Of a DNA stretch of 64,000 nt, positions 1 through 64,000 are shown one piece after another; the first letter of the stretch is position 1; each line of letters starts with the position of its first letter. The translations under genes and the position numbers were made by a program. The notes below the pieces were generated by a model. That model saw only the letters and a list, made by a program, of their open reading frames with translations. It had not been told where the DNA came from and made no database searches. Source of the DNA: Heterostelium multicystogenum (Eukaryota > Evosea > Eumycetozoa > Acytosteliales > Acytosteliaceae); the NCBI GenBank assembly GCA_003667245.1, contig RCNN01000064.1, forward strand, positions 54,326 through 118,325, given 5' to 3'.

Positions 1-1428
<1,428 letters not shown>

Positions 1429-1793
1429 TAACACTAAAAAACAACAAAACAAGACGAATCACTTTGATTCAAAAACACAACAAAGAAAGAGTTAGTTCTT
1501 TCACTTTAATATCAACTAATAAAAGTATCAAGTAAATAAAATGTTAAATTTTTTTTAAATAGTTTTGATTTACAAATGACTCCAATCCGAAATTAATGCT
1601 CTTATAAATAGAAATCAAATGTTATGCCCAAAACAGCATACCAAATAAATATCTATAAACTACAAAGAATTTCATTGATTATGGGCATCAATAATCGCAC
1701 GGTAAATGTACAAAATTTAAAAGCACTCAATGAAAACATAGGAATCAAAATCCTAAAACCAAATTTGTATTAAAATAGAATTAATTTATAACA
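1429..1793. other. AT-rich intergenic spacer
   Basis: Three-prime flank of the pyrophosphorylase gene and upstream region of the next gene. It holds A/T-rich sequence with AATAAA-like polyadenylation signals near 1530. I see no coding sequence or structured RNA. Confidence 0.6.
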
Positions 1794-2272
1794 ATGAATT
1801 TGGTTATTTATTTAATAGTATTCTTGGCTTTGTCCACAACCTTAGTTCAACAACAAGAGTGTCTTTGTGTGGAAGTTGTGATTCAGGTATAATTTCAATC
1901 ATGTGGTTCAACAGGAGCTGAAAAATGTGCATCAATTCCAATAGGATCTTGCCAGTAGGTATCATCAGAACTTTCTTGTAATAATTAAATACTAACTATT
2001 TGTTATTAAACTTTCTCAGAACTATTGATAATATTTGCACAGCTGGTGTATTCCCAAAAGTTTTTATGATATCTGCCGTTCAATCGGAAATGGTGGTCGG
2101 ATTCTATTATAATTCTATGGATGACTGCAAATCTGATACTAATGGACAAGTCATTGGAAGACAATGCGAGACCTGTGTTGAAGGTTTAACTGTCAAATGC
2201 AATAGTGGTACCACAACAACTATTTCATTGGCTACATTGGTTTTATTTGCCTTGATTGCTTTGTTGCTGTAA
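1794..2272 (+). CDS. small secreted or GPI-anchored Cys-rich protein, hypothetical
   Basis: The start ATG (1794) opens a typical signal peptide: MNLVIYLIVFLALSTTLV followed by a Gln-rich cleavage region. The mature part is rich in Cys, with ECLCVEV early and CETCVEG and KCNSG later. The C-terminus is a Thr-rich linker followed by a hydrophobic tail (ISLATLVLFALIALLL) and stop. That layout is typical of GPI-anchored surface proteins, with the Ser/Asn-Gly region before the tail as a possible anchor site. An in-frame stop near 1890 and a likely intron with acceptor near 2020 break the frame, so the middle of the protein is uncertain. I do not recognise the family; the tail is reminiscent of ponticulin-type proteins, but that is a guess. 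Confidence 0.55.
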
Positions 2273-2308
2273 ATGGACAAAATAAACAATTTTGTTTATT
2301 TAAATTAA

Positions 2309-3893
2309 CTAACTATCAGATACCGATGTGGTTTCTGATTTTGGCGCGGATTCTGTTTGTGTAGTTGTGGTGGTTGTTGTGGTTATTGATTCTTCTGTAT
2401 TGGTTGCTTTTGGTTTGGCCCAGCTGGGTAATTCAGTTTGGTAGGACCAACCTTCACCTGAATATTGATAGGCATGTAAATAAATTCCAAATGCATAGCT
2501 GTTAGGGTCACCCCAATCTATTTTACAATCCAAACAAGGCATTGGAGAGTTCTCATTGAAGTCATCTTCATTAATTTCAATGTTTTCTGCTTTCTTGAGA
2601 GGAGTATTGTTCTCATCACCATCGCCTTCTCCTTCATCAAATCCACTTCCCAAGCCTTCAACTCCGTCAGATGTCATAATCTTATTCGAATTCAACTTGA
2701 AATGTTCATTATATAGAGGATCATTGGTAATTGGATGACCTAGCCACTGGAGATGTAATCGAATCTGATGTGTGCGACCAGTCTTGGGCAGACAGCTTTA
2801 CAACACTTGTATCAGTTTCGGGATCATAGGAAAGTCTAGAAATAATGGTGAGAGCAGGCTTTCCGTCTGGAGACACCTGGTTGAGGCCCAAGCGATGGTT
2901 TTTGAACCTTGAGGGGTTGATCTACAGTGACTTCGCCATCGGGGAAGCGTCCCTTCACCAAAGCAACATATCTCTTTGTTACATTTCCATTCATAATCGC
3001 TTCGCTCTTCTTTTTTGCAGCAGTCGGTGATCGAGCTAAAATCAACAATCCAGACGTCAGTCTATCTAAACGGTGCACACCATACAGTCTATTGTAACCA
3101 AGCTCAGCAGCCAAAATGAAAATCAGAGTATTGTGACGGAATCTACCGCACGGGTGAATTGGAATCGAAGAAGGTTTGTCAACAACGACAACATCGTCGT
3201 CTACCGCTACGACGCGGATGGGCTCACCCGATACCGGTGGCTCATGTCGATGTACACGATGCTCGATTTCGTCCTTATTTGTCAATCTATAGGTGGGTGG
3301 TACAATATTGCCATTGACTCTGATCCATCCAAGTTTGATCTTCAAACGATAGATCGACTCTGGCAGCTGTGAGAATTCATTTGTAAACATTTCCAAAAGC
3401 TCACGGCCATACCAACGCTCCTTTGCCCAAACCTTGAATACAAAATTATATGGCTGTACCTTTCGCAATCCATCTTCAATAACATAAGTGGTCTCAGCCA
3501 GCAATTCCTTTGTGATATTTCCTTCTTCTTCACGTATCTTATTCTTTGCTTCTTTTTTTGGACTTGTTATTTTTTCTTCTATTTTCCAACTTTAATTTTT
3601 TCTTTCTATCTCTATAATCATTTTTACTCTCCTTATTATTATTATTATTACTTTGTTGTACTTTATCAGTATTACTACTACTATTACTATTACTATTATT
3701 TACTGACTCTATTGATGTATTGTTGTTAGCTGCTTTATCATCTTTAACTTCAGTCATTGATGAAGATTCAGTGTGTTGAAGTGGTCTCTTGTTATTTATA
3801 TTTACAATATCTTGATGATCTGCTTGATGATCTGTTTGATGATCTTGTTTGATCTTGATGATCTTGTTGTAGTTTATCTTGGTTGTCGTCCAT
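2309..3893 (-). CDS. RluA-family RNA pseudouridine synthase (RPUSD2/Rib2-like)
   Basis: Isomerises uridine to pseudouridine in RNA. Reading leftwards from the ATG at 3891-3893, the protein has a low-complexity Asp/His/Gln and Asn/Ser N-terminus and a Lys-rich stretch. An S4-like segment follows (RWYGRELLEMFTNEF to YRLTNKDEIEHRVHRHEPP). The catalytic domain has VDKPSSIPIHPCGR and the active-site block GVHRLDRLTSGLLIL, where the Asp of HRLD is the nucleophile. The TGRTHQIRLHLQWLGHPI motif lies near 2728-2781. A Glu/Asp-rich and Thr-rich tail ends at 2309. The architecture matches eukaryotic cytoplasmic/tRNA RluA enzymes such as yeast Rib2/Pus8 and human RPUSD2. One-base frameshifts are apparent near 3540, 2893 and 2799. 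It is divergent from the Rpn5 gene, with about 310 bp of shared promoter region. Confidence 0.88.
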
Positions 3894-4206
3894 TGGTCGC
3901 AAGCATCAATAGTAGTACAATTAATGCAAGCAAAACCGATTAATAAAATTGAACGTTACAGCATGTTGTTTGATGGATTCTCAAAACTTAAAAATTTATT
4001 AATTTTAAAAAAAATAATAATATTTCAAATTAAAAGTAGTGGTGATGTTGATGTTCATTTATTTAGATTGATTAATTTGTAAATAATAATAATAATAAAA
4101 CTCAATATAAATAATATAACTTGTCATATAGGTATAATCATCAATAATAATATTTAAATAAATTAATATAGAATATAGAATATAAAAATATAGAATATTG
4201 TAGAGA

Positions 4207-5844
4207 ATGACACAGCCAATGGTACAAGATTTAAGTAATGTTGCTGAAGCTGCCAATCAATACAAATAGAGATGTTGCAAAGGTAAAGCTAAACTTACTC
4301 TTCTAAATTATAAAGTGATTGAATATAATATTAATTAAAATTTGATATTTGATATTTTAGAGAAACTTGAATGAAGCTATTGATAATTTGTTGGTTGTTG
4401 AAAAACAATGTAGACAGGTTGAAGATGCAACTTCAACTTCAAAGATCGCTGTAGAAATCATTTAAATTATGCTACGAAGCAAAGAAACTAGATCTTGTAA
4501 ATGAAAAATTAGTATTACTTTCAAAGAGAAGAGGTCAATCAAGAGCTGTATGTTTTAATCTATTCTAAACAATCAAGCAATTTTCGACTAATATTGTAAA
4601 TGGTTGATTGTAATTTTTACAGGCAATTAGAGCAATTGTACAAGAAGCAATGTTATATGTTGATGAAATTAAAGATATGAAATTGAAATTGGAATTGATT
4701 GATACCCTTTTAGAACTATTACAGATGGAAAAGGTATGCTGATTAGATATTCCTTGATTTGAATTGAAAAATTGATGCTAAACTCCGGTCCACTTTTGTA
4801 ATAATAATAATTATTATTATGATGATACTAGATTTTCGTTGAAAATGAAAGAGCAAAGATTGACTAGAACACTCTCAAAGATTAAAGAGGACGAAGGTAA
4901 CATTGCAGATGCAGCTAAGATATTGCAGGATCTTCAGGTTGAAACCTATGGTTCAATGGAGAAGCGTGAAAAGATCCAATTCTTTATTGAGCAAATGAGA
5001 CTCTGTATGAACAACAAGGATTTCATTCGTGCACAACTCATTGCCAACAAGGTCAACAGAAAGACATTGGCTGAGGAGGAGTCACACGACTTGAAGGTTG
5101 AGTTCTACAAGCAGTTGATCCGTTATTACACTCACGAAACAAACTACTTGGAGATTACTCGTTGCTACCTCCAAATCTACGACACTCCATACATCCAAAA
5201 GGACGTCGAGCAAATGAATGCTGCACTCAAATTGGCCTGCGTCAACATCGTCTTGACTCCAATGGGTAGTGAGCAAAACGATCTCCTCAACCGTATTTCT
5301 CGACTACAAGCCACTCAATAACTTGCCAGTATACAAGGACTTGCTCACCCGTTTCAAAAACCATTGAACTCATCAGATGGGTCAACTTTGAAGGAGTATT
5401 CAAGCCAGAGTTGTCCACACAGTCCCATCTTCAACACTGAGAAAGACTGTTGGAACGATTTGCGTAGCCCGTGTCGTCGAGCATAACATTCATGTAATTT
5501 CAACCTACTACAAGAGAATTTCAACAAAGAACTTGCTGAATTATTGGACTTAACATTAGATGTAAGTGTGAACCAAAACTCTACTGTTGTCATCTAATTA
5601 ACTATATCGATGTACTAATCATATTTCTAAACAAATAGGAAATCAAGTTCATTTCCGACTTGGTTTCAAATAAGACTATTTTCGCTAGAATCGACAGACC
5701 AGCTGGTGCGCAACTTTGTACCACCAAAGGACTCAAGCACAATTTTGAATGGTTGGGCATCCGATATCTCTTTCTCTATTAGATTTAGTTGAAAAGACCA
5801 ATCATTTAATTCAAAGAGAGTTTATGATTCACAAAGTTATTTAA
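4207..5844 (+). CDS. psmD12: 26S proteasome regulatory subunit Rpn5 (PSMD12)
   Basis: Non-ATPase lid subunit of the 19S proteasome cap. Recognised from KIKEDEGNIADAAKILQDLQVETYGSMEKREKI, then FIEQMRLC, the helical-repeat segment through YYTHETNYLEITRCYLQIYD, and the C-terminal PCI region (ELLDLTLDEIKFISDLV across the last intron). The start is ATG 4207, in MTQPMVQDLSNVAEAANQYK. Five exons fit: 4207-4282, 4361-4547, 4623-4733, 4832-5561 and 5639-5844, with introns of about 75-100 bp. Frameshifts from single bases are seen near 4267, 4465, 4855, 5305 and several places in 5350-5480 and 5700-5760. Neighbouring frames together give the full conserved protein, so I treat it as one gene. The stop TAA is at 5842-5844. 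Confidence 0.92.
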
Positions 5845-8800
5845 ACAATCTAACCAAACCTATACCTTAAGCATAGAACAGGAAATTATGAATAATAACC
5901 AAATTATATTGTACTAATCAACTACTAGATCTCATTCTCAAATAAAATATTAATGATAAACAAAAAAAAAACAAAAAAAAGCAAAACAATGGAAGTGTCT
6001 GTCTAATCAAGATATCAAATCTGATGATTGATCAATATCTTTCGAGTTGTTGTTTGTTCAGTGAGTGAAGTCGTCAATACCCATCAAACATGGATTCTCG
6101 CTGACCCGACTCCTTAAATGGTCAGATCCAAGGAAAAACAGAGGCAAAAAACAAAATAAAAAATAAAAAAAAGATTGCGATAAACAACGAGTCTGGTGGG
6201 GTCTACCAGAGATAGCAATCAAGGGTGTTGTTGGATTTTTCAAAAACTAGTTAAACCAACTTCAACCACAAATGAGATGTTCTTGGTGTAGGGCGTGGTG
6301 GTGGTTTTGATGCGGATCATCTTGGAACAATAAAAAAATAAATTATTTAATGAATTGAATGAAATGAATAACAACCAACAAAAAGACGAATATCATTTTT
6401 TTGGTCCACTTTATTAAAAAAATAATAAATATTATCACCTGATTAATATATAACAATAATACTAATAATACTATCAATAATTAAATATAATATAATCAAT
6501 TAATTAATAATCAATATAAGCAATAGCAAACTTATCATAAGTTATAAATAGAATAGAGTAGCTTTTATATTATAAATATATATTTGTGTAGGCATGTATC
6601 ATTATTTTTATACTATTATTTAAAAATATCATCTATGTTTTGGTTTATGTATATTGTTATTATTTGAATAAACTTGGTTCAATATTTGTCAAATATTCTA
6701 AATGTAAGTCAAGACTCTGGGCAACAACTCCTTGAGAGTGCACAGTGATGTTCACAGCTTACACACACATAAAGAAATATATGTTAATAATAGATATCCA
6801 AAGAAAATAAGATGATCAACTTGATTTCATTTGGAAAGCGGATCTAGATTGCAGAAATTCATGATACACACAATACATTATTGTAAAAGAAAGATTTACA
6901 ATATTTATATCGAAATACTTTTATAGTATAATATCACAAACAATCAAAATAGATTCTAATGTACAATATTAATATTAATTTGTATGTTGTTTCTCTATCT
7001 ATTCATTTTTAATCTGGCAGTCTATCTGTCTGACTTTTGCTTATATATTGTAAAAATGGTGTATTGTGTATTTATTTTATAAATTCTATATGTACCCCCA
7101 TTATTGATCATCACAACATAAGCAATCGTCTTACTCTTGCTTGTAGACAGCCAACGAACACTACCACTCTTTTGTTGTTATGTTGTGATTTCAAATATTA
7201 TGTACTGATCCCTATGCAATTTTTGATTGACAACCTCACATGGAGGGGTGCCAATTTAATGAATAAACGAGCGAGCGAGTGAGTGCACATGAACATGTTC
7301 TCATCACCCAGCTCACAAGAGCGAGAATGATGATGAAAAGATTCATTCTATTCTAAATTATTATTATTATTATCCACATCTTCATCTAATATATAATTCA
7401 GCAATATAACAAATAAAATTTGTTGGTATAATATCATATAACAATCCACTCACATACAACTTTATATTGTAATACTACAGGTATATAGTATAACAATAAT
7501 AGCAACATAATAATAGTAATAATAATAGTAATTAATAAATAAATGATTTGTTCAAAATATATACAAGAAAAAACATCACTTCTTACTAATTCTACAGCAA
7601 TCTACTACATGACATTGACATGCTACAAAATTGTTGTTGAGAAGCCAGTCTACTACTGTTGATGCATGTAGTTGACTACCCTATATACGATATTAATGAA
7701 CACCTATCCAACTATCCATCCATCTATCTGTCTATCCATCCAACCCACCCACACTACAAAACCATATCTATTTCCCTATATATAAATTATCAAAGCTAAG
7801 AGATTAATAGATGTTTTTGTTCTTGTGGTTGTTGTTGTCATGTATTGAGTGTTTTGGCTTACATTAATTATCTATCTGTGATTGTTTTATTTTATAATTT
7901 ATTAATTATAATTATTAATTATTATTATTATTATTATTATTGCTGCGGTGCTTTGTTGTTGTTGTTTGTTTATTGTTATAGTAAGTAGTATTGTCTTGTC
8001 TTGTCTTGTCTACTGTCCGTTCAATATTAAATCATATTTATAAATTATCTTTTTTTCGATCTTTTGTTTGTTTATAATACTGATTGACCAAAACAATAAC
8101 CATCATCATCATCATTATTATTAGTATCTTTACTACTACAATTGTTTTAAATTACTTTAGGTATGTCTTTTTAATTATAATCATTTTAAAATCATGATTT
8201 CTAAAGTTGTTTCAAATATCTATCTACCTGTCTGTTTGTATCACCCACTTATCATCTGTTTGTCCTCTTCTTACAATACAATCGACCAAATCAAATATAC
8301 CTCCTAATGTAATTTCATATCTGTATTTTGAACTCATTTCAATTCATACATACACACACCACTGATATCAGGAGTAAGAAAAGACAATCTAGAATAATAT
8401 TATAATTATTTAAATATCTCCTCATCCATCTAATCAGTCCACCTTTCCAACTTTTAAAAATTGAATCCAAAAAAAAAAACATTGTTAATATTACTACAAC
8501 CAGTCTGCCACTTTACTTGCTTTAAAAATACAAGCACCAGAAGAACATACAACATCAACAACATCTAACAATAACAACAATCAAATTATTTACTGATTGA
8601 TGAATTGAGGATGGATGATTTGATTTGGAAAATAAATAATGACAAATTACAAATCTTTAAAAATTCAATACTTAATATCAATCCACCTTAATATAGTATC
8701 CTGATGATTATCACAAGATTAATCAAGGATTAATTCATGTTATTGATTGTTGTGGTGGTGTCAAATACTACTTTACAGTTGCTTTGTTTTCCCTCTGTTT

Positions 8801-9167
8801 GCTATGCGCACATTCATTTACAAATTACTGACTCTTACCCTAACTTTTTCACATCATTTTAGGTACCATCAAAATTACTAATAACAATAATAACAATAAT
8901 TATTATTTATCGATAATATTTTTTCAATTGAATCGATACATTTAAAATATTCATATATATTATTAAAACAATCCAAAACAATCCAAAACAATCAACAATT
9001 GTTTAAAAAACAAACAACAACATATTTATAAATATACTTGTTGTTGTCAATTGTCAGTCCACATTCATTTCATTTTGTTACATTATCACCAAAACTATAA
9101 TATTATAATATTATTAGTATTAGCTAAAAATAACTAACTGTTATCTATTTCAATCAAAATTAAAAAG
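5845..9167. other. 3.3-kb gene-poor AT-rich region
   Basis: Very AT-rich, with ATT/AAT microsatellites (near 7370, 7916-7940), a TCTTG repeat (about 7992-8009) and pentamer-like CAAAA/CAATC repeats near 8970-9000. Two short islands of higher GC stand out, 6040-6310 and 6705-6790. No frame in either gives a convincing protein, and I could not fold either into a known RNA class. A short frame at 7037-7282 has no family features. The rightmost part (8,400-9,167) probably contains the long 5' leader or promoter of glycogen phosphorylase. Confidence 0.5.
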
Positions 9168-11812
9168 ATGATGTCGATTCCATTTAAACATACAGCCAGA
9201 ACAACAACTGGTGTTATTCCACCCACTGAAAAGAAAAAGGGAAGCAAATTGTTTGCCCTTAAAACTGACTTTTTGAAAAATGGTAGGTTCCGCATCACAG
9301 CAAAGTGGGCAATCAGACAGACTCAGCATTATCACTAACACATACCATCGATTGATCAATAGACGAGGATTCAATTCAAAAAGGTATTTTAGATCATGTT
9401 GAATATACTTTAGCAAGAACCAAATATAATTTTGATTCCTTCTCTGCCTATCAAGGATCTGCTTACAGTGTGAGAGATCGTTTGATTGAGAGATGGAATG
9501 AAACTCAACAATATTACACAGAGAAGGACCCAAAGCGTGTCTACTACTTGTCTATGGAGTTCCTCATGGGTAGAACTCTTCAAAATGCAATTTACAATAT
9601 GGGACTCAGTGATGAGTATCACAATGCTCTCTTGGAACTTGGTTTCGAATTGGAGGACCTCTATGAGGAGGAGAAGGATGCCGCCCTTGGTAATGGTGGT
9701 TTGGGTCGTTTGGCTGCATGCTTCATGGACTCTTTGGCCACATTGAAGTATCCAGCCTGGGGTTATGGTTTGCGTTACAACTACGGTATGTTTGAACAAG
9801 GTATCTATGATGGTTACCAAACTGAGGTTTCCAGACTACTGGTTGGTCGCTGGTAATCCATGGGAAATCGAGCGTTCTCGATGTTCAATACACCGTTTCG
9901 TTTCTACGGTCACGTCGTAGAGCGTAAGACTAGCGAGGGTGTCAAGTATGAAATGGGAAGGTGGTGAGCTCGTTCAAGCCATTGCCTACGATACTCCAGT
10001 CCCAGGTTATCACACAACCAACACCAACACACATCAGACTTTGGAGTTCAAAGCCACACAAGGAATTCGATTTGGATGCATTCAACGGTGGTAACTACTT
10101 GAGTGCCGTCGAAGCCAAACAGCGTTCTGAGAACATTACATCTGTATTATATCCAAACGACAACACCTACAGTGGAAAAGAGTTGAGATTGAAACAACAG
10201 TACTTCTTTATCGCTGCAACATTGTGCGATATCATTCGTCGTTATAAGAAGACACACACCGGATGGAAGGACTTCTCATCAAAGGTCGCCATCCAATTGA
10301 ATGACACCCATCCAACCATTGGTATTGTTGAGTTGTTCCGTAAGCTTCTCGATGAGGAACACTTGCAATGGGATGAGGCCTGGTCTATCGTTACCAAGAC
10401 ATTTGGTTACACTAACCACACCATTCTTCCAGAAGCTTTGGAGATGTGGCCAGTCCAATTGATCGAAGACCTTCTCCCACGTCACATGCAACTCATCTAC
10501 GGTATCAACCACAGATTCTTGATCACTGTCACCCAAAAGTGGCCAGGAAACATTGATAAGATGAGGAAACCTCTCCATCATCCAAGAAGGAGATGAGAAG
10601 AAAGTTAGAATGGCTCACTTGGCCATTGTTGGTTCAAGATTTGTCAATGGTGTCGCTGCTATGCACTCCGAGCTTGTTAAGCACCGTGTCTTCCCAGACT
10701 TCTACGCATTGTTCCCAGAGAAGTTCCAAAACAAGACCAATGGTGTCACCCCACGTCGTTGGATTCAACAAGCCAATCCAGGACTCAGCCAAATCCTTAA
10801 CAAATGGTTGGGTACTGAGCAGTGGGCCATCGATTTGGAGTTGATCAAGGACATCCAAAAGCACATCAACAACCCAGAGTTAATTGAGGAATGGAAGTCA
10901 GTCAAGCAATACAACAAGGAGCGTCTTGCCGATTTTATCCATAAGACTGTGGTGTCAAGGTCAATGTCAATGCATTGTTTGACGTTCACATCAAGAGAAT
11001 TCACGAGTACAAGAGACAACTCTTGAACATCTTGGGTGTTATCTACCCGTTATCTCTCCATCAAGAAGATGTCTGCTGAGGAAAGACAATCTGTTGTCCC
11101 AAGAGTCGTCATCTTTGCCGGAAAGGCTGCTCCAGGTTACTTCATGGCCAAGAGACACATCAAGTTGATCAACTCTGTTGCTGAAGTCATCAACAACGAC
11201 AAGGAAGTCGATGAATATCTTAAGGTTGTCTTTATTGCCAACTACAATGTATCGGTTGCTCAAGTAATCATCCCAGCCTCTGACATCAATCAACAAATTT
11301 CAACTGCTGGAACTGAAGCCTCCGGTACCAGTAACATGAAATTCACAATGAATGGATCACTCATTATCGGTACACTCGATGGTGCCAACGTCGAAATTGC
11401 CCAAGAAGTCGGTGAGGAGAACATGTTTATCTTTGGTCTCCGTACCCACGAAATTGACAAGGCACGTGAAAAGATGAAGGCCAAGGAGGTCGTCATCGAC
11501 TCACGTCTCCAAGAAGTTTTCTTGAATATCGAGCTCGGAACCTTTGGTGCTCCAGAAATCTTCAAGCCAATCTTGGACTCATTGATCTACAATGATTTCT
11601 ACTTGACCATGCAAGACTTCCCACTCTATCTTGATGCCCAAGAGGAAGTCGATGCCCTCTGGAAGAAGCAAGACGAATGGATCAGAAAATCGATCATCAA
11701 TACTGCCAACACCTATTTCTTCAGCAGTGATCGTGCAATGAGAGAATATGCCGAACAAATTTGGGACATCAAACCATGTGAAGTTGAAACCACTGAAAAT
11801 AGAAGATATTAA
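9168..11812 (+). CDS. glycogen phosphorylase
   Basis: Releases glucose-1-phosphate from glycogen; in Dictyostelium this feeds cellulose and trehalose synthesis during development. Exon 1 is 9168-9282 and the intron 9283-9362; the rest reads to the TAA at 11810-11812, about 850 residues, the family length. Clear blocks are [85 protein letters not shown] and the pyridoxal-phosphate site [15 protein letters not shown] with TLDGANVEI (about 11314-11400). The frame shifts by single bases near 9828, 9880, 9950, 10030, 10567, 10950 and 11046, yet the conserved protein continues across each. D. discoideum has two isozymes (glpD, glpV); the N-terminal [15 protein letters not shown] is not enough for me to choose. 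The gene lies upstream of PKB on the same strand. Confidence 0.95.
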
Positions 11813-13695
11813 AGACTTAAGAGACAACATCAAAATGTTACAACAATGACTTGGAACATAACCAATACTTTAAATCCTCATATATAAAGCATTTCACTCA
11901 ATAACAATCACAATTGTATTTATTTTAGATATCAATACAATTTTTAACAATCAAATGTAACAATAAACATCAACTAGAATTTAATAAGAGAAATATTAAA
12001 ACATCACACAAACTCATCTTGATCAAGATTTTTGTGTACTTTAAAGAACAACTTCTTCAAATCCATTTATTTGCCTAAATCGAATAGATCACATCAAATA
12101 AGTAAATTGCTTGTTCTGTTTTGAAAGTGTGGTAGTGCTGATGATGTGATTATTTTTTCGCCCTTTTGTTTCAAGTTCTGGGTCACTCATAACGGCAGTC
12201 TTCACCTTGATTCAAATAATCTTGTTTATTTTAAACGATTACTACTTTTTTGGGCTATAATACGAAAAACACTTGAAATATCTAATGTGTGCTAAGCTCA
12301 TAAAAACAAAAGAACAAGAAAATCTTTCCACAGTCGCAGCTTTAATTTAGAAATATCTTATCTTTTTTGGAAACCCTAAATCTACTTATTGTATTTTATT
12401 TTTCTATTTGTTTTCTACATATTATTATTATTATTTAGATAAATTGTATAATAATAATAATTATTATTGTTATTTATATCTCTGTAGTTTTACTATTTTA
12501 TTTAGTTCATTTCATCAAATAAACTTATCAAACCTCTATTATTACTATACTCCAGAATTTATTAATATAAATTATTAATAATTTTAAACACATATTACAA
12601 CTAATAGACTATATTACTTTCACAAGTAAAACTATTTTATTAAAGTAATAGTGACCATCTAAAAACCTTGGACTTTTCTTTGGTTCCTTCTTTTTCTTAT
12701 TCTCAATCATCATCCCAATTCAAATCAATTTTATTTTAATTTTGATCACCATTCCATACAAATTTCCATTTGATAATAAAATCGGCAACCTTTGATCAAG
12801 TTTAAAAATCAATCAAAAAAACAAAATATTAATAAAAATTAAATAAAAACAAACGTTCCCAAAACTTTGGAATCATAAAAAAAAATACCAAACCAACAAC
12901 CCACATCTCACACAATCAAACACACCACTCCACTCACAGATAACAATTAATCGATACCCACATAACTCTTTTTTTCTATCTATATTATTATTATTGCTCT
13001 TTCTCTCTTTCTTTGCCGCTAGTGTGTTCTATAGATTCTTCAAGGAAACGGGACACTATAGCTTAGCTTAGTTTAGTAGTAGTGTTGATATTTGTTTTGA
13101 ATTGATCTGATCATCAGGACACAGCAACAACAACAACAGATAATAGTACCAAAACAAAAAAGGTAGAAATAATATTATAATTTGTAATAAAACTAAAAAC
13201 ACACACCACACACATCACCCATCAAAACAAAACAAAATAAGTTAAGCCCCAAGCCAACGCCATCAAAAACACACAATATACTTGGATTTCACACATAAGG
13301 GAGAGTTTTGATCAAAACCCATTCTTATAAGGAATTTCAATACGAAACCAATAGACAGGTAGCAAAGTCAAGCAATCTCAGGCAACCCATACAACGACAA
13401 GTCCATAAACAACATTCAAGCTCACTCCATTGCTTACAACAAAATCTATCTCTATTCGTTTCAGTAGCAACAGTATATTAAGTATTTATTTATTTATTTA
13501 TTTTTCACTTTATAAATATTTAAGTTGCAATCAATATCTATTGATTTAGATAAATAAAATATAAATAATAATAATAGTAGTAATATCATAAATAATCTCA
13601 TTGTAATAATAATAATAATAAAAATAATAATAGTAAAAATAATTAGTATATACTTGTAAATAAATTAGTAAATAACAACAACAGCAACTATAGCA
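11813..13695. other. intergenic and probable PKB 5' leader, 1.9 kb
   Basis: AT-rich DNA with AAT/TAA microsatellites (12420-12480, 13565-13640) and CA-rich stretches at 13190-13300. AATAAA-like signals follow the phosphorylase stop. No coding frame stands out. The A-rich sequence immediately before 13696 is typical of a dictyostelid translation start. Confidence 0.5.
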
Positions 13696-15220
13696 ATGAC
13701 AAACCAACATCAACAATCAAACTTGAAGGTTGGCTCACAAAAGAAGGTGGTGGATTCAAAAGTTGGAAGAGAAGATGGTTCATTTTAAGAGGTGGTGACC
13801 TGTCTTATTTTAAAAATAAAGGTGTATGTATCTAAAGAACTCACTGTGAAAAATGAAAATAAAATAGTCTGATGTGCTAATATTAATTTGGTGATTTGAT
13901 TTGGTATGGTTTGATTTGATTTGGACAGGATCCAACACCATTGGGAGTCATTCATTTAAATACAGTTGGACATGTAAAAGTATCGGACAGAAAAAAGAAA
14001 AACAATGGCTTCGAGGTGCAAACACCTTCGAGAACTTTTTATATTAGTGCTGATACAGATGACGAGCGTCACAGATGGATCGATGTCCTTTCACATGAGC
14101 GTGATCTTCTGAATAACGCCGACAAGCCAAAGAAGCCGGAGAAGGTCGGTGTTCACGACTTTGACTTGCTGAATTTGGTTGGAAAGGGTTCGTTTGGAAA
14201 GGTTATTCAGGTGCGTAAGAAGGACACCGGAGAGATCTATGCGATGAAGGTTCTCTCCAAGAAGCACATTGTCGAGCACAACGAGGTCGAACACACACTC
14301 TCTGAGAGAAACATCCTCCAGAAGATCAACCACCCCTTCCTTGTCAACTTGAACTACTCATTCCAGACTGAGGACAAGCTCTACTTTATCCTCGACTACG
14401 TCAACGGTGGTGAGCTCTTCTACCACTTGCAGCGCGAGAAAAAGTTTTCAGAGGATCGTGTGCGTTACTACGGTGCGGAGATCGTGCTTGCGCTCGAGCA
14501 TCTCCACCTGTCCGGTGTCATCTACCGTGATCTCAAGCCAGAGAATTTGTTGCTCACCAACGAGGGACACATCTGCATGACCGACTTTGGTCTTTGCAAG
14601 GAGGGACTCAACTCACCCAACGACAAGACCATCACATTCTGTGGAACCCCAGAGTATCTTGCCCCCGAGGTGCTCCAGGGTAACGGATACGGAAAGCAGG
14701 TCGATTGGTGGTCATTTGGTTCGCTTCTTTTTGAAATGTTGACTGGTCTCCCACCATTCTACAGCCAAGACGTTCAAGAAATGTATCGTAAGATCATGGG
14801 TGAGCGTTTGACTTTCCCAGCACACATCTCACCAGATGCCCGTTCGCTTCTCGAGCTTTTGCTCGAGCGTGACCCAGACAAGCGTTTAGCCGATCCAAAC
14901 ATTATCAAGCGTCACCCATTCTTCAAACAAATCGACTGGGAGTTGCTCTTCCAAAAGAAGATCCCTCCACCATTCATTCCAAACGTCAAGGGTTCCGCCG
15001 ACACCTCTCAAATCGACCCTGTATTCACCGACGAAGCACCATCTCTTACCATGGCTGGTGAGTGCGCACTTTTACCAACCCAACAAAAGGATTTCGAAGG
15101 TAAGAAAAAATAAGTTTACCTCCTCTATTAAGAAGAGCTGTCCACTAATCAATTCATTATCAACTCATTATCATCACTTTAGGATTTACATATGTTGCAG
15201 AATCAGAACATTTGAAATAA
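13696..15220 (+). CDS. pkbA: Akt/PKB serine-threonine kinase with PH domain
   Basis: PIP3-recruited AGC kinase that acts in chemotaxis signalling at the plasma membrane. Exons: 13696-13823, 13929-15099 and 15183-15220. The N-terminal PH domain runs from LEGWLTKEGGGFKSWKRRWF to DERHRWIDVL. The kinase domain has GKGSFGKV, YAMKVLSKK, YRDLKPENLL, TDFGLCKEG and activation loop TFCGTPEYLAPEV, where the Thr after KTI is the PDK1 site. The last exon completes the hydrophobic motif DFEGFTYV and a short tail ending EHLK. The PH domain distinguishes it from PKBR1, which lacks one. The ATG frame and the PH frame differ by one base: an A appears to be missing in the A-run at 13719-13721. The remaining reading frame is clean. 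Confidence 0.95.
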
Positions 15221-15736
15221 CTAGACACAGCAGCAACAGCAGCAGCAGCAGTAACAATAACAACGCATTGTTTTCTCTCAAAGTTGGTCATTTCTTTCAA
15301 TTTTTTATTCACCTGCAACAACAAACAACTACCAGCCATATACTACACCCTAAACACAAGACAACAAAAGTACAAAACAACATCTCTAAAATGCCATTCA
15401 TCCATAAAATATCAACAACACCACCCGTCCTTGTATTGTAATGTATAATCTTAAACAACAAAGCCAAGCTAAAGAGTTAATTAAAAACCCCGATTTTCAA
15501 AACAAACACTAGTATAACATCACACAGAAGCCCATCTATTAGTATTTGGCTAACTTTAGGAGGTACACTATTGATTTTATTTCTTTTTATTTTTGGTGGG
15601 ATGTCGATGAGTTTATCATTTTATTATTATTATTCTTATTATTTTCAAAGATTCATTCTTATTTGTCTGTTAGCAACAACACTTTTTGTACTTTGTTATT
15701 GTTGTTCAACTCATTTAGATTAGTTTGAATTCAAAA
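15221..15736. other. intergenic spacer with simple repeats
   Basis: Starts with a CAG/CAA-rich microsatellite (about 15225-15265) right after the PKB stop, followed by T-rich sequence. Open frames here have no ATG context or family similarity. Confidence 0.5.
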
Positions 15737-16998
15737 ATGAATAATCTTAATAAATTGAATGTTGGAGGCAGTAATAGTAACAGTAGAAACAGTAATAGAA
15801 AAAGTAATGATTTCTCAAATACCTCGATACCACCTCCAAAGTTGAACAAGAGTAACAATAACAACAACATCTCTGCTAATAATAGCAATATTATCAAAGA
15901 TATGAAATCAGCATCTTTATCTGCTACCATTGATATACCATTACAACAAATTGCAGAGTTACAACTTGATTTACAAAGTAGTATTTACAACTAGGTTATC
16001 TTGGTTTTTTGTTATTATTATTATTGTAATCTTTTTATTAACATTAAACTCTTCTACTGCTATCCAAAGATATACATTTACAAATTAATAAATTATTCGA
16101 GTTTCAAGAACAATCCTATCAATGGAATTTAAAAGTAATTTATGTTAATAATAATCTTTGCACCTAGAACTTGATTAATGATATACTTTTGGGGATAATT
16201 ATTAGCATCATGAGAATATGAAAAAGATCATTACATCATTCAATACTTTGAATACCTTTTTAAAACATGGAAAATCAATTCAAAAAGAACATATATCTGT
16301 TAGTGGAGTTGTAAATAAGAATAAAGTCGATATTTCAGATCAACAACTCGATAATGATGAAATGATGGATGATAATAGTGAAGTTTCTTCCTTGAGCAAT
16401 AAATATAATACAAGGAGAAAATTAAATAACATAGAGAACAACATCCAATATATAGAAAAAAAAGAATCAATACCAAAGTATAAAGTAACCGAGAGGTGAT
16501 ACTATAGTTTAAACTAATTTAAATTTCATGTTTCCATTAGATCAATAGTTATGAATTATCATCAAAGAATAATGGAAGTATATAATAGAGAAGGATCAGA
16601 TTCAGAGCACTTGAAGTTGTTGGTAGAAAATATTGATTATACATTATTCTCTCAATTACAAGAAGAATCTATGGAGGTTATTTTACCAATCATTTTAAAG
16701 TTCCAATCTGGTAATTACTTGAATATTTTTATTCTGTAAACTAATGCTAATCTAAATTTAAATAATAGAATCGAATGAATTACATTTAGTAGCGATTTCA
16801 TTGATAACTTTATGGATGATGTTTGAAAAATTTCCACATTTTTATTCAAAAAGAAAGTATTCTGATATAATGTCGCAGTTTAATATTCAGTTGAAAGAGC
16901 TCGAAAGAAATAATGTTGTTAGTGATTTAAAAGAAAATGACATGTTTCCTTTTACCAATGAAGAATATAATCTCTTGAAGAGTATTTTAGATAAATAA
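15737..16998 (+). CDS. five-exon protein of unknown function, coiled-coil/helical
   Basis: I do not recognise this protein. The exon model fits without any frameshift: 15737-15980, 16070-16134, 16206-16495, 16541-16710 and 16769-16998, all GT-AG with introns of 45-90 bp. The N-terminus is Asn/Ser-rich (MNNLNKLNVGGSNSNSRNS). A predicted helical stretch spans the exon 1-3 joins (LQQIAELQLDLQS to INKLFEFQEQSYQWNLK to MKKIITSFNTLNTFLKHGK). An acidic linker (DNDEMMDDNSEVSSL) leads to a C-terminal alpha-helical domain from YHQRIMEVYNREG to NLLKSILDK. Composition is more AT-rich than its neighbours. The helical C-terminal part might be a TFIIS-N/HEAT-like bundle, but this is only an impression. Confidence 0.7.
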
Positions 16999-17244
16999 AT
17001 ATCTCATTAGATTTAGTAAAATACATCATCAAACTTGTACAACAAAAATAAAAGCCGTAAAGTTTTTCCTTTTTTGTTAGTACCAATAAATAATGAAAAT
17101 TCTCTATTATTCAGACAATAGTAATTGTTGTATTCCCTAGAAAAATTCCTTAGAAATTAAGCTTGGCAACTAATTGACAATACAAGCCAGAAAGATGATA
17201 TTAATGGATTGAATAGATCCTTTTTTGTTAATATTTAATTGTAT

Positions 17245-18813
17245 TTAGAATTTACAATAGTTTTGATGTCTTGGTATTGGAATGACATCTCTAATGTTTT
17301 GTAAACCAGTAACATATTGCAAGAATCTCTCAAATCCAAGACCAAAACCACCATGTGGAGCCGAACCATATTTTCTTAAATCCAAGTACCAGCTATACGA
17401 GTCCTCATCCATTTTCAAGTCTTTAAGTCTTTGAACTAACTTTTCATATCTAAAATAAATAGGTAATGAATATTTAGTTAATTTATATACAGAAACGTTT
17501 GATTATTGATATTACCTTTCCTCTCTTATACTACCACCAATTAGTTCACCAACTTCTGGAACTAATAGGTCCATATTTGAAACAGTAATTTGGTCATCGT
17601 TCTCACGTGTATAGAATGGCTTTATCTGTTTGGGCCAATCAATAACAAAGACTGGTACACCACCAAAGTGTGCAACCAAGTTCTTTTCATCTTCTCTTTG
17701 AAGATCATCTCCCCACTGAATCTTTGATTGGAAAGTGTTATTCAAAATCTTTATAGCATCGGTATATGGTAATCTAATGAACTCCTTATCAATAGTAAGA
17801 TTTAATCTTTCAAATAGCTTGGTGTCAATTCTCCTGTTGAATTCAATTGGTTAGTCATCAAAACCATATCCATTCAATGACAAATCAATCACGAATCTTA
17901 CTTATTAAAAAACTCTAATTCTTCTGGACATTTCTCAAGTAGATTCTTTACTGTGTACTTAATAAAGTCTTCGGCAATTGAAAGATTATCGCTGAGGTTG
18001 ATGAATGCCATCTCTGGCTCGACCATCCAGAACTCTGAGAGATGTCTCGTAGTATTGGACTTTTCTGCTCTGAAAGTGGGTCCAAAAGTGTAGACACGTC
18101 CATGTGAGGATGCAAAAAATCTCTGCTTCCAACTGTCCTGATACCGTTAAGAATGCAGGCTCACCAAAGAAGTGTTGTTGCTGTTGTTGTGTTGTTGTTG
18201 TTGCTTTGAAGATGATGGGACTGAAACTTGAAATTGTTCACCTCCACCCTCACAATCGGATGCAGTGATGATTGGAGTATGAACGAGTTGGAACTGACGT
18301 TCTTGGAAATATTGGTTGATAAGATTCGATGCCTGATTTCTGACACGAATCATTGAGCCAAGTGTGTTGGAGCGAGGTCTGATGTGTGCAATCTCTCGAA
18401 GGAATTCGAACGAATGGTGCTTTGGTTGGAGTGGGTAGCTGTCGGGACTTGATCCAATGATACGTGCTGGCTGACCAAGCTTGAGCTCCAGTTGGTTAGT
18501 CTTTCCGGGACTACGTAGAAGCTCTCCCTCCACTTCAACACAGCAACCATTGGTTATACCTGCAAACTGAGCAGGATCACCAATTACTTGAAGACCCTGG
18601 ACGGTGCTACCGTCGCTGAGCTCAAGGAAACCAATGCTCTTTTTGCGAACGGAAGCTTTTTACCCATCCTTTTGTCTTGACGAGAGGCTTTTCAATGTTA
18701 GCCAACTTGATCTCCTTGATGGTCTGTGGCCATTGGTAGAATCGCATTGGGGTCACCAATGAGCTTATACAAGATGCTGGTCTATAGTTTATCTTTGTAA
18801 AATTAGACAACAT
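17245..18813 (-). CDS. asparaginyl-tRNA synthetase, organellar type
   Basis: Class II aminoacyl-tRNA synthetase charging tRNA-Asn. The ATG at 18811-18813 starts [20 protein letters not shown], basic and hydroxyl-rich with few acids, which suits a mitochondrial presequence. The OB-fold region ([12 protein letters not shown], then [13 protein letters not shown]) is followed by [16 protein letters not shown], a bacterial/organellar AsnRS hallmark, and by the [18 protein letters not shown] block. Motif 2 ([13 protein letters not shown]) lies near 18060-18100, read across two frames. Motif 3 and the C-terminus ([22 protein letters not shown] to [10 protein letters not shown]) end at 17245. Introns appear near 17451-17516 and 17833-17902. 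A Ser/Gln/Asn insertion interrupts the catalytic domain near 18165-18230. Single-base frameshifts occur near 18660, 18540, 18120 and 18040. It is convergent with the preceding hypothetical gene. Confidence 0.9.
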
Positions 18814-20299
18814 CGTATCTTATATATGATAGTGTGCTTGATCAACTACGTAAACAATAAATTATGCAGTAAATCTCAAAATAAAGTGATCAAATTAATT
18901 AGACGATCATGATTTTGCATTTTTTTGTATCAGTGTGAATTCGGTTCCGTCACACATTGCAAGTATCATTAAAAATTGATTGGAAGAGAAGTTTAAGTTT
19001 CTCCGCCGGAGCTCCACTTCGCCTCACTGCACTACTGCCTGCCTTCACTTACAAGTTTATGGAGTGAATGGAGCAGAGGTGTAAGATAAGTGTGATTGAT
19101 TGATTGATGTACTACTTGTATGTTATTTATAAAATGAGTTCCTCCTTTTTGCGGTGCCAAATAAATAATCAAATTTAGTGCAGCTGTAAGTTTATTAAAT
19201 ATTATTGTTTAAAGTACTGCTGTAGCTTTTTAGCACTACCACAAGAAATAAGTTTATTGGTTTGGTGGTTGTATTTAAAGTGTACTGTGTTGTGTTAGTG
19301 TGGAGTGTACGTGTTTATCTCTATCTATATAATAACCATTAAATAAAGTACAGATTTAGAAATAAAAGAAAAGAAGGAAAAGTACAGCACAGCCCACCAT
19401 TATCATATCATCTCATTCAATAGGCAACCTTCACCATCATCATCATACATCAATAATCATAAACTATTAATTTATGAATGATCATTTATTAAGAAGTTTC
19501 TGTTGTTTGATTTGTGATTTGATTTGAGATAGTAAATCATATAGAAATTATTAGGAGTAAGAGTAAAGTATTCAACAAAGATAAGGATAGTATAAGGATT
19601 AGTTCATCAACTTAGTTATATCAACACCTCAAGTTATTATTATTATTATTATATTGACTTTTATTTTCCAAAACAAAAAAAATAACAAAAAATTAAAAAT
19701 AAAATATTATTATTATAAATATTTAAAATAATCTTTTATTGCAAAGCTAAGAAAGTAAAAGTATTGGAGTGAGGAAGTATATTGCATAGATTCCATATGC
19801 ATAAAGCAAAGTAAAGTAGTGCACACCACCCACCACCACCACCACCACCACCATAGCTAATAACATCAATCATTGAAAGAGTAGTAGCTCATTTTAAGAA
19901 GGTGACATACATAGACTATAGTATAGCACAGGCAGTCACTTATCATTAAGTCAGTCAACAACTTGTCACAGATTCCTTTTATTAGGTGTTTCGTTTGAAA
20001 TTGTATGTTGATTCACATTCAGAGTGTTGTACCAGGTGGCGTTAGTGTTTCATTTAGATGAGGGTATTGCCTAATTTAACTTTACCTATCTTTAGACGGA
20101 CTGCCTGGTGTTTACAAAGAAAGATGGATGTTAACTTATAAATGATGCTTTTTTTTATTAAAATATATTTTAGGAATAGTTATAAGTGATAAAAAGAATA
20201 CTTTGAAGAAAAGAGGAAGGATACTTGCAGCGTAGATTAGAGAAGAGAAGAGAAGAGAAGAGTAGAGTAGAGAAGGAAGAAGAGTGGAATTAGAAAAAG
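18814..20299. other. 1.5-kb divergent intergenic region
   Basis: Lies between two divergent genes, AsnRS (minus) and the NST1-like gene (plus), so it should hold both promoters. A short GC-rich island is centred on 18995-19060 and includes the palindrome GGAGCTCC. CAC/CCA repeats occur at 19828-19852 and an AGAAG repeat at 20236-20275, just upstream of the next start. I see no coding frame. Confidence 0.5.
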
Positions 20300-23200
20300 A
20301 TGCCAAAGATACACGAGATTGACGATAAAGAGGAAGATATTGCAGTTGTTGATAGTGTTGATCAGCAGCCTACATGGCAGCAGATTGCTAACACCTCATT
20401 AAAGCAACCATCTGCCTCATCTTTGTTATCAAGAAATGCAACAAAAAATCTACAAATTCAACAAACTCATCATCATACACTTTGAAATCTGTCAACACGA
20501 TGTCGATGATGAAGATGACGATTCAAATGTAATCAACGAGCAAACAACAACAGCAGCCACAACAGCAACAGGCCGAAACTAATGTTTTGGTTGATGAGCA
20601 ACAGCAATCGCAGCACATAGATAATGCTAACAGTAGTAGCTCGAATGCTGCTGAGAAGAAAAAAAAGAAGAAAAAGAAGAGATCATCAAATCTTTCACCT
20701 TCCATCAACGGTGTCGATGGCAACGTTCAACAGCACCCTACATTGCCAGCAAAGGCTGCTCAGCAAACTAACAGTAATAACAATAACAACAACAATAACA
20801 ATAACAGCAAGTCAAAGGAGAAAAGATTTAATTCGGGCTCTCAAGAGATAGATAAGCAGTTGTGCGTGAGTTCTGGATAGGTTTGACAGAGGAAGAGCGA
20901 AGGGATTTGGTTCGTCTCGAGAAAGAATCTTTGCTCAAGAAGATGAAAGATCAGCAGAAGCATACTTGTTCGTGTAGTGTATGCGGTAGAAGAAGAGTGG
21001 TCATCGAAGAGGAATTGGAAATGCTCTATGATTCTTACTATGAAAAACTAAAGTACTATGAGAAGATGAATGATAAGGTTTCTTATTTAATCGATCTTAA
21101 AGATAGTCAGCAGCAACAGCAACAACAAACAACAACAACAGCAAGTTAGTCAGCCATCATCAACCTCCACAACAACAAGTCAGCCAACAATCACCTCCAC
21201 TGCAACCACTAACCACACCCAATCAGCAACTGAAAGTTGATCTCGGTGAAAATAGTAAAATCAAACAAGTCATCTATACATTTTTCAAACTCATAAACAA
21301 ATCATAAAGTCAAAGAATGGAACAACCATTCGAACCACTTCATCGTCTTCTTCCGAGGAAGACTTCCTGAAAAATGAAGGTAAACACTTTATCGAATTGA
21401 TGGAGAAGCTAGCTGAGAGACGTGTGCGAAAAGAAGAAATATCCGAGCAGATCTTTGATGATTCAAAACTCCCCTTCCATGCTGACAGAGGATGATTTCA
21501 ATATTAGAGTCGAGGAGACACGTGCTTACTCTGGTCATAGCGGTCATGGTGGCAAGCATCACATCAGCATGAACATCAATCTCAACAATGGTAGCATGAT
21601 CAATGGAAGCTATACTTCGACTACCACTCGACATCACCATAATGGCGGAAGTGGAGTCACCCTCACACAGTCATCATCCTCATAACAGCCACCATACGAA
21701 TAGTCAACAGCAGCATCTTCATTCACATCATCAACATCAGCAGCACTCTCATCAACATGGGCATGCTCATGGACACTCACATGCATTGTACGCCGGTCAA
21801 CAGCAGCACCATATTCATCAGCACGTTGATGGTTACTCATCGGACGCTACCAACGAGGATGACGAAGATATAGAGTATGACGACGATGAGGATGATGATG
21901 AGGACTATGATGAAGAAGACGATGACAATGAAGATATCAAGGACGATGAATATGAAATTCATGATGAAGGGAGGAAGACGAAGATGATGACGACGAAGAA
22001 GATGATGATGAGGAAGACGATGATGATGACGATGACGAAGATGATGACGATGATGAAGAGAAACAAATGGAAGAAGGTAGAAAGATGTTCCAAGTTTTCG
22101 CTTCTAAAAATGTTTGAGCAACGCGTCTTAACAGCATACAAGTAGGTATACCAATGAATCATATGATATCTAGTTCAAAATAATAATAGCTTCATTGATT
22201 ATTGTAGGGAGAGGACTAGTATTAGAAAGACAAAAGCATTTGTTAGAGGAGGAAGAAGAAAAATGAAAGAAAAGAAAAACTTTTGAGAGAGCAAAAGCAA
22301 AGATCCAAGAAGGAGAGACTAGAGAAACAAAAAGAGTTGGTGCAGAAACAGAAAGAAGAGAAAGAGCGAAAACAAAAGTTGAAAGAAGAAAGAGATGAGA
22401 ATCAAAAAGCTGGAAGAGCAAAAGAGAATGGAAGAGAAGCAACGTGAGAGACAAAAGAAAAAGGAAGATGAAGCAAGAAGACGTGAAGAGGAGAGAGCCA
22501 AGGCTGCTGAAAGACAACTTGATCCAAAAGCTCATGAAAAATCAGAGAAAAAGAAACGCCAAGAACAAGCAAATCGTGAAGCAGAGTTGAAGAAACAGCA
22601 ACAGCGTCTCGATAGAAATAAGAAAGCACTTGAGCAATCAAAACAACAAACTGCTGTCAAAAGCACTTGTTATCCTTCCAGATACCCAACATTCTGCTCA
22701 ACCCTCTTTCAAGCGTTCAAGAAAAGCAACAGACCGCCGTATCAACAGTTCCAGTTCCAAACTATTGTCCAACCACAACAACAGCAGCAGTTCCAACAAT
22801 ACAGTCAAGGACCCTCACCACAGATTCAGGGTGCATCTGTCGCAGCTCCATCAGTTGTACAAACACCAGCTTCTACATTGCAACCAACCCCAAGTAAATT
22901 GAAGCAATCAACACTTAGTCCAAAGTCTCCAAACTTTGTTCCAATGCTACAGAGGTTGAATCTCCAAGGCAATCCACCCATACCAATGGTTCTACCAAAT
23001 CAAACAGTTAATCTACCAAAACAAACTGCTTCTCCATCTCTTCCACAGCCATCAACATTTAATTTCCAACCAGTAAGTATAGAAATTAAATTAATAGCAA
23101 TATTTAATATGGACTAACAAGCTTAAAAGGAAATATTTAACTCTGGATTAAATGATTTCCCATTGATCCCAATGTCACCTTCAATTAATGGTATACAACA

Positions 23201-24100
23201 ACAAATACACCATCAATGGGTGGAGCAATTCCCAAATATGCACCTTCCACTGATAGTTTCTTAAATGGTTTCCAAAATAATTTCATTGATGACGATGATA
23301 TTGACTCGATTCTTCATAATATTCATGTACCTCAAACAAACTCCCTCGATATTGGAGAAAAGTTTGCCAAATCAATGAATATCTCTGATTAACGATGAAG
23401 AGGAAATGTCATCTGCTTCTGCATATTTCTTGCAGCAAAATGGTAATATTATGAACAACAATGTAATCAGCCCCAGATTGAGCCATACATGGTGCCACAG
23501 TATCAATCAAAGTCAATTGCATTCCACGATCAACCAATTGACTATATTAAATCTGGTTTTGAGAGAGTTCCTATCCAATGGGCATAAATGGTTCACAACA
23601 AACTATTACTACCACTACAACCATTACAACAAACAACCCCACCAGCTGTTCACCCAATTACCCCAACCAACGGTAACTTCACTAAGTTTTGTCTCTGGTA
23701 ATCATTACCTATCTCAACCACCCCAGTCTCCTCAGATCCAGCAATTTAACCAACAACAGACAAATCCTCTGAAGGGATATGGAACTTGGGACAACACATT
23801 ACCAAACAACAACAGTAGTTATCTTCCAAACTTTTATCTTGGAACCACAACTAGTAGCAGCAACAACAACAGCAATCAAAGACCCGTTTCAAATGGTAGC
23901 AATCTCTATACAAACAACATTGGAATGCCTTCAATGAATCCCCATTTTTGTTAGACCAAACATACCAACCCCTCCCATCCTGGACAATGGCAATGCATTC
24001 TTTCTTTCAAATAATCTTCCCTCACAATATGTAAATACTTTCTTACAACAAGATCAACCATCTCAAACATCATCAAGATCATTTACCAATCAATTTTGAG
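20300..24100 (+). CDS. NST1-like large acidic coiled-coil protein
   Basis: Resembles the fungal stress-response protein Nst1 family. The diagnostic block is at 20862-21090: [21 protein letters not shown], then [12 protein letters not shown] (a clustered Cys motif), then [19 protein letters not shown]. It is preceded by poly-Lys and poly-Asn tracts. It is followed by a His-rich segment (21680-21830), a long Asp/Glu tract (21850-22070) and a highly charged coiled coil of Glu/Lys/Arg/Gln (22240-22640, e.g. [19 protein letters not shown]). The tail is Pro/Gln/Asn-rich and ends at about 24100 ([13 protein letters not shown]). Start ATG 20300 is in a good A-rich context. The frame changes many times through single-base indels. 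An intron may exist near 22144-22208. The function in dictyostelids is unknown; the family name rests on the Cys block. Confidence 0.75.
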
Positions 24101-24155
24101 AAGAGAAAATATAAAAAAAATAAAAAAAATATTATAACTACCCAAAAGGCTTTTA

Positions 24156-26048
24156 TTATTTGCTGGTCAATAGAGCCAACACCTTTGGATCGATTAAGGC
24201 CGTATTTGAAAGATTGACTAAACTTCTAAATGCTTGTTCAAGTTTGCTTTTATCTGTGATAAATTGATTTTTCTCATCGATCAGCCATGAAAGTAATTGA
24301 TAGTCGTTGTTGTATGCTGCTTTTGCCAATATTTCAGATTTGGTTGGGAACGAACTATTGCATTCAAATCGATTGGTAACAAGCCATTTTATCATTTCAG
24401 GATTGTCTTTATCCATTACTTCATAAAGAATGCTACCGTCACAACCTTCTGATCGATTCTCATGGAGAAATTTGACAACTTCCATATGATTGTAGATCGC
24501 AGCATTATTCATGGCCGTTTTGGTACACCCTTCAGTTCTATTCTCATGTAACCACTTTAATATCTCCAGATTACCATTAGTTGCTGCATTATTCATGGCA
24601 TTTGTGCTACAACCTTCAGTTCTGTGATCATGAAGGAAACGGACAACTTCAAAATAATCATTTTGAGCTGCGAGATCCATAGCATTTATAGTACAACTCG
24701 CGGAAGTATTCTCATGAAGATATTTCAAGGTCTCAATGTCTCCTCGATGCCCTGCACGATCCATTGCTTTAAAAGTGCATCCTTCTGATCTATTCTCATT
24801 TAAAAACTTGATTACTTCCAATGAATTGGTTAGGTCCATTGCAGCAAAAAACTGCATCCTTCAGTTCGATTTACATGCAGCCATTTTACAACTTCGATAT
24901 GTCCATGGATGGCTGCGTTGTTCATTAAATGAACTGTGCATCTTTCGGATCGATTTTGATGAAGCCATTGTACCATTTTTAGATCACCGTTTTTAGCTGC
25001 ACCTTCAATCGCAAAGTTGGAACATCCTTCTGTTCTATTATAATGAAGCCACTGTAGCATCTCAAACTTTCCACTCTCAGCAGTCGAATCCATAGTTTTA
25101 TGTTCTTTACAGCCTTCGGTTCGGTTTTCATGTAGCCAAATCACCAAATTTAAATGACCATTTACTGCTGCCCAGTTCATTGCAAATTTTGAGCACCCTT
25201 CTGTTCTGTTTTTGTGTAACCATTCAACCATCTCTAGATTGATATTTTCAACAGCAAAGTCCATTGCCTGCGATGAGCACTCTCCTATTCCAACAGAGTG
25301 AAGATATTGCAATATTTCAATCCTATTATACTTGGCCGCATAGTCCAATAGTTTAGAACAAAAGAAGCCTTTAGTCGAATCAAAAAATATATTTTTGATA
25401 GTGTCGGTGATTTTCGTTGCTCCACCAAATACCTTATCACATGAAGATGATTGCCTTGGATCGCATAGTGAAACATTGAGTTGTGTGTAGGGTCTATACC
25501 GCTTTCGAGTAGCCAGTCAATCAGATCGATTCGACCAAGTATAGCAGCCACATCGAAAGGATTGATTGGATTCTTTACAACATACATTGGGGTTGGCTCC
25601 CAACGTGTAAGAAATTGGGATAAATATTTCATGATTTCTATGTCACCCGACATTGGTGATATGGCAAATGCCTGAGAGTAGTTCCAGTTGACACGTGGTG
25701 ATACATTGCACAGGTATTTGATGATGTCTCTATGACCATGTTTTGCGGCATAATGCAAACAATCATTGGTATCTGGGAAGCTATCACTACAATGCATCAG
25801 AATTTCAGGTGATAGCAAATGAAGTTCCTCCACCAATATACCGTACAGCCTCCAAAGTGGCCACCAATAACAGCTAGATTTAAAGAGGAAATACAATCCA
25901 ACGATCTATAAAACTTATAGACAGAGTTCACTTTGAAATATTGTTTCATTAGACTTAAAATAGTTGTAGCTAGCCAATAATTTAACACTATTCAATACCT
26001 CATGGTATTTTGTAAGTCTGTTTTCCTTTGTGAATCTCTGATATATAG
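24156..26048 (-). CDS. ankyrin-repeat protein of the dictyostelid NRTEGC family
   Basis: Roughly twelve consecutive 34-residue ankyrin-type units of the form A..GH.E.V.WLH.NRTEGC...AM are encoded between 25340 and 24360. Examples are NLEMVEWLHKNRTEGCSKFAM and NLEILKWLHENRTEGCTKTAM. Upstream, an N-terminal region has further ankyrin-like units (NDCLHYAAKHGHRDIIKYL, DVAAILGRIDLIDWLLESG). The C-terminus ends at 24156 with a helical tail. The family is abundant in dictyostelids and of unknown role. Frames change near 25860, 25330 and 24850. A splice acceptor at about 26049 suggests a missing 5' exon that I could not find; the first exon may lie in the degraded DNA to the right. It is convergent with the NST1-like gene, with only about 55 bp between the stops. 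Confidence 0.85.
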
Positions 26049-26344
26049 CTAAATATCAATTGATTAAGTATTGTATGATTGAATAGTTTTAAAAATGTAT
26101 CTTTATTTCATTTATCAACTATCTATCTCTAATATGGATTGTTACTCTTTGAAAAGACTGAATTTGATGCTGTATTGCGGTGTTGGTGGTATGGAGGCTG
26201 AAACTGAGATGGCTTGGTGTTTTCTAAATAAAAAATAGAGTGGGTTTTGTTATATATATTTACAACAAGTTCTCAAAGTTTTCAAAAGGATCAAAGATGT
26301 TAATTTGTAAATCGATTTACACTTTTTTGTATCTAACTCTATTG
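26049..26344. other. spacer 5' of the ankyrin gene
   Basis: AT-rich DNA. On the minus strand, 26150-26232 reads an acceptor-like TTTATTTAG and then a short open stretch (AISVSASIPPTPQYSIKFS) to a stop, which could be a leftover terminal exon. I cannot support a gene. Confidence 0.3.
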
Positions 26345-26660
26345 CTACCAGGTTGAATCATGTCGAGTGCCCATTTCCTTCATTATATTTTCCAGAAATT
26401 AGCTGTGAACTTTGGATCTCTATTGGAAACGATTGATCTGTGTGTTCCAAATACTTTAACTATTTCGTTTGTAAACCAAGTTGCTACTTCTTCAGTGGTT
26501 ATGTTCTTAGTGTGGATGAATCCTTATCATCTTGGAGTGTCTATCCACGACTACGAATAGTTGTCTTCACCAGTGTCTGCTGGTGGTAGGTTGAGGAAAT
26601 CTGGTGCTTTCTTCTATCCGAAATTCAAAAATCTTGTGACATAATAGGTCCAATTTGATA
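26345..26660 (-). pseudogene. decayed fragment of a gypsy integrase (pol remnant)
   Basis: Aligned by eye with the integrase part of the intact element at about 30350-30610, in the same orientation. Shared patches include the stretch around 26535-26575 matching 30545-30582 (CTATC-ACGACTAC-AAT, then TTGTCTTC-CCAGTG). No frame is open over the whole region. It is an older copy of a related retrotransposon broken by substitutions and indels. Confidence 0.65.
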
Positions 26661-26879
26661 TTCATATAATAGGGTAAATCTCATTTTTTAAAGACGAAGT
26701 TTTTGTTTTTTTTATTTATTTAAAGACGTTACTCCAAATGCTTTATTTATAGATATTGATATTTTGTTGTATTATATGTAGATATTAGTTTTTATTATCT
26801 TTCGAGATGTTTAGGAGTGTCAAATGACCAACCTTTATAGCGCCAGAGCTTCCAAAGCTTCATTAGTGTTTGATAACGG

Positions 26880-27240
26880 TGGTTTCATCATCTTCGTCGT
26901 CATCGTCCATCCAGTGAAGCTGTGTTGCTTCTAATTCATCATCACCATCTCCAGATGACGTCTCATCAGGTGAGTGTGATATTCTCCTTGACCTCATTGT
27001 CCGGAGTTCCAGTTGGCGTATCGTTGATAGCCTCTGGTGTCTCGACAGTTACTGTTGGTACAGTAACTGGAGTCTCAACAGTTGCAGTTGATACTTGTCT
27101 AGAATCTACAACTAAGGATCCAACTGTTGAGACTCCAGTTACTGGACTAACCCAGTCTTTATGTAGTACTATGGCAATTAGATTGCTGTATAGTGTCTCG
27201 TTGGTTATGTTGACTCAATGCACGATTCGATTTTGAAGCC
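26880..27240 (-). pseudogene. possible remnant of a pol linker region with inverted repeat
   Basis: The minus strand reads Thr/Val/Glu/Pro-rich sequence (VETPVTVPTVTVETPEAIND). This resembles the Ser/Thr/Asp-rich linker between protease and reverse transcriptase of the intact element (about 32440-32720), and a GATGACGTCTCATCA string is shared with it. It contains a 24-bp perfect inverted repeat. I infer an old element fragment; low complexity makes the match uncertain. Confidence 0.35.
27061..27144. repeat. 24-bp perfect inverted repeat, 36-bp loop
   Basis: The arm at 27061-27084 is the exact reverse complement of 27121-27144. Pairing continues imperfectly for about seven more bases outward. 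RNA from either strand could form a long hairpin. Confidence 0.9.
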
Positions 27241-27335
27241 TGTTGTTTGGTGTTTTTTTAAAAATATAATATAAGGCTAATATTCTATATTATTATATAT
27301 ACTGAATTATATTTCTAAAAAAAAAATTATTAGTA

Positions 27336-27420
27336 GGCTCCATAGCATAGTTGGTTTATTGTACTTCCCTAGTAAAGGAAGAGTTAGGAAGGGGTCACGA
27401 GTTCGAATCTCGTTGGAGCC
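27336..27420 (+). tRNA. tRNA-Thr (AGU anticodon) with a short intron
   Basis: The seven-base acceptor stem GGCTCCA/TGGAGCC pairs perfectly. The T arm is ACGAG-TTCGAAT-CTCGT. The anticodon stem is CTTCC/GGAAG with loop CTAGTAA, giving anticodon AGT. The gene is 85 bases, about 11 more than expected. The excess sits just after the anticodon, where the stem partner GGAAG occurs twice. Using the second copy leaves a normal five-base variable loop and an 11-base intron at the usual position 37/38. A TTTT terminator follows at 27421-27424. The alternative is an unusual 15-base variable loop. Confidence 0.88.
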
Positions 27421-27472
27421 TTTTCATATACTATTAGTATGCATGCGGTAATTATGGACTTATGGGTTTTTT

Positions 27473-27482
27473 TATATTTTTC
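27473..27482. repeat. target-site duplication, left SINE-like copy (5' side)
   Basis: The 10-bp sequence TATATTTTTC is repeated exactly at 27888-27897, immediately after the poly(A) tail of the element. Confidence 0.85.
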
Positions 27483-27887
27483 GCCCAAGGCAGAATAGCT
27501 GATGTGGTATGGTAGTCTGCTTGTGACGCCTTGGGTCGTGGGTTCGAATCCGGAGTTTTCCAGTTTTTCCCCATACACTTCCAGTGAACCCATGTACTTT
27601 CAAGTCTGTATGATACCATCCCGCATGAAGAATATGTAAATTGACAAGCGAAGCCCTCAACTACGTAAACCATTGGTGTACTCTTAAAAATCTTCTGTCG
27701 CTTCGAAATACTTAACAGTCCACTGTTGAAAACACCTTGCTCCAAATAATAATAGGCAGTCATGCCTCTATAAAATGATGGTCATCACAACCGGCCTGTG
27801 GTTGTAAAAAGAAATCTGTAGGCTTCTAAACCCTACCTTAAATAAACAACTGTATGGTTATAACAACAAAAAACAAAAAAAAAAAAA
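27483..27887 (+). mobile_element. tRNA-headed SINE-like retroposon, copy 1 (full length)
   Basis: A 405-bp unit. The first 80 bases resemble a tRNA: a pol III A-box-like TAGCTGATGTGG and a perfect B box GGTTCGAATCC (27541-27551). The anticodon-like arm reads TCTGC-TTGTGAC, which would be His (GTG), with the 3' half of that stem lost. A T5 run follows at about 27563. The body carries AATAAA at 27840-27845 and ends in an A-rich tail (27858-27887). Exact 10-bp duplications flank it. It starts 62 bp downstream of tRNA-Thr, in the same orientation. The second copy (inverted, near 35026-35406) starts at the same base and is nearly identical by eye. Structure, tail and duplications fit LINE-mobilised SINEs; it encodes no protein. 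I know of no described dictyostelid family like it. Confidence 0.8.
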
Positions 27888-27897
27888 TATATTTTTC

Positions 27898-27949
27898 CCA
27901 GTACACTTCCAGTGAACCCATGTACTTTAAAGTCTTTATGATACCATAG
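27898..27949 (+). mobile_element. older SINE-like fragment
   Basis: Bases 27898-27949 repeat the internal segment 27575-27625 of the full copy in the same orientation with several substitutions (CACTTCCAGTGAACCCATGT is shared). It lies directly after the duplication of copy 1, so copy 1 probably inserted next to or into an older element. Confidence 0.7.
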
Positions 27950-28540
27950 GGATGACAGAAAACTTGGAAGTGATGATACGAGCCGAGATGGTTAGTTTAA
28001 ATTTATCGAACCTACCTCATACCAAGTTGAGTTCCTCAAAAGAAGAATTAAGACAGAATGTGTTGTCGGCGAATTGAAGGAACTTCACAGGTCCAATGGG
28101 TAGAAGAGATGAGAAGGGGAATTGGACAGTAAGAGCAATGGCTGTTTAGAGGTAAAAAGTCCAGCTCCAGTCGGACTATCAAACCCTTTAAGTCATAGAG
28201 TACTTTAAAAGCCCTCTACTTTTACTGATTTTTCTCCTCTTCTGACCCATTATTACTGAGACCAACAATGTTGATTCTCTCTTCTATTAGACATTAACCC
28301 ACATAACAAGGATTGAACACTCCTGGCTACCTGAAGGGTAGAGGAACTGGGGTGGCTGTCATTTCACACTACGACAGAATTAAAATCACACCTACCACTC
28401 TGGATAATAAAATCTCAAAGTATCATGGGTGGATACCAGTAATTAATATCTCAACATTATAATCTCTTCGTTGTGTAAAATAGTTAGTTATTGTTCCCAA
28501 GAATTTCGGAATTTTTGATTAAAAAAAAATAGAAGAATTT
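27950..28540. other. degraded mobile DNA with possible non-LTR endonuclease fragment
   Basis: GC content is higher than ordinary spacers here. On the plus strand, 28321-28461 is open and reads TPGYLKGRGTGVAVISHYDR and onward to a stop. This resembles the GRGTGVAV-type core of the AP-endonuclease domain of non-LTR retrotransposons such as dictyostelid TRE elements. The rest has no continuous frame. The assignment is tentative and needs a protein search. Confidence 0.3.
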
Positions 28541-28990
28541 TGTAGAAAAGTCATGGAAATTCCATAGAAACCCCTGTGACAGTCCAGATTGCCTCCGAAC
28601 CGCAATGATGTCCAAACCGATTGTTTACCAGGATGGATCGATGACTCAGCGAGACAACCGACCGGGAAAACAATAAGTATAAATACCCGATGAAATCCTT
28701 GGTTACAGATATTATATTCTATTCATTGTTATAAGATTATTAATATCATAACCAAGGTATGTAATTTAAAGATAATTAAATAAATATTATATTCTATTCA
28801 TTGTTATAAGATTATTAATATCATAACCAAGCTTTCTACTTTATCACTCTCATCAATCTTTTGTTAAAGAGTTTTTTTTTTTTTTTTTTTTTAAGGAGTA
28901 AAAATTGAAGTATTAAGCTTTATTTTTCGGATGACCGAAGCCATTCTTTTGTTAAAGAGTACTATTCTATAATAGATAATACACTTTACA
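28541..28990 (+). mobile_element. solo LTR, opposite orientation to the full element
   Basis: The sequence is the reverse complement of the LTRs at 29046-29428 and 34642-35025, starting TGTAGAAAAG and ending CTTTACA. It lacks one of two copies of a roughly 23-bp sub-repeat near its start (one GGAAATTCCATAG unit instead of two). It is interrupted at 28873-28960 by a separate insertion with its duplication. ATTT may flank it as a short target duplication (28537-28540 and 28994-28997). Confidence 0.88.
28873..28944 (-). mobile_element. 52-nt retrocopy with poly(A) tail inside the solo LTR
   Basis: Read on the minus strand, the insert is about 52 nt followed by about 20 A (the T run 28872-28892). 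AATAAA sits about 25 bases before the tail, as in a polyadenylated RNA. The 16-bp LTR sequence TCTTTTGTTAAAGAGT is exactly duplicated at 28857-28872 and 28945-28960. This is a standard target-primed, 5'-truncated retroposition. The parent RNA is not in this window. The 5' end holds a small hairpin (TTCGG-TCAT-CCGAA). Confidence 0.8.
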
Positions 28991-28998
28991 AAAATTTT

Positions 28999-29010
28999 TC
29001 CTTGATTTAA
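28999..29010. repeat. target-site duplication of SINE-like copy 2 (tail side)
   Basis: TCCTTGATTTAA at 28999-29010 recurs exactly at 35407-35418, just outside the tRNA-like head. The two copies are now separated by the nested retrotransposon. Confidence 0.85.
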
Positions 29011-29045
29011 TTTTTTTTTTTTTTTTTTTTTTTGTTGTTATTTTT

Positions 29046-29428
29046 TGTAAAGTGTATTATCTATTATAGAATAGTACTCTTTAACAAAAGATTGATGAGA
29101 GTGATAAAGTAGAAAAGCTTGGTTATGATATTAATAATCTTATAACAATGAATAGAATATAATATTTATTTAATTATCTTTAAATACATACCTTGGTTAT
29201 GATATTAATAATCTTATAACAATGAATAGAATATAATATCTGTAACCAAGGATTTCATCGGGTATTTATACTTATTGTTTTCCGGTCGGTTGTCTCGCTG
29301 AGTCATCGATCCATCCTGGTAAACAATCGGTTTGGACATCATTGCGGTTCGGAGGCAATCTGAGTTGTCACTGGGGCTTCTATGGAATTTCCACGAGTTC
29401 TCTATGGAATTTCCATGACTTTTCTACA
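29046..29428 (-). repeat. 3' LTR of the gypsy element
   Basis: Differs from the 5' LTR by only about one small change near 29335. Starts TGTAGA and ends TTTACA on the minus strand. It contains an internal direct repeat of about 47 bp (TTGGTTATGATATTAATAATC and on) present twice. A purine-rich tract (GGTGAGGGATG) precedes it on the element strand and fits a polypurine tract. Confidence 0.93.
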
Positions 29429-29593
29429 CATCCCTCACCAGGATGTAAATACACGTGTTGAGATAATAAATAAATTGAGTTGGAGTTGAAATAATATAAA
29501 TTGAGTTGAAGTTGAATAATATAATGAAGTTGGAGTTCATGTTGCGTGTTGAAGTTGAATTTTGAGAAATTTTGTGAAAATGATCAATCGTAC
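29429..29593 (-). other. 3' untranslated segment of the gypsy element
   Basis: Non-coding DNA between the chromodomain stop and the LTR. It contains about three imperfect units of GAGTTGGAGTTGAAATAATATA-like sequence (29473-29545). Confidence 0.6.
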
Positions 29594-32500
29594 TTATTTT
29601 TTTTGTTGTTTGTTGTAGTTGTATGCAGTTATTTTAGATGGTGATACTTCGTTTAATAGTTTATGTGGAACCCATTCGTTATGATCGTTATCTAGACCAA
29701 CATAGCTAACTAAGTATTCTAGTCTAGATCCTTTACCATAAGTTCTGGTGCGATCAGTGATGATAGTATCGACATCGGAGAGAATAGGTTTATCTGGTAC
29801 TTCACCAATAAATAACTTTAGATCACCGGTATGTACTTTACGTAGATTCTTCTTTTTGTTGTTAATCTCGATCGTGTAGTTGATATCCGACGATTTTTTG
29901 AACGATTTTGAATGGTCCACACCAATGTAGTCTTGTTTTCTTATCATCATCTGTGTTGGACTTGTGAGTGTCTAATCGTGATCTCTTTACTAATACCCAG
30001 TCTCCTACATTATAATTAACAGTGACTCGATCGTTATTATAATTCTTAGACATGTTGATTTGGTAATCTAACAGATTAGTTTTAGCAGCGGCACGATATA
30101 GGTCTTGAGATTCTTTGTAGTCTTTGAATGATGTGTTGTGAGCATTCCATGGCAGTTTAATCTCGTATCCATATACGATTTGGTTTGGCGAGAATTGAGT
30201 GGCACGAGATACATTATTGTTGATGGTAGCTTCCAAGAGACGGATGTCTCTGGCCCAGTTGTCTTTGTTTTCGACGGATTTGCGAAGATGGTCAATGATT
30301 GTTCTGTTGACACGTTCAGTTTGTCCATCTGCTTGAGGTCTTCCTGGCTGGGTCATGTTGAGAGTGGTTCCGAGTGAACGCATAGTTGATTGCCATAGAT
30401 TCGAAGTGAACTTGGGGTCCATATCAGATACAATGGATCTTGGTGTACCATATACAGCAACTATTTCACGGGCGAACCAATCGCCAACAGTCTTGGAATC
30501 GATTGATTTGTTACATGGGAATAGTCTCACCATTTTGGACATTCTATCTACGACTACCAATAAATTGTCTTCGCCAGTGGATGCCTTCGGTAGAGTTAGA
30601 AAGTCCATTGTGATATCAAGCCATGGTCGTTCGGGTGTTGGTAGCGGACATAGTAATCCAGCTTTGGTTCTTTGAATAGAGTTCTTCTGACAATTCTGGC
30701 AATTGGAAATGAAGGATCTTATTGATTTAAACATGTTATGCCAAACATATGCTTTTGATACCTTGTCGAACGTTCTATTGATGCCAATGTGGCTTGAGTA
30801 CCGAACGGAGTGTGCTTCTCTTAGAATGATATCAATGTGTTTCTTGTCAACGATGACTAATCTCATATCATCGTCTTGGAGCCAATACCATAGGTTCTCT
30901 TGTTTGAATACGTCTTGTCGAGCGGTTAATCCTTTGAACCATTCCGATATGACCTTATCATCGATGGTGTCGTATGATCTTCTTATGTCATCGAGTAAGT
31001 CGGAATCCCATGGTGTTGTGAACGAAGGAGTTCTTGATAGATAATCGGCTAAAGTGTTGTCGGTACCCGGAATGTAAGATACTCTGAAGTTGAATCTACT
31101 TAGCAATTCATACCATCTAACAATTCTTGGATTATCACAATCTAGATTTCCTTTGTATAGGAGGTTTTTGTGGTCACTGTATACCACAAATGGTTTATCT
31201 TGTAGATAATAGCGATACCTTGTGAGTGCATGTATGATGGCTAGCATCTCACGCTCTTTAGTATGATAGTTTCTCTGTGCGGAATCAAACTTTCTAGAGT
31301 CATAGAGTATCGGTCTTAGTTTTCCATCTACGTCATGTTGAGCAAGTGTTAGACCGGTGCCATAATCGGAGGCGTCGACGAACAAGTGGAACATTTTGTC
31401 TGGTCGTGGAGCCATAAGGACCTTGGCACTACACATCTCACGCTTGATATCATTGAAATCGGCGATGTGTTGATCGGTCAATGTGATCTTCTTTGATCTA
31501 GACGCGGTAAGATCAGTTAGTCTAGCAAGCTGAGGTCCCATATTTTGTAGATGGTGTCTATAGAAGTTAACGGCACCAATGAAACCTCTAAGTTGCTTTA
31601 CTGTCTGTGGAACTGGCATATTTTCAATTGCTTTGATCTTATCGTGCTTTGGTTGGATGCCTTTAGCGGAAATTAGATGACCGGCATACTCAACCATGGT
31701 CTTAAATAGTCTACACTTGGACTTTGCGATGAATACTTTGTGTTCCTCAAGGAGTTTGAATACTTGCTTGAGGTGCTCTTGATGTTCCTCAACGGTCTTC
31801 GAGTAGATGAGGATATCATCGACGTAGAGTTGGACGAATCCTTTCTTTATTAATGGATTCAGTATATGTCTCAGCCATCTATTGAAGAATGCGGGAGAGT
31901 TCTTTAGACCGAAGGAAGGTCTAGTATACATATACAGTTTGCCATTGGCAGCGAAGGTGGTGTATTTTCTTGAATCTTTGTCAAGTAGTAACTGGAAGAA
32001 TCCACTCTTTGCATCCAAGACGGAAAAGATGATGGCACCATGAATTTGGTTGAGTATCTCGTCTATTCTGGACATAGGATACGCATAGTCAACCGTGAGA
32101 TCGTTGATCTTGGTGAAGTCGATGACCATTCTTTCCTTGGAAGTTCCTCGATTAGCGATAAAGGGTGGTGAGCACCAAGGAGTGTTGATAGGTGCAGGCA
32201 CAATGACACCTATTTTCAAGAGTTTCTCTACTTCTTGGTTGATCTTCTTGTTTTCTTCTTCGGATCTTCTGCCATAGCTTAATTTTACTGGTACAGAGTT
32301 TGGTACTATTTCAATCTTCATGTTGAACTGTCCTCTGTCTGGTGGTTTGGAATCTGGAAGTTGGTCGACTAGCAAGTCGGAGTACATTTCCATCATTACT
32401 TGTGCTAGTGCTTCCAGTTCTGCGTTCGATTCTGAGATCTGTGTCTCCTCATCATCGTCTTCTTCATATTGATTGTTGAAGTGAATCGGATGAGCATGCT

Positions 32501-33293
32501 CGATGATTTCATCCCCCTCCGGAGATGATGACGTCTCATCATCGGCGGCAACAGTTGCATCTATAGTGTCTGTTGTAATTGAATCGATACTTGTGTTGGA
32601 ACTGCTTTCATCATTCTCATCTGTGCGAATTTCCAACGGTTGTGTATCCTTGTTTCCATCTTTAGTGGAGTGTGATACTTGCTCTGTCCCATCTTTTGCA
32701 GGATCAGTAGCGACCGGATAGGCGTCCATGGTAACGGTACCGGTTGGTTTGGAGGTGGCGATAGCTGCTATATCTCTTGGTCTAAGGCTCTCCATATTGA
32801 TTTTATCCAGGTTGATCAGTAGAGGATTAGTTTTTCCTTCCGTGAACTTGTTATTGTTTGAGATCACGGACACTTTGGCTAGAGCTACGGATTTCTTGAA
32901 CCGGACGGGTAACTTTAAGTGTGGTTCTTTGGTGAACAGCTGCGCAACTGGTTGGATCTTTCCAAAGACATTGTTACCAAGTATAATTTTATAATCATTG
33001 TCATAAACGAAGAAAGGTGCCTTTAGGTTGATAGATACCTCTTCGTTTTCCACGATGCCATTTAGTGTGAAGTTGAGGTGGACAAATGATTTAACAACGT
33101 ATGTCTTGGTGGATGCCACTGGTTTAATAACTTGGTGACATACGTGTTCTTTCAGGCCGAGCTTCTCTACGACTGCTGGATCTATAAGGGAGACCTGAGA
33201 TCCCAGATCCATTAAAGCTCTGAATGTTTCCTCATCGGCAGTCATATCGATGAAGAAGCCAGCGTTTTTCCAAACGAGACCATTAATTCTCAC
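29594..33293 (-). CDS. gypsy-type pol: protease, RT, RNase H, integrase, chromodomain
   Basis: Polyprotein of a Ty3/gypsy retrotransposon confined to the amoeba genome. Domains in order: aspartic protease (LMDLGSQVSLID); Thr/Ser/Asp-rich linker; reverse transcriptase with LYVDDILIYS (YVDD catalytic box); RNase H (HLFVDASDYGTG, then REMLAIIHAL); zinc-binding HHCC integrase head ending NCQNCQ; and integrase core with the Asp, Asp and Glu of TMDFL, VSDMDPKF and QTERVNR. The main frame stops at 29862. An overlapping frame carries the chromodomain-like C-terminus (YLVSYVGLDNDHNEWVPHKLL) to 29594. One base in the A-run near 29888 separates them, probably an indel. A chromodomain is typical of Skipper-type dictyostelid elements. 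There is no ATG at 33293; expression is probably by frameshift from gag. Confidence 0.93.
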
Positions 33294-34471
33294 CGCCTTT
33301 GGCTGGTGATCTGTTTTGGCCTTGGCTTTTTGAAGGAGCGTCCGCGGTTACTCCCCGAGTTTGTGCCATGGCTGTAATTGTTCTTTCCATCTTGTTTCTT
33401 GATTTGACTGGAATCTTTGTTCTGTTCCTTATGGAATTGGTTTTGACTGCGGTTTTGAAATCTGGTTGATTCGCGAGTGGGTTGTGCTAACAGTTCCTTG
33501 GCAGCATTATCAAGTGCGATGGCCCAGTCATTTATGACGCGGGTATCTATATCTCTGGCATTCATGACTTTATGGATGGCGCTATCGTCTAAGCTGTCAG
33601 TGCTGTTGAATCTTTTGAATAAGTAACCACCTTTGTAGCGCTGGAGTACATCTGTGATGGCATTGGTGATATCTTTAGGTACTACATCTTTCATACGGTT
33701 CCATTCGTGGAGTAGTTGGATCAGCTCTTGTCTGTTACGAAGATTGTTTTGAAGATTAAACTTGTTGATCTTATCTTCAAAGAATCTTTTGGTTTCATCT
33801 TCGTAATGAAGAGTTTCGATTATCCACTTGCAAAAGTCGTCCCAGGAATTTGAGTGGGTTGTCTTTTGATCAGGTTGGAGTAGTGACCATGCCAAATTGA
33901 CTTTAGGATGGGATCTGGTGATGCTCATGGCGTATCTGACTTGTTCAGGTGTGTTCTTGTGCTTCAAACCAGCTTCTTCTGTGAGACTATCGATCGTTGT
34001 TGTTGGTGATCGTTGGTTGACGAGGTCTATCACATTATGGAGTTGTGACTTGGTAATCTTAATTGTTGTTTTACCAGGCTCAATTTCGACAACGTCATAG
34101 TTATTTTGGTCTTCTCTTTCATTCACAACTGGTTTCTTGACTGTAGTAGCAGGATCGGGTTTGATATTTAGATTTTGGATAATATCTAAAGAGTCGATGA
34201 GCTTGTTGTTTTTATGCTTGAGATCATCGTTCTCGGCTTTGAGTTGATCGTTAGCGGATTCGAGTTTCGTACGCTGGATAACGACGGTCTTGAGAATGTC
34301 AAACATTGCTTCTAGGACTGAGATGGAGAGAGGTAATTCCTTAACTAACTCTTGGTTCTCATAAGCATCATTGATGAGTTTTGACAACTGTTCTCTGGTA
34401 AGGTTTTGATCCTTGGCTACGATTGAGTTTAAGTCTTCTATTTTCAATTGTGATTTGTTGAGTTCGGCCAT
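33290..34471 (-). CDS. gypsy-type gag
   Basis: Structural protein of the retrotransposon, 393 residues from ATG at 34469-34471 to the TGA at 33290-33292. It has a leucine-rich coiled coil near residues 70-100 (KLESANDQLKAENDDLKHKNNKL). A central helical capsid-like region includes AMSITRSHPKVNLAWSLLQPDQ and FCKWIIETLHYEDETKRFFEDK. The C-terminus is basic and Gln/Arg/Lys-rich (GSNRGRSFKKPRPKQI). No CCHC zinc knuckle is visible, so RNA binding probably uses the basic tail. Pol is in the -1 frame and open upstream to about 33347, giving an overlap of about 55 bases. The run TTCAAAAAGCC there is a candidate slippage site. Confidence 0.9.
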   Translation of the reverse strand: MAELNKSQLKIEDLNSIVAKDQNLTREQLSKLINDAYENQELVKELPLSISVLEAMFDILKTVVIQRTKLESANDQLKAENDDLKHKNNKLIDSLDIIQNLNIKPDPATTVKKPVVNEREDQNNYDVVEIEPGKTTIKITKSQLHNVIDLVNQRSPTTTIDSLTEEAGLKHKNTPEQVRYAMSITRSHPKVNLAWSLLQPDQKTTHSNSWDDFCKWIIETLHYEDETKRFFEDKINKFNLQNNLRNRQELIQLLHEWNRMKDVVPKDITNAITDVLQRYKGGYLFKRFNSTDSLDDSAIHKVMNARDIDTRVINDWAIALDNAAKELLAQPTRESTRFQNRSQNQFHKEQNKDSSQIKKQDGKNNYSHGTNSGSNRGRSFKKPRPKQITSQRR

Positions 34472-34641
34472 AATTGATAAGATAAATGGATAATGCTGAG
34501 AATATTTAAATAGTTGATATTTATATATTTAAATAATTATAAGTGTTTTATATATATATAGGTTGAATAGTACGGCCTTCGATGTTCCACCCGGGTGTAG
34601 AAGGATATACTGTTAAATTAAAAAAGTAAAAATAAAAGTTT

Positions 34642-35025
34642 TGTAAAGTGTATTATCTATTATAGAATAGTACTCTTTAACAAAAGATTGATGAGAGTGA
34701 TAAAGTAGAAAAGCTTGGTTATGATATTAATAATCTTATAACAATGAATAGAATATAATATTTATTTAATTATCTTTAAATACATACCTTGGTTATGATA
34801 TTAATAATCTTATAACAATGAATAGAATATAATATCTGTAACCAAGGATTTCATCGGGTATTTATACTTATTGTTTTCCGGTCGGTTGTCTCGCTGAGTC
34901 ATCGATCCATCCTGGTAAACAATCGGTTTGACACATCATTGCGGTTCGGAGGCAATCTGAGTTGTCACTGGGGCTTCTATGGAATTTCCACGAGTTCTCT
35001 ATGGAATTTCCATGACTTTTCTACA
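34642..35025 (-). repeat. 5' LTR of the gypsy element
   Basis: 384 bp, nearly identical to the 3' LTR. The near-identity implies recent insertion. Immediately inside it I see no canonical TGG primer-binding start; a TGGAACATCG-like string lies about 50 bases further in. The outer edge meets the SINE-like copy at TTATAACC, and TTAT also precedes the other end, which fits a 4-bp target duplication. Confidence 0.93.
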
Positions 35026-35406
35026 TTATAACCATACAGTTGTTTATTTAAGGTAGGGTTTAGAAGCCTACAGATTTCTTTTTACAAACCACAGGCCGGT
35101 TGTGATGACCATCATTTTATAGAGGCAGGACTGCCTATTATTATTTGGAGCAAGGTGTTTCAACAGTGGACTGTTAAGTATTTCGAAGCGACAGAAGATT
35201 TTTAAGAGTACACCAATGGTTTACGTAGTTGAGGGCTTCGCTTGTCAATTTACATATTCTTCATGGCGGATGGTATCATACAGACTTGAGAGTACATGGG
35301 TTCACTTGAAGTGTATGGGGAAAAACTGGAAAACCCGGGATTCGAACCCACGACCCAAAGCGTCACAAGCAGACTACCATACCACATCAGCTATTCTGCC
35401 TTGGGC

Positions 35407-35418
35407 TCCTTGATTTAA
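35407..35418. repeat. target-site duplication of SINE-like copy 2 (head side)
   Basis: Exact partner of 28999-29010 (TCCTTGATTTAA), 44 bp downstream of the 3' end of tRNA-Glu. Confidence 0.85.
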
Positions 35419-35461
35419 AGGAATAATATCCGCATGCGTTAACAACCACTTAAAATTTGAG

Positions 35462-35532
35462 CTCCCTATCCGGGAATCGAACCCGGGGTTTCAGTGTGAA
35501 AGACTAATGTGTTACCACTACACCAATAAGGA
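35462..35532 (-). tRNA. tRNA-Glu (UUC anticodon)
   Basis: On the minus strand the acceptor stem TCCTTAT pairs with ATAGGGA (one G-U pair), with G as discriminator. The D arm is GGTGTAGTGGTAACAC-like. The anticodon arm TTAGT-CTTTCAC-ACTGA gives TTC. The T arm is CCGGG-TTCGATT-CCCGG. No intron. A T4 run follows downstream at about 35450-35453. It faces tRNA-Thr, and all mobile DNA lies between their 3' ends. Confidence 0.93.
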
Positions 35533-36045
35533 ATTTTATGTTATTTAAAAAATATTTAACATTTTTGTATTTTAAATAAGATCATTTCATAAATTATTCT
35601 TAACACAGTTGTTATTTGTTGAGACAATCAGGTATATATCTTTCAAGACTCCCTCTTACATCTTATGAATGAGTCTCCTTCAATAGTTTTATATATTTTA
35701 AGTAAACCAACCAATAGACAACAAAACTTGATGAATTTAAAAGAGAAAACAAAAATCAAATTGTTCAAATCAAGTGTTAAAGTTAAATTAATTTGTCAAG
35801 TTTCTGACACCATTACTTTTGTATATGGTGTAACATCATTGATTTCGAATATCCATTACTTTAAAATCTAAGCGAATAGTTGAATCTCAACCCATTGGCA
35901 TTCAACGATTGAATTTGTTGTCAATACCATTTTAATCAAATAAGCTTATAAATAGATGATTCAGAAATTTAAGGATTAACCATCAATAATAATATTACTC
36001 ATCAAAATCTAAAATCAACTTATTGAATAATAATTCTTTATTTAA
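35533..36045. other. spacer with one weak small frame
   Basis: AT-rich. A 68-codon plus-strand frame begins at ATG 35665 and ends at 35871 (MNESPSIVLYILSKPTNRQQ). It has no recognisable domain and could be chance or a small gene. The rest is the upstream region of the monooxygenase. Confidence 0.3.
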
Positions 36046-37430
36046 ATGATGTCTTCACTTCCAAAATCAAATTCTCAAGCACCAATTATTATTATTGGGG
36101 CTGGTATTGCAGGCCTGGCTTTGGCTCAAGGTCTCAAATCTGCTGGTATACCCTTCAGAGTATTCGAAAGAGATCCATCCCCTGACATAGAGCCCAGGGC
36201 TATCGTTTGCGTATCAACCACTTTGGTGCCTCTGCACTTAAAAAGCTGCTAAGCGAAGAAATGTACAAAATGTTTGAAAACACATGTGCCATCACTCGAC
36301 TCTCAATGAAATCTATTAATGCATTTGACGCTGTCACCATTTCAACTATGGCTGGAGATCCTACTATGAAACTTATTCCAGTGGATGAGACTCCACTAGG
36401 ACCATTCACTGCCGATAGACAGACATTGCGTCGATTCCTATTGATTGGCTTGATCAATCACAATCACCGGTGTACTTACGAGACAAAAATAAATTCCATT
36501 TCATAATAATCAAATTAACATGTCCGATATGATAATCAAATAGAATGGATATGTTGAATTTGGTAAAAAGTTGGATCACTTTGAAATTATGGGAGAGTCT
36601 CAAGTCACTGCCTATTTTGATGATGGAACAAAAATTAATGGTTGTCTTATTATTGGAGCTGATGGTGTTAGATCTATTGTTAGAAGACAACATTATCCAG
36701 AGCTAGAAGTCTTGGATACAACTGGAAGATGTATATTTGGCAAGACATTGATTACTGATGAACTTATTAACACATTCCCACCAATGGAAGGAATTACAGT
36801 CATTAAAGATTCACGTCCACTAACTTTATTCCTTGAACCAGTCAGATGGAACAAGAATATAAACAAGGAATCAAATGGTCGACTACCAATTGTTAAAGAC
36901 TATATCTATTGGGTATTGTGTGGTGTAAAATCTGTCTTTGAAGTTGATGATGAAAGGTTTATGAAGTTAACCAATCAAGAGGCAGTCGATCTAACACTGT
37001 CATTGACAGAGACTTGGCATGAAAGTGTTCGCTACCTATTTAAACATCAATCACCAGAACATACCTCTGCACTTCATTTGATGTCGACCGATCCTACTAT
37101 GAAACCATGGGAGCCATCTTCATGTATTACTTACATGGGTGATTCTATCCACAGCATGGTTCCCGCAGGTGGTTCCGGTGCGAACTGTGCTCTTCGTGAT
37201 GCTGCAAATCTCTATGAGGAAATTAAAACGAGGCATCTCTAAAACTTCAATCGAACAATATGAATCAAAAAATGAGAATCTATGGAAGTGAAGCAATTGC
37301 AGGAGCATTCAACGGAGGAAAGATGCTATTCAAACCTTCCACCATATTCCAATATAAAACAACAAAATTGATCAACTCCAATCAATCAGTAGGGAAGCAG
37401 CCAACCTTTATGATTACAATAATCGATTGA
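36046..37430 (+). CDS. FAD-dependent aromatic-hydroxylase-type monooxygenase
   Basis: Flavin monooxygenase of the salicylate hydroxylase/zeaxanthin epoxidase fold, using NAD(P)H and O2; the substrate is unknown. The N-terminal dinucleotide-binding motif is IIIIGAGIAGLALAQGLKSAGI followed by the acidic strand end RVFERD. The second FAD motif is CLIIGADGVRSIVRRQ, which includes the DG signature. The third is ITYMGDSIHSMVPAGGSGANCALRDAANL, with the GD motif. The start ATG 36046 has another Met next to it. An intron fits about 36470-36543 (ends AAATAG). Single-base frameshifts are near 36196, 37226 and 37266. The protein ends around 37430 with MITIID. There is no transmembrane segment or clear targeting signal. 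Confidence 0.85.
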
Positions 37431-38183
37431 TTGCATTCCATTTTGCATTTCATGAATTATAATGGACCATGTTGATGAACTGCCCCGAATTTAATCTTTA
37501 ACCACCAATCAAAAATTTAATAAACAGTTGTTGTTGTTTTTTCATGAGTGGGTGTTGTTGTTTACCACTTCACCTAAAATGCAAAGTATGTATGACATGT
37601 ACCCTACCCCTGCAAATAAACTTGATTTAAAGTTATTGTTCAAGGATTAAATATAATATAATTTTTGAAATGGAACAGAAAATGAGTGGTATCTATTTCT
37701 AAGTTCAAGTTGCTGGTGAGGTTTGATTGATTTGGTAAAGATTTTTGATCAATGAATAAGTTGATGGGGGAGGTAAAGAGAATAAAAGTTTCAAAATCAA
37801 ATTAATAATGATTGGTTAAATACTAATTGTGCACATTCAACATAATAGTGTTGAATCAAATTCGATTCATTTACATGTGGTTGCTCGATGTTGTAAAGAA
37901 AATCTACGGAAGTGCCAATCTGACAGAGAGTGATTTGATTGGTAAATTTGTATGAGGTGTGGACACTGTCATAAAAATAACAGCAACTACATTTATTTTG
38001 AATAAATAATGAACTTCTTCAGTTTCTCTGGACAATTTCACATATTCCAGTATCTAGAACGTACATTATAAATAACTCATTCTTGTAGACATTGTTGTTT
38101 AATTCATACATTATATATCACCTAGATAGATATACTTCAATTCAAGTCTCTAGAGCTAATATATAAATTAATAAATATAAAGA
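37431..38183. other. intergenic spacer
   Basis: AT-rich with short GATTTG/TTGATT repeats. Between two plus-strand genes. I see no frame or RNA. Confidence 0.5.
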
Positions 38184-38608
38184 ATGTCAAGTGAGATTTT
38201 ACCAGGATGGAAAGTTGTTACAACTGTTTCAGAGTTGGATACTGAGTTTACTAATTGTGGATCGAAATTGGGTAAATACTATTTTCTAAGGACGAATGTC
38301 CCAATCATATAATACTAAACTAAACATTGTCAGGTTGTTGTATACTTTGGACAACCAAACTGTCCAGGATGTGATAATATTAGAAGTGCAATGCTTTCAT
38401 TCCCAACCAAGTATCCTAATGTAAAGTACCTCCAGGTTCCAGACAAGTGCCCCCTCAAGGAGGATCACTACAACTGCAACGATGTCGCAGTCTACCCATG
38501 TGTCCGTTACTTCAGAACTGGGTGAACCCAACCAACCGTGAAGCCCTCATGACCTCCACCGGTGGCAATGCCGGAGCCATCGAGACCAACATCAAGAACT
38601 TCATGTAA
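38184..38608 (+). CDS. small thioredoxin-fold protein with CPGC motif
   Basis: Short cytosolic-looking protein, MSSEILPGWKVVTTVSELDTEF, then after an intron (about 38271-38331) VVVYFGQPNCPGCDNIRSAML. CPGC after a beta strand is the thioredoxin-type redox motif, and VYPCVRYF later resembles the cis-Pro region. The end reads ALMTSTGGNAGAIETNIKNFM with the stop at 38606-38608. The last part is in another frame because a T seems missing near 38514. Exon 1 phase does not join cleanly, another likely one-base error. It could reduce disulfides or bind a partner; the exact family is not clear. About 115 residues, the normal size for a thioredoxin. Confidence 0.72.
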
Positions 38609-39493
38609 AACTAGTCATCATCATCACAATCATCTCCATCAGATTGAGTCATGTGGCGGTCCAAGGAAGCAAAGGGGTTGTGCCTCAATAAACCAACATT
38701 CATGATACCGCACATCTCAAGATCTTTTAAAGTTTCAGACTAATTTTGATGTCCAAACGACATCACTATTTTTTTTTTTTTGTTTTTTTGTTCTGTTTTA
38801 TTTTTTTTTTAAAATTTTTGGTGTCACTTCTTTTTTTATTACTCGTGAACAACTACTCACTACTTTATCGATATTTATTTGGGTTTGAGTTTGAGTTTGT
38901 TTTGTTTGTTTAGTTACGTTTCAGCTCAGTGCCAACCAAGTTACGACGCTTTTGCTCTTTTACTTTACATTCTTTTGGTCTTAGCATCAGCAACAACTAT
39001 CACATCAACATCTACAACTACATCTACACCACATACACTACATCATTACTACCAACTATTATACTTTAATATCAAAGTTTTAGATAAACGACCCAAATTG
39101 ACGTCATCTCAAAAAACTAAAAACCCCAATATTATCTTAGATAGTAATAATATAATAACATAATAATAGTATTTGTCCTTATAAATATTTAAGTAGTAAC
39201 TTTACACTTTCAGTAAATAAAATACACCCACAAGCACCATCTAATTCATATTTCATTAGTTTATTTAAATTTTTTATTTTTTTGATAATAATTATTAGCA
39301 GCTTTTATAACTAACTAGTTACCATTATTATATTATTACATATCAATCATATTAATAACACATATCATTATTGACAGTAATAGTAGTAGTAGTAGTAATA
39401 GTATTATAAAGTTCAATAATAATAATAATAATAATAATAAAGTAATATTACATACAAGTTAGAATATTAAAGTCGATAGAAAGATAGATAGAA
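38609..39493. other. intergenic spacer, T-rich then repeat-rich
   Basis: Poly-T tracts at 38769-38815, CA/ACT-rich stretches near 38995-39040, TAG repeats at 39379-39393 and an AAT microsatellite at 39416-39440. An open frame at 38879-39163 lacks a start context and reads low-complexity sequence; I do not accept it. Confidence 0.5.
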
Positions 39494-40878
39494 TGAATCC
39501 AGAAGACAGGAAATCAAAACTACGTCATATATTTGACCACTTTGATAAGGATAAAGATGGTTCATTGAGTAGATACGAATTACAACGTGGATTCCAAGAC
39601 CATGGTATGACAATTCAAGATGTATGTATTGATCTATCATTGCAGTACTCATGATCGATTCTTGATTCTAATGTGCCTACTTGGCACCAACTATCTATAG
39701 GATCAAATCAGTAAGATGATGGACATTGCAGACTCAAATAAGAATCACTCTATTGAATGGGAAGAGTTTTATAATATCGCAAGAGACTCGAAATCGAATG
39801 AAATCAGCGACATTGCAGAATATTGGTTACAGTACACTAACAAACCAATCATATCATGCTTCCAAGCGAAGCACCCTCTTGGAAGCTGTTGGTGGGCAGG
39901 TGGTGCTGCTGTGTGCTGTGTCTCGTACCTGCACATCACCACTCGAACGTTTGAAGATTCTCAATCAGGTACAATCGATGAATCTCGAAACCACCATTAA
40001 TAAAGCAGCCGGTGCATCGACTAAAGCACAGCAAAAGGTAGGAGTGGTACAATCACTCATTAATATGTATAAAATCGAAGGTATTAGAGGTTTCTTCAAA
40101 GGAAAACGGTACCAATGTAATCCGTATTGCTCCTTACTCTGCAATACAAATTCCTTTCATATGAGAAATATAAGAAAGTATGTTGCACATCGATCAACTG
40201 ATGGCTACCGTCATATCATCTACTAACCCAACACTCCTTCCTGTATACTTAGTTTTTTTTAAAAGATGGACAGTCTCACTTGCACACTGGACATAATTTG
40301 TTTGTCGGAGGATCTGCAGGTGTCACCTCGCTGCTATTTACATACCCATTGGATTTGATTCGTTCCTCGACTTACCGTTCAGATTCACGAGCAGCGATAC
40401 ACAGGAATTGTCGACGCCTACAAGAAGATCGTTGCCGAAGAGGGATACAGAGGTCTATACAAGGGACTGTTCACCTCGGCACTCGGTGTTGCACCTTATG
40501 TCGCCATCAATTTTACAACCTATGAAACTCTGAAATATTTTTTTAGCAACGATAAAAACCTGACGGTCGCAAATAGCTTGATATTTGGTGCGATCTCTGG
40601 TGCTACCGCACAGACACCATCACCTATCCAATTGACCTGCTGAGACGTCGTCTGCAGGTGCAGGGTATTGGTGGTGCGCCACTCATCTACTCTGGTCCAC
40701 TCGATGCATGTAAAAAGGTTATTCAAACAGAGGGGAATCAAAGGACTCTACAAGGGTATGGTTCCATGCTATCTCAAGGTCATTCCAGCAATCAGCATCA
40801 GTTTTTGTGTTCTATGAACTCATGAAGTCACTCCTAAATATCAACTCCAACAAGATCTCATACCAAACTAAATCTTAT
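39494..40878 (+). CDS. mcfB: EF-hand mitochondrial carrier (SCaMC/ATP-Mg/Pi type)
   Basis: Inner mitochondrial membrane transporter with a calcium-sensing N-terminus. Two EF-hand loops are visible: [12 protein letters not shown] (exon 1) and [12 protein letters not shown] (exon 2). Carrier signatures follow: [24 protein letters not shown] and a third [12 protein letters not shown], with the paired EG-x-GLYKG elements ([23 protein letters not shown]). The intron at 39622-39700 is clear and a second lies near 40178-40265. Frame changes by single bases occur near 39875, 40108, 40370, 40610, 40737 and 40775. The architecture matches Dictyostelium mcfB and human SLC25A24. It ends near 40878. Confidence 0.9.
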
Positions 40879-40987
40879 ATATATAATTATTATTATATTA
40901 TTATTATATATATATTCCCATCAATAATAATCAAAATAACTTTATTAATTAATAAATAATAGAGTTAATTCTATTGATTTTCAACAA

Positions 40988-41213
40988 ATGGCAACAAACA
41001 ATCAAACAGCAATCAAACCAAACAACCCACCTACAATTAACAATAACAACAACACTAATAACAACACTTCTAATTGGCCAAATATTTTACATTATATAAA
41101 TGTTCGAACAACAACAACAAACAAGATCAAACAAAAATCAACAACATTTAGGTCTAATTCGACTTATACAAAAATCATTACATCTAAAAGTTAACTCAAT
41201 AAAACAAAAACAA
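40988..41213 (+). CDS. short Asn-rich hypothetical protein
   Basis: ATG 40988 follows CAACAA. It reads MATNNQTAIKPNNPPT and an Asn/Thr tract, then NWPNILHYI. After that the same frame becomes Thr/Lys low complexity, while the next frame reads FEQQQQTRSNKNQQHLG and LRLIQKSLHLKV-like sequence to a stop near 41211. One missing base near 41100 would join them into about 75 residues. I recognise no family. AATAAA occurs just downstream. Confidence 0.35.
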
Positions 41214-41552
41214 ATATAAAACAATAGTATTCTTGATTTTGATGATTATTATTATAAATTTGTAAAATTATCAATAGTGCAATTTGATTTTATCTTTTTA
41301 AAAATTTGAAATTTGATGTTCACAGGAGGGGGTTGAATGATTAAAAAATTCAAATTTGAAAAAACCAAAATATATCTGACTGTTTGAAATAAAAATGAAC
41401 AAATATTAACGGTTATAAAATGGAGTGTGTTGATTTTTGAGTATAAAAAAACATGGTGAGTGCACTCAGTCAAATCAGTTTAACCTAGTTAACTTTAATA
41501 TAATTATAATACCTACCCTATTATCATATCTACCTGCTACCTAAAATATCGA
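41214..41552. other. spacer upstream of cdc20
   Basis: AT-rich with A-runs; no gene seen. Probable promoter of the cdc20 gene. Confidence 0.45.
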
Positions 41553-42934
41553 AAATTGAACTCCAATTTCTACACTGCTGAAATCGAGTCTATGCTCTCC
41601 CTTAACACTCCATTGGAGAACGTCGAAGCCAGATGGCAAAGAAAGGCCCGTGAAGCCTCTGCTTCCGACCGTTTACATGCCATCCCCTTCAAACTTGGAT
41701 ATCAGTCACTTCAACTTGACCAAGGAAAACGTCGAGCTTAACACCCTCTACGCTGACTCCCTTGCCTCCTCCATGTTTGCTGAGCAATCATCTGATTTGC
41801 AATCAAAGATCCTCTCCTACAAGTCCAAGGCCCCAGCTTCCTCCGCCCTTGCCACTCCTCCCTTCGTGTCCTCTACTCACAATCCAAGGTTGCTGACGTC
41901 CAAGCCCTCCCAAAGAAGGCTTTCCGTCAAATTCCACAAGTCCCAGAGCGTATCTTGGATGCCCCAGATATCGTCGACGACTACTACCTCAACTTGTTGG
42001 ACTTGGTCCTCCCAAAACGTTATTGCCATCCCACTCGGTAAGACCGTTTATCTCTGGAATGCCACCACCTCTGCCATCCAAAGATTGTTCACTGTTGAGT
42101 CAGCTGATGACTACATCACCTCCCTCCAATGGACCAAGGACGGTTCCCATTTGGCCGTCGGTACCAACAGCTGCGTCGTTCAACTCTGGGATGTTGAGCA
42201 AACCAAGAAGGTCCGTGAAATGCGTGGTCATGCTGGTCGTGTCGGTGCTCTCGCCTGGAACAACTACATCTTGTCCTCTGGTTCCGCTGACACCAACATC
42301 TTCAACCATGACGTTCGTATCCAAAACCACCACGTCTCAACCCTCTCTGGTCACCAACAAGAGGTCTGCGGATTGAAGTGGTCACACGACGGTACCCAAT
42401 TGGCCTCCGGAGGTAACGACAACATTGTCAACGTCTGGGATGTCAACAACGACGCCGGTTTCGAAACTCCAAAGTTCACTTTCGAGCAACATACCGCTGC
42501 CGTTCGTGCTATCGCCTGGTGCCCATGGCAAACAAAACCTCTTGGCCACCGGTGGTGGTGCTGCTGACCGTACCATTCGTTTCTGGAACACCCAAACCGG
42601 TGCTTGCTTGAACCAAATCGACACCATGTCCCAAGTCTGCTCCATCCAATGGTCCATCCACCACAAGGAGTTGGTCTCAAGCCATGGTTTCTCCAAAACC
42701 AACTCTGCGTCTGGAAGTACCCAACTATGGCCAAGGTTGCTGAGCTCACTGGTCACACCAGCCGTGCTCTCCACACTGCCATCTCCCCAGACGGAGAAAC
42801 TGTTGTCCTCTGCCTCTGGTGACGAGACCCTCCGTTTCTGGCGTATCTTTGAGAAGGAAAACAAGTTGCCAGTTGCCCAAAAATCCAAGGAATCCTCCTC
42901 TGGTTCTATGTTGAGAAGCAATTTGATCCGTTAA
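41553..42934 (+). CDS. cdc20: Cdc20/Fizzy-type APC/C activator, WD40 protein
   Basis: Activates the anaphase-promoting complex and recruits its substrates in mitosis. The N-terminus [21 protein letters not shown] leads to a C-box-like [15 protein letters not shown] (read across a frameshift at about 41680) and [11 protein letters not shown]. Seven WD40 blades follow: [81 protein letters not shown] and others. The protein ends LRSNLIR, the C-terminal Ile-Arg tail that binds the APC/C. The start codon appears as AAATTG, probably AAATG with an inserted T. Frame changes also occur near 41880, 42010, 42535 and 42700. Intronless, and richer in C than its neighbours at third positions. Cdc20 is preferred over Cdh1 by the [11 protein letters not shown] region, but not certain. 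Confidence 0.9.
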
Positions 42935-43732
42935 ATTCGCTGTTTTTGGGTATATGACTGGAATTCGTTGTATCTACTCTCCTATCTCTCATCGATAAGT
43001 TGGTGCGCTCCTGCTCCTCTACTGAAGGACTGCAGTCGTTGTGTTTTCGGTTTGGTTGTTTTTGTGTGTTTTCACGGTTGTTGTGCAAAAGGAAGTATGG
43101 ACTCTGTGTACTCTGTAACGTTCAGGTACCAATCCCTGTGAGGATTAATATTGCAAATCATGTTGATCTGTGGCTGTAAGTATTTATTAATCTTGATTAT
43201 TAATCCCTAATACCCTTTATAGCCTTTTCATTATATTACATTAGCGATGCGATTCGATTCTTGTGCGATTCTTATGCGACTTTCCAACAACAATGTAAAT
43301 AATCGACCAATCAACAACAATATCAACTCAACTTCAACTTGCGATCAATCAACCAACCGACCAACTAATAATTATTTTTAATTATAGTGTAAGTGACAAT
43401 AGTATGTCTATTCCTACTCTACTACTCTACTAATCCCAAATGCACGCAGTAAGCATTACTTGAGTTCTTCTATTGTTTAAACATTAGAAGGTGTTTAGCT
43501 TTAATTAAAAAGGTGTTTATCAACACCACCCATTTACAACGAACTTCTATCTTATAACATAATACTATAATAGAAAAGATCAAGATATAAATCGATCAAG
43601 ATATAAATCGATCAAGTTATAAATGAATCGATCGACGTTTTGTTTTATTTTTTTTTTGTTTTTATTATATTAGTTTAGTTAACTCTGCTGCTGTTAATTG
43701 TATGATTATTAAAACGAAATAAGCCTAAACGA
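42935..43732. other. intergenic spacer with 16-bp tandem repeat
   Basis: Contains three tandem 16-bp units (GATCAAGATATAAATC and variants) at 43578-43625. No coding frame found. It separates cdc20 from the first of two ankyrin genes. Confidence 0.5.
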
Positions 43733-46100
43733 ATGACTACTTTCAAAAGTATCATTGGCAATAAAGTCGTTTTCAACAGAGTTATTTACTTTATACATCA
43801 GAGTCATTATTTGTATTGTTGTAAATATCGGAATATAGAGATTGATGATGCTCTATGGCTGGCACAAACCAATTGTTTTTGATCTCATAAGAACAGAGAA
43901 TGCTGATGATTCATTGGTGGTTGAGCATAGAGCCTATAGACTGCTGTATTGGCCGGCTGAAGCATTATGTATACTTTTCAAGCACAAACAGTTCGATATA
44001 GTGGAAGGCTTATTGGACAACAGGCTCAGGGAGTCTTTGCAGAAATACTGTTTCTTCACTGAAGAAGTTATACGCGAAGCCATAATATCTGATGCACCAA
44101 TCTATTTGCTCAGTAAGATTGTTCAGCTGTTTTGATGATTCTATATCATCTCTATCCTATTTTACAGCTGCGCAATATGGTCGACTTGATGTGATTCAAT
44201 GGCTCATGGCAAATCATCCCGGAATTCAACTTCAACCAAAAGTTATTGTAAAGCAAGCAGCATTGGCTGGACACTTGAACGTTCTACAATATTTAGAGGA
44301 ATCACCATTGTTCACTGCCTTTCTAGATCGTGTCTTTGATTATGCTATCAAAGGAAAAAAGTAAAAAGGTAGTTGAATACTTGGTCAACTCCAGGACTTC
44401 GCTTGAGAGATTGTTCACAATCCAATCAATAGATTTGTTAATGGAGAGCCAAGAGTTTCATGGGTTGGTAACAACGGCACTAAGCACGAAGCCTTCAGCA
44501 CAATTTCGTCTCAAGTATAGTCATAAATCATTGGCTCTTGCTGTCAAATATGGAGACTTACAGTTGCTAAAGCTGCTTCATAACAATCGTCATATGGAGC
44601 AAAAAGAATTCTCAGAGCTGATATCAATAGATGCAAAACTGTCTTTGAATAGACTTGAAGTAGAGCACCCTTTGGATAAATTTGATTCATCATTGCTATA
44701 TGCATTTGAATATTCAAGAACAGAATGTCTCGATTATCTATTGAAGTTCGATGAATACAAAAGCATTGTCCACTATGTAATTGAGAACAATCAGAACCAT
44801 CTCTTTCGTGTGCGCACTACTGATCCCAATGAAATAGAGTTCTACAAGTATATCAAAGCAAAGAAGCTCATTGATATTAAACAACGGATGTACTACAAAA
44901 TGTTGTTTCCAATGGAAATTGTCAGTTATTTGATATGATGGCTCGTGATTATAGCAAGTTGATAGATCGGTTGTCAATCCAACATATTGTCGAAAGATCT
45001 CTGGAAAGTGATCAAGCAGTGGATATGGTTCTGTTCCTCTACAACAAGTATCTGAATCATTACCGAGATGAAATTATAGATTCAATCGTTGCATTATTAA
45101 GTTACTCTGATTCGCCTCGACAAAGCATAGCAGCTCAAGTATTGGCAAAGATGCATATGCATCCAACCCATCCACTTGCACTCAATCAACGACAGCTACA
45201 TGGAATCTTGCATTCACAGGAAGTTCTGTATCTTCTATATTTTCTATATTGTAGCAACGATAGAGTTACAAAGCTTACTTTCCTTTGGGCAGCATGTGCT
45301 AATGGCTGTCTTGATATAGTTAAAGATTGTTTCGATGTCAATGAGATCATGCTAAACTGGACTATGACAGGAAGAACCCTCGAGCAGTATTTAGTGTTGG
45401 CGGCTGAGCATAGACATCACCATATCATCGAATATATATTGGAGCATTGTGACTACATCAAACCTAATTTATTGTTATCCACTGCTCTTTCCATGAAAAA
45501 TTCTTTCAAAACTGTTCAACTTATCTACAAGTATTGCAATGTCGCCGAGTTGGACACCTCAACAATTCCTAAATACTTTTCAGGCGTCCAAACTACATAT
45601 CTCATTGGAATGGTGCGTCGAGATATCAGCAATCAAAGAGAAAAAACAGGATTTCAAGGAAGATAGAGAAATCCGACATAAGAAACTGAGGATTCCAAGT
45701 TTTATAGTCAGAAATCTTACACATCTGAAGCTTTTGCATTCCAAATGGTTCGCGGAGGCCATTGAACATAGAAGTATCGTTTGATTTTACAGAGTCAATT
45801 GTGTCTCATGAAGTGATAGAGGAGATCGTTTATCTCTTGGAGGAGTATGGGCTAAAAGAAATAGTGGAAGTTTGCGACAAGAATTTTAAAAAGTCTTCTG
45901 ACAGTGCTCCGAAATATGGATACACAACACGACTCTTAGACCACATTCTTTTCGATCTAGCTCAACGTATTGCCTCAAAAGATTTAAACCAGAGAATATG
46001 CAGATCTTTAGATAGTTTCCAAGCTAATTTATCAGGAGAACAGTATGATCTCTGTCAAAAGGTTTTAGATAGGTTTAAGAAAGATGTTATCAACCATTGA
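43733..46100 (+). CDS. dictyostelid ankyrin-repeat protein
   Basis: Starts MTTFKSIIGNKVVFNRVIYFIH, the typical opening of this dictyostelid ankyrin family, in which a conserved helical head (FKSIIGNK) precedes divergent ankyrin units. Ankyrin-like stretches are TAAQYGRLDVIQWLMANHPG, KQAALAGHLNVLQYLEES, LALAVKYGDLQLLKLLHNN and WAACANGCLDIVKDCFD. The C-terminal region is helical and ends KVLDRFKKDVINH at 46100. Frame breaks near 43883, 44133, 44362, 44935, 45663 and 45780 are single-base changes. Repeats are more degenerate than in the other two members, without NRTEGC. Function unknown. Confidence 0.8.
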
Positions 46101-46366
46101 TCAATATTTCTTTATGTAATTTAAATAAACTCTTGTAAAACTAGAAAACTTTGTAGTTAGGACGAAATTCTAAGTCTTAAATTTGAACAAACTTCATATT
46201 TTGCATGAAATTCCTTTGAAAATTGAAATCAAATCCTTGATCAATAAGTCATTAAAATTTCCACGTCAAATCACTAAAATTCTTTAGATCTATTAATAAA
46301 TACTAGACCTTTAATCGATTATAAATTAAAAGGATCCTACATAAAGTTTGAGATAATAATTAAATC

Positions 46367-47775
46367 ATGGATAAAGTAAATAAGAATAATAGTAACAACA
46401 ATAATAATAGTAATAGACTAGAGAAAGTATTATTTTTAAAAGTATTTAAAAATAAGGTTTTGTCTAAATATATTTATAGTAAAATAGTTTCATTAACCAA
46501 AGGAGAAAGATTTAAATATAATCAAGTAATTAATAGTCCAAAAGTAATGGCAGGTAATGGATTAATAAGAGAATTGAAGCATTACATGAAAAAGAATCTG
46601 TCCAAGTTCAAATCATCTGAGCAATCCAAACAATATAGAGTGCTTGTCAATTCAATTGCTTCTGGAAACATTAAAATCCTCAAGTATCTTATTGAGGAAG
46701 TACATATACCTTTTCAACAGCCAAACTACAGTGAGACAGATCTCCTCTACTATGCTACAAAATACAATCGATTGGATATTATCAAATATCTTGTTTCACT
46801 CAATACAAAGAAAAATGGATTCAACTATTGGCATGCTATGAACATTTCTCCACTCTCTGGAAATATTGAGATACTCAAGTTTTTGGTAAACAAAGTGGAC
46901 TTTTCTGAATCAGGCGGTGGATTAGTGTGGTCTTTGAAAATGTAGCATTGGTTGCAAGAAAAGATATGTTTGATTGGCTTTTGGAATACTATGACTCAAA
47001 GGACCTAAAGTTGAACTGTAGACCTATACTTATTGAAAATTTGGTGAAATGTGGAGATGTTGAATTCTTGATTATGTACATTCATATAATAACATGGAAA
47101 TTAACAGTCAATTCTCCTCCAGACATATGGACCTAGCTGCCAAACTCGGAAATTTAGATATGGTAAAATGGTTTAATTCGAATAGAAGTGAAGGATGTTC
47201 TACTGATGCAATGGATGAAGCTGTTAAGCATGGACATATGGAGGTAGTAGAGTGGCTACATGAGAACCGTACTGAAGGATGCAGCTCTACAGCAATCGAT
47301 ATTGCCATTTCTAAAGGTGATCTGAAAATGGTGGATTGGATTCATCGAAATACTTTACATCGAATCTACTCAGATGGAAGTATCTTGTCAGCAGTGGAGA
47401 GGAATGATTTGGCAATGTTAAAATGGTTATTTGAAAAACGAAAAGAGAGATAACTATTTTATCGACTATTCCGACAAGATCATCAAATTATCCATTGAAC
47501 ATCAGCATATCGAGATCATTGATTGGTTATGGAAAACTATTCCATCTACCTTTAAGAATAGATTTAACAGCAAGGAGTTGAAAATATTAGTGTCACAAGC
47601 GAAAACAGAAGTAATTAGATGGATTTTAAATAATATAGATATCCCATTAGAAGAAGCCACCAAAACTTATGATCACCTAATTTTGGACAAACGTAACAAA
47701 AAGAACAACTCATACTCGACCATCATATCTATGTTTGATTCTTATATTGAAAGAAAACACAAAGAAAATGTATGA
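46367..47775 (+). CDS. ankyrin-repeat protein of the NRTEGC family
   Basis: ATG 46367 opens MDKVNKNNSNNNNNSNRLEK, then a hydrophobic/basic head (VLFLKVFKNKVLSKYIYSKI). Ankyrin-like units follow: LVNSIASGNIKILKYLIEE, YYATKYNRLDIIKYLVSLN, MDLAAKLGNLDMVKWFNSNRSEGC, DEAVKHGHMEVVEWLHENRTEGC and DIAISKGDLKMVDWIHRN. The last two carry the NR(T/S)EGC end shared with the 24-26 kb gene. The tail ends near 47775. Frame changes at about 46920, 47090 and 47450. It follows the previous ankyrin gene by 266 bp on the same strand, probably a tandem duplication. Confidence 0.83.
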
Positions 47776-48255
47776 TACCAAAGGGTTTAATACCATTATT
47801 ATAACTAGGGCTTAACATTGAAAGTTAGATAGATAGAGAGGAAGAGATATCTATCTCTGACATGTTGGGTATCAGACAAGACCAAAATGACTAGTTAATA
47901 AACATTGGTTACCAAATTTTAGTAAAAGGATAACCTAACCAATCAACCACTATTATAATATTTATTGCATTATTAATTGAAAAAAACAAAATAATAAAAA
48001 TTTCAAATAAACAGAATGAATATGAAATGAATATGAAGAAAAGTTTCCCCCAAATTAAAAGAAGATTTTTGTTATTTTTTTGAAATTTGGTCAAACCACA
48101 ACCACCATTCATTTAAAGATCAATAAAAGATAATAATATTTTTAGTAAACATTACCTTTTTTATTTTATTGGAAGATATATATACATATATTGTACTATA
48201 TATAGAGATATATTAAAGTTATATCTGAGAAAATAATAATAATAATAATTGGAGA
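47776..48255. other. intergenic spacer
   Basis: AT-rich with an imperfect GATA-type palindrome at about 47827-47860 (AGATAGATAGAG paired with CTATCTCT) and TATATA runs near 48175-48215, just upstream of the formin start. Confidence 0.5.
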
Positions 48256-51200
48256 ATGTCGGGAACTAGTGATCTATCTTCATCGACAAACTCTATTGAC
48301 TTGTCATCTTCGACGGTCAATGATACTTCTTCGATCTCATCTTCTGGTGTTTCTTTTGCCAAGACAGTGCCAGCAGATGATGTAGATGCTGATTTTGAAA
48401 AACTGTTGGAAAAGCTTGGAATCGTCGACCCACAGAAGCGAAAAAGAGATGTTGGCCCTGCCCGAGGCCAGCAAGCGTGTGCTGATCGATCAGAACAAGA
48501 CTGACATCTACAGGACTGTCCGATTGAAGGGCAAGCACCGACAGCCACTCTTCGTCGACTATACAGTCGTTTGCTGACGTCAAGAGCGTCATCACTTCCA
48601 TCAACACCAAATCAATCACCATCGATGTCATCAAGACTCTGCGTGTGCATCTGAATACAGCTCCTGTCGATTGGATTCAATCGTTCCTCAATCTCGATGG
48701 AGTTCAGCCACTGCTTACAATCCTTCAGAAGATAGAGAAGAAGAGATCGAGAAAGGCCAAGCGTAAGGACCTCTCTATTCTTCAGTTCGAGTGTATCAGA
48801 TGTATTGCGGCAATCATGAAGATCAAGATTGGTATGGAGTACATCGCGTCGTACCCCGCTGCAACCAACCAGATGATTCTCTCGTTCGACACAGAGATGA
48901 TCAAGGTGAAGACACTCATCCTTGAGCTATTGGCAGCTGTATCCATTCTACCAAGAGGACATGGTGCAGTTCTGACCTCAATGATTTACTACAAAGAGAC
49001 ACGTAAAGAAGAGCAAAGATACGCATCTTTAGTGCAATCTCTTAAAACCGAAACCAACAAAGAATATTTGGTATGTAGAACAATGTACATTGATCTTTGT
49101 GTATTGGTTATTAATTACCTATTTATCATAGACTACTTGTGTATCTTTTATAAATTGTATTATATCTTCACCAGCAGAGGTATCTGCTAGAATGGAAATT
49201 AGAAAGGCATTTTTGAACCTGAAGATCCTCAAGTACTTTGACAACATGAGAAGAGATTTCAGTGAGGAGAAAGAGTTGATCACTCAATTGGATGTATTCG
49301 AGGAGGAAATGACAAGCGATGAACAGTTGAACGCAAGCCAGACATCTCAGTTGTCAATCGAAGAGGTATTTTCACAAATTTCTGCTCGTGTCACTGGTAC
49401 TCCATCACAGTCTGAGCTGGTTCAATTGATGAATCACTTCCAGAAGATGGCATCTTCATCGCTTGGTTTGAGAGTTTGGAAGTTGTATCTAGGTTTGTCT
49501 GGCCAGCTTGAAGATGAACTCAGTGTTCACCCAGATCTCGACATCAATGGAGTCAATCTTTCATTCCCAGAAGTTAAAAAGTCAGGTGGTTTCTTTGGTT
49601 TCAAGTCGAAATCACCTTCAACATCTCCATCATTGTCAAGCCAACAGTCTAATGATAAACATAAGCTTAAGAAAGACAATGAAGAAAAGCAAAAGACAAT
49701 TGACCATTTGTTAAAACAACTAAATTCCTTTACAGTAAGTTCATTATTAATTGGAAGATATACATATTTAATCTAATTGGATGTTTTAGGGTGGACAAGA
49801 TATTTCTAAATGGATGACTGAGCGTGAAGAAAAGAACAAGATGATTGCACAGCTAATGTCACAGGTCAAAGTTACAGATGGAGTTGCAGAGAATGAGCAG
49901 TTGAGAAAAGATTTGGAAGCAATGAAGGCGGAAATGGAAGTTTTGAGAAGCTCACCAAATTTGGTGAGTAGACCTGCAGGAAATTCAGGAAGTGTCAACA
50001 CTGCTCCAACTACACCTACTATTATCATTGAAAATGTATCTGGGGATATGTCACCAGTTTCACTTTCGAATACAGGAGACCAAGATTCACTTTTACCAGC
50101 AGGTGGAGATATCCCACCTCCTCCTCCTCCTCCTGGTGGTGGTCCACCTCCACCACCCCCACCACCTGGTGGACCTGGAGGACCCCCTCCACCCCCTCCT
50201 CCACCTGGAGGTAAGAAAGCCGCAGGTGGAAGACCACCAAAACCAATCATTAAGCCATCAGTTAAGATGAGAAATTTCAATTGGGTCACAGTGCCAGCAC
50301 TCAAGGTTGATGGTACTATCTGGGACAAGATGGATGAAACACAGATTATTCAGTCACTTGACACTAACGAATTGGAGTCTTTGTTCTCTGCAAAGGCACC
50401 AGCTGTCAAGGCAGAAACTTTAAAAACACCAAAGAAGCAAGCAATTACTTTGATTGATATGAAGAAAGCTAACAACTGCGCTATTATGTTGCAACACTTC
50501 AAGCTTGAAACGCAGAGATGAAGAGATTGTTGACTGTAATGGATGAGAAGTTCTTAGATCAACAGAATACAACTTATTTATTACAATTCGTGCCTTCCAA
50601 AGAGGATATGGATGCTTTGAAGGATTTCCAAGGTGATGTCACTCAGTTGGGTGCTCCTGAGCAATATATGCTTCAAATTATGGGTATCCCTAAATTAGAG
50701 GCCAAGCTTAAGGCTCATCTTTTCAAACTGAAACTACCCAGTCTTTTGGAGGACTTGACTCCAGATATTAGAGCTGTCAGACACGCATCAACTGAAGTAA
50801 AGCAATCAAAGAAACTCCAAGAAATCTTGAGAATCCTCCTTGGAGTCGGTAACTACATCAATGGTTCAACAACTAGAGGTGGTGCTTTTGGTTTCAAACT
50901 TGATACTCTAAGCAAGTTAAGAGATGCCAAGAGTAATGATGGTAGAATGTCATTGATTCATTATATTGCCAAATTAATTCAAGATAAGAATCCAGAGCTC
51001 TGGAAATACACTTCTGAACTCACACATCTTGAACATGCCGCAGAAGTATCAATCAACAACATAACTCAAGATTTTGCCGAAATCAAGAGAGGAATAGATT
51101 TGATTGAAAAAGAATTCGTTGCCAATCCAACAGCAGGAACATTTGAGCAATCAATTGTAGCATTCCAAGCAACTGCCAAACAAGAGTGTACAAAATTAGA

Positions 51201-51636
51201 GGCATCTATTGAAGAAATGAATAAGCAATATGAAGCAGTCACTGGATTCTTTGGTGAAAATAAGACAACATGTCCACCAGATGTATTCTTTACCTACTTT
51301 ACAAATTTCCTCGAAGATCTTGAAAAGGCACTCAAAGAATATCAAAATATGCTCAAGGCTGCTGAAAAAGATTCGAAATACGAAGATCCAGAAAAAGGTG
51401 GACTTGAAGATCTCACATCTCATATTCGTTCAGGACAACTCTTTAAGGAAAGAAGAAAGTCTTCCAATCTTAACTTTGCTCTTGCCGAAAAAGTTCAGTT
51501 GGCAGCTGCATCTTTGAAACCAAGCGGAAACAAATTACAAGTACCTGGTCAACCACAACCAGCTCAACCAAAGGTTGTGATTCCATCACCATCGATGTTA
51601 AAACCAAGAGGATCATCAACAGCAGGAAAGAAATAA
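48256..51636 (+). CDS. Diaphanous-related formin (GBD/FH3-FH1-FH2)
   Basis: Nucleates and elongates unbranched actin filaments under Rho-GTPase control. ATG 48256 starts a Ser-rich N-terminus. The GBD/FH3 part includes DADFEKLLEKLGI, SINTKSITIDVIKTLRVHLN, DGVQPLLTILQKIEKK and the exon after the intron at 49071-49131 (SPAEVSARMEIRKAFLNLKIL). A second intron is 49735-49789. A coiled coil precedes FH1 at 50107-50215, with proline runs split by Gly (PPPPPPGGGP and longer). FH2 runs from RNFNWVTVPALKVDGTIWDKM through LLGVGNYINGSTTRGGAFGFKLDTL, the signature block. The C-terminus has a basic DAD-like segment (GQLFKERRKSS). Frame breaks occur at about 48440, 48575 and 50505. D. discoideum has ten formins; I cannot pick the orthologue. 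Confidence 0.93.
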
Positions 51637-51738
51637 AAACAAAAATCCAAACGGCATCGTTCAATGTAATATAAATAAATAATTGTATATTTATAATATT
51701 AAATATTTTTATGGAGTCTCCATATTCTATTTAAATAT

Positions 51739-54003
51739 TTATTTCTTTCTTCCTCCTCTTTCTTTCAGACCGACAGAAATAATGGTGCCAGATTGCAAAT
51801 TATAAAAAGCAACGGTATGTTGATCTTTCAAAATAGATAATCCAGGAGCTTTTAGCTTTTGTTTGTTTGGTGGAATTCCAACTGTATCTTTAATTTTTTC
51901 TTTCAGTGACTACAAATGAAATATTTAATATTAGTAAATGATTACAATTAATTATTATTAATAAATTTAACTTACTGAAATTGTATCTCTAAGTTGTAAT
52001 GTAAGTGAGAAAGTTTGATTATTTCCTTCATTTGAGGATTCAATTGTAATGTGTACAGGACCAGGGTTATCTCGGATAAAGTCATCCTCTGGAATAAGAA
52101 AATCTTCTGTTTTCTGTTTCTTAGCGGTTGGTTCTTCGATTGAGATTGTTGATGTGGCAGCAGTAATGGGTGGTACAGCTGGAGTCATCATGCCCATTGG
52201 GTTGGGTATAATTCCTGGAATAAAAGGTACACCTGGTGGGAATGGCATCATACCCATCATCATATAGTTTTGTGGTATCATGCCAGCAGCGGCAGCGGCT
52301 GCTTGCTGTTGCTGCATATACATATCTTGCATAGACATTCCTTGTTGTTGTGGTGGCTGTTGTTTTTTGGTGATGTTTATTCTCCTGAGCCATTACAGCA
52401 CTCTGTGTTCTTGCAATACTACCTGTGTGACCATCCCAAATAATCTTTTCGGTTGATGCTTCATCTTTATCATCGTCATCGGCATTGAACTTGCCAGGAC
52501 GTGCATTTGTAAATGACTGAAGATTTTGTGCAATGTCCTCGTCTACGTTAAGTGTAGCAGCACCGAAACCGCCAGTGGTATCCTTCTTTGTATTTTTCAT
52601 CATCAATTCAATTCTCATATGCTCTTGCATTTCGTCTAGTGGAATCTCTTGTTTACAAATAGGACATGCTTGTGTGATTCTTTTTGGTTGAGCAACAGGT
52701 TTGCTAGTTTTTTGGTAGTCTTTGACAACCTTGAGTTTAGTCTCATGCTTCTCAGCTGCTCCTGTGTCCATATCCTGATCCATATCCATCTCTGTATCCA
52801 TTTCTACTTCCATCTCTTCTTCACGATCGGCATCATCGTAAATCTGATTTTTGATAAGCTGATCGAATGTCTTGGGTTGTGGTAGTGAATCGAGGTCATC
52901 ACCAGCAAAATCAATGGTATCTACCACAACAAAATCGTGCCAGTCAATAGCTGCGAAAATAGCTCTTTCTTGATCGCCTCCTCTTCAGCCTTCTTTTTGG
53001 CAATCTGATCCTGCTTATTCCACTCGAATCTATTAATTGATCTATCCAAAATAGTGTTCTTGTTGGTGAAATCATCAGTGTCAAACATAGTTTTAATATT
53101 CTTTGGTGGATAAATGATTGCAGCATAGGATTCGACCAATGCTCTATACCATTCATGCCAATGATGTGTTGGTTTTAAGAACTCAAATTGTGAATTCTTT
53201 GATTCTCTAAGTGCCAATCCACTTTGAAATTGATCACCATTCATTGCAACAAACTGTGCTGTTAATCTAATTGTATCACTAAAGATAGATTGATTGATAA
53301 ATAAAGTCAGTAAAATGAATCAAATTATACTAATATAGCAATGCTTCACTTTAGGGCTAACCTACTAATCTAATGCAGTCATATCGTCGGGCACTTCAAG
53401 TATATATAATAGTGGTGCTGGCTCAGTGATGACACGTTGTGGTTTCTCTGGCTCAGCTGGTGGCTGCGGAGTTACTACTGCTGGTGGAGGTGATTGCGTA
53501 GTTGGAGGTGCTGCTGCTGCTGTTGTTGTGGTTGTTGGTTCGGTGGGTGGTGAAGAGGTAGCTGTAGTGGTTGCAGCCGATGTACTGGCTGCTGGGGTAG
53601 CAACAGCAGTAGTGGAAGCGGCAGCAGCAGGCTTTGAGGCAGCTAACTTCTGCTTATGTATTTCAACTTTATTTAGAAAATACTTGTTATATATATCTCC
53701 TTCCTTTAAGAAGTTAAACTTTGGGTTATTCTTCTCTTTTGCCTTTACTTTCTCAGCAAACGATTCACCATGTTTAGCAACAAACTCTGCTGTTTTATCT
53801 ATAATAGCTATATTGTATTTTAAAGTAGTATAAGTAGTTAATTAGTATAAAATATTATTCAAAGCCTATATATTCCTAGAGCTTGCATAAACCAAACAAA
53901 CGAAGGCAATACATCTTGGTTCGTTTAGTCGCAAGTCAAGCTAAGACAATAATTACATACTCGAGATCTCGGGTGGAGGTTGAGGTTGATTATCTGCCGC
54001 CAT
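51739..54003 (-). CDS. sf3a1: splicing factor 3A subunit 1 (SF3A1/Prp21)
   Basis: U2 snRNP component needed for branch-site recognition in the nucleus. ATG 54001-54003 starts MAADNQPQPPPEIS; an intron of about 180 bp follows. SURP module 1 is TAEFVAKHGESFAEKVKAKEK. An Ala/Thr/Pro-rich linker leads, after another intron near 53280-53370, to SURP module 2 (QSGLALRESKNSQFEFLKPTHHWHEWY). Next come IDWHDFVVVDTIDF, the Cys/His motif ACPICKQEIPLDEMQEHMRIEL, EKIIWDGHTGS and a Met/Pro/Gly-rich region. The C-terminal ubiquitin-like domain (GPVHITIESSNE to GLKERGGRKK) stops at 51739, with an intron at about 51911-51976. Frame breaks lie near 52370 and 52925-52970. Domain order is that of SF3A1. Confidence 0.94.
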
Positions 54004-54275
54004 GCTACAATGTGAGATGATAGATTGATAGGTAAGCAATCGAATCAGATATAGATCTTAAATGATTGATTAGTTTGGTTCTAAGCTTTGGAATGACAAA
54101 TTGTGCTTCTCACCAACTTTCAATTGTGAAAATTTTTTAATTAATTCATGAAATTTTGGTTCAGTAACTTTGAAGTTGGGGCGAAATTAAATGATATGGA
54201 ATGATATGGAATGATATGGAATGGTATGGGATGGTTTATTATTATTACACTATGGAACAATTTTAGTTTAAATAA
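54004..54275. repeat. spacer with 10-bp tandem repeat
   Basis: Between the SF3A1 start and PRMT stop. Bases 54191-54235 hold three exact units of ATGATATGGA and two diverged ones. Confidence 0.8.
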
Positions 54276-56300
54276 TTAATGCTGGTGATATGCATTTAGA
54301 TTAAATAGTTTTTGGTAGGATCCGGATCTTTTGGAGTTTACTGTTTGGGTGGCGCTTAGTTCGACCCACCAATGTCTTCTGTAGGTCTGGTGTTGTGATA
54401 CTCTCATTGTACCTTGGATGGTGGCACTTTGTTGCTTTTCGGTGGGTTGGTGGGTGATCTCCTTTGGCTGCTCGAAGAGGAATAGCAATTGCTTCCAGTG
54501 TGTGGATCCAGTTCCCGGTGCTGTTTGACAACTCCAAGGTGTTGGACATTAGTTCAAATGGCTGAGGTGACAATCTGGTATTATGACTTTCAGATTGTGA
54601 TTTCTCAACCAAATTTCCACTGGGATCGATTATCCATAGTTTGTGGTCACCGTCCACTTGGCCTTCTTCCCTGTCCAAGTGCTCAAAGTAAACGGAGAAC
54701 CATGAAGCAAAACCATGGAAAGCACCATTTGGTAATTTAAAGTTAAAGTTTAACACTGTTCTCTGCAGTAGTCAGTAATCAATACTGTTGGTTAGTCTTC
54801 AACAGGCAGTAATGTTAACATAGCCACTACTTACCGATAGATTTTCAATGGTAATTGTATTTAAGTCCAAGTATCTAAGAATGAAGGGATCGTCAATGAT
54901 GTCTGTAGTCTCTAAGTAGTGATCTCTGATTGTCTTGTTCAATGTCTCTTGCTGTGCAAATGGGCTGTTATTTAATTACGATTAGATGCGAGAACGATAG
55001 TGATTGAGGTAGTTGATACTTTACATTAAAGGCGACATATCCAATCCATAAACATCATTCCAGCAATTTATCTTACTTTCTATCAATGAGTCTACTCTAA
55101 CTGGTGATACATACATCGATGCTTTGGAAGGGAAAAGTATTCCATTCTATAATGATATGATATGATATGAATAAAGTAGTAATGTAATTAAGTGAATGTA
55201 TGTATGTTAATAATAACTTTCAATAAAGTAGATGATAGACAGATTTGATAGATACTGGTTTGAGTAGGTGATCTCTTGCGTAAATAACAGATTCCAGCAT
55301 TGACTCAAATATTAGGAATGCGCCCATCCACTCACTGACAATGATATCGACATACTCTGGGAATGCAATATGCTCAACCTTTCCCTTGTAAATTCTGACT
55401 TTGTCTTGCAGATTGTTTCTATTGACGATCAACTCAGTATTGTATGCCATATCGGAAGCTTCTACTGCGTAGACTCGCTTGGCACCCGCCATAGCACAGA
55501 AGCAAGCTAACAAGCCAGTACCACTACCAACATCCATGACAACCTTGTCTTTGAATAAATGTTTGCTCTTCATGATTGCCTGGTAATATGCTTCTGTTCT
55601 TCTCTTGTCAAAAACCATTTCATTATGTATACTCTTTGTTTAATCGAACAACCAAACAAACATCGAGTCAGCCAATCAATCAATCAATCAACCAATCAAC
55701 CAACCAAATGAAACCAGAATATAGTCAGTCAATGGTGCTGCTTTTAGTCCATATCTATCTACAGCATAATAGAGTACTTACAACTCTTGAATAGCTTGTA
55801 AAGTATTCGTTGTCTTCGTATGTGTCCGATGGCTGATAGGGATGATTGAATGCATAGTAGTCGCGATGAGTATTATTCCACTCTGCATTTTTCCAGTTGT
55901 ATGACTCATCCTCCAACTCCTGCTCGACCTGAATTCCTTTGAGATTAGACTTTCTGTCGATGCTGACAGCCGAGATCGGAGCCGAGATTGGAGCCGGCAC
56001 TGGGAAATGAGTGTTGGTGATCATAGTTGCTCTATCATCGTCATCATCTTCGACTTCATACACTTCATCTTCATCGCCATCACCATCCTCTTCGTCGTCG
56101 TCTTCCTGTTGTACAGCCTCAACTTGATAAACTTCAGGTTGTGGGGGTGGTGGCAAATGTTAAAAGCATCTCACTCACACCCAGAGTTGCTTTTTGGACC
56201 ATTTCCTTAAGAAGTTCCTCCTTTATTTCATCTCTGAGCTGCTTGATCAACTCTGCTTTCTCTTGATTTAGTTGTTTTGCAAACTCTTGATTCTGACTCA
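54276..56300 (-). CDS. class I protein arginine methyltransferase (PRMT6/PRMT2-like)
   Basis: SAM-dependent enzyme that methylates arginine in proteins. ATG 56298-56300 starts [19 protein letters not shown], a helical head, followed by a long Asp/Glu-rich segment. DNEYFTSYS leads into the catalytic core. Motif I is [21 protein letters not shown], with the acidic VYAVEAS after it. The double-E loop is [17 protein letters not shown]. The THW loop appears as [11 protein letters not shown], and a beta-barrel tail ends YHQH at 54276. Introns near 55619-55790, 55140-55225, 54965-55025 and 54760-54835 fit. Frame errors occur near 54520. It is neither PRMT1 (too long) nor PRMT5. An acidic N-terminal insert of about 100 residues is unusual for PRMT6 and may be lineage-specific. 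Confidence 0.85.
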
Positions 56301-56685
56301 TTCTATCTTTGCTCTAACAATTCTTAAACCAAAAAGAACAATGCAATGCTCTTTGGTTCCAAGATCTTTGACCAATATTTTAATCTTGGAAACAATTAGT
56401 TTTTTTTTTGCATTTTGGGCAACTCATTTTCTTTCAAAGAAACTTTAATGGATTCCAACTCAACCTCAGAAGATATTTCGATAAGATTGGAATTGGATTT
56501 GATTAGATATTTTACTTTATTTACTAAATATGTTTAAACAATATATGTGTGTGTATATTTGTTTGCTTTTTGGTTTGTTGTGAGATGAGCTGGGATGAGC
56601 TGTGCGGTGTTTGTTGGTGGGACCAACGACTAATATATATATTATTTGGATTTGGTTTGGGGAAAAAATAAAACAGTGGAAATAA

Positions 56686-59260
56686 TTAGTAGAAGTGTCT
56701 GGTGAAGTATTTGGAATTGGTATCGGTAAGATAAACCGGATAGATAATATTGGGATTCGCGCCATTGGAATCATCGAATTGAATGATATAAAATTTACGA
56801 GTCTCCTCAATGACGTTGATGGTTGGTTTACTCTCGGCTGACTTTCTCTTTTTACTCTCGTAGTTGGCATCCACTATGCTGCTGGCATTGTCCATTGCCT
56901 GGATGAGTGCTGGTTTAGTAATGCATTCTTCAGAATATATTTTGTTTGCTTGCAAGGTTTGTTTCTTTAAAACGTCTACACGGCAGTCGATGCTAACCAG
57001 CTTGTCAATCTGTCCAAAGGCTTCAATGAAGGCGCCCAAGTGGTTGACCAAAATATCAAAGTACGACAAGTTAATGTTGCTTCCAAAGAGATTGATATAG
57101 TTATTTCCAAAGAGTATCGACTGTTTCAGGTACTGAGTTTCTCTGACTTTAAAGTCATCCGACTGAATTACTCTCACCAAACTTCTATATTGTCCCCATA
57201 AAATAGCCAACTAAACAGATATAACAAGAAATAGCATTAATATCATGTGGAAATCAATGAATTCCTGCCGCACCATCGGACTTACCTTTGTTAATTCAGA
57301 GGAACCCTCTCTATCTATCTGTCTATATACCTCTGACTTTGCTTTTTTGGTGATTTTCAAGCGCTTTGACTTCTTCTCGACAGCCATTTCGCTCTCGAGG
57401 AAGTTGCATCGTTGGCTTTGCTTGCTTTCGCCTGATTGTTGCTGGCTGTAGATCTTTTTCCATGCTTGAGCTGGAGGAATTTAAAAAGAAGAATTTCATG
57501 GTTGTTTATAATGTTGATGACATCGTTGAAATTCAGCGTCATTTTGTCGAGAATCTCTAGAATGTGCTCTCCATCTTTGTGCTGTGGCACAGTCACACCA
57601 AACTCACTCATTGCGTCCAGGAACAGAGTTGTGCCACGCTTGGTGCGATTTCCAGTGGTGGTAGGCAGTTTCTTTCTCTGGATGTCAAGATCTCGCTCCA
57701 TTGCCTCAATATCTTTCTTTTGCTGAGCAATATCTTGTTCCTTCTGAGCAAAGATCTCCTCACTGTAGTGCTCGAGATCCGACTTGATTGACTCCATCAT
57801 CTCGGCTTCTTTTTCGTACTGTTTGGTATTTCTTTTGTGTTTCTCCAGTATATCGGCGATTTCAGCCATTGATTTTTTGAGCTCGTCACGCTTTTCTGTC
57901 ATTCTGAGCAAATCACGTGTATTATTGGCCAACTCACGTCGCATGCTCTTGTGGGCATAGACCAATTCCTCGTATCTTCGAGATTCTTTAGGCTCGAAGA
58001 AGAGCGAGGTGTTTCTCAGCATGTGATAAGTAGTATACAAGATAAGATGCAGAGAGCATGGTGCTTTGGTCCAATTTGATATTGCTCTTTGGGATGTTCG
58101 ATCTGACATCTTCGGGATTGGTAATGTTGACCTCATGGTGGTGAGCATGAAGGTCTTCACGTGATTTTGATTTGGGTATTGACTCTGTTTTTGAAGGAGT
58201 TTGTTGATTTGGGAGGTGTCTCTGAAATATTTGAAAGAGACTTGTTAGAAGCTGAAACAGCAGAGTGTTTGTCTTCTTTAGAAGCCGTAGTAGACTTGAT
58301 CGATGAATTGTGAGCAGCTTCAGCTGAAAGTCTTCGTGACTTAAATACAGGAATTACTTCATCCTGATCGCTTTCGTCGGTGTCGCTTTCGCTGCTCGAG
58401 TCGGTGGTGCTATAATTAATCTTCTCCAGCAAAATATCCCAATCCTTGTCATTGATGCCACATTTGAGTTTGATTTCATTGAGAACGGTTGGTATCGATC
58501 TCTGGAAAAATTTGGTTTGTGTCATATTGAGAGATGAAAGAATATCATTGATTGAAATATCCATATGATTGGATCCATCTTTTGCTTTGCGGATCAAATC
58601 CAAAAGAAACTGCACACCTTTGTCATCTTTTTGCACAGGTGGTACGGCCATTGGTTGTCTTTGGTATCGCTGAGGTCGCTGCGGCTGCGGCTGCAGCTGC
58701 TGTTGTTGATGTTGATGTCGATGCGTTAGGTTTTGGTTTTGATTATATAAATTATGAACATGGAGATGGTTGTTATTGTTGCTACTGGAGTGGGCAACAA
58801 TGGCGTTTTTAAAGTCAAAGCCATTTAGATTGATATATTTGTCGTCGTCGGTCAGCGGTGCACTGAAAATATTGGTGTCAATGTAATTTTCAAAAGCCGG
58901 TCTCTTGAAATCCAAGTACAGCTGCAGCTGTCGGTCGGCAGAGTGCGCCGGCGAATCATCGAGGTGGTTGGCATGGACACTGTCGATGTCAGAGAATGGA
59001 AATTGTTTTTCTTTTTTCAGATGAGGCAGGGTGCATCGCTCGGAGCACGGATGGAATTCATTGATCTCATGCGCGATCCGCATGGCTCGCACGGCAAAGG
59101 CGCGACGGTTGAAACCATTTCTGTTGCAGACCTCGTGTCCACACAGCAGGTCCGGGTTGCTATCTCCGAAGATATTCATTCCAAGTCGAAGGCTCGTTGT
59201 CTGGGTGACCAAGGGCCTGAAATCAGTTGCAAAGGAAATAAAAGTAGGAAGTATGATTCA
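56686..59260 (-). CDS. coiled-coil protein, unrecognised, Cys/His-rich start
   Basis: I do not recognise this gene. An acceptor (CTGATTTCAG) at about 59222 precedes LGMNIFGDSNPDLLCGHEVC, so a short first exon probably lies upstream and the start is unsure. The N-terminal 60 residues carry spaced Cys and His (CGHEVCN, then HPCSERCTLPH). A low-complexity His/Gln/Asn segment follows (58650-58760). The middle is a long heptad coiled coil (MRRELANNTRDLLRMTEKRDELKK to KDIEAMERDLDIQRKKL, 57690-57950). The last 170 residues form a helical/beta domain (SLVRVIQSDDFKVRET to SKYFTRHFY). An intron near 57212-57285 separates the last exon. Frame shifts occur near 58157 and 57375. Possibly a cytoskeletal or centrosomal scaffold, but that is a guess from the coiled coil. 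Confidence 0.65.
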
Positions 59261-59372
59261 ATGAGAAAAATGCAAAAAAAAAACTTTCACTCACTACTAA
59301 TTTATATATATTGTTTTGAACACACTTTTCTATCTGAAATTATTTTATTTTGAAATTTTCAAAAAATTAAAT

Positions 59373-59662
59373 TTATTTATTTTCATTTTCATTTTGTTTG
59401 TTTGATTTGTTTGGTTGGTCGTTGGTTGGAGGGATGGCTTCAGACTCATATAGGTAGTCTAGGAATGATGGGTGGGATGCTGCCAACTGGGGAGCTAATA
59501 GAATGATCGGAATATCATGTTGTGGTGTTGAGATTTCAGAGCAGAGAATCAAGGATTCCATTTGGTTTTCCAAAATTTCAGATCAATGAAGACAAAGTCG
59601 CCAACAATCTCAGGTGACTGCTCAACTTCAACATTTCCTATATTCTCTTCCAGTCTAGAACT
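59373..59662 (-). CDS. short acidic hypothetical protein
   Basis: The minus strand reads LEENIGNVEVEQSPEIVGDF near 59661-59600 and, after a one-base frame change at about 59578, ENQMESLILCSEISTPQHDI to a basic/Asn tail ending at 59373. The sequence is coding-like but short and its start is unclear. It could be the 3' exon of a larger gene now obscured by indels. It lies between the coiled-coil gene and utp25 on the same strand. Confidence 0.35.
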
Positions 59663-59833
59663 GAGAACTTATATGGTTTGTTTTTCATCTATTTTTCACA
59701 ACTTTGAAATTATTATTATTAGTCTTAGATAATATTAATCTAATTTGTTTATTTAAATATTCTTGTTTGGTAGCGGCAGTGGTGACCTACCCTTTGGAAA
59801 TTAATATTTCGAAAGGTGTATCGAAGAGCTATG

Positions 59834-62784
59834 TTAACAGAATAAATGTGTAGATTTGTCAGACTCGATCATTTTGGTTGATCTCATGGTACCAACGATT
59901 CTTTCAAGAGCAAGACGGTCTCGGTTGGTATAGAGTGCCATGACAGTTCCATCTTGGTGGGTGATCATGTTTAAAACCTCAGCGTAGTATGTGGAGATTT
60001 GTGGTAGACCGAAAAATACGACGTGCTTGACTCCTTGGATTTTGTATCGATTGAAAAAGTGGAATCTCTCGGTGAAGAGCATGTAGGTACGCTCTCCTTT
60101 GCGGAAGTAGTGACGTGCTCTGGTGATGGATCCTGGTTGTGCGTTACTCATCGCACTTGACAAACGACTTGGCTTCCTTGTTGAAAATAATTACGGATAC
60201 GTGTAAACTCAAAGTTAACTTGGTATGTAGATGAGAATTTGCTTTGACTCTGTCGAGTGGTGAGTCAGCTTTGGAAGAACGGTGTCAATGAAGAATTGGA
60301 ATCGAGCTTCCGAGTCATCTCCTTTGTGCTCATCCGGTGACACATACACCTTATGGAAAGTCTGGACAAGCGATGGATTAATAATATTTGAAATCTCACC
60401 ATCTTTTATTCTCTTAACTCTAATTTTACCATTGATATCTAGGAAACAACATATTAATTTCATTGAACAAACTTCATTGTATCAAATAATAGTCAATTTA
60501 TACTTACTGAAACATTGTCTATTGAAAATGGAATTAATTTCAGGTGTAAGTAGGGAACTAAACACCAATGTTTGTCTTAGATATTTACTCCAGCCTTCAA
60601 GATATGACATTCTGACTCTGGAAAAGTCGGTATTGTGTTGTGATCTTGGAATGAGATTCAAGTTCTCAAAGATGATATTCATATGGTCCCAATTTTGTTG
60701 AGTATAGCATCGACTTGATCCACAATCAAAACTTCAATCGATGATAAGAAATCATAATCTCTTTGTGCATCTCTGAAATTCATATCGATTATAAGTGTAT
60801 TATTTTAGTAAAGATTGACTTAATATAATCGTGATTTTTGAAAATCCAATTTGAACGTACCCTTGTGTTCCAACTACCAATCTAAGTCCCAATGGTGAAG
60901 CAATAATAATATCGGAGAAAAAGAAAGGTGTAAATAATTTGATACCATTTCTATTGAATCCAATTCCAATTCTAAAAGCAATCGTCAATATTGTCTCTGA
61001 AAATATGTTTAAAATCATCTTTTAAATGATTTAACAATGATATTAATATTAATAAACAACAATTATAATATTATTATTATCATATATATTATATTTACCT
61101 GGTTTCTCTGGATTCAACATTTTTCCTTCTGGTGCAGAATATTCGTTGATCAACTTGGTCTTCTTATCTGCTTGAGTTTTCTGCTCATGTGGAACCAACT
61201 TTAACATTAACTTAATAATATCCAGAGCTGTATTTCTAAATGGTACAATAATCAAAACCTTTGGCTTAGTAAATCCTTGGTGTCTGAGGTCAGGTCTGTA
61301 ATATTTAATAATAAATAGGTATTAATTAATTGATAAAACCCCATAATTGTATAACAATAAACTTTTTGGTATTAAAATTTACATACACAATTTCATTTTT
61401 CTTTTCATATTCTTTGGTAATAACATTATCCTTTAAAAGCTGATCCCTTGCCTTTAAAACATGGTTGACAGCATGCAATGTATACAACTGATAGATACTC
61501 TTGTGGTTCTTATGATTCTCTTCTGAAAACAAAAGATCTCTATACTCGTTCATAATTGGGAATAGATTCTGTTGGATTTGGGTAAAATATAAGTCTACCA
61601 AATCAAAGTAATAAATGTGTTTATAAATATAAATGAATCTCGAAGTTCAGCGATAAACGATGAAACCATACCATTTTCCTTATTCTTTTTTGTTGTTGAC
61701 CATGGTTTTAATAATCTATTTTTAATCTAAATAATTATATTAGAATGAAATGGACCCCAAAGTACTTATCGAATGGTATGCCATGCTTACATTGTACTCA
61801 GAGAAATTATTCTTTTTAGTTGGAAGAAATGATTGTTTGGCTTCCAATACTGCTTTGGAAAAACGATTGATTGTTTAATGGTGCTGGACATCCATTGGAT
61901 GACAGGATTCCAAAAGATTCAATTTCAACTGATTGTGGACTAAAAGATTGTGACTCTTCTTGTAAACTCTCTAACTTTTTTTCTGTATCAATCTCTCTAT
62001 TGAAGTGATTGAAGAAAATGTCATTGGATTTTCTTTTTGGTCTCAGTCATAATCTCTTTAACTGCTTTCTCATCTACTACTTCTTCCTCTTCTTCCTCTT
62101 CCTCTTCTTGCTCATTACTAGCACCATAAACATCTGCAAACTCTGACTCTTCTTCTTCTTCTTCTTCCTCATCTCCTTGTTCTTCTTCATCACCATCTTC
62201 AACTTGTTCTTCATCTCCTTCTTGGTCATCTCCTTGTTCATCGTCATCATCTCCTTCCTCTTCTTCTTCTTGCTCTTCTGGGTCAATCTCAATATCTAAA
62301 TCTTCGACCTCCTCTTCTTCTTCTTCTACTTCTTCTTCTTCTTCGTCATCTGATGGTTGAACAGCTTGAGATTCCATTGATTTTCTTTGCTTTTTGGTTG
62401 GATTCGATTGAGCCAATTCTTGTTGTCTCTTTTTAAGGGAGTCAGAACCTCCAAAGGAATTGAAAAGTTTGTCATATGACGATGTACCAACATCGAATAT
62501 ATCTGTGAAATTCTCCTTGTCTTCGACCTGATCATTTGTATGCTTTCTGAGTTGATCTATAATCTCTTGTCTTTCTCTCTCCTGCTGGTCTTGCTCCTTT
62601 TCTCATGTGCCTCGTGGTATCTATTGGATAGATCCATCAGCTTGTTTTGCTTCTCATCACTTCTCTTCCTTGGGTCCAAAGCTTTGAATGTCTCAGCATT
62701 GTCACTGTAGTAGAGTCTGTGTGTCGAGTACTTCTTACTCAACTTCTTCGAGTACTTTGACTGATGTTTAAAGTTCTTCTTCAT
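59834..62784 (-). CDS. utp25: U3 snoRNP/small-subunit processome protein Utp25 (DIEXF/DEF)
   Basis: Nucleolar factor for 18S rRNA processing. ATG 62782-62784 starts MKKNFKHQSKYSKKLSKKY, a basic nucleolar-signal-like head. A long acidic tract of Glu/Asp runs over 62340-62085. The DEAD-helicase-like body then reads LYFTQIQQNLFPIMNEYRDL, ALDIIKLMLKLVPHEQ, a degenerate motif region (VVGTQGYVQIGFS) and the highly conserved C-terminus GSITRARHYFRKGERTYMLF to HFFNRYKIQGVKHVVFFGLP and STYYAEVLNM. The stop is at 59834. Introns of about 60-100 bp lie near 61315-61385, 61015-61100, 60795-60860 and 60430-60510. Frame shifts occur near 62600, 62030, 61880 and 60170. In this family the helicase motifs are degenerate and ATPase activity is thought to be lost. 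Confidence 0.92.
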
Positions 62785-64000
62785 CCTAATTCTCTACCAA
62801 CTCCAATCCGGTAGCTATATATCACTATGCTGAGTAAATGAATAACAATACAATATCTATAGAGATAGTTGTAAAACACAATAAGAATCATATATTTAAC
62901 TCAGTCAGCTGATCCACACCTTAATTGTTTCGTTCGTTTTTTGGTTTTTTTCAAATTTATTTCATTTCAATTTTAATTTATTTTTTCATTTTTATCTACC
63001 TTAACAAGGACTCAACACTAGTTGTCTTTATTTCTAATATTATATAAATCAGATGATTAACTTGATCAAACCATGGTGTAGTTCACCAGTCCCAAATATT
63101 AAATTAATTCAATAAGTAAGATATTTTAAATCAAATGTAAATTTTATTTACAATGATTCATTGATTTTTTTTATGATGTTGTTGTAACTATAGTAGACCC
63201 ATCAAGAACCACTATAGATTTAGTCAACATTTCTATTAAACAAAATCAAATTTGATTTTTATTATTAATCTTAGTAGTATTTATTAAATTATTTTTAGAT
63301 CTACCCCGAATTCACACATCTTTCTGAAAATGTGCAAATAACTAAACACCACTATTTCACCAAAATCACCGAATTTATACAAAAAATCACCTACGTAGCA
63401 AAAAAAACGACAACAAAAACACCAAAAAAACACCATTGTATGAGTTGCAACATTGACAGAAACCAGCAGCATCAAATTGACATATATATTTTTAATTTAA
63501 CTAACTCCTCCATCAGCTGGTGCACCTGTTTATTTATATATATCATCATTAAAACCAAACTAAAACAAAAAACAACAATAATAACCAATAATAATAATAA
63601 TTAAAGTAAAGGTCATTATTATTATTTTAATAATTGTAACATAATTATAAATAACTAACATCAAGCTCAAATTCAGCTTCATTTGTTCATTCATTAATTG
63701 ATTGAGTATTGTAAGTACAGTTAACTAAACATATATACTATATCATATCATATCATACTACTGTTCACATCACATCTATCTTAAATATATCTTTTTTAAT
63801 AATTTATAACTGATAAGACCCAACTATTATTTACTACTTATTATTTAATATTAATTATATTCAAAATCAAATAATATCACAAATTCAGTTATTCAATACT
63901 CACCACCTCACCATTTATTCAAACAAAAGTGCTCTATTTCTTGCCTTCAAATGAAGATAAGACAGGATTTATTTACTATTAACTTAATATAAAATCTAAA
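62785..64000. other. AT-rich intergenic region to window end
   Basis: Promoter side of utp25 and beyond. It contains poly-A/T stretches (63400-63430), AAT repeats near 63580-63605 and an ATATC repeat at 63741-63757. Short open frames have no family features. No RNA gene recognised. Confidence 0.5.

Follow-up and report, generated by a model that had tools for sequence, protein, structure and literature searches.

Dictyostelids provide a classic example of retrotransposons that home on tRNA genes and thereby avoid doing damage, and the main text of a survey of dictyostelid retrotransposons describes LTR and non-LTR elements only, the terms "SINE" and "short interspersed" being absent from it (PMC5006619). 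According to the same main text, TRE3 non-LTR retrotransposons are 4-5 kb long, encode a reverse transcriptase (RT) and lie behind tRNA genes, Pp_TRE3-B at 57-151 bp, and Skipper-2 LTR elements are also found behind tRNA genes, by an LTR and integrase mechanism. Two further systems appear in the parts of PMC3414825 considered here. The "relaxed" poly(A)-tailed, tRNA-related SINEs are short, with A and B boxes at the 5′ end, an A tail and target duplications, and are moved by L1-type LINEs with no need of a common LINE 3′ end. The R2 and R2/R1 SIDEs of Drosophila are non-autonomous and insert at the target of the LINE that carries them; they are built from LINE pieces, are targeted to the 28S gene and, according to that source, are not transcribed by Pol III.

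As to SINEs in dictyostelids, RepeatMasker counted 88 unnamed ones in D. discoideum and 57 in D. purpureum; these are software counts against RepBase, given in the part of that report considered here with no family, sequence or target, and they allow no comparison (PMC4683709). The preliminary description of the DNA analysed here knew of no SINE family described in social amoebae. Apart from these unnamed counts, that statement stands uncontradicted in the open-licence literature searched, where neither a dictyostelid SINE family nor a tRNA-gene-targeting SINE was described in the titles and opening abstract lines of the matches listed.

Here we describe an element of Heterostelium multicystogenum that resembles TRE3 in being placed downstream of tRNA genes and oriented like them, at overlapping distances and with an A tail, but that is only ~0.4 kb long, with an A/B-box head and no long reading frame. 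It acts like TRE3 in target choice, yet it is not a TRE, because without a long frame it has neither ORF1 nor ORF2. With the "relaxed" SINEs it shares short length, A tail and target duplications, and it has candidate A and B boxes in its head; that class is otherwise dispersed, whereas nearly all copies examined here lie behind tRNA genes in one orientation. It resembles Skipper-2 in placement but has no LTR, and an LTR-type mechanism for its spread was rejected. As a non-autonomous passenger on a LINE's target it would be comparable to the SIDEs, from which it differs in build and target and possibly in transcription by Pol III.

Two copies in the window

The window (64,000 nucleotides of contig RCNN01000064.1, positions 54,326 to 118,325, forward strand, assembly GCA_003667245.1) contains two copies of the element (Table 1). 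Two units of about 405 bp with a common first base, A-rich tails and duplications of 10 and 12 bp had been reported, and all of these features were found again. Copy 2 is 97.4% identical to copy 1 over positions 1-381 and is split by an LTR retrotransposon, the LTRs of which are 99.5% identical to each other; the tail of copy 2 lies on its far side. Within the window's + strand, TATATTTTTC is present at 27473 and 27888 only, and TCCTTGATTTAA at 28999 and 35407 only. Each copy stands 54-60 bp behind a tRNA gene, in the orientation of that gene. Both tRNA genes, and the placement behind them, which is the element's most unusual trait, had been overlooked in the first reading.

Table 1. Coordinates of the two SINE copies and neighbouring features in the window.
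Feature	Position	Strand	Identified by
tRNA gene targeted by copy 1 (anticodon uncertain)	27335-27422	+	ARAGORN; Rfam tRNA 51.4 bits
Palindrome-like motif, 16 nt behind tRNA gene of copy 1, 8/10 matching	27439-27448	+	
Target duplication of copy 1, 5′ side, TATATTTTTC	27473-27482	+	
SINE copy 1, A-rich tail at its end	27483-27887	+	
Target duplication of copy 1, 3′ side, TATATTTTTC	27888-27897	+	
Remnant of earlier SINE, positions 82-137, 92.9% identity	27892-27947	+	
LINE A fragments, 77% and 82%	28135-28394	+	
LINE A 3′ end, 73 bp, 100%	28872-28944	-	
Target duplication of copy 2, element's 3′ side, reads TCCTTGATTTAA on +	28999-29010	-	
SINE copy 2, 3′ end and A tail	29011-29042	-	
LTR retrotransposon inside copy 2; 4 bp duplication TTAT	29043-35025	-	Pfam RT, RNase H, integrase
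SINE copy 2, positions 1-381	35026-35406	-	
Target duplication of copy 2, element's 5′ side	35407-35418	-	
Palindrome-like motif behind tRNA-Glu, 9/10 matching	35430-35439	-	
tRNA-Glu(TTC), target of copy 2	35461-35532	-	ARAGORN; Rfam tRNA

Dispersal, ends and head of the family

A sequence-pattern search of the source genome identified heads at 60 sites, B boxes at 64 and 3′ ends at 64, in ~83 clusters, and reversed-pattern controls gave 0 matches; the family is thus not confined to the two copies of the window. The SINE measures 405 bp with its tail (~385 bp plus the A tail), and the median divergence between copies is 0.78%. Headed copies have a common 5′ start, within 3 bases and mostly directly after the duplicated target, which rules out that the unit is the 3′ part of a longer, protein-coding element. 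Tails of the 51 full-length copies contain A runs of 9-32. Target duplications of at least 8 bp flank 31 of these copies, against 0.44% in a mispaired-flank control, and the other 20 have none of that length under the rule used; no clear nick-site consensus emerged among the 31 duplications. At locus L079 a 5′-truncated SINE has a 14 bp duplication and lies 85 bp behind a tRNA gene. Reading frames reach 45 aa on the + strand and up to 103 aa on the - strand, the latter extending into the flank, and none is long. Structurally the 405 bp unit is a SINE, and its family is young and dispersed. Collection of copies in their own genome therefore bore out the SINE-like family proposed from two units, with common 5′ end, A tails and duplications present genome-wide. 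The same features support the retroposition by a LINE-type enzyme that had been proposed with it, a LINE being the probable source of that enzyme.

Such an element might instead have spread by duplication of tRNA-SINE cassettes, as at C492 and C493, which have common flanks and represent one duplicated locus. The targets, however, comprise 17 tRNA isotypes, distances, flanks and duplications differ, and common flanks beyond the duplications were not seen at most loci. Segmental duplication was therefore rejected as the route of spread, except for C492/C493, and its chance of explaining the family is next to nil.

The head was described earlier as tRNA-like with a B box. Read by eye, copy 1 has an exact B box (GGTTCGAATCC) at 27541-27551 and an A-box-like stretch at 27496-27507; these are exact in 50/51 and 47/51 full-length copies, respectively. 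A tRNA covariance model, in contrast, recognised no tRNA in the head, and its best local alignment with 39 tRNA genes scored 37, within the range of shuffles (mean 22.5, maximum 47), so that the main grounds for the term "tRNA-like" are the two boxes and the order in which they stand. No cloverleaf was found in the head. Instead, its first nine bases pair with GCCTTGGGT; both arms are exact in 32/51 copies, and the pairing has a z of -0.56, with 57 of 200 shuffles folding equally well. Behind the head lie two T runs, T4 at positions 74-77 (context exact in 47/51 copies) and T5 at positions 82-86 (context exact in 36/51). In 53 of 58 tRNA genes here the longest T run within 30 nt downstream is only 2-5, so Pol III might terminate early within the SINE. 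We infer from the sequence that Pol III may transcribe the SINE, although the T4 and T5 runs speak against it.

Placement behind tRNA genes

A same-strand tRNA gene lies within 300 bp upstream of 45 of the 60 headed sites (ARAGORN plus other tRNA calls) and farther upstream, behind other sequence, of 14; at the remaining site (C18) none was found within 1.47 kb. By ARAGORN on full-length copies, a same-strand tRNA gene was present within 300 bp of 38/51 SINEs, at 47-242 bp (median 77.5), and in 37 of these 38 direct cases the distance from the gene to the SINE start is 47-152 bp. On the opposite strand, the 300 bp upstream contained a tRNA gene in 0/51 full-length copies. At several loci an LTR-type element separates the SINE from its tRNA gene, and at 6/6 loci with an intervening element the same-strand tRNA gene was located at the distance expected from the length of that element. 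A palindrome lies behind nearly every tRNA gene examined and may be part of the landing signal. SINEs, LINEs and LTR elements accumulate in stacks at the tRNA genes of this genome.

The main text of the survey describes dictyostelid genomes as compact and haploid (PMC5006619), and copies inserted without any target might have outlived selection only in the harmless space behind tRNA genes. Such survival would predict neither the single orientation nor the narrow range of starting distances reported above, and the copies have barely diverged, leaving little time for sorting by selection. Fixed orientation, narrow distance and low divergence thus contradict survival bias as sole cause, and we regard this explanation as very unlikely.

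A probable LINE partner and the proposed source of the address

Two LINE families of the genome, LINE A and LINE B, were compared with the SINE, the remnants at C52, C57, C105, C468 and C10 being set aside. Both have an RT match, and an endonuclease-family match scored above cut-off in LINE A and below it in LINE B. LINE B is TRE3-like; it has A tails, and its copies start 56, 63 and 70 bp downstream of tRNA genes and share their orientation. Its best named matches are in dictyostelids, Acytostelium subglobosum first, at no more than 49% identity. Comparison of 3′ ends, suggested in the preliminary description as a way to the partner LINE, revealed only A-rich sequence in common between the SINE and these two families. 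The "stringent" class is marked by a 3′ end shared with a LINE of its own genome; no such end was seen for LINE A or LINE B, a result that fits a poly(A)-recognising partner. C321 at first looked like a LINE with the 3′ sequence of the SINE as its end, but proved to be a truncated LINE B with an old, independent SINE fragment behind it.

These comparisons also bear on whether the unit is a cut-down LINE or the end of another element, that is a SIDE, rather than an independent SINE. Its short length, its poly(A) tail and the target it shares with LINE B would suit such an origin. Nevertheless, the LINE A, LINE B and LTR loci compared had only A-rich likeness to it (the complete SINE in L079 apart), and the composite nature of C321 removes the one apparent case; we consider this origin highly improbable.

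It could also be that the SINE RNA is made and kept at Pol III sites by its own A and B boxes, conserved in 47 and 50 of 51 copies, and is copied there by a LINE with no address. However, LINE B, in which no such head was seen, has the same placement and orientation, indicating that the LINE already has an address. Moreover, fixed orientation requires a protein-DNA geometry, and the T4 and T5 runs make long Pol III transcripts doubtful. Homing of the SINE by its own boxes is therefore unlikely.

We favour, with a probability of about 0.8, a young SINE that is taken up by a TRE3-like, L1-type LINE and targeted in trans behind tRNA genes. This model is built on the dispersal, 5′ end, tails and duplications of the SINE, the way it is placed and oriented with respect to tRNA genes, and the presence of LINE B in the same place. 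The SINE RNA, with its A/B-box head and A-rich tail, would be taken up by the LINE of the same genome, whose protein would nick DNA mostly ~50-130 bp behind a tRNA gene. Reverse transcription would be primed from the A tail and would leave 8-15 bp duplications, with the SINE always oriented as the tRNA gene and occasionally truncated at its 5′ end. The address would come in trans from the LINE protein, probably by an interaction of that protein with the Pol III factors of the tRNA gene; a protein address, and not a LINE-specific RNA tag, is suggested because the SINE has neither a long frame nor the 3′ end of LINE A or LINE B. Most likely, a TRE3-like LINE moves the SINE via its A tail and supplies the targeting, the partner being named by placement only. 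We also lean towards viewing these copies as a target-specific SINE family that takes its tRNA-gene address in trans from a TRE3-like LINE and brings its own B box along, so that every new copy may offer Pol III another place to land.

If this is true, the address is read by the LINE protein and is not written in the LINE RNA. A passenger with no long frame at the same address would mean that the targeting protein is separable from its RNA cargo, and the question of how elements of the TRE3 type locate the region downstream of tRNA genes would become testable with a 0.4 kb reporter. So far as the literature searched reaches, this would be the first characterised dictyostelid SINE family, and one that has a target.

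Size and structure of the SINE family

Searching the assembly to which the window belongs (29.7 Mb, 528 contigs) with unit 27483-27887 gave at least 54 SINE matches among the best 40 of 103 candidates scored, at least 40 of them near full length with 96-100% identity. Genome-wide pattern scans (≤3 mismatches) detected 60 heads (SINE 5' ends), 64 B-box regions and 64 3' ends, against 0 for each reversed pattern; these sites grouped into 83 clusters, which include single copies halved by a later event (e.g., on contigs C18, C137, C458 and C466). The family suggested in the preliminary description by two units is thus dispersed well beyond the window.

We defined as full length 51 copies with a head from position ≤4 and a match reaching position ≥396, excluding fragments, the window's interrupted copy 2 and other partial heads. 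Since the C493 locus duplicates that of C492, independent counts are one lower. Median divergence from the commonest base was 0.78%, with zero substitutions in four copies; fragments with 68-83% identity were also present, indicating that the family has a history. The core ahead of the long A run measured 373-393 bp and the A run 9-32, with the B box exact in 50/51 copies and the A-box-like sequence in 47/51. Target duplications of ≥8 bp adjoined the A tail in 31/51 copies, compared with 0.44% when flanks from different copies were paired, confirming the tails and duplications initially described for the unit; under the same rule, 20/51 copies had none. A 5'-truncated copy (locus L079) carried a 14 bp duplication, as target-primed reverse transcription predicts.

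Coordinates and distances of features (window positions unless a contig is named; distances are from the same-strand tRNA gene upstream)
Feature	Position	Distance or length	Remark
tRNA gene, copy 1	27335-27422		
Palindrome, copy 1	27439-27448		
SINE copy 1	27483-27887 (+)	60 bp	same orientation as tRNA gene
tRNA-Glu gene, copy 2	35461-35532		
Palindrome, copy 2	35430-35439		
SINE copy 2	35406-35026 (-); tail 29042-29011	54 bp	interrupted; same orientation as tRNA gene
LTR element	29043-35025		splits copy 2
LTR copy	28543-28872		~96-97% like LTRs of 29043-35025, opposite orientation
LINE A 3' end	28872-28944		adjoins LTR copy
Imperfect inverted repeat	27040-27150		around ACAGTAACTGGAGTCTCAACAGTT, by eye
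Partial or interrupted head	C137	138 bp	
Partial or interrupted head	C82	51 bp	
Partial or interrupted head	C466	59 bp	
Partial or interrupted head	C186	63 bp	
Partial or interrupted head	C60	51 bp	by arithmetic
Partial or interrupted head	C1	431 bp	
Partial or interrupted head	C100	467 bp	
LINE A	C492 and others	~4.5 kb	
LINE B	C56, C70, C92, C49 and others	~5.2 kb	

Position relative to tRNA genes

Both window copies start shortly behind a tRNA gene. ARAGORN placed a same-strand tRNA gene ≤300 bp upstream of 38/51 full-length copies (47-242 bp, median 77.5) and an opposite-strand gene there in 0/51. On C182 (locus L046) a tRNA gene 53 bp from the SINE was detected by the Rfam model only, and three copies had one at 315, 455 and 892 bp. 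Intervening sequence (LTR element, LINE B or other) separated the remaining nine from a tRNA gene. For six of them, the tRNA position behind the intervening element was predicted from RT position and element length, and a same-strand tRNA gene was present in all six 351-701 bp stretches examined (C80, C77, C217, C168, C340 and C92). Two further copies (C56 and C70) sit behind a LINE B that itself lies behind a tRNA gene; for the ninth, on C55, the only sign is a same-strand B box with downstream motif ~1.5 kb upstream. Nine heads beyond this set are partial or interrupted; that on C18 had no tRNA gene within 1.47 kb. In total, 45 of the 60 heads had a tRNA gene within 300 bp, 14 had one farther away on the same strand, and one (C18) was unplaced. 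About 0.2% of random points would be expected in the 300 bp that follow a tRNA gene on their strand, using the 418 genes reported for D. discoideum (PMC5911963), from which the host's number may differ. Nested insertions occur at loci L004 (C186) and L016 (C60), where one SINE has gone into the head of an older copy, close to position 48 of the latter and ~100-114 bp downstream of the tRNA gene.

Target genes span 17 amino-acid isotypes (ARAGORN labels, one doubtful Leu omitted), which indicates that recognition is of a class of genes rather than one sequence. Conversely, a SINE start, estimated for 5'-truncated copies, lay ≤400 bp behind 13/53 tRNA genes among 63 scored of 1,723 candidates, leaving out contig C17 (G000:C17), which carries ten of the 63 and is possibly the mitochondrial genome.

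In the tRNA gene flanks we noticed a palindrome, CCGCATGCGG or ATGCGCGCAT. Matches of ≥8/10 started 15-27 nt behind 53/58 distinct tRNA genes at the loci examined, a count that is partly circular because the palindrome was picked from these same flanks; matches occurred in 0/58 of the 60-nt stretches before the genes and in 0.9% of shuffled flanks. Genome-wide, a B box followed after 24-44 nt by GCATGCG was found at 35 sites, some of them loci already examined, versus 0 for the reversed pattern, and TACCGCATGCGG alone gave 21 matches versus 1 in the control. A ≥7/10 match lay between tRNA gene and SINE in 38/38 directly measured loci, 12-217 bp before the SINE (median 47.5). The palindrome is a candidate for a 3' element belonging to Pol III genes and may act in termination, in the binding of factors or in targeting. 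In the flanks of loci L011, L051 and L054, another repeat, around TACCTGATCAGTATCCTATTTATTAAA, occurs in both orientations near tRNA genes.

Candidate partner LINEs

The genome contained 60 RT matches, and those with LINE-like long spacing fell mainly into two families by our sorting, LINE A and LINE B. In both, frame 1 had no Pfam match and frame 2 matched RT and an exonuclease/endonuclease family, the latter exceeding the curated cut-off for LINE A but staying below it for LINE B; both carry A tails. The LINE B copies on C56, C70 and C92 begin 56, 63 and 70 bp downstream of a tRNA gene whose orientation they share, and a LINE A on C44 would start ~75 bp behind one, judging from a motif scan and element length. 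Elements so placed are termed TRE3-like in PMC5006619, and by that convention both families count as such.

Comparison of SINE and LINE 3' ends, proposed in the preliminary description as a route to the partner, found no common end in LINE A or LINE B; it was the placement of LINE B that proved alike. The SINE therefore matches the class that PMC3414825 calls relaxed, in which poly(A) is recognised, and its partner is most likely a TRE3-like LINE, named from placement rather than sequence.

At C458:1090-6035 a SINE B box and a SINE 3' end flank a LINE A, which by its coordinates looks as if inserted into the SINE just behind the B box. C492 and C493 (loci L047 and L057) share an identical tRNA-SINE-LINE A arrangement, the C493 copy being more diverged, with stops in its RT frame.

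Proposed mechanism and related elements

Most likely, a TRE3-like protein would bind the A-tailed SINE RNA, be recruited downstream of a Pol III gene, nick there and then copy the RNA. Transcription is the weak step of this scheme: T4 and T5 runs lie downstream of the SINE head (74-77 and 82-86), and the longest T run ≤30 nt behind the tRNA gene was only 2-5 in 53/58 genes, so that Pol III may stop early within the SINE unless termination requires more than T's.

Among entries found in the open-licence literature, we met no counter-example to novelty, either as a dictyostelid SINE family or as a tRNA-gene-targeting SINE. In a survey of 3 kb either side of tRNA genes in five dictyostelids, no such element is listed and the word SINE is absent from the main text (PMC5006619). 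A RepeatMasker table counts unnamed SINEs, 88 in D. discoideum and 57 in D. purpureum, which may or may not be real or related to this SINE (PMC4683709).

The SINE resembles TRE3 in target choice but, lacking RT, is no TRE; in structure it resembles poly(A) SINEs. The Drosophila R2 and R1 SIDEs, which consist of LINE pieces, come closest as a precedent for a passenger using a borrowed address (PMC3414825). As the dictyostelid SINE, without recognisable LINE sequence, takes the same place and orientation as the TRE3-like LINE, we infer that the tRNA-gene address is carried by the TRE3-like protein.
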